Assembly: GCA_009787445.1 (NCBI GenBank)
Contig: WRFX01000005.1
Span: 1-43,710 of the forward strand
Direction: 5' to 3'
From: Chitinivibrionia bacterium
Lineage (GTDB): Bacteria; Fibrobacterota; Chitinivibrionia; Chitinivibrionales; Chitinivibrionaceae
DNA: 43,710 bases
Shown here: in pieces, positions 1-43,710 of the stretch
Position numbering within the stretch: the stretch's first letter is position 1
How the letters are laid out: each line of letters opens with the position of its first letter
The notes under the pieces: generated by a model
What the model was told of the DNA's origin: nothing
What the model saw: only the letters and a program-made list of their open reading frames with translations
Databases searched by the model: none
Position numbers and translations under genes: made by a program

Positions 1-241
1 GGGGGGTACCGTCTCCTCGTACCTTATTATTCATAAGAATAAAATATAATACGGTACGTACCAAAATAGCGAAATTATTTTGCATTCTTTTGATTTTGTT
101 TTTCATACAGTATTTCCTTTCATTCCGTTTTGCCGCGTTTTTGGCAAATTTGAGTTAGTTTTCGGGAGTAATATAATATTTGCAAGAAAGAGAAAGCGAG
201 AAAAATCGCGCAAACGTAAATTTTTCCTTGAAAATCTTTGA
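1..241. other. Non-coding left edge with GTACC-rich palindrome
   Basis: No convincing gene lies between the window start and the thiE stop. The first 62 bases hold several GTACC units and a perfect 10-bp palindrome at 53-62 (GGTACGTACC). The 12-mer at 48-59 is the reverse complement of 34199-34210, inside the nested inverted-repeat element. The remainder is AT-rich and holds nothing else I can identify. The run of six G at the very start could be a sequence or contig edge. Confidence 0.4.
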
Positions 242-898
242 CTATTTATCTGTTATGCGCGTCTCCAAATCGACAATATTTGCGGCTTTTTGTATTTTTT
301 TCAATATCTCACGCGGATTTTCGGCTTTGTTTAGCAATCTTACAACGCAAAAATTTTTTGCGCCCGCTCGCAAAACTTCTTTTATTCGCTCTAAATCTAT
401 TCCGCCTATGCAAACCGACGGTAGCGACGACGCGTCAATCATTTCTTTCATTTTTTCCAAGCCCAAAACGGGGTCGGGAATTTGTTTTGTCGGCGTCGGA
501 TAAACGGGACCGATTCCTATATAATCGATTTTTTCGTTTTGCGCGGCTTTGGTTTGGTTTATGTTGTGCGTGGATAATCCGATAATCGCGTTTTCGCCGA
601 GCATTTTTCTTGCAAAATCGCAATTTTCATCGTCTTGTCCCAAATGAACGCCGTCCGCGCCGCAGTCCTTTGCAATATCGCAAAAATCGTTCACGATAAA
701 AATAGTTTTGGAATTTTGCGTAATTTTGCGAATATTTTCGGCAGTTTTCAATATCTTAAATTTGTCGCTATCTTTCATTCGCAGTTGCAAAAACGCGACT
801 TCGTTTTCGACCAATAAATTCGCCAAATAATCGTAGCCGCAAATCGGGTCGGTTAAGATTGAATAAAAACCGAAATTATTTTTTATCGTTTTTTTCAT
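242..898 (-). CDS. thiE: Thiamine-phosphate synthase
   Basis: This enzyme joins the thiazole and pyrimidine phosphates to make thiamine monophosphate in the cytoplasm. The 218-residue protein has the usual family length and its TIM-barrel signatures in order: QLRMKD near 38-43, VND near 69-71, GVHLGQDD at 83-90, GLSTHN at 107-112, GIGPVYPTPTK at 128-138 and IGGI near 164. The family's usual QLREK motif is read here as QLRMKD, and VNDR as VNDF. The ATG overlaps the end of the upstream methyltransferase gene by 23 bp, so the two are probably co-transcribed, although their functions are unrelated. No other thi gene and no TPP riboswitch is visible in the window. Confidence 0.93.
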   Translation of the reverse strand: MKKTIKNNFGFYSILTDPICGYDYLANLLVENEVAFLQLRMKDSDKFKILKTAENIRKITQNSKTIFIVNDFCDIAKDCGADGVHLGQDDENCDFARKMLGENAIIGLSTHNINQTKAAQNEKIDYIGIGPVYPTPTKQIPDPVLGLEKMKEMIDASSLPSVCIGGIDLERIKEVLRAGAKNFCVVRLLNKAENPREILKKIQKAANIVDLETRITDK

Positions 899-2597
899 CG
901 CGAATTTCTACGTTAATGCTGTCCGTGCCGCTCATTCCGTTTTTATCCACCGCTTCTACGGCAACTGTGTATTTCCCCGTTTCAAACGCTTTCGTTTGTC
1001 TGCCCGCTTTATCTAAAATAACGTCCGCCTTAAATCCTTCGTCCGCTTTGTGATTGAAATCCCAAGAATAAAATTCAATGCCGTTTTCGCTTTCGCCGCA
1101 AGCGCGAAATTCATATTTGTTCATATCTATTTCGTCTGCGGACAGCGATACTTTCGGTTTTTCGCCGTAATACGGCATAATGTCGCTTACTTTTTTAAGT
1201 TCTACGATAATTCCGCTTTTATTTTTCAATCGCGCCGCTTCCGAAACGATTCCTTTCCCGAAAGAAAACGCGATAATGTAGCCGACCGGTTTTTTATCTT
1301 TTTTGTTTCTTTCAAACAAATCTTTGTCGCTTCGCTGAATTGCCGAAACGAATTTATCGACGACTTCGCGACCTATATTGTCGGAACGTTTGACTTGTAT
1401 TGGCGTGTTGTCTTTCATTTTTCCGTCTATCCCCAAATCGCTTCTTTGTTTTACGTTGGGTATTCCTCCGAATTGTTTAATTATTTCGGTTTCAAATGCG
1501 AAAGCGTCTTTGTTTCTTAATAAATCGTAATCGTATTTTCTCAATCTCAATTCGTATTCCGAAGGAACGTAAAATAAACTGTTTTTGCGGCTTTTCAATC
1601 GTAAATCGCTTACTTTTACCGCCGCTACCGACTGGTCTATTCCTATCCATCGTCTGCCTAATTTTTCCGCGACGGCGATTGTGGTTCCTCCGCCGACAAA
1701 CGGGTCAAGCACGATATCGCCTTCTTTGCTCGCCATTTTAATAATTCTTTCAAGCAGTTTTTCGGGCTTTTGCGTCGGATAACCGATTCGTTCGTTTGAA
1801 CCGAGAACGTTTTGTATGTCATACCACTGATTACCGACTAATCTGCCTTTTGACATATATTCGTACCTTTTTACGGAAGGTACTCCGTTTTTGCTGAAAA
1901 CAATAAAACCGTTATCGTTTAATAAATCCAACTTTTCCTGAACGGTTAAGTTTTTTATCGCCGCGCTTCCCGCAAGATTTTCTACGATAATATTCGGTAC
2001 CGCCCAGCTTCTTCCCTTATCGGTGGGATTTATACCGTTCCATTCCGAACCCGACTCGCCTTTTCTTGTATTGGGCGCGGTCAAATCGCCCAAAAAATAT
2101 TTTCCCTTTTCATCTTCTAAATTGTAATGATTATTGCTTTTATCAATCTCTACGTATATCGGCGTATAAGTAAATTTTTCCGATTTTGAATAATACCATA
2201 TCGTATCGGTAAGCACCGCCAATTTTTTTTTCGCGTCGTTATGTGCGTTATGTCTTTGCCAGATAATCTCGCCCCTAAAATTATTTCTGCCGAACAGTTT
2301 ATTCATTATATCTACTTTAATTTCCGCGTTGGCGTGCCAATCGCAATGCAAAAACATACTGCCCGTCGGTTTTAATATCCTGTACATTTGCTCCACTCGC
2401 TCTTTAAGCCAAGCGATATAATGCTCTATCCCTCCGCTCCATCTGTCCTGAAAACTGCGCACTTCGCCGTCGTCGCCCCAAATTACTTCGTAATTTCTAT
2501 TTGAGAAAAACGGAGGGTCAAGATATATTAAATCTACGCTTTCGCTTTCCATAGATTTCATTATTTCAAAATTATCGCCCAAAATCAGTTTATTCAT
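876..2597 (-). CDS. Beta-class DNA methyltransferase fused to Mrr/PD-(D/E)xK-like nuclease and PKD-like tail
   Basis: The N-terminal 340 residues form an N4-cytosine/N6-adenine DNA methyltransferase. The catalytic DPPF (27-30) comes before GYPTQKP (272-278) and the AdoMet motif DPFVGGGTT (298-306), which is the beta-group order. Residues about 365-470 look like an Mrr-type restriction domain: FETEIIKQFGG is followed by GIDG (389-392) and QVK (401-403), as in a PD-(D/E)xK core. Residues about 480-565 resemble a PKD/Ig-like beta-sandwich (YSWDF, then GKYTVAVEAVD), unusual on a DNA enzyme. No separate specificity subunit or endonuclease gene lies nearby, so this may be a one-polypeptide restriction-modification or methyl-directed enzyme. 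The ATG has GGAG upstream. The methyltransferase call is firm; the nuclease and tail calls rest on motif reading. Confidence 0.85.
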   Translation of the reverse strand: MNKLILGDNFEIMKSMESESVDLIYLDPPFFSNRNYEVIWGDDGEVRSFQDRWSGGIEHYIAWLKERVEQMYRILKPTGSMFLHCDWHANAEIKVDIMNKLFGRNNFRGEIIWQRHNAHNDAKKKLAVLTDTIWYYSKSEKFTYTPIYVEIDKSNNHYNLEDEKGKYFLGDLTAPNTRKGESGSEWNGINPTDKGRSWAVPNIIVENLAGSAAIKNLTVQEKLDLLNDNGFIVFSKNGVPSVKRYEYMSKGRLVGNQWYDIQNVLGSNERIGYPTQKPEKLLERIIKMASKEGDIVLDPFVGGGTTIAVAEKLGRRWIGIDQSVAAVKVSDLRLKSRKNSLFYVPSEYELRLRKYDYDLLRNKDAFAFETEIIKQFGGIPNVKQRSDLGIDGKMKDNTPIQVKRSDNIGREVVDKFVSAIQRSDKDLFERNKKDKKPVGYIIAFSFGKGIVSEAARLKNKSGIIVELKKVSDIMPYYGEKPKVSLSADEIDMNKYEFRACGESENGIEFYSWDFNHKADEGFKADVILDKAGRQTKAFETGKYTVAVEAVDKNGMSGTDSINVEIRDEKNDKK

Positions 2598-2646
2598 AAC
2601 AATCTCCGTTTTTTGCTTTTTTATTTGTTTTTATACCCGTAAAAAT

Positions 2647-2687
2647 AATATTTTCCCGTACATAAAATTTACAAACGGGAAAATATT
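2647..2687. promoter_or_regulatory. 13-bp perfect inverted repeat enclosing the folC ribosome binding site
   Basis: The arms at 2647-2659 and 2675-2687 are exact reverse complements separated by 15 bases. The right arm ends one base before the folC ATG and contains its only Shine-Dalgarno-like GGGA (2677-2680), 8 nt from the start. In the RNA this hairpin would sequester the ribosome binding site. As DNA it lies between two divergent genes and could equally be an operator. No T-run follows on either strand, so it does not look like an ordinary terminator. Confidence 0.6.
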
Positions 2688-2688
2688 T

Positions 2689-3912
2689 ATGATAAACGCA
2701 GACAAATTATACGAAATACGACAACATTTATTCGCAAGAAATCGCGGCGAAATAAATCCGGGACTTGAAAGAATAAACGCGGCGGCAAAAGAATTAAAAA
2801 ATCCGCAAAATTCGTATAAAATAGTGCACGTCGCGGGAACAAACGGCAAAGGTTCCACCGCTTCAATGATAGCGCAAGGACTTGAAATAACAGGCGAAAA
2901 AGTAGGACTTTTCACTTCGCCGCATATTTTATCTTTCGGCGAAAGATTTCGCATAAACGGCAAAATTGTTTCGTCCGATAAATGGCTCGACGTTTATAAC
3001 GATTTCAAAAACTTATGCGACAAACATAACCTTACGTTTTTTGAAATATGCGCGCTTATCGCTTTTGAACTTTTTCGCCGCGAAGAATGTACTTGGGTCG
3101 TTTTGGAAACGGGAATGGGCGGACGTTTAGACGCGACAAATATTTGTATTCCGCAAATAAGCGTAATAACTTCGATAGGAATTGACCACACGGACTATTT
3201 GGGAAATACTTTGGAAAAAATAGCAAACGAAAAATTAGGAATCGTAAAACGCGGCGTTGATTTGGTAATAAGCGGCGCAAATTGCGAAAACGTAATAAAT
3301 TTAGCGAAAAATTATTGCTTAAAAAATCAGGCGAATTGCACTGTTTCGGATTTGTCGCGAATAAACGATTTTTCCGATTATAAATTTGCGATGAACGGCG
3401 ATTTTCAAAAAACCAACTTTATTCTCGCGCTTACGGCAATGGAAATATTGGGTTTCGGCAAAAACGAAAAAGTTATCGAAGCGATGACAAAAACGAACGT
3501 CGCGGCAAGAATGCAAATGCAAAAAATCGCGCAAAAAATCGTTATTTTCGACGTCGCGCACAATCCGCAAGCAATGCAAAAATTAGCGGAATCGGTCGCA
3601 AAAGAAAATCTAAAAAAACCGCTCTCGTTAATTTTCGGAATGATGAACGACAAAGATACGAAAGAATCGCAGAAATTCGTATCAAATATCGCCGAAAATA
3701 TTTTTTGCTTTACTCCCGCGACAAAACGCGCGCAGTTAGCGGATTATATAGCGTATGATTTTCGAGAATTGAACGCGAAAAACGTTTTTGTTTGCAAAAC
3801 GGCGAAAGAAGCGCTTGAAAAAGCGCTTTCCGCAGGAGAAACGGTTTTGGTTTGCGGCTCTTTTTTCGTCGTTTCGGAGGTTATGGCGGCGGCAAATTTA
3901 GAGGTTTTGTAA
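2689..3912 (+). CDS. folC: Bifunctional folylpolyglutamate/dihydrofolate synthase
   Basis: This is an ATP-dependent Mur-ligase-family enzyme that adds glutamate to dihydropteroate and folates in the cytoplasm. The 407-residue length fits FolC. Visible signatures are the P-loop GTNGKGST (50-57), TSPH (76-79), ETGMGGRLDATN (140-151), SIGIDHTDYLG (162-172) and a C-terminal FDVAHNPQA ligase motif. The gene stands alone, divergent from the methyltransferase and followed by a 99-bp gap before hpf. Its ribosome binding site lies inside a 13-bp inverted repeat, suggesting translational or operator control. Whether it performs both the DHFS and FPGS reactions cannot be read from sequence. Confidence 0.95.
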   Translation: MINADKLYEIRQHLFARNRGEINPGLERINAAAKELKNPQNSYKIVHVAGTNGKGSTASMIAQGLEITGEKVGLFTSPHILSFGERFRINGKIVSSDKWLDVYNDFKNLCDKHNLTFFEICALIAFELFRREECTWVVLETGMGGRLDATNICIPQISVITSIGIDHTDYLGNTLEKIANEKLGIVKRGVDLVISGANCENVINLAKNYCLKNQANCTVSDLSRINDFSDYKFAMNGDFQKTNFILALTAMEILGFGKNEKVIEAMTKTNVAARMQMQKIAQKIVIFDVAHNPQAMQKLAESVAKENLKKPLSLIFGMMNDKDTKESQKFVSNIAENIFCFTPATKRAQLADYIAYDFRELNAKNVFVCKTAKEALEKALSAGETVLVCGSFFVVSEVMAAANLEVL

Positions 3913-4011
3913 ATAATTTTTATGAAAAATGCATAATTTTATGAAAAAATGCAATTTCCATCGCTTAATTATATTATTTTTATACGCAACAACAATTATT
4001 AGGAGGAATAT

Positions 4012-4353
4012 GTGAACGTTCAAATTACGGCGAGGCACGACAGAAAAGTTTCCGAAGAAACTCGTAACTTTATCGAGTCGGAAATAGAGGACTTGACAAA
4101 GTTTTATGACAAAATTACTTCCGCGCAGGTAGTTTTGGACAAACAGGACCACAAAGACAACAGCGACGATATTGTAAAAATCGTCCTGAATATAAACGGC
4201 GGACAAGTGGTGGGTACATCGGTCGCGGAAAATATGAGAAAGGCGTTTGACGACGCGGAACAAAAAGTCGTTGAGCAATTAAAAAAGCAAAACGATATAA
4301 AAAAATCTCATAATTCAAAACCGATAGGCGAAATAACGGGGGATATGAACTAA
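4012..4353 (+). CDS. hpf: Short ribosome hibernation promoting factor
   Basis: This 113-residue protein matches the short HPF/YfiA family, which binds the 30S decoding region and silences ribosomes in stationary phase. The N-terminal QITARHDRKVSEETRNFIE and the later LNINGGQVVG and AFDDAEQKVVEQLKK segments follow the family beta-alpha-beta-beta-beta-alpha pattern. The C-terminal dimerisation domain of long HPF is absent. The start is GTG with AGGAGG 5 nt upstream; an ATG two bases earlier is followed at once by a stop overlap and is out of frame. It leads a probable three-gene unit with the MCE gene and HPr, reminiscent of hpf-pts clusters in proteobacteria. Confidence 0.9.
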   Translation: MNVQITARHDRKVSEETRNFIESEIEDLTKFYDKITSAQVVLDKQDHKDNSDDIVKIVLNINGGQVVGTSVAENMRKAFDDAEQKVVEQLKKQNDIKKSHNSKPIGEITGDMN

Positions 4354-4375
4354 AAAAATCGTTTAAGGAGAATAT

Positions 4376-5338
4376 TTGAAGAAAAAGCGTTCTGATTTAC
4401 TTGTGGGAATCGTAATACTTGCGGCTTTGGTATTACTGATAGCAGGAATAATGTGGCTTAAAGCGTTTAGCATCACTCAAAAAATGGTGACTTATACTGC
4501 TGTTTTCTCAAATATCGGCGGATTGCAAGTCGGCGACCCCGTTGCCGTGAACGGTCTCAAAAAAGGTTCGGTTTCGGGAATTGAACTTTACGGCTCGTTA
4601 GTCGCGGTTCATTTTAAACTCGACAGCGAAGTGCCTTTCACGGATTCTGCGATTGTCGCGGTAAAAAACGTCGGACTTATGGGCGAGCGCAAAGTAGAAA
4701 TTTCTCTTTCAGACAAAGGAAAACGCTGGGAGCCAAATTACGGCAAAAGAGTTCGTCAGTACATAAAAGGAAATTTTGACAGCGGAATTGCCGAAGCCAT
4801 CGGAATGCTCGGCGATTTTATGGCAGACGCGTCCGCGCTTGTGGATTCCGTGTCCGTTCTTTTGGACGCGACGCTGAATAGTCCCGAATTTAAGGATTTT
4901 TACGACAGAACCGTCGTGCGTTTAGATACGATTGTAGAAGTCGTGGACAGATTACTGAAAAACAACGACGAAAAAGTAGACCAAATAGTCGGCAGTTTGA
5001 AAACGACGACAAAAAATCTTGACGCTATCGTCGTTCAAAATAAATCGGGAATAAACAATATTGTCGGAAACGCCGATTCTCTCACAAACCGAGCGGCGGA
5101 TTTAATGCTCGATTTGGATTCTCTGCTCGCGGACTTAAAAAGCATAACCTCAAAAATCGACGCGGGAAGCGGTTCCGTAGGGCAGTTGATTAACGATTCC
5201 ACCACGGTAGACGAACTTATGGCTACGGTCGCAAAACTCGACACTTTGCTTAACGAAGTGCGCGACGACGGTTTGCGACTTCGCGTTAAACTCGGTTTTG
5301 GCGAGAAGAAAAAGAAAAAGACGGAGAATAAAAAATGA
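4376..5338 (+). CDS. MlaD/MCE-family lipid-transport protein
   Basis: One transmembrane helix at about 9-29 anchors the protein in the inner membrane. It is followed by an MCE domain (about 38-115: VFSNIGGLQVGDPVAVNGLKKG, then KNVGLMGERKVEIS). The remaining 200 residues are helical and likely coiled, as in MlaD relatives that form hexameric rings carrying phospholipids between membranes. Length is 320 residues. The start is TTG with AAGGAG 5 nt upstream. The MlaE permease, MlaF ATPase and MlaC are not in this window. The stop overlaps the HPr start by 4 bp, so translation is likely coupled. Substrate is not known from sequence. Confidence 0.88.
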   Translation: MKKKRSDLLVGIVILAALVLLIAGIMWLKAFSITQKMVTYTAVFSNIGGLQVGDPVAVNGLKKGSVSGIELYGSLVAVHFKLDSEVPFTDSAIVAVKNVGLMGERKVEISLSDKGKRWEPNYGKRVRQYIKGNFDSGIAEAIGMLGDFMADASALVDSVSVLLDATLNSPEFKDFYDRTVVRLDTIVEVVDRLLKNNDEKVDQIVGSLKTTTKNLDAIVVQNKSGINNIVGNADSLTNRAADLMLDLDSLLADLKSITSKIDAGSGSVGQLINDSTTVDELMATVAKLDTLLNEVRDDGLRLRVKLGFGEKKKKKTENKK

Positions 5339-5607
5339 TTGAAGCGAAACTTTTGGTCGAAAACTTAAACGGGATTCACGCCCGACCCTCTGCCGAAATA
5401 GTTAAAACGGCGGGCAATTATCCGTCTTGCAACGTTACGTTTAAGACAAAAAACGGCGAAGCGGACGCAAAAAGCATTATGAGTATTCTTATGTTGCGAA
5501 TTTTACACGGAATGGAAATTACCGTTATCGCCGACGGTCAAGGCGAAGACAACGTTATTGTCGATATGGAAAATTTGTTCAAAAACAAATTCGGATTTGA
5601 GGAATAA
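5335..5607 (+). CDS. ptsH: Phosphocarrier protein HPr
   Basis: This is a 90-residue HPr-fold protein of the phosphotransferase system. The phosphorylatable histidine is H15 in GIHARPSA. The regulatory serine region is present as KSIMSIL, with S47 equivalent to Ser46 of classical HPr, so it could be an HprK target. It starts within the MCE stop codon (ATGA overlap). No enzyme I, EIIA or HprK gene lies in the window, so it could be NPr-like and regulatory rather than part of a sugar PTS. The symbol is given for family membership; ptsO would be the alternative. Confidence 0.9.
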   Translation: MIEAKLLVENLNGIHARPSAEIVKTAGNYPSCNVTFKTKNGEADAKSIMSILMLRILHGMEITVIADGQGEDNVIVDMENLFKNKFGFEE

Positions 5608-5620
5608 ATTATATAAAATA

Positions 5621-7219
5621 TTATTCTCGGCAAATTACCGTATCTTTTTCAAATTCCGTCGATTTTTGCGGATAATCGGTCGTAAAATGCAAGCCGCGAC
5701 TTTCTTTTCTTAAAATGGCGCAGCGCGTAACAAGTTCGGCGACGCAGGCGATATTTCTTAATTCCAAAACGGGCGTGCAAACTTTTGTTTTTTTGTAAAA
5801 TTCTTCAATTTCTTCTCTTATAAGGCATATTCTTTTTAACGCTCTTTGCAGACGAACGTTATTTCGCACGATTCCTACGTAATCCCACATAATTTTTTGA
5901 ATTTCATAGAGATTGTGCGATACCAAAACCCACTCGTCGGCAAATTCCGTGCCGCTGTCGTCCCATTCTTTTATAACGTTTTTGTCTATTATTTGCGCGC
6001 TTTTATTTGAAGAAATTTGAACTATCGCGTCTTTGGCGAAAACCATCGCCTCCAAAAGCGAATTTGACGCCAAACGATTTGCGCCGTGAACTCCCGAACA
6101 ACTCGATTCGCCGATTGCGTAAAGATTTTTTATGTTCGTTTCGCCGCAAACGTTTACTTTAATTCCTCCGCAACAATAATGAAAAGCGGGGACAACGGGA
6201 ATCGTTTCTTTTGTTATGTCTATTCCAAATTTAAGGCATTGCGCGTAAATCAGCGGAAAATTTTCTATTAAATCCGAAGAGTGAGCGTGTCGAATATCCA
6301 AAAATACGCAATTTTCGCCGCTTATTTTCATTTCTTTGTCTATTGCCCGCGCAACAATGTCTCGCGGCGCAAGCGATTGCATTTCGTGATATTTTTGCAT
6401 AAATTCGTCGCCGTTTCTGTCTTTTAGAACTGCGCCGTAACCGCGCAACGCTTCCGAAATTAAAAACGATTCCGCTTTCGGATGATAAAGCGTCGTCGGA
6501 TGAAATTGTATAAATTCCAAATTTGCAATTTTCGCGCCCGCTCGCCAAGCCGCCGCAATTCCGTCTCCCGTCGCGGATTTCGGATTTGTCGAGTGGAGAT
6601 AAACTTCGCCGATTCCGCCTGTTGCGATTATGGTAGATTTTGCGCGAATTGCGATGATTTTTCCCGCTTTTCTATCTAAAACATACGCGCCGAAACATCC
6701 TTTTTTCGTCGGATTTATTAAATGATGTTCGGTAATAAGTTCAATTAGAGTGCGATATTCCAAAAGCGTAATTTTTTCATTGGATTTCGCGGCGTTTATA
6801 AGCGTTTTTTCTATTTCCAATCCCGTTTGGTCTTTGGCGTGGACTATTCTTCGGGCGTGATGTCCGCCTTCGCGACCCAAATCCAAATTTTCCCAAGCGT
6901 CGGAAAGCGGCGATTTTGAAAAATTTGCGCCGAGTTTTACTATTTCCTTAATTCTTTCGGGACCTTTTTTCACTAAAATTTCAACGGCTTCCTTTTTGCA
7001 AAGTCCCGCGCCAGTGTCGAGCGTGTCGTAAATATGACTTTGCGGCGTGTCGTGTGGCGAAAGAGTAGCCGCAACTCCGCCTTGCGCGTGTCGCGTGTTG
7101 CAGTCAAAAGCGTCGTTTTTGCAAATTACAACGCTAAAAATTCCCTTTTTCGCCGCTTCAATGGCAGCCGATAATCCCGCTATGCCGCAGCCGATTATCA
7201 ATAAATCCGTGTTATACAA
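5621..7219 (-). CDS. nadB: L-aspartate oxidase
   Basis: NadB is the FAD enzyme that oxidises L-aspartate to iminoaspartate, the first step of de novo NAD synthesis. The 532-residue protein starts with the dinucleotide-binding motif GCGIAGLSAA (10-19). It carries the NadB/SdhA-type segments RHAQGGVAA, EGGHHARRIVHA, EFIQFHPTT, AYHYCCGG-like (FHYCCGGI) and GANRLASNSLLE. The last of these and the active-site Arg/His set argue for aspartate oxidase rather than succinate dehydrogenase. The C-terminal helical domain is present. It converges on HPr with a 13-bp gap. nadA and nadC are not in the window. Confidence 0.94.
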   Translation of the reverse strand: MYNTDLLIIGCGIAGLSAAIEAAKKGIFSVVICKNDAFDCNTRHAQGGVAATLSPHDTPQSHIYDTLDTGAGLCKKEAVEILVKKGPERIKEIVKLGANFSKSPLSDAWENLDLGREGGHHARRIVHAKDQTGLEIEKTLINAAKSNEKITLLEYRTLIELITEHHLINPTKKGCFGAYVLDRKAGKIIAIRAKSTIIATGGIGEVYLHSTNPKSATGDGIAAAWRAGAKIANLEFIQFHPTTLYHPKAESFLISEALRGYGAVLKDRNGDEFMQKYHEMQSLAPRDIVARAIDKEMKISGENCVFLDIRHAHSSDLIENFPLIYAQCLKFGIDITKETIPVVPAFHYCCGGIKVNVCGETNIKNLYAIGESSCSGVHGANRLASNSLLEAMVFAKDAIVQISSNKSAQIIDKNVIKEWDDSGTEFADEWVLVSHNLYEIQKIMWDYVGIVRNNVRLQRALKRICLIREEIEEFYKKTKVCTPVLELRNIACVAELVTRCAILRKESRGLHFTTDYPQKSTEFEKDTVICRE

Positions 7220-7284
7220 AAAAAACTCTCCTGTTTTTTATTTTCGACGAAATAGTATTTATTAGTAGTTGGCGAATATTAAAC

Positions 7285-7710
7285 TTATTTAATATCGTTT
7301 CTGTAATATTGCAGAAAATCACTCGGAGAAACCGCTTTAACAGTCGAATAAACAAAATCTTTTGCGTTTCTCGTTACAATAAAATCCGCTTTTTCCCGAA
7401 CTGCCACAGCGCAAACTACCGCGTCTTCAAAATCCGAAAAACCAAGTTTAAGCGCGGAATATATGTCTTGCGCTTTGGTATCTACCGCATAAAGAATATT
7501 TAATAAATCAGAAACCGCTTTTTGTGATTTATCAAAATCGGAAAAAAATTTTTTTGCCAAATAATATATATCCGTAATTGAACTTGCGGAAACAATTCCC
7601 GTAATTTCTTTTTTTGCCGCCATATAAAATATTTCACGGGAATCATTGTAAAACGGTTGCCTTTTTGCAATGAAATCGACAATAATATTTGTATCAAATA
7701 AAATTTTCAT
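7285..7710 (-). CDS. PIN-domain (VapC-like) toxin
   Basis: This 141-residue PIN-domain protein is probably the RNase toxin of a type II toxin-antitoxin pair. The acidic active-site set is visible: D6 in FDTN, D47 in ITDIYYLAK, D96 in DFEDAV and D109/D118 around DFIVTRNAKDF. Its ATG overlaps the stop of the upstream antitoxin-like gene by 4 bp (ATGA), the usual antitoxin-first order. Target RNA cannot be inferred. The family name VapC is used loosely; the partner is not a clear VapB. Confidence 0.85.
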   Translation of the reverse strand: MKILFDTNIIVDFIAKRQPFYNDSREIFYMAAKKEITGIVSASSITDIYYLAKKFFSDFDKSQKAVSDLLNILYAVDTKAQDIYSALKLGFSDFEDAVVCAVAVREKADFIVTRNAKDFVYSTVKAVSPSDFLQYYRNDIK

Positions 7711-7964
7711 TGTCTCGACAATCTTTCTTCACGTAATTTATCAAAATCAACATCGCGGTTTTCAAGCATTCCGTCTAAACGATTAAACGCGCTAATTCGT
7801 TTTTGAATATCAAATTTGTCTTCCGTTTTTGCCGTAACGGAAACGTTGGCATTTAACAAAATTACCCGCGATAAAGACGACAAATATCCGCGATATTCTA
7901 TTGGAATGCTGATTTTCCAATCATCGTCGATTTTTGCCTCAAATTCAACGGCGTTCGTTATCAT
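7707..7964 (-). CDS. Probable antitoxin paired with the PIN toxin
   Basis: This small acidic 85-residue protein lies directly upstream of, and overlaps, the PIN toxin. The first half (AKIDDDWKISIPIEYRG) resembles an AbrB/SpoVT-like swapped-hairpin DNA-binding domain. The C-terminal part (ISAFNRLDGMLENRDVDFDKLREERL) looks like the toxin-wrapping helix of many antitoxins. I place the start at the ATG at 7964, which has AAAGGA about 7 nt upstream, rather than at an in-frame TTG six codons earlier. Function is inferred mainly from position and shape; the fold assignment is tentative. Confidence 0.7.
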   Translation of the reverse strand: MITNAVEFEAKIDDDWKISIPIEYRGYLSSLSRVILLNANVSVTAKTEDKFDIQKRISAFNRLDGMLENRDVDFDKLREERLSRQ

Positions 7965-8073
7965 TTTTGTTTCCTTTCTCAATTTTTAGAGTACAAAATA
8001 TTATTCGCCGCAAAACAAAAAGCGGTAAATAATTTAGCAAATACTGTTTTTGTCGCTACAAAAATACTATTCG

Positions 8074-8619
8074 TTAGCGTGCGTTTGTTTGTTCTTCAAT
8101 ATATTTCGTAATTTCTTTAAGATAACCTTGCACGTCGCGTTTTATCAGCATTGCGTAAATTCCCTTTATTTCTCTGTCCATAACGGTTCGCTGTTTATAC
8201 AAAATCGTATTGTTTTCTATGATTTCATAACTTCCGCCGACGGAAATTATATCGGGAATAATTTTTGCAGAGCGTTCGTATTTTTCCATACGAAAAATGA
8301 CTTTTTTCTGTTCTTTAAACTTTTGGCGAAACATTTCTATGCCGAGTTTCGCCACCAAATAGTTATATTCGTATAAAATTTTATTCGTTTCTTCGTTTTC
8401 TTCGATAAGCGTAATTTTAATGTTGGTTTTTGCGGAATATTCTTTAACTTTTTCAAAATTGAATAAAATGCGCAACAATTTTTCATCGCTAATATTTGAA
8501 ACGCGAAATTTGTAATTTAGCGAAAGGACCGAATCGTTAATATCGTATTCGGGGCGAATTGCTTCGCGAGAAAACGAAAATGTCGTAAAAAATAAAACAA
8601 TAAAAATAAAGCGAAACAT
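8074..8619 (-). CDS. Secreted protein of unknown function
   Basis: The protein is 181 residues starting with a signal peptide (MFRFIFIVLFFTTFSFSREA). The start at 8619 is chosen because AGGAG lies just upstream and the hydrophobic leader follows at once; a longer reading frame would bury the leader. The mature part alternates predicted beta strands and charged helices and vaguely recalls SRPBCC/START-like lipid-binding proteins, which I cannot confirm. It lies 17 bp behind maf and is probably co-transcribed with it. I do not recognise a family. Confidence 0.7.
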   Translation of the reverse strand: MFRFIFIVLFFTTFSFSREAIRPEYDINDSVLSLNYKFRVSNISDEKLLRILFNFEKVKEYSAKTNIKITLIEENEETNKILYEYNYLVAKLGIEMFRQKFKEQKKVIFRMEKYERSAKIIPDIISVGGSYEIIENNTILYKQRTVMDREIKGIYAMLIKRDVQGYLKEITKYIEEQTNAR

Positions 8620-8636
8620 TTTTATTTCTCCTATCG

Positions 8637-9236
8637 TTAATTTTGAGCGTCCAACTTTTTCAACAGCCGAATCGCCGATACAATTCCCAAACCTACTACC
8701 GTCCAATAATCGCCGTTTATTTTTTCTACGAAATATTTGCCTTCATCTTGAATGCCGTATCCGCCCGCTTTGTCGGCGTAATTTGCTTTATCAAGATAAT
8801 TTTGCAATTCGTTTTCGTCTATTTCTCTAAACCAAACTTGCGTTTTGTCTAAAATAACTTCGTCGAAATTTTTTTCTTTGCAAACGAGATTTATCGCCGT
8901 ATAAACAAAATGACTTTTCCCCGAAAGCGTTTTAAGCATACGTTGTGCGTCTTTTCTGTCGACGGGTTTTCCAAAAATTTTGCCATTGAAAACAACCACA
9001 GTATCCGCCGAAAGAACGGGATTTTGCGGATATTTTTCGCAAATTCTCTCTGATTTCGCGCGCGCAAGCCGTATTATCGCGTTTTCAATATCGCAATTTT
9101 CAAAAAACCTGCTTTCATCGCCAATGTCAGCCGTTTCCACAATAAATTCAAGACCTAAATCCGCAAGAATTTCTTTGCGGCGAGGCGATTTTGAAGCAAG
9201 AATTAAAGGTACATCGTTTTTATTATTGTTTTTCAT
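8637..9236 (-). CDS. maf: Maf-family nucleotide pyrophosphatase
   Basis: Maf proteins hydrolyse dTTP, UTP or modified nucleotides to monophosphates and act as house-cleaning enzymes. The 199-residue protein has the N-terminal LASKSPRRKEIL signature, SADTVVVFNGKIFGKP in the middle and the ADKAGGYGIQ segment typical of the family. The catalytic aspartate lies in SADTV. The leftward gene is divergent from htpG and leads a short unit with the secreted protein downstream. No strong ribosome binding site precedes the ATG. Substrate preference (YhdE-like or YceF-like) is not assigned. Confidence 0.92.
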   Translation of the reverse strand: MKNNNKNDVPLILASKSPRRKEILADLGLEFIVETADIGDESRFFENCDIENAIIRLARAKSERICEKYPQNPVLSADTVVVFNGKIFGKPVDRKDAQRMLKTLSGKSHFVYTAINLVCKEKNFDEVILDKTQVWFREIDENELQNYLDKANYADKAGGYGIQDEGKYFVEKINGDYWTVVGLGIVSAIRLLKKLDAQN

Positions 9237-9296
9237 AAAGCGAAAATATTATTTTCCAAAGTAAAAAAATAAAATATTTTAAGAAAGGACATAAAA

Positions 9297-11174
9297 ATGT
9301 CGGAAACACTTGAATTTCAAACGGAAGCGAAACAACTGCTTCAACTTATGATTCACTCTTTGTATAGCCACAAAGAAATATTTTTGCGGGAAATCGTATC
9401 GAATGCGTCGGACGCGCTTGATAAAATTCGCTTTGAATCGCTTATAAACAGCAATGTAAAAATCGACGCCGATTCTCTAAAAATAACAATTTCGGTCGAT
9501 AAAGACAGCCGCCGTCTAACCGTGTCGGACAACGGAATCGGTATGAATCGCGACGAACTTATAAGCAATTTGGGAACAATCGCAAGAAGCGGTTCAAAAG
9601 CGTTTTTGGAAAATCTTTCGGGCGACCAAAAGTTGGATTCCAATCTTATCGGACAATTTGGCGTAGGATTTTATTCGGTTTTTATGGTCGCGTCAAAAGT
9701 GGAAGTTCTAACGAAAAGATTCGGTGAAGACAAAGCGTTTCGCTGGACAAGCGGCGCAGACACGACTTACCAAATAGAAGAAGCGGCGAGAATCGAAAAC
9801 GGAACGGATATTATAATATATCTTAACGAAAACGAAAACGAATATTTAGAAGATTACAAACTAAAAAATTTGGTGAAAAAATATTCTTCGTTTATCGCTT
9901 TTCCCGTTCAAATGGCGAGCAGCGACAAAGAAAAAGCGGGCGAAATGGAAACAATAAATTCGCTTAAACCGATTTGGGAAAGAAGCGCAAGCGAGATAAA
10001 AGACGAAGAGTACGAAGAATTTTACACGCAGGCGTGCGGAGGATTTGGAAAACCGCTGAAAACCATACACACAAAAGCGGAAGGAACTATGGAATATTCC
10101 GCGCTCGCGTTTATTCCCGAAAAACTTTCGCCGTTTGAAATATACAATCAAGAACGCAAACACGGCGTAAAACTTTACGTTAAAAAAGTTTTCATTTCCG
10201 ACGACGTAAAAGACCTTTTGCCCGAATATTTGCGTTTTGTGCGGGGAATTGTCGATAGCGCGGATTTGCCGCTAAACGTTTCTCGCGAAATTTTGCAGGA
10301 TAATCCTATTATCGGGAAAATTCGCAAGGCGCTTACGAGTAAAATCTTCTCTGAACTTAAAAAACTCGCCGAAAAAGACAAAGAAAAATACGAATCGTTT
10401 TGGAGAGAATTTGGAACCATCGTAAAAGAAGGTTTGTATAACGACTATGAAAATCGCGAAGAATTGACGGAATTGGTGCGTTTTAATTCGAGCAACGGCG
10501 AAACGAAAGAATATTTGACTTCTTTCGACGAATACATATCGCGAATGAACGAAAAACAGAAAGATATTTACTACATTTTGGGTGAAACATACGAAAACGT
10601 TCGCAAAAGTCCGAATATGGAATTGTTTCGCGACAAAAAAATAGAAGTTATTTATTTTACCGACCCGATAGACGAATTTATTGTTCCCGCGCTTTTCGAC
10701 GTAAAAGGCAAAGAGTTAAAAAACATCGCCGACGACAAATTGGATTTGGGCGATTTGGACGACGAAGACAAAACCGCGCTCGAAAAAAACGAAAAAAAGT
10801 ACAAAAAATTTGTCGGTCGCGTTAAAAATATTTTGGAAGCAAACGTAGAAGAAGTACGAATTACGCAGCGTCTCAAAGAAAGTCCCGCGAGAGTCGTAAA
10901 CGGCGGCGGCGCGGTCGGCGTTCAAATGGAAAAAATGATGAAAGCGATGGGACAGCCCGTTCCAAAAAGCAAGAAAATTCTGGAAATAAACGCAAATCAC
11001 GCCGTTATAGAAAAATTAAATTCGCTTTACGAAAAAGACCCCAAAGGCGAAGATTTGCAGGAATGGGCAAATTTACTCTACGAACAGGCGTTAATAGCAA
11101 GCGGACAGCCCGTAAAAGACCTGTCCGCGTATATGCAAAGAATTAACAAAATGTTTGAAAAGGCAATTTCCTAA
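9297..11174 (+). CDS. htpG: Chaperone protein HtpG (Hsp90)
   Basis: HtpG is the cytosolic Hsp90 ATPase chaperone. The 625-residue length and the N-terminal GHKL ATP-binding motifs are typical: LREIVSNASDALDKIR, VSDNGIGMNRDEL and GQFGVGFYSVFMVA. The middle domain contains NVSREILQDNPI and the C-terminal dimerisation domain ends near 620. AAAGGA precedes the ATG. The stop overlaps the stop of the convergent zinc-finger gene by 4 bp. No CIRCE element or clear sigma-32 promoter was recognised in the 60-bp upstream gap. Confidence 0.96.
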   Translation: MSETLEFQTEAKQLLQLMIHSLYSHKEIFLREIVSNASDALDKIRFESLINSNVKIDADSLKITISVDKDSRRLTVSDNGIGMNRDELISNLGTIARSGSKAFLENLSGDQKLDSNLIGQFGVGFYSVFMVASKVEVLTKRFGEDKAFRWTSGADTTYQIEEAARIENGTDIIIYLNENENEYLEDYKLKNLVKKYSSFIAFPVQMASSDKEKAGEMETINSLKPIWERSASEIKDEEYEEFYTQACGGFGKPLKTIHTKAEGTMEYSALAFIPEKLSPFEIYNQERKHGVKLYVKKVFISDDVKDLLPEYLRFVRGIVDSADLPLNVSREILQDNPIIGKIRKALTSKIFSELKKLAEKDKEKYESFWREFGTIVKEGLYNDYENREELTELVRFNSSNGETKEYLTSFDEYISRMNEKQKDIYYILGETYENVRKSPNMELFRDKKIEVIYFTDPIDEFIVPALFDVKGKELKNIADDKLDLGDLDDEDKTALEKNEKKYKKFVGRVKNILEANVEEVRITQRLKESPARVVNGGGAVGVQMEKMMKAMGQPVPKSKKILEINANHAVIEKLNSLYEKDPKGEDLQEWANLLYEQALIASGQPVKDLSAYMQRINKMFEKAIS

Positions 11175-11770
11175 ATAATATCGTCTTCTCGACGTATTTT
11201 CAGAGAATTTTCGTCAAACTCTCTCGGAGGCACAAAATCTTCGGGGAGTTCGGCGACGATTATTTCCGTTTCTTCTTCTTCCGGCTCTTCTACTTCTTTA
11301 ACGGTAGCGGATTCGTCTTTGTTTTCCACGTCGTCTTCGTGCGGCGGACCTTCTTCTACTATTTGCGAAATAATGGTAAAAGTTCCCGTGTCCGCTTTCA
11401 TCGCTTCTATTAAATCTTCGCGACCTATCATTCGCAAATGTCGTTCTCTTCGATATTCGTTTCTGTGGTCTTGACAAAATTTCGGGTAAATATACTGACG
11501 CGGAAAAATTTTGATGGAAAACTGATTTTCGCACTGTTCCAAAGCGCAAGTCATAGTTTGCTCAACAACCGTCGTATATTTGTGTTGAATCGTTTGATTT
11601 TTCAAATTTACGTTTTCGGGTTTCGTTCTTTTACGAATCCTGTACCTGTCTTTTCTGTGTTCGACGCAATACTTTGAAATGTGAATTCCGTGAAAAACCT
11701 TCCCACATCCCGGATACATACATATCTTTTCTTTAAATTTTTGACCACGCGGGGTCTTTGGCAACTGCAT
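11171..11770 (-). CDS. Unknown protein with two CX4C...CX2H zinc-finger motifs and acidic tail
   Basis: I do not recognise this 199-residue protein. It contains two similar potential zinc sites: C17-x4-C22 with C35-x2-H38, and C75-x4-C80 with C99-x2-H102. Each is followed by a basic stretch (HRKDRYRIRKRTK and HRNEYRRERHLRM). This suggests a duplicated CCCH zinc module that binds nucleic acid or a partner protein. From about residue 125 the tail is strongly acidic and probably disordered. AAGGAG lies 5 nt before the ATG. It is the last gene of the leftward recA/sigma-factor series and overlaps the htpG stop by 4 bp. Confidence 0.75.
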   Translation of the reverse strand: MQLPKTPRGQKFKEKICMYPGCGKVFHGIHISKYCVEHRKDRYRIRKRTKPENVNLKNQTIQHKYTTVVEQTMTCALEQCENQFSIKIFPRQYIYPKFCQDHRNEYRRERHLRMIGREDLIEAMKADTGTFTIISQIVEEGPPHEDDVENKDESATVKEVEEPEEEETEIIVAELPEDFVPPREFDENSLKIRREDDII

Positions 11771-11835
11771 AAAAATCTCCTTAAAACAAATTACAATGCT
11801 AAAAAATGGATTCCTATGCTAAATATATACAATTT

Positions 11836-12255
11836 TTACTGTTTTTGCTGTTTTTGCCCGCGTTTTTGTGAAAAATTTTTATTATTTCTGCTTTTTCTAT
11901 GCTCAATGAACTTGCCAAACTGCTCTTCCGTCAAGATTTCTTTCGTTCTTTGAATATTTTTGGACATATTTACGGAAAGCAAAGAATGCAATTTTCCAAT
12001 TTCGTCGGCGATTTCGTTGATTTTTGCGGTATCAACAATTTCTTTCGCCGATTCGTCAAGCAATTCGCCGCGAAGCGCTTTGATTTCCGAAAAAATTAGG
12101 GAATTTTCAGCGCGACTTTCTTCTTTTAGTTTAGAAAACGCTTCTTTTTGCTGTTCGTCCAATTCCAAAGTCGCTTGAAAATCGGTTCTTTGCGCGAAAC
12201 ACAAAAAAAGTCCGCCAAAAAACAAAATTAAAATTAAAACCACGTTGTTCTTCAT
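11836..12255 (-). CDS. Spy/CpxP-like periplasmic protein (LTXXQ type)
   Basis: The 139-residue protein has a clear signal peptide (about 1-21, ending near FAQ). A mostly helical body contains LDEQQKEAF and ILTEEQFGKF, which match the LTxxQ-like repeats of Spy/CpxP/heavy-metal-sensor proteins. The tail is basic (KNFSQKRGQK). It is the third gene after an ECF sigma factor and a one-helix membrane protein. This is the context of envelope-stress or metal-sensing modules in which such proteins sense misfolding or metal in the periplasm. AAGGAG lies upstream of the ATG. Ligand unknown. Confidence 0.75.
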   Translation of the reverse strand: MKNNVVLILILFFGGLFLCFAQRTDFQATLELDEQQKEAFSKLKEESRAENSLIFSEIKALRGELLDESAKEIVDTAKINEIADEIGKLHSLLSVNMSKNIQRTKEILTEEQFGKFIEHRKSRNNKNFSQKRGQKQQKQ

Positions 12256-12270
12256 ATTAAAAATACTCCT

Positions 12271-12534
12271 TTAATCGTCAAATAGTGAATAAAAATTGTA
12301 ATCCACAAACGCAATTTCTTCGCTTTCTTCAAGAAAATCAAGTAATTGTTGTTCGGTATTATCCGCCGAAAAAAACGAAAAGAAAACGCCCGCAAATATA
12401 AAAATCGGAAGCGCAAAACAAGCGGGAAGAACGTACTTTTCAGCGGTTACGCGAAATTTCACTTTCCCGTAAACTCCCTGCGGAAGAGGTGGCACGCCGC
12501 CTACCTGCGCAATAAAATCATCATACGTTTTCAT
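12271..12534 (-). CDS. Small single-pass membrane protein, possible anti-sigma factor
   Basis: An 87-residue protein with a short cytoplasmic N-terminus (MKTYDDFIAQVGGVPPLP), one transmembrane helix at about 36-57 and an acidic outer tail. The ATG at 12534 has GGGAG 8 nt upstream; a TTG just before it is less likely. The gene overlaps the 3' end of the ECF sigma gene by 14 bp, so the products are made together. That position and topology suggest an anti-sigma role, but no ZAS zinc motif (HxxxCxxC) is present, so the mechanism would differ. Assignment is by context. Confidence 0.65.
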   Translation of the reverse strand: MKTYDDFIAQVGGVPPLPQGVYGKVKFRVTAEKYVLPACFALPIFIFAGVFFSFFSADNTEQQLLDFLEESEEIAFVDYNFYSLFDD

Positions 12535-13048
12535 CAAAATTCTCCCTTATTTTTATTTTAAGCCGCGAGATTTTTACTCGTAGCGAACCCGAACTTTCGC
12601 CTATAATTTCCGCTAACTCTTCAAACGGAATTCCGTCAATTTCTCTGCTTACAAGCAAAAATTTTTCTTCTGCGGAAAGCGTGTCCAAAATATTTTTCAC
12701 CAAATTTTTGTCGCTAATTTCGTCTTCGCTGTCCTTTACTTCAATATTTTCGTTGAGCGGCAATTCTCTTCTACTTTTTCTCTTGTTTATAAATTTCATC
12801 GTTTCGTTCAAAGAAATTCTGTAAATCCAAGTTGAGAACGCGCTTTCAAAACGAAAATTTTTTATGCTTTTATGCACTACTATAAAAACGCTTTGCAAAA
12901 CGACTTTCGCGTCGCTTTCGTTTCCGAGTGTACGAAATACGACGCGCCAGACAAAAGGAGCGTAGTAATCGTAAATTTTCTTAAAACCTCGTCCGTTTTC
13001 CCAATTTTGCAAATCGTTAAGCGGCAAATCAAGCAATTTTCCCTCCAT
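12521..13048 (-). CDS. ECF-type RNA polymerase sigma factor
   Basis: The 175-residue length and two-domain layout are those of group 4 (ECF) sigma factors. Region 2 spans about 20-90, with the WRVVFRTLGNESDAKVVLQ and FSTWIYRISLNETMKF segments. Region 4 spans about 115-170 (LDTLSAEEKFLLVSREIDG, FEELAEIIGESSGSLRVKISRLK). It lies 76 bp downstream of recA and is followed by the membrane and Spy-like genes, so it probably drives an envelope-stress response. The annotated ATG has no ribosome binding site. GGAGGG at codons 2-3 instead sits just before an in-frame TTG at 13036, which may be the real start. Confidence 0.88.
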   Translation of the reverse strand: MEGKLLDLPLNDLQNWENGRGFKKIYDYYAPFVWRVVFRTLGNESDAKVVLQSVFIVVHKSIKNFRFESAFSTWIYRISLNETMKFINKRKSRRELPLNENIEVKDSEDEISDKNLVKNILDTLSAEEKFLLVSREIDGIPFEELAEIIGESSGSLRVKISRLKIKIRENFDENV

Positions 13049-13124
13049 TCATTCAGTTATTTAGTTACTGCGAATATCGATTTTGTTACAAAAAAATGTT
13101 AATTATAATAAAAAAAGCGCATTT

Positions 13125-14156
13125 TTATTTCAATAATCCGTGTTTGGTTCTTACCGTTTTATCCAATTCGGCGAATATTTGCGGATTTTGCGAAAGATAC
13201 GCTCTTGCGTTTTCTCGTCCTTGTCCTATTCTTTCGCCGTTATACGAAAACCAAGAGCCGCTTTTTTCTATGATTCCGTCGGCGGTCGCAACGTCGAGCA
13301 AATCGCCGGCAGTCGAAATTCCTTCGTTGTAAATAATATCGAAATCCGCTTCCTTAAACGGCGGGGAAACTTTATTTTTCACCACTTTTACGTGAACGCG
13401 ATTTCCTAAAATATCTTCGCCTTCTTTTATCGTTTCTTTTTTGCGAATGTCAATTCTTACGCTCGCGTAATATTTTAGCGCGTTTCCGCCCGTCGTCGTT
13501 TCGGGATTTCCAAACATTACGCCGATTTTCATACGCAACTGATTTATAAAAATAAGACAAGTGTTGGTCTTTGAAATAATCGGCGTAAGTTTTCGCATCG
13601 CTTGCGACATCATTCTCGCCTGCAAACCTACGTGACTGTCTCCCATATCGCCTTCTATCTCCGCTTGTGGAGCAAGCGCCGCGACGGAATCCAAAACTAT
13701 AATATCGACCGCGCCGCTTCTTGCCAACGTTTCTACGATTTCAAGCGCCTGTTCGCCGGAATCGGGCTGACTTAAAATCAAATTATCCACGTCGACTCCC
13801 AAAGTTTTTGCCCAAGACGGGTCAAACGCATATTCCACATCGACCAAAACCGCTGTTCCGCCGGTTTTTTGCGCGTTTGCTATTGCGGTCAGCGCAAGAG
13901 TCGTTTTGCCCGACGATTCGGGACCGTAAACTTCTACAATTCGGCTTTTCGGAAATCCGCCGACTCCCAAAGCGATATCGACCGAAATCGCCCCCGACGA
14001 AATTGTTTCTATCGGAGTCGTCGCGCCCGAATCGCCCAAACGCATTATTGAACCTTTTCCGTGTTCTTTTTCAATTTGATTTAAAGCGGTTTTCAAAAGT
14101 TCGGTTTTTGCCGCTCCCTGCGCTTCGGTTTTCGTTTCTTTCTTTTTTTCTGCCAT
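13125..14156 (-). CDS. recA: Recombinase RecA
   Basis: RecA is the ATP-dependent strand-exchange protein and SOS co-protease. The 343-residue length is typical. Walker A is GPESSGKTT (78-86), with the '[10 protein letters not shown]' and '[12 protein letters not shown]' segments, loop L1/L2 regions ([29 protein letters not shown]) and a standard C-terminal domain. The spacer to rny upstream is only 33 bp with AAGGAG, so recA is probably expressed from an upstream promoter. I see no LexA-type operator in that gap. Confidence 0.98.
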
Positions 14157-14189
14157 TTATTATTTCTCCTTAAATTGCTTTTTCTTTGT

Positions 14190-15770
14190 TTATTTTGCCA
14201 CTTCCGTATGGCGAACTTCGCGGATTGTCGTTACTTTAATTGTACCGGGATATCCCATTTCCGCTTCTATTTTTTTCACTAATTCTCGCGCTAATTCTTC
14301 GGCTTGCGCGTCGTTAAGTTCTCCGGGCATAACCATAACGCGAACTTCGCGACCCGCCTGAATAACAAATGCCTTTTCCACTCCCTTAAAACTCGTCGCA
14401 ATCGCTTCAAGTTCGGTCAAACGATTTACGTAATTTGTCAGCGTTTCTTTGCGAACTCCCGGTCTGCTCGACGAAATAGTGTCCGCCGCTTGAATTATAA
14501 CCGAATAAACGGAAGTCGATGCAACGTCTTCGTGGTGAGCCGCTATTGCGTTGCAAATAATGCTGTCTTCGCCCGCTTCTTCCGCGATAGTTGCGCCCAA
14601 AGCGGAGTGCGTTCCTTCGTTTTCGCGGTCTATGGATTTTCCTATATCGTGAAGCAAACCCGCGCGAATTGCTTTTTTCGGGTCGTATCCTAACTGCGAG
14701 GCGATAAGTCCGGACATAACCGCGACTTCGTGCGAATGTTGCAAAACGTTTTGCCCGTAAGACGTTCTATATTTTAGTCGTCCAAGCAATTCTACGATTT
14801 TGGGTTTTAGTCCGTGAACGTCCAAATCGAGCATAATTTCGTCCGCCGCCTGTTTCATTTTTTTTGTGATTTCTTTTTGCATTTTGTTCACGACTTCTTC
14901 TATTCTTCCCGGATGGATTCGTCCGTCTCCGATTAACTGTTCCAAAGAGAGACGCGCAACTTCGCGCCTAACCGGGTCAAAGCAAGAGAGAACAACCGTG
15001 TCCGGCGTGTCGTCTACTATAACGTCTACGCCCGTAAATTCTTCAAACGAGCGGATATTTCGTCCTTCCCGCCCGATAATTCGCCCTTTCATATCTTCGC
15101 TTGGAAGATGAACCACCGCGACCGTCGCGTCTACCGTTACGTCCGCCGCGACGCGTTGAATCGTTTGCAAAACTATTTCTTTGGCTTCTTCGTCGGCTTT
15201 TTCTTTGGCTTCGTCGGTGTGTTTTTTTATCATTTCGGCGTTTTCGTGTCGAATTTGATGTTCAAGATTTTGCAAGAGAATTTTTCTCGCTTCGTCTTGC
15301 GTCATATTTGCTACGCGCTCCAATTTTTCGTTTTGCAGTTGAGTTAAACGCGAAAGTTCTTTTTCCTTAAAACTTATGCTTTTTTCTCTGCCCGCAAGAA
15401 AATTTTCGCGGGAATAAATGGTTTTTTCCTTTTCTTCAACTTCGTGTTCGTTGTCTCGCAACGCTTTCATACGGTCGCGAATATCGTTCTCCATATTGTA
15501 TATTTTTTCTTTTCTCTGCTTAATTTCGTCGTCCGCTCTGAGTTTTTCTCTGACCAAATTTTCTTTCGCTTCCAAAAGCGCCTCTTTTTTTGCCAACTCC
15601 GCCGCAATTTTGCCGTTTTCAATTATTTCCTGCTTTTCTCTTTCGGCGTTTGCCCTTATTGAGTCAAGGTAATTTTTGTCCGTCAGCGTTTTCCATTTCA
15701 GCCCCAAAACAAACACTACAATTACCACCACTAATCCGATAAGTCCTATCAAAATTATCGTTAAGTCCAT
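14190..15770 (-). CDS. rny: Ribonuclease Y
   Basis: RNase Y is a membrane-anchored endoribonuclease that initiates mRNA decay. The 526-residue protein has an N-terminal membrane helix (about 3-25), a long charged coiled coil to about 200, a KH domain containing GRIIGREGRNIRSFEEFTG and an HD domain with HSHEVAVMSG and AGLLHDIGKSID. A second His follows in IAAHHEDV. GGAGTG lies before the ATG. The zapA gene ends 12 bp upstream and recA follows, giving a tight zap-rny-recA unit. Confidence 0.96.
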   Translation of the reverse strand: MDLTIILIGLIGLVVVIVVFVLGLKWKTLTDKNYLDSIRANAEREKQEIIENGKIAAELAKKEALLEAKENLVREKLRADDEIKQRKEKIYNMENDIRDRMKALRDNEHEVEEKEKTIYSRENFLAGREKSISFKEKELSRLTQLQNEKLERVANMTQDEARKILLQNLEHQIRHENAEMIKKHTDEAKEKADEEAKEIVLQTIQRVAADVTVDATVAVVHLPSEDMKGRIIGREGRNIRSFEEFTGVDVIVDDTPDTVVLSCFDPVRREVARLSLEQLIGDGRIHPGRIEEVVNKMQKEITKKMKQAADEIMLDLDVHGLKPKIVELLGRLKYRTSYGQNVLQHSHEVAVMSGLIASQLGYDPKKAIRAGLLHDIGKSIDRENEGTHSALGATIAEEAGEDSIICNAIAAHHEDVASTSVYSVIIQAADTISSSRPGVRKETLTNYVNRLTELEAIATSFKGVEKAFVIQAGREVRVMVMPGELNDAQAEELARELVKKIEAEMGYPGTIKVTTIREVRHTEVAK

Positions 15771-15782
15771 CGCTTCACTCCT

Positions 15783-16091
15783 TTACTTCAAGCCGCTTTC
15801 TGTCGGCGATTGAATATGTGTTAAGATTTTTTGCAAAATTTTTTGCAGTTGCGCTTCAATTAGCAACGAATTTTTAATTTGCATATCAAACGGCTCCCTC
15901 GATTTAGAAACCGAATCATACGCAAATGCCAACGCGGCAAGTACTACCGCGCTAATTTCATCCTTTGTTTTTTTGTAAAATAAAATTCCCTGTTCGAGTT
16001 GCTGGGCGGCTTCTTTTAAAACGTCGCCGTCCCAGTCCGCCGAACGAACCGTGTATTCTTTATTGTCTATTTTTATTTTTTGTTCAAGCAT
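15783..16091 (-). CDS. zapA: Cell division protein ZapA
   Basis: ZapA-family proteins bind FtsZ and bundle its filaments at the division site. The 102-residue protein has the N-terminal beta-hairpin (KIKIDNKEYTVRS) and a C-terminal helix suited to coiled-coil tetramers (MQIKNSLLIEAQLQKILQKI). The central motif is less canonical than in E. coli. Context supports the call: it sits 3 bp after a small coiled-coil gene and directly before rny, a common arrangement. The ATG is preceded by a GGAG/AGG stretch. Confidence 0.82.
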   Translation of the reverse strand: MLEQKIKIDNKEYTVRSADWDGDVLKEAAQQLEQGILFYKKTKDEISAVVLAALAFAYDSVSKSREPFDMQIKNSLLIEAQLQKILQKILTHIQSPTESGLK

Positions 16092-16094
16092 AAC

Positions 16095-16325
16095 CTACTC
16101 TCCGTTTGTTTTTTCTATGCGAGCGAGAATACTATCGGCAAGCGGTTTTAACTCGTCCAAATTTACTCCGTTTTCTTTTTGCGTTGAATTTTGCGCCGCA
16201 AAAAGTTTGCTGTTTGCCTCGTCAAGAAGTCCGCGCAGTCGCGTAATTTCGTGAGTATATTGAACGTTTTTATTTATTAAAAACTCTACCTTTTTATCGA
16301 GTTCTTTTATCATTTCTTCAACCAT
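16095..16325 (-). CDS. Small coiled-coil protein (ZapB-like)
   Basis: A 76-residue, almost wholly helical protein with heptad-like spacing (MIKELDKKVEFLINKNVQYTHEI..., LRGLLDEANSKLF). It resembles the small coiled-coil protein often found just upstream of zapA. A division-related structural role is inferred from that position. I use the ATG at 16325, which has AGAGG 6 nt upstream, instead of a TTG two codons earlier. Sequence alone cannot separate it from other short coiled coils. Confidence 0.65.
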   Translation of the reverse strand: MVEEMIKELDKKVEFLINKNVQYTHEITRLRGLLDEANSKLFAAQNSTQKENGVNLDELKPLADSILARIEKTNGE

Positions 16326-16429
16326 AAACAACCTCTTCGTAAGAATTAAAGTGCGGCAAATTGAGTCATCGGGTAATAAAATACTTTTTATACATTAAAA
16401 AAAACGAAAAATTACTTTAATTTTTTATT

Positions 16430-17626
16430 TTATATAAAATAACCGCGTTTTTCGGCTTCTTGCCAACCGGTAAGTTCGCGCAAAAAGCACAACGGTTTCA
16501 TCATAGAATTATACAAAAACATAAATTTGAGTTCGTTTTTTTCGTGTTCGAATTGAACAATATTTTTCCTTTGGAAAACGGGAGCGACGATATTTTTTAC
16601 CGCGATTTCAATTTTTGCCGAATCGCCCAAAAATAAAAGTTTTTCTTTATATATTCTCAATTTTCCAAAATCGAGCGTCGCGATTAGTCCGCCGTAATCG
16701 CTTTGAACGAGTCGCGCCTTTTCGCTTTCGCACAAAATTTCGTCCGCTTTTGCGTTTTCTATTAAATTTCTTGCAAAATTTTTCTGCATTTTTACCCATT
16801 CGTAAAGATTTGTAATTTCGTTTTCGGGATTTTCTAAATATAAATTTGCGTTAAAAGTTTGTTCTTTTTTGCATTTTTCGCAAATTATAGAATTTTTTTC
16901 AAATTTTAATTTTTCCAATTCTTTGCAACTCGGACAAATCCAAAGCAGATTTTCCATTCCCGAAACGAGATTTTTGCCCGAAAATTTATTGTTTTTCGAT
17001 TTTTCAACGTCGTTATGTTTTATATAATTTATGATTTCGCCGCGAATTTCTTCAAAATTTTTCGATTTGACCGTTTCGGCGTCTATAATTTTTCTATGAA
17101 CGATGATTTGTCCTTTTCTGTCGTCTTCCGCCCACCACGGATGCGCGATAAAGTTGCCTTCAATTCGATGCATAACGATTGAAACGTTTAATTTTTGCGA
17201 CATTTTTTCTATCCCCGGATAAATCGGCTGCGTTTCGCCGTCCCAAGAAGTTTGTCCTTCGGGAAAAATCATAAGCGGATAATTCGCTTTAATTTCCGAA
17301 ATGCTTCTTTTCATAGAGCCGATGTCCGAAAGTCCCTTTTTTTTGGGAAACGCGCCTATGTTTTTAAGAAACCAGCGACGAAAGAAAGGCGCCTTAAATC
17401 CGTCTTCGTTCATCATTATGGAAACGGGCGTTTTTGAAGCGTGGCATACAATCCACGGGTCTAAAAGATTTGCGTGATTAGACAACATAATATACGGCGC
17501 TTTCGGCAGTTTATCGCCTTCAAATTTCAAAAATTTTCCATATTTCGCCCAAACTATGAGCGGAACGATACCGGAATTTATTTTCCAAAAAAACCAACGC
17601 CAAAGTTTTTTCAAATTTTTTTTCAT
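16430..17626 (-). CDS. PlsC-type acyltransferase with internal zinc ribbon
   Basis: The first 215 residues form a PlsC-like glycerophospholipid acyltransferase domain. The catalytic HX4D motif is NHANLLD (H51, D56), and FPEGQTSWDG (121-130) replaces the usual FPEGTRS. After it comes a zinc-ribbon-like site, CPSC (231-234) and CEKC (249-252). A 140-residue C-terminal region may be a PH/GRAM-like sandwich. The full 398 residues exceed PlsC (about 240). Acyl transfer to a lysophospholipid or other surface lipid is inferred. It starts 12 bp after ychF and is separated from the ZapB-like gene by 98 bp of AT-rich DNA. Confidence 0.8.
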   Translation of the reverse strand: MKKNLKKLWRWFFWKINSGIVPLIVWAKYGKFLKFEGDKLPKAPYIMLSNHANLLDPWIVCHASKTPVSIMMNEDGFKAPFFRRWFLKNIGAFPKKKGLSDIGSMKRSISEIKANYPLMIFPEGQTSWDGETQPIYPGIEKMSQKLNVSIVMHRIEGNFIAHPWWAEDDRKGQIIVHRKIIDAETVKSKNFEEIRGEIINYIKHNDVEKSKNNKFSGKNLVSGMENLLWICPSCKELEKLKFEKNSIICEKCKKEQTFNANLYLENPENEITNLYEWVKMQKNFARNLIENAKADEILCESEKARLVQSDYGGLIATLDFGKLRIYKEKLLFLGDSAKIEIAVKNIVAPVFQRKNIVQFEHEKNELKFMFLYNSMMKPLCFLRELTGWQEAEKRGYFI

Positions 17627-17638
17627 TTTTTTTATATC

Positions 17639-18730
17639 CTAAACGTTAAACTTAAAAAACATAATATCGCCGTCTTTTACGACGTAATCTTTGCCTTCAA
17701 GCCGAATTTTGCCGTGATTTCTAATCTCCGTTTCGCTTTTATAAGCAAGCAAATCCGCGAGCGTATAAACTTCCGCTTTTATAAATCCGCGTTCAAAATC
17801 CGAATGAATAACTCCCGCCGCCTGAGGCGCGGTAAAGCCCTTTTTTATAGTCCAAGCGCGATTTTCCGTTTCGCCCGCCGTAAAAAACGTTTGCAAGTCC
17901 AATAAATCGTAAGCCGCTCTCGCCAAAACGTTGAGACCGGGCTCGGTAAGTCCCAAATCCGCCAAAAATTCCAATTTGTCGTCTTTTTCTAATTCCGCAA
18001 GTTCTTCTTCTATTTTTCCGCTGATTTTTATGCAAAGCGCGTTGTCTTTTTCGGCAATTTCTTGCAACTCTTTTACAAATTTATTGTCTTCTTTAAGTCC
18101 CGCTTCGTCGACGTTTGCGACGTACAAAACCGGCTTTATTGTAATAAGATGAAGTTCGGATAAAAGCGGTTTTTCATCGTCCGAAAGCGCGGTTCTTGCG
18201 GGAATTCCGTTATTTATCTGTTCAATCGCTTTTGTCGTAACTTCCAATTTTGCCGAAACTTCCTTGTCGCCGACTTTTCGCATTTTTTCGAGGCGAACTT
18301 TGCTTTTTTCAAGCGTTTCCAAATCCTTCAACATAAGTTCGGTATCGATAACGCCGACGTCGCGTTTTGGGTCAATGGAGCCGTCGACGTGCGTAATTTC
18401 GGCGCAGTCAAAACATCTCACGACGTGCAAAATCGCATTTACGCTTTTTATATGCCCCAAAAATTGATTTCCAAGTCCTTCGCCCGTCGACGCGCCTTTT
18501 ACGAGTCCTGCAATATCCACCAATTCCAAAAGCGCGGGAACAATTTTTTTCGTAGGAATAATTTCGCTAATTTGCTCCAAACGAATATCGGGAACGCTCA
18601 CGACGCCCGAATTTGGGTCAATGGTGCAAAACGGATAATTAGCCGTTTCCGCTTTTCCCGACGAAATCGCGTTAAAAATAGTTGACTTTCCTACGTTTGG
18701 CAACCCGACTATTCCTGCTGATACGCTCAT
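17639..18730 (-). CDS. ychF: Ribosome-binding ATPase YchF/OLA1
   Basis: YchF is an Obg-related P-loop ATPase that associates with ribosomes and modulates stress responses. The 363-residue length is typical. G1 is GLPNVGKST (9-17); the family-specific [28 protein letters not shown] and a C-terminal TGS domain with [27 protein letters not shown] follow. The non-canonical G4 (NVDE) is the reason this subfamily prefers ATP. It is the first gene of the leftward series and divergent from the polysaccharide genes. Confidence 0.97.
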
Positions 18731-18886
18731 TTTTTCTCACTTTCGTTATATTTTAAGGGAGAAAATACTTTTTTGCCGCTTGTAAAACATAAAATTAAAT
18801 AAAAATTTGGAAATTGGCAAATAATTTTCATTTTCCCGCAAACAAAAATTATTTTAGCGGTTATAAAATATCAAAAAGGAGAACGA

Positions 18887-19762
18887 GTGGACGGCAAATT
18901 CTTGAAAACAATAAAAAGATTGGGGAACAAATATAAATTCTTAAAAAATAATCCCGTTTGGATTATAGCGCGGCATTTATATTGCTCTTATACTCTTTAT
19001 AAAATTTCCCGTTTTTACGCTAAAAATACCGAAAGAATTGCGGCTGTGGCAAATATGTTAGCCGACGAAAAAAGTAAAGACACGTATCTTGGAATTATAA
19101 AATTTCGTCAAACTTACAAAGAAAAAGATTATCCGTTTTCGTGTTATGAAGAATCGCAATATTTTATTGAAGAGTTGAAACTTAACGAAAACGAAGTTTT
19201 TATAGATTGCGGCGCATATACGGGAGATACTATTGACGTTTTTCTGTCGCAAACGGACGGCAAATACGCGCAAATAATCGCTTTTGAACCTTGTTTGGAG
19301 AATTTTGCGAAATTGCAGGAAAAACACGGTTCCAACTCCAAAATAACTCTAATAAACGCCGGCGTTTACGACAAAGACGGAGACGTTTGTTTTGACGTCG
19401 GACATTTGCAGCCGCATCACGGCGGCGGCTTCGGCGGCGCAAAAATAGTCGACGATTCAAATATCGGCATACAGGTAAAAAAGATAGACAACTTGAATTT
19501 GACAAACGTTTCTTTCATAAAAATGGATATAGAAGGCGCGGAACTTAACGCTTTGAAAGGCGCGCGACAAACGATTTTAAGAGATAAACCAAAATTGGCT
19601 ATATCTATTTATCACAGCGAAGACGATATGATTCGTATTGCGGAATACGTCCGAAATTTAGAATCGGAATATAAACTTTACGTTCGGCATCACGGAAAAT
19701 ATTTATCCGAAATGGCGCGCACGGCTCGATGCGAAACAGTATTGTACGCGCTGCCGTATTAA
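18887..19762 (+). CDS. FkbM-family methyltransferase
   Basis: The 291-residue protein has a class I AdoMet fold of the FkbM type. Motif I is DCGAYTGDT, followed by AFEPCLENF and FIKMDIEGAELNALKGA, the family hallmark. Such enzymes O-methylate sugars or lipids. The glycosyltransferases that follow at once point to surface-polysaccharide modification. The start is GTG with AAAAGGAGAA a few bases upstream. Specific acceptor unknown. It opens a rightward unit of three genes. Confidence 0.88.
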   Translation: MDGKFLKTIKRLGNKYKFLKNNPVWIIARHLYCSYTLYKISRFYAKNTERIAAVANMLADEKSKDTYLGIIKFRQTYKEKDYPFSCYEESQYFIEELKLNENEVFIDCGAYTGDTIDVFLSQTDGKYAQIIAFEPCLENFAKLQEKHGSNSKITLINAGVYDKDGDVCFDVGHLQPHHGGGFGGAKIVDDSNIGIQVKKIDNLNLTNVSFIKMDIEGAELNALKGARQTILRDKPKLAISIYHSEDDMIRIAEYVRNLESEYKLYVRHHGKYLSEMARTARCETVLYALPY

Positions 19763-19788
19763 ATTAAGGTTTTTGAGAGGTAAAAAAA

Positions 19789-20832
19789 ATGTCTAAAAAA
19801 ATATATTTAACAGGAACGCATTCTTTGGGAGTTACGAACGGCGGAGTGGCGACGCAAACGAGAAAAACGTTTGAAGCGTGCCGCGAGTTCGGTTTGCCCG
19901 TAGAAATTTATAATACTTGGGATACGATAAATCCGCAAAACGTCGGGGCGTTTCATATATTTTCGGCAAATTATGAAATGCACCATTTATCGCGAACGCT
20001 TTATGAAAAACGCATTCCGCAGTTGGTTTCGTCGGTTTTTTATACGCGACATCCGTTTTGGAAAATTGCGGGAATACGCGCAATTACAAAATTTATTTCG
20101 CATTTTGATTCGGGAACGAAATCGGTTTTTGATTATTCGCACGAAGTTATGAAAAACGCCGAATTTATAATGCCGAACACAAGCGACGAAGCAAAGCAAA
20201 TTCGACAGTTATTCAAAATTCCCGAAGAAAAAATTATTGTCGTTCCAAACGGCGTAGATAAAAAATTCGCAAACGCGAGTCCAGAATTATTTAAGAAAAA
20301 ATACGGCGAAAGCGATATTATTTTATCCGTTACTATGCTTGGAAAAGAACGCAAAAACGGACTGAATATGATTAAAGCGCTTGGAAAAATAGATAGCCCG
20401 TCGTATATTATCGGCTCGTTTCATACCGAAAGTAATTACGGGAAATTGTGCAAGGCGGAATTGGAAAAATATCCGCAAATTCGCTATATAGGAATGTTTG
20501 ACCACAAGTCCGAAATGCTTGCGAGCGCCTACGCAAGCGCGAAAGTTTTCGTGCTTCCCTCTTGGCTTGAAACGCCCGGACTTGCCTCTATGGAAGCGGC
20601 TCTTGCGGGTTCGCAAATAGTTACCACTCCTATTGGCGGCACGAAAGATTATTTTAAGGATTTCGCGGTTTATATCGACCCGTATTCCGTAGATTCTATT
20701 GCGGCGGGAATTAAAATCGCGCTAAAAAAGGATAAAAACGAGCAAAAAAAAATGAAAGAATTTATTTTTAATAATTTTTTGTGGGAAAATGTGGCGCAAG
20801 CGTATAGTAAAATTTACGGAAAGTTTTTGTGA
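19789..20832 (+). CDS. GT4-family glycosyltransferase
   Basis: A GT-B fold retaining glycosyltransferase of 347 residues. The glycine-rich acceptor loop is GVTNGGVATQTRKTF near the N-terminus, the linker contains VVPNGVD and the nucleotide-sugar site contains LPSWLETPGLASMEAALAG followed by GGTKDYF. The EX7E-like region reads E-T-P-G-L-A-S-M-E. It acts on the cytoplasmic face during polysaccharide assembly. Donor and acceptor cannot be read out. Spacing of 26 bp after the FkbM gene and 9 bp before the next gene suggests one transcript. Confidence 0.88.
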   Translation: MSKKIYLTGTHSLGVTNGGVATQTRKTFEACREFGLPVEIYNTWDTINPQNVGAFHIFSANYEMHHLSRTLYEKRIPQLVSSVFYTRHPFWKIAGIRAITKFISHFDSGTKSVFDYSHEVMKNAEFIMPNTSDEAKQIRQLFKIPEEKIIVVPNGVDKKFANASPELFKKKYGESDIILSVTMLGKERKNGLNMIKALGKIDSPSYIIGSFHTESNYGKLCKAELEKYPQIRYIGMFDHKSEMLASAYASAKVFVLPSWLETPGLASMEAALAGSQIVTTPIGGTKDYFKDFAVYIDPYSVDSIAAGIKIALKKDKNEQKKMKEFIFNNFLWENVAQAYSKIYGKFL

Positions 20833-20841
20833 GGTAAATTT

Positions 20842-21861
20842 TTGAATAAAATAAAAATCGTATTTTCTCCTTTTGACAACCAATATAATAAATATATAGA
20901 TTTGATGAAAAACGCTTACGGCTCGTTTGCCGACGTCGCAAAATTCAGCGTTAAAAATTTTTTTTCGCATAAAAATTTCGTGCTTAATTGGTATGAAAGT
21001 AGGAAATTTATAAAATTTATCGTCGTAATGTTGCTTTTGAAAATAACAAACAAAAAAATTATTTGGGTAATGCACAATAAACTTCCGCACGATACAAAAA
21101 ATAAGTTTTTAAGTTCGCTAAAAATGAAAATTATCGCTAATTTTGCGGATAAAATAATAATTCATTCAAAAATAAGCGAAAAAGAGTTAAAAAAAATTAA
21201 CGATTCGCCAAATTTTTCCGCAAAAATAGCGTATATTCCGCATCCTAATTATATTGAAACCTATGGGAAAATTGCCGAAAATAAAATTTGCGGCGATAAA
21301 TTAAAATTACTTTTTTTTGGAATGATAAAACCGTACAAAAACGTGGAATTGCTTATCGATACGTTTAACGAGTTAAATTTGGAAAATTTAGAATTGTCTA
21401 TTTACGGTTTCGCGCAAAAAAATTACGCGAAAAAATTACGCGAAAAAATTGCAAACAATAAAAATATAAAGTATGATTTCGGATTTATAGACGATAACAA
21501 AATTCCGCAAATTTTTGCGCAAAATCATATTTTAGCAACGCCGTATAATTTGGAAAGCGCACTTAATTCGGGAAGCGTTATTTTGGCGTTTTCTTATAAA
21601 AGAACGGTGTTAAGTCCAAACAACGGCACTTTAAGCGATATTGAAAATAAAAATATGTTTTTTGCTTACGAATATGAAAATTCGCGGCGACACAAAGAAA
21701 TTTTGAAAGAAAAAATATTGGATTTATATCAAAATTATTCCGACGATTACAATCGTTTGCTTGAACTCGGCAAAGATTGTTTTGAATACGCGCAAAAAAA
21801 TAATTCTCCGGAAAAAATAAGCGAAAAATTGAAAGTTTTGTTTGCGGAAAAATCCGTATGA
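20842..21861 (+). CDS. Probable GT-B glycosyltransferase
   Basis: A 339-residue, lysine- and asparagine-rich protein with the layout of GT-B transferases. The N-terminal half includes IIWVMHNKLPH and FADKIIIHSK; the C-terminal half includes LLFFGMIKPYKNVELLIDTF, then LELSIYGFAQ and NHILATPYNLESALNSGSV. The last stretch replaces the usual E-x7-E and resembles divergent GumK/GT70-like or GT94-like mannosyl- or glucuronosyltransferases. The start is TTG with GAGGT 6 nt upstream. Its base composition is more AT-rich than its neighbours, common in polysaccharide loci. Confidence 0.78.
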   Translation: MNKIKIVFSPFDNQYNKYIDLMKNAYGSFADVAKFSVKNFFSHKNFVLNWYESRKFIKFIVVMLLLKITNKKIIWVMHNKLPHDTKNKFLSSLKMKIIANFADKIIIHSKISEKELKKINDSPNFSAKIAYIPHPNYIETYGKIAENKICGDKLKLLFFGMIKPYKNVELLIDTFNELNLENLELSIYGFAQKNYAKKLREKIANNKNIKYDFGFIDDNKIPQIFAQNHILATPYNLESALNSGSVILAFSYKRTVLSPNNGTLSDIENKNMFFAYEYENSRRHKEILKEKILDLYQNYSDDYNRLLELGKDCFEYAQKNNSPEKISEKLKVLFAEKSV

Positions 21862-21870
21862 GATAAAATT

Positions 21871-22665
21871 TTAATTTTTTTTGCGAAACAAATTATTTCT
21901 AAACGCTTTAATTTTTAGACGCGACAAAAATAATCTCGTCAATCCGAATATTTGGAAAATCAAATATATTTTCGGGCAATTTTTAATTATAATCTTACTC
22001 GCCGCGAAAAATTTATCGGGGGAAGAAATTATTGAATAATTGCTTGCGTTGCAATATTTTACCAAAATTTTGTCGACGCCCGCTACTTTCGCGTTGTTTC
22101 TGATTGCGCGAACGCTGATTTCATAATCCTGCAACGAAGGAATGTTCAAGTTAAATCCGCCTGTTTTTTTCAAAAAATCGCTCTTAAACATCAAACAGGA
22201 AGTCGTTCCCGGATAATTTATGAACAAAATCGCGATTTTAGGACTTAAAAAAAGCGGTTTTTTATGAAAATGCCGCGAAATTTTTTTCCCGTCCGAGTCC
22301 GTCATTTGAACGCCCGTATAAACCAAATCGGCGTTTTCTTTTGTTATCGTTTCGTATTGAATTTGTAATTTTTCGGCAAGCCACTCGTCGTCGTCGTCCA
22401 AAAATGCAATATATTTGCCGTTTGCCCGCTCAATCGCCTGATTTCTGCATTTATTTGAACCGACTTGAATTTCGTTTCGAAAATAAATTATCGAAATTTT
22501 TGAATTTTTTTGTAAATTTTCGCAATATTCTTTTGTGCCGTCAGAAGAGTTGTCGTCGATAATAATCAATTCGTCGGGCAAAAGCGTTTGACTTTCCACA
22601 GATTTCACCGCTTTTTTCAGTTGTTCCACGCGGTTACGAGTCGTAATTGTCGCCGTTATTTTCAA
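21871..22665 (-). CDS. GT2-family glycosyltransferase
   Basis: A 264-residue GT-A inverting glycosyltransferase. The N-terminus (ITATITTRNRVEQLKKAVKSV), IIIDDNSSDGT and the DXD-type AFLDDDDEW motif are typical of GT2. It converges on the preceding glycosyltransferase with a 9-bp gap. The TTG start overlaps the TGA stop of the propeller gene (TTGA), implying translational coupling. It likely adds a sugar in polysaccharide synthesis or to the coupled exported protein. The second idea is only inference. Confidence 0.87.
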   Translation of the reverse strand: MKITATITTRNRVEQLKKAVKSVESQTLLPDELIIIDDNSSDGTKEYCENLQKNSKISIIYFRNEIQVGSNKCRNQAIERANGKYIAFLDDDDEWLAEKLQIQYETITKENADLVYTGVQMTDSDGKKISRHFHKKPLFLSPKIAILFINYPGTTSCLMFKSDFLKKTGGFNLNIPSLQDYEISVRAIRNNAKVAGVDKILVKYCNASNYSIISSPDKFFAASKIIIKNCPKIYLIFQIFGLTRLFLSRLKIKAFRNNLFRKKN

Positions 22666-25058
22666 GGGAGCACCACCAATTTATACGTTTTTGTTTTTTT
22701 TCTCGCGATTTTTTCGCCTTCGTATTCTTTCACCGCGACGATATATGTTCCCGGTGCAATATTTTTTGGCGCTTTCCATCTGTAAAAAGAATTTCCGTCG
22801 ATGTTTCTCGTCCATTCGGCGCCGTTTTCGTCAAGATGCGCGACTAATTTTCCCGAAACCGTATATATATCGACGAGCGAATTTTGCGAAGCGCCGGGAA
22901 TCGAAATAAATTCGTGCATAGTAAGCGACAACGGATTTGGAAACAAAAAGTCGGTGTTTGCCTGCGAAGAAGCGGAATTTCTTTGCGGCAGCCGTATTCT
23001 TGTGAGTCCTTTATCGCCTCCGACCCACAAAAAATTCTGTATAGAATCGACGGCGAGAGAAAACGCTTCTTGGTTTATTGCGCCGCTTGTCGGATTAAGC
23101 GAAAATATTGTCTGCGCGGTATCATAAACAGCGGAATCAAGGACGCCGCTCGGCGACAAATACTCGCTTATAACAGCCCGTTGCGCGCCGACGTTTGCGT
23201 TTGCTATCCAAAATACGTTTCTTATTTCCATACTTTCGCCGTCAAAACCGAACAGCGTGTCGCAATATTCCAAAACGACGTCGTTTGTTTTTGCGATAAA
23301 TCTTTCGGGAAGATTTTTTATCGATTGCGGTTTTAACGACGAGGATTTATCGTAAGCAAAAATTTGCGGCGCGCCAAAAGTGCCGACAAAAATATTTCCC
23401 GCTCCCGTCGTTTGCAATTTTGTTACGTTATTTTCGGCAAAAACGGTATCTTTTCTATAATTCATAGTTTCTATTTTCGTATCGAACGGGTCTTTGTTCG
23501 CGTCGATTACCCACAATTCGTCTTTATTCGCAAATCCTAAAAGCAAATCGCCTCTGCCGCTAAACGCAAAATTATTAGGAAAAACCAAATCGTCCCGTCC
23601 GCTAATCAGCAAATAACGAAATTGTTCTTTTTGCGGATTAAACGCGAAAACAAGCGGTATTTCAACGCCGAATCCGAGTTTCAAATCGCGCCAGTAAGTT
23701 CCCCATACCACGCCGTTTTTGTCTGTAATTAAAGCGTCTACTTTAAGCCAATAATATCCGTACCATTCTCCGCCCCAATTCGGCACTAACGACGGATAAT
23801 CGACATATTCTCTCGTATCCAAAACCCATACGCTCCACGAGCCGGTATTCAAATCGTATTCTCTCAAAGGGTCGCCGCAATATCCGAAATACATTTTATT
23901 TTTGCTTTGCGCGACGGCGGTAAAATCGGGACATCCTTTGCTCAAATGTCCAAATCCATCCCAATGTTCGTTGTAGCGGTCAATTTTGCCGTTTTTGGAC
24001 ATTTTTGCAAGCGAAACCCACCATCCGTCGTCGCCGCGTCCATCCTGTATCAATCTTGGCAGTATCCAAAGCGACTGTTCGTCGTCGACAAATAATTTTT
24101 CAATGCTTGTGCTGTTAAAAAAACCGGGAATTACAAGACATCTGTTATTTTTATCGTTTTCAAAATCCACAAACCAAGAAAAATCGGTTTTCGTTCCGAC
24201 GGCGATATTTCCGTTTACGTATTTCAAAAAATTTATAGCGTTGCCAAACGAATCGTTTTCGGCGATTTTTTTGCCCGAATTATCGTATTTAATCAAAATA
24301 TATCTATCTTTTAAAATATCATTTTCGTATTCGATTCTGTAATTTTCGTCAAATAACGCAAAATTTTCAAAATATTTTATACCGTTTTGATAAATAAGCG
24401 TTTTAACTTCTCCAAGCGAATTTTCAAGCGTTTGCCAAGGAACTTGCTGCGCCAAAGGCGAATCGTCGCCGAATTTCGGCTCTTTTATGTAACTCGAAAA
24501 CTTTTCTAATTTGACGACTCCGTTTGTCGCGCCGCTTTTTATTACCGCCCAAAGCGTGTCGCTTTTTATCTCGATTAAACTTACGCCGCCCGCGCCAAAA
24601 TCGTCAAAATTGCGCTTGGTAGAAATAATTTTTCCTTTTTTCGCGTCAAAAACGGACATTCCTTTTTCGTGTCCTATAATTAAATAATTTTCATAAGGTT
24701 TTATAACGTTTATTTTGCTTTTGACGACAAATAAATCGTCGTAAATTTTTTGTCCTCTTCTTTGGCGACGATACAAATATCCGTTTTCGCTTCCTATCCA
24801 AAGTATATCGCCGTCGACGCATAGGGCGGAAAGCGAAATATCGGGAAAATGCTGGTGCGAGTGATGAAGCGCGATAAAATTTTCGCTCGAACTTTGAAAC
24901 TGCGCAAGTCCGCCGTTTGTCGCAATCCAAAGCGTGTCGTTTTGCGTAACTATATCGTTTGCGCCGTTTGTCGCCGCGAAATTTAATACGTTAAGCGGTT
25001 CTACCGCGCAAAACGCAAAAGACGCATAAAAAAGCGAAACGACAAAGTTTTTAAACAT
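22662..25058 (-). CDS. Exported beta-propeller protein with T9SS/FlgD-like C-terminal domain
   Basis: A 798-residue secreted protein with a signal peptide (1-18, ending at FAFCA). Repeats of the two-component-regulator-propeller type follow (DTLWIATNGGLAQF, DILWIGSENGYLYRR, SLWILPR, FLWVGGDKGLTRI). The last 90 residues (from FLFPNPLSL through PGTYIVAVKEYEGEK to KLVVLP) resemble the FlgD-like/Por secretion (T9SS type A) sorting fold. Surface exposure is therefore likely. The propeller repeats normally sit in hybrid sensor kinases; here no kinase domain follows. AAGGAATTTT precedes the ATG. Ligand and role unknown. Confidence 0.8.
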   Translation of the reverse strand: MFKNFVVSLFYASFAFCAVEPLNVLNFAATNGANDIVTQNDTLWIATNGGLAQFQSSSENFIALHHSHQHFPDISLSALCVDGDILWIGSENGYLYRRQRRGQKIYDDLFVVKSKINVIKPYENYLIIGHEKGMSVFDAKKGKIISTKRNFDDFGAGGVSLIEIKSDTLWAVIKSGATNGVVKLEKFSSYIKEPKFGDDSPLAQQVPWQTLENSLGEVKTLIYQNGIKYFENFALFDENYRIEYENDILKDRYILIKYDNSGKKIAENDSFGNAINFLKYVNGNIAVGTKTDFSWFVDFENDKNNRCLVIPGFFNSTSIEKLFVDDEQSLWILPRLIQDGRGDDGWWVSLAKMSKNGKIDRYNEHWDGFGHLSKGCPDFTAVAQSKNKMYFGYCGDPLREYDLNTGSWSVWVLDTREYVDYPSLVPNWGGEWYGYYWLKVDALITDKNGVVWGTYWRDLKLGFGVEIPLVFAFNPQKEQFRYLLISGRDDLVFPNNFAFSGRGDLLLGFANKDELWVIDANKDPFDTKIETMNYRKDTVFAENNVTKLQTTGAGNIFVGTFGAPQIFAYDKSSSLKPQSIKNLPERFIAKTNDVVLEYCDTLFGFDGESMEIRNVFWIANANVGAQRAVISEYLSPSGVLDSAVYDTAQTIFSLNPTSGAINQEAFSLAVDSIQNFLWVGGDKGLTRIRLPQRNSASSQANTDFLFPNPLSLTMHEFISIPGASQNSLVDIYTVSGKLVAHLDENGAEWTRNIDGNSFYRWKAPKNIAPGTYIVAVKEYEGEKIARKKTKTYKLVVLP

Positions 25059-25117
25059 AAAATTCCTTTTTTATAAAAATTATTTGCGGCAAAATTGCGG
25101 CAAAACGTATATTTATT

Positions 25118-25125
25118 GCCGATAA
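25118..25125 (+). promoter_or_regulatory. Sigma-28-like -10 box before the HTH-STAS gene
   Basis: The octamer GCCGATAA is the exact consensus -10 of flagellar sigma-28 promoters and lies 46 bp before the HTH-STAS start. The -35 is poor: CAAA at 101-104 of this line (25101-25104) leaves only 13 bp of spacer instead of 15. It is listed as a weak candidate because a clear sigma-28 promoter exists elsewhere in the window. Confidence 0.25.
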
Positions 25126-25170
25126 AATAACATTTGGCTGATAAATTCAGCGGAAAAAGGTTTAGAAACT

Positions 25171-25725
25171 ATGAATATTTATTACAGAATATACAAACTT
25201 TATCAGCGGAATATTCCAATTCAGCAGATTTCCGTTACGACGCATATTCCGGCGAAAGTGATTAAAGAATTGGTAAATCGCTTTGAAGCGAAAGGCGCAA
25301 TTAACGACGAAAACGAATTGAACAACATCGTCGAACCGTTTTTGGATTACATTATTTCCAAATTTCACAGGCACATTATGCTTGATTTTTCGGGAATGCT
25401 TAAAGGCGAATTTGCGGACAAAATAAAAGCCGCGCTCGAAGAAACGAGAAAAATGCCCGGTCAAGTTTTAGCGATAAAACTCGAAAGCATTATGGAAATC
25501 GACGACGCGGGCGTAAAGCCGATTTACGAATTCAAAGACCAAATAGAGGAATCTTCGGGAAAATACATAGTGTTTTTATCGCCGAGCGACGCGGTCGAAG
25601 AATATATTGAAGCGCACAAAGTCGACGAAAAAATAAAGATTTTCGGAACTCAAAACGCTTTTGAAGAATATGTTTTCAAGCATCAGTCGGGCATTACAAA
25701 AGGCATTCCCACCGTTAAAAAATAA
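25171..25725 (+). CDS. STAS-domain protein with N-terminal helix-turn-helix-like segment
   Basis: The protein is 184 residues. Residues 1-45 look like a winged-helix start (IQQISVTTHIPAKVIKELVNRFEAKGAI read in two helices). Residues about 65-170 form a STAS (anti-anti-sigma) domain: HIMLDFSGML, GQVLAIKLESIMEIDDAG, KYIVFLSPSDAVEEYIEA, IKIFGTQNAFEEYV. The conserved phosphoserine position of SpoIIAA-like proteins (DSSG) is occupied by DDAG (111-114), so switching by phosphorylation is doubtful. AAGG lies 10 nt before the ATG. It faces ftsE convergently. The combination of HTH and STAS is unusual; target unknown. Confidence 0.7.
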   Translation: MNIYYRIYKLYQRNIPIQQISVTTHIPAKVIKELVNRFEAKGAINDENELNNIVEPFLDYIISKFHRHIMLDFSGMLKGEFADKIKAALEETRKMPGQVLAIKLESIMEIDDAGVKPIYEFKDQIEESSGKYIVFLSPSDAVEEYIEAHKVDEKIKIFGTQNAFEEYVFKHQSGITKGIPTVKK

Positions 25726-25736
25726 AGAGAATAAAG

Positions 25737-26444
25737 TTAAGTCAGATTTTTTTCCGATTTGACTTTATTTGATTTTCCCTTTATCACTCTGCCTTTGCTT
25801 AAAACGATTTCGCGATAACTTGTTCTATTTACAAACGATAAGTCGTGCGTCGACATTACTACGGTGGTTCCCCAGTTGTTTATTTCCTGCAAAAGTAAAA
25901 ATATTTCGTCCGAAATCGCCCTGTCCAAATTTCCAGTCGGCTCATCCGCTATTAAAATTAGCGGTTCGTTTACTATCGCTCTTGCTATCGCTACTCTTTG
26001 CTGTTCTCCGCCCGAAAGTTGAAGCGGAAAATTACAAATTTTATGCGCAAGTCCCACAACCGCCAAAGATTTGAAAACGCGCTTTTTTATGCTCTGTTCG
26101 CTTCCGCCCAAAATGCGCGCCGCAAAAGCCACGTTATCGTAAACCGAATACGTGTTCAAAAGTCGAATATCCTGAAAAACTATTCCGATTTTTCGCCTTA
26201 AAAACGGCGTGGATTTGCGTAAATCGCGGACGGGAGTTTTCGATTGCGTTTCTATTCGGCACACGCTTACGGTTCCGCTTGTGGGAACTTCTTCGCGATA
26301 TATAAGTTTAAGCATCGTCGTTTTTCCCGCGCCGCTTTGCCCCGTCAAAAACACAAATTCGCCTTTATCGATAAAAAGCGACAAATCCGAAATCGCTTCA
26401 AATTCGTTGTCGTATTTTTTTGTAACGTGAGTAAATTCCACCAT
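25737..26444 (-). CDS. ftsE: FtsE-like ABC transporter ATPase
   Basis: A 235-residue ABC ATPase closest to FtsE, the cytoplasmic partner of FtsX in activating septal cell-wall hydrolases. Walker A is GQSGAGKTT (35-43), the signature is LSGGEQQRVAIARA and Walker B is LILIADEPTGNLD. The N-terminal VEFTHVTKKYDNEFEAISDLSL and the Q-loop FQDIRLL are FtsE-like, but LolD/MacB ATPases are similar. No ftsX gene follows; ftsE is the last gene of a pilT-pilC-ftsE run, 16 bp after pilC. ftsX may be elsewhere, or this ATPase may have another partner. Confidence 0.75.
   Translation of the reverse strand: MVEFTHVTKKYDNEFEAISDLSLFIDKGEFVFLTGQSGAGKTTMLKLIYREEVPTSGTVSVCRIETQSKTPVRDLRKSTPFLRRKIGIVFQDIRLLNTYSVYDNVAFAARILGGSEQSIKKRVFKSLAVVGLAHKICNFPLQLSGGEQQRVAIARAIVNEPLILIADEPTGNLDRAISDEIFLLLQEINNWGTTVVMSTHDLSFVNRTSYREIVLSKGRVIKGKSNKVKSEKNLT
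25739..25765. terminator. Possible terminator hairpin between convergent genes
   Basis: Arms 25739-25747 and 25757-25765 pair over 9 bp with one G-T, around a T-rich loop. The hairpin overlaps the last codons of ftsE and follows the HTH-STAS stop by 13 bp. The downstream tract (TTATTTGATTTT on the plus strand) is only partly T-rich, so termination is possible but weakly supported. Confidence 0.35.
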
Positions 26445-26460
26445 TTATTACGATTTTTCC

Positions 26461-27663
26461 TTATCCAACGAGTCCCACCATATCGAACATCGGAAGATAC
26501 ATAGCGATAAGCAGTCCGCCGATAATTGTTCCCATTACGACAATCATTATCGGCTCCATCATCGACATAACCGCGTCGACGGCGGCGTCTACTTCTTCTT
26601 CGTAAAACGCGGCTACTTTTTCGAGCATAGACGAAATATCGCCCGTTTTTTCGCCGACGCTTATCATATGCGTTACCATAGGAGGAAACAAACCCGTCTG
26701 TTCAAGCGGTTCGGCAATGGTGTGTCCTGCGGTTATTTTTTCCAAAGAACCCAAAAGTCCCTGCTCGATAACCTTGTTTCCTGAAGTTTTTGCCGTAATG
26801 TCGAGCGCCTGCAAAATTCCCACTCCCGAAGCCAAAAGCGTCGATAAAGTTTCCGAAAATCTTGAAACGGCGGTTTTTCGCAACATATCTCCCAAAACGG
26901 GAATGTGAAGCAATATGTTATCTACCATATAATGTCCGGGTTCGGTTTTGTAGTAACGACCGAAAACGATAGCGGTAACTATGCCCATTATTATCATAAG
27001 CAAAATATATTTTTGCAGAAAATCGGAAATATCCATAACTATGCGGGTAGGCGCGGGAAGTTCTCCTCCCATATCCGTAAACATTCCCGCAAACTGCGGA
27101 ACGACGAATACCAACAAAACCGCCGTCGCTCCCGTCGCTATTATGGAAAGAATAAGCGGATAAGCCATCGCTCCCTTAATTTTTCTTTGCAGACGACTGC
27201 TTTTTTCCATATACGACGCCAAACGATTCAAAATTCCGTCCAAATCGCCCGAACTTTCGCCCGCCGCCACCATATTGCAATATAATTCGCTGAAAATTTT
27301 TGTGTGTTTTCTCATAGAATCCGCCAAAGTGTTACCGCTCTGAACGTCTATCGAAACCTTTTTAAGCGCTTCCTGCAAGACCTTCGCTTCGGTTTGTTCC
27401 GCCAAAATATCCATACATTGCACAAGCGGCAAACCCGCCGAAGCCATAGCCGCAAATTGACGGGTAAAACGCGACAAATCGTCCACTTTTACGCCGCCGG
27501 TAAACGCCGCAAGTCCAAGAGATTTCGGCTTTTTGCGAATCATAGTGGCGCGAATTTTTTTCGCCCGAAGCAAACTTATGACTTCGTCTCTGTCCTTTGC
27601 GTTAATTTCTCCCGATACTTGCTGCTGACTTTTATCGGTTCCCGAATACACATAAATCGCCAT
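26461..27663 (-). CDS. pilC: Type IV pilus inner-membrane platform protein PilC
   Basis: PilC (GspF family) is the polytopic platform on which the pilus motor ATPases act. The 400-residue length is standard. Two GspF repeats are visible (about 65-190 and 268-390), each beginning like FTRQFAAMASAGLPLVQCMDIL and FSETLSTLLASGVGILQALDI and each carrying GE(S/K)-(S/T)GD(L/I). Three hydrophobic helices lie near 170-195, 220-240 and 370-392. The ATG overlaps the pilT stop by one base (TAATG). The N-terminal YVYSGTDKSQQQVSGEI is the usual PilC opening. Confidence 0.93.
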   Translation of the reverse strand: MAIYVYSGTDKSQQQVSGEINAKDRDEVISLLRAKKIRATMIRKKPKSLGLAAFTGGVKVDDLSRFTRQFAAMASAGLPLVQCMDILAEQTEAKVLQEALKKVSIDVQSGNTLADSMRKHTKIFSELYCNMVAAGESSGDLDGILNRLASYMEKSSRLQRKIKGAMAYPLILSIIATGATAVLLVFVVPQFAGMFTDMGGELPAPTRIVMDISDFLQKYILLMIIMGIVTAIVFGRYYKTEPGHYMVDNILLHIPVLGDMLRKTAVSRFSETLSTLLASGVGILQALDITAKTSGNKVIEQGLLGSLEKITAGHTIAEPLEQTGLFPPMVTHMISVGEKTGDISSMLEKVAAFYEEEVDAAVDAVMSMMEPIMIVVMGTIIGGLLIAMYLPMFDMVGLVG

Positions 27664-28730
27664 TATAACCTGCCTTGTTCTTGCAGAAGCCGCTTAAACG
27701 CTTCTTGGTTCGGACTTTTCGATATCGCGTCGTTTAGCGTTATTTGCCTGTCGTTGTAGAGACGGGCTAAATCGCTGTTCATAGTGTGCATTCCGTCTTT
27801 TTGGCTTATTTCCATCATACCGGGAATTTGGTGCGTTTTGTCGTCGCGAATCATTGCGCGTATCGCGTCGGTCGCAACCATTATTTCGGTCGCCAAACAG
27901 CGTCCGCCGCCGATTTTATGCACGAGCGTTTGCGAAATAATCGCCACCAAAACCATAGAAAGTTGCGCTCGAATAGTATCTTTTTGGTTTGCTGGAAACG
28001 CGTCGACTATACGCGAGATAGATTTTGCCGCCGAGTTTGTGTGCAACGTTCCGAAAGTCAAGTGTCCGGTTTCGGAAATGGAAAGCGCCGCCTGAATCGT
28101 TTCCAAATCGCGCAATTCTCCGACAAGCACGATGTCGGGGTCTTGACGAAGCGCGACTTTTAGCGCCGCAGAAAACGAATCTGTGTCCTGCAAAACTTCG
28201 CGCTGATTTACCATACAATTTTTATGTTTGTGAACAAATTCTATCGGGTCTTCAATGGTTAAAATATGCTCTTTTCGATTTACGTTCAAAAAGTCAATCA
28301 TAGCCGCAAGCGTCGTCGATTTTCCCGAACCCGTAGGTCCCGTTACCAAAATAAGTCCGTTCGGACGGTCCATAAGTCCGCGTATTACTTTGGGGAGTTT
28401 CAGGTCGTCGAAACTTTTTATATCCGTCGGAATTGAACGCAAAGCCGCCGCCACCGCGCCCTTTTGCAAATAAACGTTTGCGCGAAATCTCCCGACGTCT
28501 TTTACCGAAAAAGAAAAATCCACTTCTTTGTTTTGTTCAAACATTTTTCTTTGTTTTTCGTTCATAATGCTGTAAGACAACTGTTCGGTATTTTCTCTTG
28601 TAAGCCGTTCCACAGGCAGCGGAACAAGTTCGCCGTCGACGCGATACATAGGCGGAACGCCCACTGTTATATGCAAATCCGACGCCCTCATTTCAGCCGT
28701 TCTTTTAAGAAGTTCTTGAATTGTAGCCAT
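27663..28730 (-). CDS. pilT: Type IV pilus retraction ATPase PilT
   Basis: PilT is the hexameric AAA-like ATPase that depolymerises pili and powers twitching. The 355-residue protein has a PAS-like N-terminal domain, Walker A GPTGSGKST (131-139), the Asp box LTIEDPIEF, Walker B DPDIVLVGELRD, the His box and the PilT C-terminal signature AIRAMIRDDK (289-298, consensus AIRNLIRE). AAAGGA precedes the ATG. pilB and pilin genes are not in the window. Upstream lies a 108-bp AT-rich gap, so the promoter of the pilT-pilC-ftsE unit is probably there. Confidence 0.96.
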   Translation of the reverse strand: MATIQELLKRTAEMRASDLHITVGVPPMYRVDGELVPLPVERLTRENTEQLSYSIMNEKQRKMFEQNKEVDFSFSVKDVGRFRANVYLQKGAVAAALRSIPTDIKSFDDLKLPKVIRGLMDRPNGLILVTGPTGSGKSTTLAAMIDFLNVNRKEHILTIEDPIEFVHKHKNCMVNQREVLQDTDSFSAALKVALRQDPDIVLVGELRDLETIQAALSISETGHLTFGTLHTNSAAKSISRIVDAFPANQKDTIRAQLSMVLVAIISQTLVHKIGGGRCLATEIMVATDAIRAMIRDDKTHQIPGMMEISQKDGMHTMNSDLARLYNDRQITLNDAISKSPNQEAFKRLLQEQGRL

Positions 28731-28838
28731 ACTAATTATCCTTTTTTGAGAGTTTTTTTGCCGATATTAAACCTAAAAATATAGTTTTTGCGTACATATA
28801 TTAACGGAATTTTTTTGTTTTTTGCGGTTTTTTTACGG

Positions 28839-31800
28839 TTACGCCTCGTTTTTTTCCATAATATCTTTTGCCAACTCCGCCGCTTCTTCAAAATCGCTGT
28901 GCAAAAGATAATCGAATATTTCGTCTATCTTTCTCTTTGTCGCGGCTGTCCAAGGTATTTCTTTCAACTCCAAGATTGCCGCAGACGCCGCCTTTTCGTT
29001 GTATTGCTCGCAAGCGTCGTAAATAGTTTGTAGGTAGCGATTTAACACTTGCGTGTCTTCGTCTTGAACTTGCGGCGTTTCGTCGGATTCTTCTTCAATT
29101 TTTTCTATTATTGCTTTTATTTCGTCGGCAAGTTTTTGCGCGTTGTCGAAAATCGCCGCGTAATTTTGTTCTTTCGCCGCTTTTTCCATATTTGCCGCCT
29201 TTTTTGACAATTCGTTTTCGCCGATGTTTGCCAATGCGCTTTTCATAGTGTGCGCGTTTATGGCGAAAAGCCGCAAATCGTCTTCGTTAGCGGTTTTACT
29301 TGTAATATTTTTAAGAATAGTTTCCATAACTTTTACGGCTTTATGCGCGTCGCGACAGAAAAATTTTGTTAATAATTCGCTTGAATTTTGCGATATTTTA
29401 ATTTCGTCCGGCTCGTTTGATTTTTGCCGACGCGCTACTTCCAAAACTTCGGGCGGCTGTTTGTCGCGAATGTATAAATTCAGTATCGCGTCGAGTTTGC
29501 GGACTTCAATCGGTTTCGATATAAAATCGTCGAATCCGTTTGAAATAAACATTGCCGCCTGCCCCGAAAGCGCGTTTGCGGTAAGCGCGACAATCGTTTC
29601 TTTGTAGCCGATTTCGCGGATTTTTTTTACGGTTTCAATTCCGTCCATTTTCGGCATCATGTGGTCCATAAAAATTATGTCGTAAGTTTTTCCCGCGCTA
29701 ATTTTGTCTATTGCCTGAAAGCCGCTTGTCGCCGCGTCTATTTGCAAGCCGTATGGCATCATCAGTCCTTTGGCGACGTAAATATTCGTTTCGGCGTCGT
29801 CGACTATCAAAACGCTTCCGTAAGGCATATATTCGCGATTTATTTGCATTATTTTTTTTCGCGCTATGCCGTTAAATTGAAAGCGTTCAAGATTTTGCGC
29901 AGATTCTTTTCCCAAAATTTTTTCGTCTTCAATTTTTTGCGGAAGTCGGACGGTAAAAGTCGTTCCGACGTTTGGCTGACTTTCAACAAAAATTTCGCCG
30001 TTCATAATTTCTACAAGATTTCGCGTTATGCTCATTCCAAGTCCCGTTCCTTCTATTAAGCGGCTCGAAAACCGCGAATATTCAACGAATATTTTATCTA
30101 TTTCGTCCGCCGTCATACCCGTTCCCGTGTCGCTAACTACAAAAATTAGCGTTATTTCGTCGTCTATTTTTCCTTTTTCGACGCAGATGGAAAGTTTAAC
30201 TTCGCCTTCGTCTGTAAACTTAAAGGCGTTAGATAAAAGATTGTTCAAAATTTGTTTTATTCGCAATTTGTCGCCCAAAAGAACGCACGGAATATTTTCG
30301 TCTATCTTTAGCGAAAATTTTATCGGTTTGTTTCCGCGAGTAATATTTAAGTTTATCGCGTCGCAAATTAAACTTGCGACGTCGTATTTTTCGGGAACAA
30401 TCTCTATTTTGCCCGCGTCTATTTTTGACAAATCCAAAATATCGTTTATAATTCCGAGTAATAAATCCGCCGAATTGTAAATTTTACTTATCGATTCTTT
30501 TACGTCCAAAGAAAGATTTTCGTCTTGCAATAAAATTTCCGCAATTCCCAAAATAACGTTCATCGGCGTTCTTATTTCGTGGCTCATCGCCGCCAAAAAT
30601 TTGCTCTTTGCCTTGTTGCTTTCCTGCGCGATTTCTACTTTATGCCTTTCTTTTTGCACTTCTAAAAACTGCCGCAAATCCTTTATATACACGGCTATAA
30701 TTTGTCCGTTGTTATAATTTACTCGCGTTAAGGTAATGTCGCAAAGTATAAATTCTCCGTTTGGAGTTTGATACGTCCATTCAAAATTATTGTGTCCCGT
30801 TTTGAAGGTTTTTTCAATATATTCTATGCGCAATTTTTTCGACGATTTTCCGTTTGGCTGCAATTCGGGGGAAAATTCCCGAAATTTCTCAAAAAATTCG
30901 CGTTTGTTTCGCATATTAAACATATTTAACGCTTCCAAATTGCAATCCATTACGGAAAAATCGCTGTCCAAAAGACAACACGCCAAAGGAGTCGAGTCAA
31001 ACATTATGCGCATTCTTTCGTCCGCTTCGGCAAGTTTATGTTCTTTTTCTTTTATTTTTCGCATATCGTATTTATAAGCCGCCAAAATATATTTTTTGTC
31101 GTGTTTCATTCGTTTTAAAATTATATCGCAGGGAAGCGGCTCGCCGTTTGGACTCTGATGCGTCCATTCAAATCTTAACGGAATGCCGTTTGCAAATACG
31201 TTGTCCATATTTTCCTTAAACATATCTTTGGACAATTTTCCGTTCGGCTGATATTCGGGCGAAAGTTCAAAAAATCTTTTTTGGCATTCCTGCTTGCTCG
31301 ACACGCCGTACAAAATCAATTCTTCCGCGTTGCAGGCGATAATATTGTGATTTTTATCCCACAAACAGCACGCAATCGGTATGGAATTAAACATCATTCC
31401 CGAATATTGGTCGGCTTTGTTTTTTGAAACGGAAATATTTATTAAAATAACGCTTAAAGCCGCCGACGCGATAAAACTGAAAAAAGAGATAAAAATCGCC
31501 AAATTTCTTACGCTTTCGTAATATTCGTCGCTTGGAGTTAAAACGCCTATGAGCCATCCGTTGTCGAGCGTCTTAAAAAAAGCAATAGCCGCGTTTCCTT
31601 TGTAGTCAAGCGTTTTGCGTTCAAAAACGTATCCAAATTGAATTATTTCGTTTTTAATTTCTTCGCCGTCGGTAATTTGGTCTATTTGCGTTTGCAAACG
31701 CTTTGAATCGGGATGAACGATTATCGAAAAATCCTCGTTAAAAATTATTGCGTAACTGTTTTTGGAAAGTTGCGCGTCGACGGTTTCCCGCGCTATTCTT

Positions 31801-32402
31801 TCTATCGGCAAACTTATGCTTAACGCGGCGAGCGGTTTTTTTTCTTCGTTAAAAATGCAAACCGCGTAAGATACCACAAAAAATCCATACGTATCCATAT
31901 ACGGTTTTGTAAGCGCAATTTCGCCGTTTGCCTCGACCGCCGATTTATACCATTCGCTTTCGGTAACGGTGTTATTTCGTGCGGGACTCCAAATTTCGCC
32001 GTCTATAAAAGCGTCTTCAAATATTTCAAAATATCCTTGCAAATTAAAAAAAAACGACGAATTTTTTGGATTTTTTATAATATCTTCATTTACGCTTTTT
32101 AGAAAACCGCGCACTTTTTTTTCGCCGTCTTCTTCCAAAATTAAAGTTTGCACGGATTGAGAAACCGCGCTTAAAAGCGTCGACATTTCAAATAAATTAT
32201 TAGAAAGAGTCGTTTGCGTGTTTGTCAGTATGCGTTGAACGTCGTTGTATAAGTGCCTGCGTTCTATTTTTTTCATATAAAAAAAGCACGAAACGGACAA
32301 AATACTAAACGTTAAAAAAATTAGTCCCGCCAAAATATAATGCCGCGACATCGGTTGAACTCTTATTTTCAGGGTATCGTCGCCTAACGGGTTAATCTCC
32401 AT
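28839..32402 (-). CDS. Hybrid sensor histidine kinase (Cache-PAS-PAS-HisKA-HATPase-REC-HPt)
   Basis: This 1187-residue membrane kinase starts with a transmembrane helix (about 21-43), a periplasmic Cache-type sensor (about 45-295) and a second helix (about 300-324). Two related PAS domains follow (about 335-448 and 463-575), each with SPEYQPNGK/SPELQPNGK. The HisKA box is MSHEIRTP (His608), and the ATPase carries N (NNLLSNAFKFT), DTGTGM and GTGLGM boxes. A receiver has VDD and phospho-acceptor D913, and an HPt domain has HTMKS (His1051). Phosphate could travel H608-D913-H1051 and on to the adjacent response regulator, whose gene overlaps this one by 11 bp. Signal unknown. Confidence 0.94.
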   Translation of the reverse strand: MEINPLGDDTLKIRVQPMSRHYILAGLIFLTFSILSVSCFFYMKKIERRHLYNDVQRILTNTQTTLSNNLFEMSTLLSAVSQSVQTLILEEDGEKKVRGFLKSVNEDIIKNPKNSSFFFNLQGYFEIFEDAFIDGEIWSPARNNTVTESEWYKSAVEANGEIALTKPYMDTYGFFVVSYAVCIFNEEKKPLAALSISLPIERIARETVDAQLSKNSYAIIFNEDFSIIVHPDSKRLQTQIDQITDGEEIKNEIIQFGYVFERKTLDYKGNAAIAFFKTLDNGWLIGVLTPSDEYYESVRNLAIFISFFSFIASAALSVILINISVSKNKADQYSGMMFNSIPIACCLWDKNHNIIACNAEELILYGVSSKQECQKRFFELSPEYQPNGKLSKDMFKENMDNVFANGIPLRFEWTHQSPNGEPLPCDIILKRMKHDKKYILAAYKYDMRKIKEKEHKLAEADERMRIMFDSTPLACCLLDSDFSVMDCNLEALNMFNMRNKREFFEKFREFSPELQPNGKSSKKLRIEYIEKTFKTGHNNFEWTYQTPNGEFILCDITLTRVNYNNGQIIAVYIKDLRQFLEVQKERHKVEIAQESNKAKSKFLAAMSHEIRTPMNVILGIAEILLQDENLSLDVKESISKIYNSADLLLGIINDILDLSKIDAGKIEIVPEKYDVASLICDAINLNITRGNKPIKFSLKIDENIPCVLLGDKLRIKQILNNLLSNAFKFTDEGEVKLSICVEKGKIDDEITLIFVVSDTGTGMTADEIDKIFVEYSRFSSRLIEGTGLGMSITRNLVEIMNGEIFVESQPNVGTTFTVRLPQKIEDEKILGKESAQNLERFQFNGIARKKIMQINREYMPYGSVLIVDDAETNIYVAKGLMMPYGLQIDAATSGFQAIDKISAGKTYDIIFMDHMMPKMDGIETVKKIREIGYKETIVALTANALSGQAAMFISNGFDDFISKPIEVRKLDAILNLYIRDKQPPEVLEVARRQKSNEPDEIKISQNSSELLTKFFCRDAHKAVKVMETILKNITSKTANEDDLRLFAINAHTMKSALANIGENELSKKAANMEKAAKEQNYAAIFDNAQKLADEIKAIIEKIEEESDETPQVQDEDTQVLNRYLQTIYDACEQYNEKAASAAILELKEIPWTAATKRKIDEIFDYLLHSDFEEAAELAKDIMEKNEA

Positions 32403-33447
32403 TCTCTTCTCCGAGTATTTTTGCGACGCTTATTTCGTAAAATTTTCCTTCTATTTCCTTAAACAATTCCACAAGTTTCGGGTCAAATTGTCTTCCCGAA
32501 TCGTTTACAATTATTTCTACCGCTTTTTCGTGCGAAAACGCTTTTTTGTAAGGTCTGTCGGAAACAAGCGCGTCATAAACGTCGGCGATAGCCATAATTC
32601 TGCCTTCAAGCGGAATATTTTCGCCCGCAAGTCCGCGTGGATAGCCGCTTCCGTCCCAACGTTCGTGATGATAACTCGCAAACGCCCGCGCAAAACGCAA
32701 AAATTCTACGTTTCCCGTTTTTGATGCGATTTGGTCAATTATGTGTTCGCCTTCTACGACGTGTTCTTTTATTTTTGTAAATTCGTCGTCGGATAATTTG
32801 CCGGGTTTGTTCAAAATTAAATCGGAAATTGCAATTTTTCCTATATCGTGAAGCCGAGCGGAAGCGCAAACGACGTCGATATTCCAATTTCTTCTCATTT
32901 TTTGCAATTCTTCTTTGTATATGCCTCTTTGTACCATTTCGTTGAGCAAAAGTTTTACGTAAGAAGACGTTCTTTCGATGTGTCCGCCAGTGGTTTCGTC
33001 GCGATTTTCTACGACGTCCGCCAAAACCGAAACTATTCCGTTTTGCAATTTTTCTATGTGTTCCGTGCGCATTTTTATAAGTTCGGTAACGTTTAAGTGG
33101 CTTTCTATGCGATTTATGAGCGATAATTTTGAAAACGGCTTTGTAACGAAATCTATTGCGCCGAGTTGAAAGCCGCGCGCTTCAATGTTTTCGTCGACCG
33201 TTCCCGTCAAAAATATAACGGGGATTCTTGATGTTTTTTCGTCGCCTTTTAGTTGTTCTATTACCTTAAAACCGTCCATTTCGGGCATTTCTATGTCGAG
33301 CAAAATCAGGTCGGGCGTAACTTTTTCCAAAAGGGAAAACATTTTCGCGGCGGAAAGCATTGTAAAAACGCGATAATGCTCTTCAAGCACCTGCTTTCCG
33401 TTGACTAAACTTATGTCGCTGTCGTCCACAATAAAAATCGTTTTCAT
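32392..33447 (-). CDS. Response regulator with HD-GYP domain (probable c-di-GMP phosphodiesterase)
   Basis: The receiver domain (1-122) has the acidic pair D8/D9 and phospho-acceptor D51 (LLDIEMPEMDG). Residues about 140-345 form an HD-GYP domain with H156, HD (200-201), HHERWDGSGYP (260-270) and the complete metal-binding set, so c-di-GMP hydrolysis is likely. I use the ATG at 33447, which has AAGGAG upstream and begins MKTIFIVDDS; a longer frame to 33516 adds 23 residues unlike a receiver. It is the first gene of a two-gene unit with the hybrid kinase, its probable phosphodonor. Confidence 0.94.
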   Translation of the reverse strand: MKTIFIVDDSDISLVNGKQVLEEHYRVFTMLSAAKMFSLLEKVTPDLILLDIEMPEMDGFKVIEQLKGDEKTSRIPVIFLTGTVDENIEARGFQLGAIDFVTKPFSKLSLINRIESHLNVTELIKMRTEHIEKLQNGIVSVLADVVENRDETTGGHIERTSSYVKLLLNEMVQRGIYKEELQKMRRNWNIDVVCASARLHDIGKIAISDLILNKPGKLSDDEFTKIKEHVVEGEHIIDQIASKTGNVEFLRFARAFASYHHERWDGSGYPRGLAGENIPLEGRIMAIADVYDALVSDRPYKKAFSHEKAVEIIVNDSGRQFDPKLVELFKEIEGKFYEISVAKILGEENGD

Positions 33448-33473
33448 AATAAACGGTCGCTCCTTATCTTTCG

Positions 33474-33488
33474 ACGTTATAATAACGT
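33474..33488. promoter_or_regulatory. 7-bp palindrome upstream of the HD-GYP gene
   Basis: ACGTTAT and ATAACGT face each other around a single A, 27 bp upstream of the response-regulator ATG. The size and position suit a dimeric regulator operator near the promoter of the kinase/HD-GYP unit. No second copy was noticed. Confidence 0.35.
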
Positions 33489-33662
33489 TTAAAGTAATAA
33501 AAATAATATGTTGCAAAGCGTAAAAATGAAATATTTGTTGAAATTATTGTTTTTACTTTAAAAAGTCGCTTGCTTTATAATTTCTCAAGTAATTTATCGG
33601 TTAATTTTTCATTTTCATAAATATTTTAAATAAATATTTCGTTCGCATACAAATTTTTTCGT

Positions 33663-33689
33663 TAAAGTATTTACTTTTTCTGCCGATAT
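33663..33689 (+). promoter_or_regulatory. Sigma-28 (FliA) type promoter of yjfB
   Basis: TAAA at 33663-33666 and GCCGATAT at 33682-33689 are separated by exactly 15 bases, matching the flagellar sigma-28 consensus TAAA-N15-GCCGATAA with one mismatch in the last position. Transcription would start near 33695-33697, giving a leader of about 27 nt with AAGGAGG before the yjfB ATG. Confidence 0.8.
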
Positions 33690-33722
33690 ACAAAACAGGA
33701 GGATTTTTTCAAGGAGGAAAAT

Positions 33723-33887
33723 ATGGATGGAATTTCACTCGGAGGCGAAGTTTTAGGCGCGGTAAATATAGCGATGTTAAGAAAAACGCAGGATTTTGCG
33801 GCGCAACAAGTATTAGATTTAGTTCAGTCGTTGCCGCAATCGCCAAGCGGAGCGGGAATCGGCGCAAACATAGACGTTACAAGATAA
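33723..33887 (+). CDS. YjfB-family putative motility protein
   Basis: This 54-residue protein has the size and pattern of the YjfB family: an acidic start (MDGISLGG), a helix with VNIAMLRKTQDFAAQQVLDLVQ broken here after AMLRK, a Pro/Ser/Gly-rich turn and the closing GANIDVTR. Family members are found beside flagellar or chemotaxis genes, but their role is not known. AAGGAGG lies 5 nt before the ATG. A sigma-28 promoter precedes it and a terminator hairpin begins 7 bp after the stop, so it forms a single-gene transcription unit. Family recognition is from memory of the motif. Confidence 0.85.
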   Translation: MDGISLGGEVLGAVNIAMLRKTQDFAAQQVLDLVQSLPQSPSGAGIGANIDVTR

Positions 33888-33893
33888 AACAAC

Positions 33894-33935
33894 TCGGCGG
33901 ATAGAAATGTCCGCCGATATTTACATTTTTTAATA
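33894..33935 (+). terminator. Rho-independent-type terminator after yjfB
   Basis: An 8-bp perfect GC-rich stem (33894-33901 with 33910-33917, TCGGCGGA/TCCGCCGA) with an 8-nt loop follows the yjfB stop. It is followed by an AT/T-rich tract (TATTTACATTTTTT). This ends the short sigma-28 transcript. Confidence 0.75.
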
Positions 33936-34088
33936 TTTTTTGTTTTCGCTTCATATCATAATTCTTTCGCAATGTTTTTTCTAATCAAACAATATACTAT
34001 CCGCCGTTGCCAAAAATCAATAAAGAAAAATAAAAAATTACATTTTTAGCCCTTGACAGAGTTTCTTCATAAATATTATTTTAGCAGC

Positions 34089-34252
34089 ACGACAAATGTA
34101 GAATTGTTGGGTTTGTTCTCAATAATTCGTTAGTTCTTTACTAATTCCATATTGCGCACGTTGCGGTAAAACTGCCATTGGTTGTTCTACCTACCGTAAC
34201 GTACCGTATTTATTTTAATAGTAAAGAACGTGCTATATTCTACATTTGTCGT
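34089..34252. repeat. Nested inverted-repeat element (164 bp)
   Basis: Three inverted repeats are nested inside one another. The outer 16-bp arms 34089-34104 and 34237-34252 are perfect (ACGACAAATGTAGAAT against its complement). The middle 10-bp arms are 34133-34142 and 34220-34229, also perfect. The inner 11-bp arms are 34158-34168 and 34192-34202, with one mismatch that would be a G-U pair in RNA. No open reading frame, target-site duplication or T-run is associated. It could be a MITE-like insertion, a structured non-coding RNA or a regulatory leader of the next gene. It lies in the longest non-coding gap of the window (33888-34352). Confidence 0.65.
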
Positions 34253-34258
34253 AAAACG

Positions 34259-34264
34259 TATAAT
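34259..34264 (+). promoter_or_regulatory. Candidate -10 box of the lipoprotein gene
   Basis: A perfect TATAAT sits 7 bp beyond the nested inverted repeat and about 90 bp before the lipoprotein start. No good -35 is present at 15-18 bp; the best, TTCTAC at 34238-34243, lies within the outer repeat arm. If used, the promoter overlaps that arm. Confidence 0.3.
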
Positions 34265-34352
34265 TATGGGTAGGACAGCCATATCTGTTTTTTCTCGGAC
34301 GTTGCTTCCTTCATAATATACAATTATTAACTTTTTTACGGGAGGTTGGTTT

Positions 34353-35345
34353 ATGGCAGAAAAGGCAGTATCTTTTCAAATCAAAAAATTGGCGGCAATT
34401 CGAGCGATTGCTATGATGTTTATGTGCGTTGCGTTGTTTTTTACCGCGTGTAGTTTTTTTGGAGAAGACGAAGACCCTGACGATAACGGGAGTGTTGACG
34501 GCGGAAATAACAACGGTAACAACAACGGCGGTAGCCAAAGCAACAAAGTTAGCGGTTTAACGGCGGTAGGCAGTTCGTCAAGCAGTATTACTGTCAGTTG
34601 GAAACCCGTAGCCAACGCCCCTGGTTATGAAATTTATATTAGCGAAACTTCTTCTGATCCTTATACTAGGATAGGTGGTACGTGGTCGAATATTTTATCA
34701 TATGAGAGCCGTGGTTTAGCAGATGCTACGACGTACTATTACAAGGTGAAAACTGACAATGGGTCTCTATCAGAGCCGGTTTCCGCAACTACGTTATTGA
34801 AAGCCCCTTCTGGTGTAAAAGCGGAATCCCTTACTTCTAGCAGTATAACTATAACTTGGAATAATTTTGCGAACGCGACGGGTTATCGTATTTATAAGAG
34901 CGAAAGATCTTCTTCTTACGATACTTACACCGAAATTGGCACTTCGACGACAAACACATATACCGATACGGGATTGCCGTTCAATACTACTTATTTTTAC
35001 AAAGTATCAGCGCGTAATGATGCTTTGGAGGGAGACCAATCAAGTTACGTTAATACGACTGTGTTATTGCACGCTCCTGTAAATGTAACGGCTGTGGGCA
35101 GTTCGTCAAGCAGTATAATTATCAGTTGGGATGCCGTAATGGGAGCCAATTCCTACAACGTTTACATTAGCGAAAGTTCTTCCGGGCTTTATACTAAACT
35201 TGGCAACACAAATTCGTTGTCATACACGAGTAGCAAATTAGCAACCGCTACGACGTATTATTACAAGGTGGAAGCTTTAACAGGTTCCTATGGTTCCGGC
35301 ACAGGCGGACAACTATCTGAACCGGTTCCCGGAACCACAAATTAG
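34353..35345 (+). CDS. Lipoprotein with three fibronectin type III domains
   Basis: The 330-residue protein has a signal peptide and lipobox FTAC (Cys33), then an acidic Asn/Gly-rich linker (38-64) and three Fn3 modules (about 66-148, 151-238 and 241-328). Each has the W and Y(Y/F)YKV core pattern. Modules 1 and 3 are closest: an identical 20-mer occurs at 34569-34588 and 35097-35116, indicating duplication. The gene uses AGG/AGA, GGT, TCT and CCT codons more than its neighbours, hinting at recent acquisition. GGGAGGT precedes the ATG. An adhesive or scaffold role on the cell surface is inferred; no catalytic domain is attached. Confidence 0.87.
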   Translation: MAEKAVSFQIKKLAAIRAIAMMFMCVALFFTACSFFGEDEDPDDNGSVDGGNNNGNNNGGSQSNKVSGLTAVGSSSSSITVSWKPVANAPGYEIYISETSSDPYTRIGGTWSNILSYESRGLADATTYYYKVKTDNGSLSEPVSATTLLKAPSGVKAESLTSSSITITWNNFANATGYRIYKSERSSSYDTYTEIGTSTTNTYTDTGLPFNTTYFYKVSARNDALEGDQSSYVNTTVLLHAPVNVTAVGSSSSSIIISWDAVMGANSYNVYISESSSGLYTKLGNTNSLSYTSSKLATATTYYYKVEALTGSYGSGTGGQLSEPVPGTTN

Positions 35346-35361
35346 AAAACTTTTGCCGAAT

Positions 35362-35778
35362 TTAATCTTTTTTCGGAGGCGGGAATTGCAGAATTTCCGC
35401 TTCTTTTTCGTTTGAACCGTCTTCAACGAAATCGCTAATTGCGACAATTTTCATTTCGGATTTTCTGTCAAAACTTTGAAAATACCCCTTTGCGATATGC
35501 GGCGGCTGCAAACGAATCGATGCGGGTCGGGGAGGAAACGAATCGAACGAAACGTATTTCATAGTTATCCATTTTCCGTACGGTTTTTCGTCGGAATCGA
35601 CGGTATAATCCGAAATCATACCGTAACATACAAGCCGCCATTCCTTTTTTTTCGCCGAAATCGGACGAATAAGTAGCGCAAATGCGTCTTTGCGAGCGGG
35701 AATAACGCCGCATTCGTCTTCTTGAATATACCTTAACGCCAATTCGCGAATTTCTTCAATACTTATAGATTCTTCCAT
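35362..35778 (-). CDS. Hypothetical protein
   Basis: I do not recognise this 138-residue protein. It is soluble, with an acidic N-terminus (MEESISIEEIRELALRYIQE), a central aromatic stretch (WRLVCYGMIS, YGKWITMKYVSFDSFPPRP) and an acidic end finishing in FPPPKKD. The start at 35778 is preceded by a purine-rich AAAGAAG; a frame extending 18 codons further has no ribosome binding site. It is transcribed alone, divergent from the PlsC gene and convergent with the Fn3 lipoprotein. Confidence 0.6.
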   Translation of the reverse strand: MEESISIEEIRELALRYIQEDECGVIPARKDAFALLIRPISAKKKEWRLVCYGMISDYTVDSDEKPYGKWITMKYVSFDSFPPRPASIRLQPPHIAKGYFQSFDRKSEMKIVAISDFVEDGSNEKEAEILQFPPPKKD

Positions 35779-35848
35779 ATTTTTCTTCTTTTTTTCGTTT
35801 TTTTGGGGTAAATATAATTTATTTTCACACATAAAATAAGGAAAAAAA

Positions 35849-36586
35849 ATGTTAAAATCGCTTTTAATACTCTTCGCGTATTTAATTACAGGTTTAATTT
35901 ATTTACTTTTCATAGTCCCGATTTCTTTATGTTTTCTGCCTTTGAAAAAACATAAAAACGTCTTTTCAAAATTTTTATGCGGATATATGAAATGGGCGGT
36001 ACGCGATATGTTGAAATTCTTTAACGTCCTCGAAGTAGGAGAAATAACGGGTTTAGAAAATATTCAAAAAAACGCAATAATAATTGCAAATCACCAAAGT
36101 TTTTTGGACGGATTTATTATTATGGGACATATTCCAAGCGTTCCGTTGGTAAAATCGTCTTATAAATTTAATCCGCTTTTTGCTTGGATATCTGCGCTTT
36201 TTAATTTTGTGGAAATTTCATATACTCCGAACGGAATAACGAAAGCGGACGAAAAAATTCGCGAATTTCTTAAAAACGGGGAATCGATGTTAATTCTTCC
36301 CGAAGGAACGCGAAGTTTGGACGGCAAAATTAAAAAGTTTAATTCGCTCGCTTTCAAAATTTCAAAGGAAATGAATATTGTCATACTTCCGATAGTTTTG
36401 CATTATTCAAAACCGATTATGAGCAAGAGTTGCGAAAGTTTTATTTTTCGCAAAAAAATTTGCGTTAAAATTCGTATTTTGGAAGCGATAATTCCGCAAG
36501 AAAACGAAAATACGGCGGGATTGCTTAACAAGTCGCGGGAAGCCGTTGAGAAATCTTATCTACAATTATGCGAATCGCCTCTTTGA
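35849..36586 (+). CDS. plsC: 1-acyl-sn-glycerol-3-phosphate acyltransferase (PlsC type)
   Basis: This makes phosphatidic acid by acylating lysophosphatidic acid at the inner membrane. The 245-residue protein has an N-terminal membrane helix (about 5-30), the catalytic NHQSFLDG (HX4D) and LPEGTRSLDG. It is the canonical-length acyltransferase of the window, in contrast to the zinc-ribbon one at 16430. AAGGAA lies 7 nt before the ATG. Its last 62 bp overlap the end of nrnA on the opposite strand, so both C-termini are encoded in the same DNA. Confidence 0.88.
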   Translation: MLKSLLILFAYLITGLIYLLFIVPISLCFLPLKKHKNVFSKFLCGYMKWAVRDMLKFFNVLEVGEITGLENIQKNAIIIANHQSFLDGFIIMGHIPSVPLVKSSYKFNPLFAWISALFNFVEISYTPNGITKADEKIREFLKNGESMLILPEGTRSLDGKIKKFNSLAFKISKEMNIVILPIVLHYSKPIMSKSCESFIFRKKICVKIRILEAIIPQENENTAGLLNKSREAVEKSYLQLCESPL

Positions 36587-37490
36587 CGGAAACGTTTTTT
36601 ATTGTGCAGCCCGCCGCGAATTTATGCCCGCCGCCGATTTCGCATTGTTCCGCAATTTCGCCGACGTCTACGTTTCCTGCCGAACGAAGCGAAATGCGCA
36701 CTTCTTTATCGTCGTATTTTACGAAAACTCCGACTTCCACGTTTTCGCAATTCATCGCCAAATTCGACATTCCTTCCGTCGCCGAACTGTCTTCGCCGTA
36801 TTCCGAAAGTAAATTTTTCGGCATAGAAATTACGCTTATTTTGTCGTGCGCGTAAAATTCTAAAGTTTCCCAAATTTTTGCGCGGATTTTTAACGCCGCA
36901 AGCGAATTTTGCGCAAATAATTTTTTGAAAAGAAACGCGTTGTTCGCGCCGCGTTTTACCAAATCGTTTGCTACCAAATAAAGCGAGCCGTCGTCGTTGT
37001 TAAACTGAAAACCGCTTGTGTCGGTCAATATTCCCGCAAAAAGACAGTTTGCCATATCGGCGTCTATTTTTATGTTATTTTCAACAAAAAACTCATATAT
37101 TATCCGACAAGTCGCCGCCGATTTTACGTCCACGCAATTAACGTCGCCAAATTCCATATTGTCGCGATGATGGTCTATATTTACGATTTTCGGAGCGAAT
37201 TTGTTTATATTTTCTATGGCGGGTCTCTGCAAATTTGAACAATCCATAAGCGTTAAAACGTCAAATTTTTCATTTCCCAAAACGTCTCTTATTACTCCGC
37301 AATTCGGGAGAAATCTAAATTTTTGCGGCGGTTTATCTTTATTGTAAATCGCGACGTTTTTACCGATATTTTTTAGATATTTATAAAACGCCAACTGCGA
37401 ACCGATACTGTCGCCGTCGGGACTTTCGTGAGCGCAAATTAAAAATTTGTCGTTTTTTGCTATGGTTTTTAGTAAATCATTCCAAATCAT
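36525..37490 (-). CDS. nrnA: DHH/DHHA1 phosphoesterase NrnA (nanoRNase/pAp phosphatase)
   Basis: NrnA-type enzymes degrade short oligoribonucleotides and dephosphorylate pAp in the cytoplasm. The 321-residue protein has HESPDGDSIGS, LMDCSN and the DHH motif in NIDHHRDN, and DHHA1 with GGGHKFAAGC near the C-terminus. It is the last gene of the rimP-nusA-infB-rbfA operon, a common position. The ATG overlaps the rbfA stop by 14 bp. Its 3' end overlaps the convergent plsC by 62 bp. Confidence 0.93.
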   Translation of the reverse strand: MIWNDLLKTIAKNDKFLICAHESPDGDSIGSQLAFYKYLKNIGKNVAIYNKDKPPQKFRFLPNCGVIRDVLGNEKFDVLTLMDCSNLQRPAIENINKFAPKIVNIDHHRDNMEFGDVNCVDVKSAATCRIIYEFFVENNIKIDADMANCLFAGILTDTSGFQFNNDDGSLYLVANDLVKRGANNAFLFKKLFAQNSLAALKIRAKIWETLEFYAHDKISVISMPKNLLSEYGEDSSATEGMSNLAMNCENVEVGVFVKYDDKEVRISLRSAGNVDVGEIAEQCEIGGGHKFAAGCTIKNVSVKEAIRIIVDKISQRLPATC

Positions 37491-37836
37491 TTTTTACGTT
37501 CTCCAAAATTTCGTCTATTTTGTTTCGGTTTTCAAACGATTTGTCCAATTTGAAAAAAAGTTTAGGAAAATGTTTAATTTTCACTCTTTTCGCCGCCGTC
37601 GATTGAATAAATCCCGCCGCTTTATTTAAAACTTTCAACGCTTCGTTTTGTTCTTTTTCGTCCGCCAAAACGGAAACGAAAACCGTAGCGTTTCGGTTGT
37701 CTTTCGCCAAATTTACGTTAGGCACAATTATCGTTTTCGCAAGACGCGGGTCGTTCATTTCGTTCGTTATAACCCACAAAATCTCACGTTTCAAATTTTC
37801 GCTCACTCGCTCGCCGTACCACGAATTTTCGGGCAT
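37477..37836 (-). CDS. rbfA: Ribosome-binding factor A
   Basis: RbfA is a late-stage 30S maturation factor with a KH-like fold. The 119-residue protein begins at the ATG at 37836, just after the infB stop, with GGAG 8 nt upstream; a longer frame would run back into infB. Visible signatures are RVSENLKREILWVI, NEMNDPRL and FVSVLADEKEQ, then the KRVKIKHFPKLFFKLD strand region. It is flanked by infB and nrnA in the usual order. Confidence 0.93.
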   Translation of the reverse strand: MPENSWYGERVSENLKREILWVITNEMNDPRLAKTIIVPNVNLAKDNRNATVFVSVLADEKEQNEALKVLNKAAGFIQSTAAKRVKIKHFPKLFFKLDKSFENRNKIDEILENVKNDLE

Positions 37837-37837
37837 T

Positions 37838-40800
37838 TTAACGCTCCAAACTTTTGCGTTTAATTTCCACTTCTTTATACACTTCGATTCGGTCGCCGAT
37901 TTTATAATCCGATACTTTTGCAAGCGTAAGTCCGCAGTCAAATCCCGTCGCGACTTCTTTTACTTGGTCTTTGAATCTTTGAAGCGTGTCTATTTTCGTA
38001 TCGGCAATTTCTATGTCGTCGCGAATAAGCCGCGCTGAAGCGTGCCGCTCTACTTTTCCGTCGATAACGTAGCATCCGGGAACCAAACCGATTTTTGGAA
38101 TTTTAAATAATTCGCGAATTTCCACCTGACCTATAACTTCTTCTTTTATGTCGGGGGCAAGCATTCCAATCATAGCCGCTTTTACTTGGTCAATCGCCTC
38201 GTAAATAATTCTGAACGTTTTGATTTCTATTCCCGCGTCCGCCGCGCTCGATTTAATTTTCGGATTCGGATTTATATGAAATCCTATAATAATCGCTCCC
38301 GAAGCGTGCGCTAACATAATATCCGTTTCCTTTATTCCGCCGACGCCTTTAAGAATTATATTTACCTTAATTTCGTCTGTGGATAATTTTTGCAATTCGC
38401 CCGCAAGCGCTTCTACCGAGCCGTCTACGTCGCCGCGAACGATAAGGTTTATCGCGAGCATTCTTCCGTCTTTTATTTTCTGCGAAAGGTTAGCCAAAGA
38501 AACGACGCTTTGCATACTGCGAAGTTCGCGTTCCTTTTCGGCGAGTCGTCTTTTTGCGGCGATTTCGCGCGCTTCTTTTTCGGTTTTGCAAACTCTAAAA
38601 TTATCGCCCGCCTGCGGAGTTCCCGAAAGTCCTAAAATTATCGCGGGGTGTCCGGGCAAAACTTCCTTGATTTTATGTCCGTATTCGTTAAGCATTTCAC
38701 GCACTTTTCCGCTATAAACTCCCGTATAAAAAACGTCGCCTTTGCGCAAAGTTCCCGATTGAATAAGAACCGTCGCAAGCGCGCCTTTTCCTTTGTCAAG
38801 TTCCGATTCTATTACCACGCCTTTTGCGGCTCCTTCGAGCGGCGATTTTAGTTCCAACATTCCCGTTTCCAAAGCCAAAAGTTCAAGCAAATCGTCGACT
38901 CCCGTGCCTTTTTTCGCCGAAATTTCTACGCTTTGCACTTTTCCGCCGTAAGATTCTACCAAAACGCCGTAATTCGCAAGTTCTCCCTTTATTTTATCGG
39001 GATTTGCGGTAGGAAGGTCAATTTTATTTATCGCCACGACAATAGGAACTCCCGCCGCTTTCGCGTGGTCAATCGCCTCTTTTGTCTGCGGCATTACGCT
39101 GGAATCCGCCGCGACTACAAGCACGACCACGTCGGTAATTTGCGAACCGCGCGCGCGCATCGCCGCAAACGCTTCGTGTCCGGGAGTGTCCAAAAACGTT
39201 ACCGCCCCCTGTTTTGTCTGAACCGAATAAGCCGCAATATGCTGCGTAATTCCGCCCATTTCAAACGAAACGACGTTTGTTCGGCGAATATAGTCCAAAA
39301 GCGAAGTTTTTCCGTGGTCGACGTGTCCCATAATCGTTACGACGGGCGGACGAGGAAATAATTCGTGTTTATTTTCTTCTTCGGCTTCGGATTCCTGCTC
39401 TTCAAATTCTTCTAAAAGTTGCGCTTGAAATCCAAATTCTTCCGCGAGAAGTTGAATTGTAGAAAAATCGATTCGCTGATTTATCGTAACGAAAAGCCCC
39501 AAATCCATACATTTTGAAATGACGCTCGGAATATCTTCTTCGACCATTTTCGCAAATTCCGAAACCGAAATAAATTCGCTAACCTGAATAATGTTGTTTT
39601 CTTCTTCTTCGCCGCTTTCTTCGCTTTTTTCTTTTTTGTATTTTTTCTTTGCATTTCCGCCGCCGATTTGAGTCATAGTTTTGCGGACGTTCGCTTTCAT
39701 TTCAAACTCTTCTTCGCGATGTTTTTCAACTCTGTCTTTTACCGAGCGTTTTTTGCCTTTTTTCTTTTTTGCGTTAGGGTCTTCGTTTTTTTGCAAAACC
39801 GCCTGTTTATCGGCTAATTCTTTTGCAAGCGCAGAATCGATAACATTGCTCGAATCGCTTTTTTCGCGATAGCCATCGTTTCTGTCTCTGCCGTCGCGAT
39901 TATAGAAATCTCCTCTATGCTGTCTGTTGTCGCGGTTGTCGCGATTATCGCGATTGTCTCTGCCGTCGCGGTTGTCGCGATGTTGCCTGTTGTCTCCTCT
40001 ATTATCGCGATTGTACCCGCCGCTGTTATATCCGCCGCCGCTGTTGTTTCTGTTATCTCTGTTATCTCTATTATTTCCACCGGAATTGTTGTTTCTATTG
40101 TCGCGGTTGTCGCGGTTGTCGCGATTATCGCGGTTGTTTCCTCCCGAATAACCGCCGCGCTGACCGTCGCCGCTTCGTTGTCCGTCGTTTGAACGATTGC
40201 GAAAATCCCTTTGTCCGCTATGTTGTCCACCCTGTTGTCCGCCCGACGAATGCTGACGTTGATTGCCGTTATTTCCTCCGTCTCTGTTTTGGCGATTATC
40301 GCGGTTGTCTCTATTGTCGCGATTATTTCCTCCGCCTCGCTGACCGTCGTTAGGACGGTTGTCGCGATTATCCCGATGTTGCCCCCCGCGATTGTGCCGA
40401 TTTCGTTGCCCGTCCTGACGTTGCCCGTCCTGATTACGCTGTCCGTCTTGATTGCTACGTTGCCCGTCTCTGCGTTCGCCGCGTTCTCCCGAACCTCTTT
40501 CGCTTCTGTTGCCGTCGTGCTGACGTTGCCCGTCAAAATTTCCGCGATTCCCGCGGTCGCCTCTTTCGCCGCGTTCTCTGTGTTCGCCGCGGTCGCCTCT
40601 TTCGCCACGGTCTCCGCGTTCGCCTCTGTTGTGCGAACGGGAATCGGATTTTTGTCTCGAATTGCCGTCGGAATTTCTGTTGTTATTGTTGTTTCCCGAT
40701 TGCCTTTGACGTCTGTTTTCGTCGTTTGCGTGCGCGGAGTTTCCAGAATGATTTGGCGCGGAAGTAGCGTTTTCGCCGCCGTCCGCGTTTGTCGGCGGTA

Positions 40801-41032
40801 TATACGCTCTTCTTTTTTCGGCGCGGCTTCCTATGGTCGCGGTCGCGAATTTTTGCTTCGCCATTTCCGCGCCTTCCTTCATCTTTTCCGAAATTTGCTG
40901 TTTTATCGATTCGTCGATAGTCGAATTGTGCGCTTTAATTTCGGCGTGTCCGAGTTTATGCAGCACGGATATAACGGCGTCGGTATGAAGTCCCATATCT
41001 TTTGCCAATTGCGAAATTTTTACAATTGCCAT
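37838..41032 (-). CDS. infB: Translation initiation factor IF-2
   Basis: IF2 brings initiator tRNA to the 30S subunit and promotes subunit joining. The 1064-residue protein has an N-terminal IF2N-like domain (1-55) and a second at about 480-540. The G domain starts near 562 with G1 GHVDHGKT (569-576), G3 DTPGHEAF and G4 NKID, followed by domains II-IV. Between the N-domains lies a disordered insert: residues 129-390 contain no lysine and are built from NRD, ERGDRG, DGQR and GG units. The core is canonical; the insert makes the protein about 200 residues longer than usual. AAAGGA precedes the ATG. It is 18 bp after nusA. Confidence 0.97.
39863..40648 (-). repeat. Low-complexity repeat tract within infB
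   Basis: This tract encodes IF2 residues 129-390. The DNA is made of imperfect short units (such as GATAATCGC and CGCGACAAC on the coding strand) translating as repeated NRD, with ERG/DRG units at the N-terminal side and DGQR units in the middle. It produces long spurious frames on both other strands. Such tracts change length by slippage, so this part is the likeliest site of strain variation or assembly error. Confidence 0.85.
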
Positions 41033-41050
41033 ATAAATTTTGTCCTTTTT

Positions 41051-42373
41051 TTATTTTTCCAAATCGTTTAACGCCTGCGACGCGCCTTTTTCCACGAGTT
41101 GCGTACCTACGGACTCTTCTGCGTTTTCTTCTTTGCCGAGTTCGTGAACGTCGTCGTCGCCAATCTCTTCGTTGAAAATAACATTGTCGGCGTCTGCTAT
41201 TTTTACTCCTTCGCCCTTTGGCGATAGGATTTTGGCTCTTTCTTCTTCGCTCAAATCGTCAAATTCGTCTTCTCCGTAAATAAGAACTTCCTTGTCCAAA
41301 AATCTGCTCGTAAGTTTTATGTTTGAGCCGTCTTTTCCTATCGCTTTGGCAAGTTCTTCGTCGGGAACAACAATAACGACTTTTTTTGCGTCCACAGGAA
41401 TTACGTTTGAAACCTTTGCCGAAGCGAGCGCTCTTTTTGCCAAAGTAACCGCGTCGTCGGACCAAACAAAAACGTCTATTCTTTCGTTGGAAAGTTCGCG
41501 CACAATAGTTTGAATTCTACTTCCGCGCATTCCCAAACACGCGCCGACGGGGTCTACGCGATTGTCTTTTGTTTCGAGCGCGACTTTTGCCCGATAGCCC
41601 GGATTTCTTTCTACTTTTACGATATGAACGACTTTTTGAAAAATCTCTGGAACTTCCACTTCCAAAAGGCGTTGCAAAAATACGGGTGAAGTTCTCGAAA
41701 GGATAACCTGCGCGCCTTTCGGCGTGTCTTTTACTTCGGAAATTATGCCTTTTACGCGGTCTCCCTGCGCGTATCTGTCGCCTTTTATTTGCTGATTTCT
41801 CGGAAGCGTCGCGTCGGTTTTGCCCAAATCTATTATAACGTTGCCTTTTTCCAAATGGCGCACGTCGCCCGAAGTCAATTCGCCCACTCTTTCGGAGAAA
41901 TCGGCTTTAATTTTTTCGCGTTCGTGGTCTTTTATTCTTTGCGAAAGAAGTTGTTTTGTGTGCAACATCGCCATTCGTCCGAACTTGCTTACGTCCAAAT
42001 TTTCTTCAAGAATTATTTGATAACCCACTTCAATTTCTTCGTCTCCGTATCCGTATTCTTCTCTCGCTTCTTCTTCTCTGGCTTCGCTTACGGTAATTTG
42101 AGTGTATGGATTTTCCATTTCGTCGTCGGCGACTACGGTAAGATATGAGTACGCGGCAATTTCTCCCGTATTTTTGTTGATTTTTACCGAAACATCGGGC
42201 TTGTCGGCAAGCGATTTTTGCGCCGCCGCCGCCAATGATTCTTCAAGCAGTTCCAATACCTGATCCAAACTCGCGCCCTTTTCGGGGTTAAACGCCTTTG
42301 AATCTTTTGCCAACTCCGCCAAAAACAGCGCAAGTTCGTTGCCTTTTTTAAGTTCTTTGTCTTTCTTTGCCAA
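41051..42373 (-). CDS. nusA: Transcription elongation/antitermination factor NusA
   Basis: NusA binds RNA polymerase and nascent RNA and modulates pausing, termination and antitermination. The 440-residue protein has the N-terminal domain (1-130), an S1 domain (about 135-200, GDVRHLEKGNVIIDLGK), and two KH domains with GMRGSRIQTIVREL and AIGKDGSNIKLTSRF. It ends in an acidic tail; the AR repeats of enterobacterial NusA are absent. The start is TTG with GAGGAG upstream. Position between rimP and infB is the conserved one. Confidence 0.95.
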   Translation of the reverse strand: MAKKDKELKKGNELALFLAELAKDSKAFNPEKGASLDQVLELLEESLAAAAQKSLADKPDVSVKINKNTGEIAAYSYLTVVADDEMENPYTQITVSEAREEEAREEYGYGDEEIEVGYQIILEENLDVSKFGRMAMLHTKQLLSQRIKDHEREKIKADFSERVGELTSGDVRHLEKGNVIIDLGKTDATLPRNQQIKGDRYAQGDRVKGIISEVKDTPKGAQVILSRTSPVFLQRLLEVEVPEIFQKVVHIVKVERNPGYRAKVALETKDNRVDPVGACLGMRGSRIQTIVRELSNERIDVFVWSDDAVTLAKRALASAKVSNVIPVDAKKVVIVVPDEELAKAIGKDGSNIKLTSRFLDKEVLIYGEDEFDDLSEEERAKILSPKGEGVKIADADNVIFNEEIGDDDVHELGKEENAEESVGTQLVEKGASQALNDLEK

Positions 42374-42388
42374 AACACGCTCCTCTTT

Positions 42389-42832
42389 TTATAAATTTAT
42401 TACTAATTTTCCGCTTAATATAGAAGAAAATTCTATTTCTTCACCGTTTTCAAACGCAAGTTTTTTTTCGTTTGCCGTTTTCAAAACGCCCGATTTTTTT
42501 CGCAAATTATTGTCTTCGTTTTTGTATCTGACGCTTATTTCTTTGCCGATTACCCGCTCAAAATCCTTTACGCTAACGAGCGTTCTCGTAACTCCCGGCG
42601 ACGAAACTTCAAGCGTATACGCGCCTTTCGAGAAATCTATCAAATCCAAATAATCCGAAACGTTTCTGCTAATATTCGCGCATTCGTCGAGCGTAATTCC
42701 CGTTTTCGTATCGGCGAAAATTCGCAAGGTTGTCGTTTTGCCGCAAAGAAAAAATTTTACTTCGTAAAGTTCTGCATTTAAACTTTCTACAATTTTTTCA
42801 ATTTCGCAAATTATTTTTTCGTCAAGTTTCAT
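42389..42832 (-). CDS. rimP: Ribosome maturation factor RimP
   Basis: RimP assists 30S assembly and is usually the first gene of this operon. The 147-residue product starting MKLDEKIICEIEKIV has the two-domain pattern: LRIFADTKTGITLDECANISRNVSDYL in the first domain (given here as a paraphrase of the motif, D-x-x-x-G-I-x-x-D-E-C), and YTLEVSSPGVTRTL at the junction. The frame extends 26 codons upstream, but that part is unlike RimP. The ATG at 42832 has only a weak GGAA. The 15-bp gap to nusA supports one transcript. Confidence 0.9.
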   Translation of the reverse strand: MKLDEKIICEIEKIVESLNAELYEVKFFLCGKTTTLRIFADTKTGITLDECANISRNVSDYLDLIDFSKGAYTLEVSSPGVTRTLVSVKDFERVIGKEISVRYKNEDNNLRKKSGVLKTANEKKLAFENGEEIEFSSILSGKLVINL

Positions 42833-43042
42833 TTTTATTCCGATACAAAAAAAATCGGGCATTCCTACCCGACCGCTTAATTTCGCGACATAAAATAATA
42901 ATTTGCGCAACTATTTGTCAAAGAAATTTCGCAAAAAAGTTAAATTCCCGCGTTTTTTTCGACATTTTTATATTTTTTCACTGCCAAAATAGTATATTTA
43001 TTGTAATTAAAAGAACAAAAACACTTTTTACGGAGTATTAAA

Positions 43043-43540
43043 ATGACGAGAGAAGAGCAAAACGTCTTTTTTAACGAAGAATACGCCGAAGCAATTCGTT
43101 ATATGGATAACGCCAAAGAAACGTTGGAAAAAGCAAAAAAAAACGGGAATTATTATACTGACCAAAAATACGTTCAAACGGCTTGCGGAACTGCATATAA
43201 CGGAGTATTGCGCGCTCTTGACGCGTGGTTTGTTATAAAAGGAATACCGAAACCCAACAAAAAACAACGAAAATCTATAGATTATTATACTTTAAATATT
43301 TCGCAAATAGACAAAAAAATGCTAAATTGTCTTCGCAACGCTTACAACGTTTTGCATTTGGACGGATATTACGACGGCATAACAAACGTAAAAGTGATAA
43401 ATGCGGGATTTGAAGTCGCATACGAAATAATTGACAAAATAAAGCCCGAAAATCCCACGGAAGTTAAAGAAAGCAGAGCGAACGCCGCAAAAAGAATGTT
43501 TGATAAATTGCAAATTTTAATTGCGGTTATGTTTAGATAA
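43043..43540 (+). CDS. DUF5618/HEPN-like small protein
   Basis: A 165-residue all-helical soluble protein. The opening (EEYAEAIRYMDNAKETLEKA) and YVQTACGTAYNGVLRALDAWF resemble DUF5618 proteins of Bacteroidetes, which have HEPN-like helical bundles. HEPN proteins often bind nucleic acid or nucleotides and pair with nucleotidyltransferases; no such partner is visible here, and the HEPN RX4-6H motif is not clear. ACGGAG lies 7 nt before the ATG. It is divergent from rimP, with a 210-bp gap holding both promoters. Family recall is uncertain. Confidence 0.7.
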   Translation: MTREEQNVFFNEEYAEAIRYMDNAKETLEKAKKNGNYYTDQKYVQTACGTAYNGVLRALDAWFVIKGIPKPNKKQRKSIDYYTLNISQIDKKMLNCLRNAYNVLHLDGYYDGITNVKVINAGFEVAYEIIDKIKPENPTEVKESRANAAKRMFDKLQILIAVMFR

Positions 43541-43666
43541 AAAACAAAAAAAATAAAAATATTTACAAAATTTAATTTTTTTACTTTACCCCTTGCGTTT
43601 GATTTTACGCAAATATTATATTTACCCCGAAAATTGACCAAAAAATTTAAAAATAGGCAAAACAGA

Positions 43667-43710
43667 ATGAAAGTAAAAAAGGTTGTTTCCGACAAAATTT
43701 GCAAAATTGA
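43667..43710 (+). CDS. Start of a gene cut by the window end (partial)
   Basis: An ATG opens a frame reading MKVKKVVSDKICKI to the window edge without a stop. The upstream ribosome binding site is weak (AGG about 9 nt before). Only 14 codons are visible, so no product can be named. The preceding 126 bp are very AT-rich and could hold its promoter. Confidence 0.4.
   Translation, partial: MKVKKVVSDKICKI

Follow-up and report, generated by a model that had tools for sequence, protein, structure and literature searches.

A multicopy leader RNA family with a predicted loop-tail pseudoknot, and its possible role as a shared switch for exported-protein genes

Riboswitches and leader attenuators usually occur in few copies per genome, in front of the genes of one pathway. 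In SAM-II and PreQ1 riboswitches, a loop pairs with the 3′ tail, and the resulting pseudoknot lies beside the ribosome-binding site (RBS) or the expression platform. MITEs and mobile promoter elements are short, dispersed and bounded by terminal inverted repeats. The locus described here has traits of all of these systems: it is one copy of a multicopy, folded RNA family, previously undescribed and, in the genomes searched, restricted to one bacterial genus, in which a single RNA architecture with near-identical loop and tail fronts dozens of unrelated, mostly exported proteins. The element has the appearance of an RNA switch common to its downstream genes.

Architecture of the leader in the window

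The window, i.e., the whole stretch of 43,710 nucleotides that was analyzed, contains the three nested inverted repeats on which the original prediction was based. The repeat search recovered the outer pair as a perfect 16-bp match between 34089–34104 and 34237–34252, exactly where it had been placed. The middle pair (34133–34143 with 34219–34229) is perfect as well and measures 11 bp rather than the 10 bp first given; its sequence is not conserved among the copies introduced below, while an equivalent stem is present in their folds. The inner pair, at about 34158–34168 and 34193–34203, comprises 11 bp including the one G-U wobble already noticed, and is paired in the fold. A further hairpin, H1 (34102–34126), occupies the 5′ side of the junction. 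The repeats of the 164-bp span are thus real, but its 3′ boundary was set too early: the conserved unit runs to 34280, because a tail strand, GGUAGGACAGCC (34269–34280), can form 12 bp with the near-invariant apical strand, GGUUGUUCUACC (34180–34191; family consensus GGUUGUUCUGCC), with a duplex energy of −18.3 kcal/mol. The entire element is a + strand RNA of 195 nt (34086–34280), which is matched by the covariance model R1 with 77 bits over model positions 1–179 of 179.

This RNA starts just 3′ of a promoter (34053–34082) with a −35-like TTGACA (34053–34058) and a −10 sequence TATTAT/TATTTT (34074–34082, with TATTAT at 34074–34079), in line with the earlier remark that a −10 box lies beyond the outer arm. 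It ends about 60 nt 5′ of the Shine-Dalgarno (SD) region GGGAGGTTGG (34340–34349), in which a family-specific GGTTG is complementary to CAGCC of the tail, and the candidate controlled gene follows on the same strand (34353–35345), encoding a lipoprotein of 330 aa with Fn3 repeats (PF00041, E = 6e-23). The absence of a T-run, as originally noted, holds only for the region considered at that time: a terminator-like, U-rich stretch exists just outside of it, at about 34268–34297 on the + strand, where the tail could form an alternative hairpin followed by a U run, albeit a weak one in this copy (−6.8 kcal/mol, z = −0.8).

The + strand folds at −60.5 kcal/mol, compared to −32.8 ± 4.1 kcal/mol for dinucleotide shuffles (z = −6.8, 0/200), and the − strand folds less strongly (z = −5.2), which fits an RNA that is read from the + strand. 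Nesting by chance was considered very unlikely from the outset, and the probability that the repeats are nested by chance, or represent a decayed sequence, has become negligible: the z-score and compensatory changes among 87 homologues speak against it, and nothing emerged in its favor after the homologue search.

Around the locus, synteny with the sister genome G004 is broken: the genes to the right are conserved there, and the genes to the left, as well as the lipoprotein, are not. Upstream of the promoter, a strong hairpin, TCGGCGGATAGAAATGTCCGCCGA (33894–33917), is found 3′ of a small ORF (33723–33887), of which it is probably the terminator; its CGGCGGATAG arm recurs in inverted orientation at 33997–34006. 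Further downstream, at 37838–41032 on the − strand, the window encodes an IF-2-like protein with a very long N-terminal region of low complexity, containing GERGDRG and DNRDNR repeats.

A dispersed module of promoter, leader and RBS

A BLAST search of the own genome (G000) with the window element yielded only one partial relative, of 27 bp, on contig C184. The sequence next to it is similar to that on the right of the window element, and through this flank, further copies with very low BLAST scores were reached. In the partial relative (L002:440–580), the promoter, the right flank and the beginning of the outer stem are still present, but inner stem and loop are missing, and it looks like a deletion derivative. 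All copies found from this flank share the 12-mer AGGTTGTTCTGC, and the pattern RGGTTGTTCTRC has 10 matches in G000 and 16 in G004, with none for the reversed control in either genome. Their architecture is near-constant: a −10 box, the outer stem at the RNA start, a short hairpin and a long inner stem with the apex CCU-loop-AGGUUGUUCUGCC, followed by the 3′ arm of the outer stem and the tail GGCAGARCARCC. Twenty-one copies were aligned by hand according to sequence and predicted structure, and 20 rows of equal length (alignment A1) served to build R1.

The search for further copies that had been proposed with the original prediction accordingly has a clear outcome: among the best 150 candidates scored per genome, R1 identifies at least 27 full-length copies in G000 and at least 60 in G004, which are probably lower bounds, and 67 of these 87 matches are sequences outside the training set. 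Of the 27 copies, a few could be duplicates introduced by the assembly, since the contig pairs C44/C99 and C8/C19 of G000 carry identical leader copies and flanks. No copies were found in three genomes from other genera of the family (best 150 candidates per genome), and among 168 genomes of the phylum only G000 and G004 had matches, in a search of the best 16 candidates per genome that may miss weak relatives. A control search of 260 kb of G004 sequence and the remainder of the window returned no R1 matches; the E-values of R1 are rough. Exact-pattern scans gave 19 isolated matches in 85,000 genomes and one in viral sequences, none of which was accepted by the covariance model, and similarity searches of plasmid and phage DNA revealed nothing useful. 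None of 4227 Rfam families matches the element above its gathering score, and no description was found in the open-access literature searched. In many G000 copies (e.g., L217–L225; L118), a second conserved stem-loop, CGGCAATAACAATAACGTTTTTGCATAA, lies 3′ of the leader tail; its pattern has nine matches in G000, all of them downstream of leader copies, and none in the sister genome.

In nearly all 87 copies, a TATTATTTT-like −10 box precedes the modeled RNA start by about 12 nt, and a gene on the same strand begins within 130 nt downstream in 68 of them. Hence, a leader controlling the Fn3 lipoprotein, one of the options raised originally, is supported by the fixed promoter spacing and the adjacent genes, and the element displays two hallmarks of cis-regulatory leader RNAs: a secondary structure backed by compensatory changes, and an upstream promoter combined with a same-strand gene at leader distance. 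Over all assigned genes, the start codon follows at a median distance of 66 nt, with gene starts called by a simple score for SD and start codon. GGTTG after the SD occurs in 28 of the 68 element-linked RBSs and in 5 of 156 control genes. The downstream genes are diverse: their mature proteins fall into 57 families, 45 of which are singletons, and Pfam matches include Fn3, GLUG, Listeria-Bacteroides repeats, OmpA, BspA-type LRR, CotH, glycosyltransferase and FRG domains. N-termini resembling signal peptides are found in 49/68 element-linked and 50/156 control genes (OR 5.5, p = 4e-8), as called by a hydropathy heuristic and with membrane proteins included in the control count.

Leaders that are 70–84% identical precede genes that are unrelated to each other and mostly encode exported proteins. 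When 61 pairs with unrelated proteins were compared, the point at which the DNA ceased to be similar had a median position of +3 nt relative to the start codon (IQR −17 to +37), such that the shared DNA typically spans the promoter to the start codon and sometimes enters the signal peptide. This homology, the partly deleted relative on C184 and the missing synteny of the window locus would all be expected if the promoter-leader-RBS module were chiefly a mobile element or one dispersed by recombination, spread in a MITE-like manner or by gene conversion, with a fold that serves propagation or expression strength rather than switching. However, the copies are old and diverged, yet their base pairs covary, most of them are in leader position and orientation, and neither a transposase nor target-site duplications were noticed. 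Dispersal as the main explanation is regarded as unlikely. Dispersed copies are indeed what the MITE-like option had implied, but MITEs proper are near-identical and independent of gene orientation, whereas the copies here are diverged and mostly gene-oriented. Since they have retained their pairing, carry a promoter and an RBS, and end near start codons, they do not behave like inert remnants of transposons. Dispersal and regulation are compatible, and MITE-like spread may be either a rival or a complementary account of how the module was distributed.

The own promoter, a size of about 200 nt and the terminator-like 3′ hairpins of many copies would also suit small RNAs that act in trans and have their 3′ end at the tail hairpin, with the downstream genes being served by other promoters. 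However, the short distance to the start codon leaves little room for a second promoter, and the RBS and start region belong to the conserved unit, which makes such small RNAs a very improbable explanation. The preferred reading, with moderate confidence and as far as sequence comparison can tell, is that of a dispersed promoter-leader-RBS module whose RNA acts as a cis-acting, pseudoknot-controlled attenuator of a secretome regulon.

Covariation and the loop-tail pseudoknot

A structured RNA, another of the original options, is supported by dozens of homologues with strong compensatory change. All R1 matches were combined in alignment A2 (85 distinct copies), in which 95% of the cells are standard pairs, as compared to 38–52% when partners are slid by 1–3 columns. 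The folding and covariance analysis that had been suggested reveals double compensatory changes in 14/14 pairs of the outer stem, which is 98–99% paired, and in 6/6 pairs of H1. Because A2 was fitted to R1, these nested helices lean towards the model. The loop-tail pairing, by contrast, is absent from R1, and still 97.7% of the cells of this helix are paired over the 85 copies, with a mean duplex energy of −18.9 kcal/mol. Two of its pairs show double changes, G-C to A-U and C-G to U-A, in three copies each; in the window, the loop ends in CUACC and pairs with GGUAG of the tail, while most copies have CUGCC and GGCAG. It is therefore firmly predicted that the loop (GGUUGUUCURCC) and the 12-nt tail 3′ of the outer stem form a long-range pseudoknot.

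Most of the variation in this helix is on the tail side, with A or G opposite an invariant U, and about 15% of the loop-tail cells are U-G, which implies that the + strand RNA is the paired form. The same cells bear on the idea that the copies are integron-type attC sites or other recombination sites of single-stranded DNA, for which palindromic sites beside diverse accessory genes could be cited. U-G pairs favor RNA of one strand; moreover, the copies are mostly scattered, 5′ of genes and equipped with a promoter, and no integron integrase above the cut-off is present in G000 or G004, while G001 has one and no copies. Such a recombination site is thus barely credible. A retron msr-msd likewise found no support: the leading Pfam/NCBIfam families in the downstream proteins do not include a reverse transcriptase, and inspection of the neighboring window ORFs revealed none that is recognizable.

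The conservation of the apical strand exceeds what pairing requires, and the tail-side bias of the variation points in the same direction. The leader could be bound by an RNA-binding protein or by an RNA acting in trans, either of which would recognize the invariant loop GGUUGUUCUGCC and affect mRNA stability, membrane localization or translation without transcription attenuation; targets that are mostly exported proteins would agree with this. However, recognition of the loop leaves the complementarity of the tail to the downstream arm or the RBS unexplained, and no partner has been identified; this explanation is distinctly unlikely. The pseudoknot could also be purely structural, e.g., for mRNA stability.

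Just 5′ of the tail, AUGAAUU/AUGAUUAU (34256–34268) is conserved across copies and has no supportable pairing partner. Beyond this motif, the loop and the tail, no conserved ligand-binding core is evident. Pairing of AUGAAUU in the tail with the 3′ arm of the outer stem, which would give a competing hairpin, was dropped, as the tail does not track stem changes in the alignments. The 16-bp arms were also considered as an operator of the BlaI/MecI type, an idea that was abandoned because the arm sequences vary between copies while their pairing persists.

A candidate switch and its relation to known systems

By sequence, the tail has three possible partners: the apical loop, a downstream arm and the RBS. 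The downstream arm, GCUGUUUnUGC, is followed by U-rich sequence, and the tail motif pairs downstream with at least 6 bp in 56/60 copies of G004 and 19/27 copies of G000; in 37 of the G004 copies, at least five of the next ten bases are U. In most G004 copies, the tail hairpin is clearly stronger than its counterpart in the window. The U tracts are imperfect, and the terminator reading is weaker in G000 than in G004. For the RBS, duplexes with the tail of the same copy are stronger, at −9.1 kcal/mol, than those with control RBSs (−6.5 kcal/mol, p = 7e-8). Pairing is equally good with the RBSs of other copies, which makes this complementarity a feature of the family and not copy-specific covariation; part of the signal could stem from common descent of the module.

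Attenuators and anti-SD switches have such a layout, and from these alternatives, we infer a switching mechanism in which the tail would be the switch strand. As long as the tail is held by the apical loop, the terminator-like hairpin would be blocked and the RBS free, and the gene would be on. If the pseudoknot fails to form, be it due to a ligand, an RNA-binding protein, temperature or a competing RNA, the tail would be released to its other partners: pairing with the downstream arm would attenuate transcription, and pairing with GGUUG of the RBS would block translation. Given the weak tail hairpin, translational control may dominate at the window copy. Because loop and tail are near-identical in all copies, a single signal could act on all of these surface and secreted proteins in concert, and the 12-bp pairing lends itself to direct testing by compensatory mutation. 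That so many unrelated targets share a module boundary close to the start codon suggests a regulon wired by a spreading RNA switch. Tentatively, one might go further and regard the module as a genus-specific cassette for expression and export, which comprises a promoter, the pseudoknotted switch RNA, an RBS and, in many cases, the first part of a signal peptide, spreads as one unit and places newly acquired accessory surface and secreted proteins under a single RNA-sensed signal. If true, the regulon would have arisen through the spread of an RNA switch and not through the evolution of transcription-factor sites.

Among known systems, 6S RNA (RF00013) is likewise a long hairpin that is closed by a stem and transcribed from a promoter of its own, but the copies here are numerous and are leaders of genes. 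The Rfam scan has no RF00013 match at the element; the only one in the genome, a full-length, sub-threshold match on the − strand of C45 (L004, G000:C45:8461–8645; 28.3 bits versus a cut-off of 46.4), is likely the 6S RNA of this genome. With MITEs and mobile promoters, the leader has in common that it is short, dispersed, bounded by what resembles terminal inverted repeats, and located before unrelated genes. Unlike these elements, the module includes an RBS, ends near start codons and is mostly fixed in gene orientation; its arms diverge with compensation, and no transposase was found. SAM-II and PreQ1 riboswitches share the loop-tail pseudoknot near the RBS, while the 12-bp pairing, the near-invariant loop and the much larger fold set the leader apart; the single SAM-II-like match in the Rfam scan is sub-threshold and outside the element. 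The closest resemblance in layout is to cis-acting leader attenuators and riboswitches in general, a class that operates by mutually exclusive antiterminator/terminator or anti-SD pairing. These likewise have their own promoter, a structured 5′ leader, a gene immediately downstream and a switch strand that can pair either upstream, with a loop, or further 3′, with a terminator-like arm or the RBS. In contrast to them, the leader described here has no known ligand core and no Rfam match, is found in one genus among the genomes searched, and, with 27–60 copies per genome, precedes mostly unrelated genes for exported proteins instead of the genes of one pathway.
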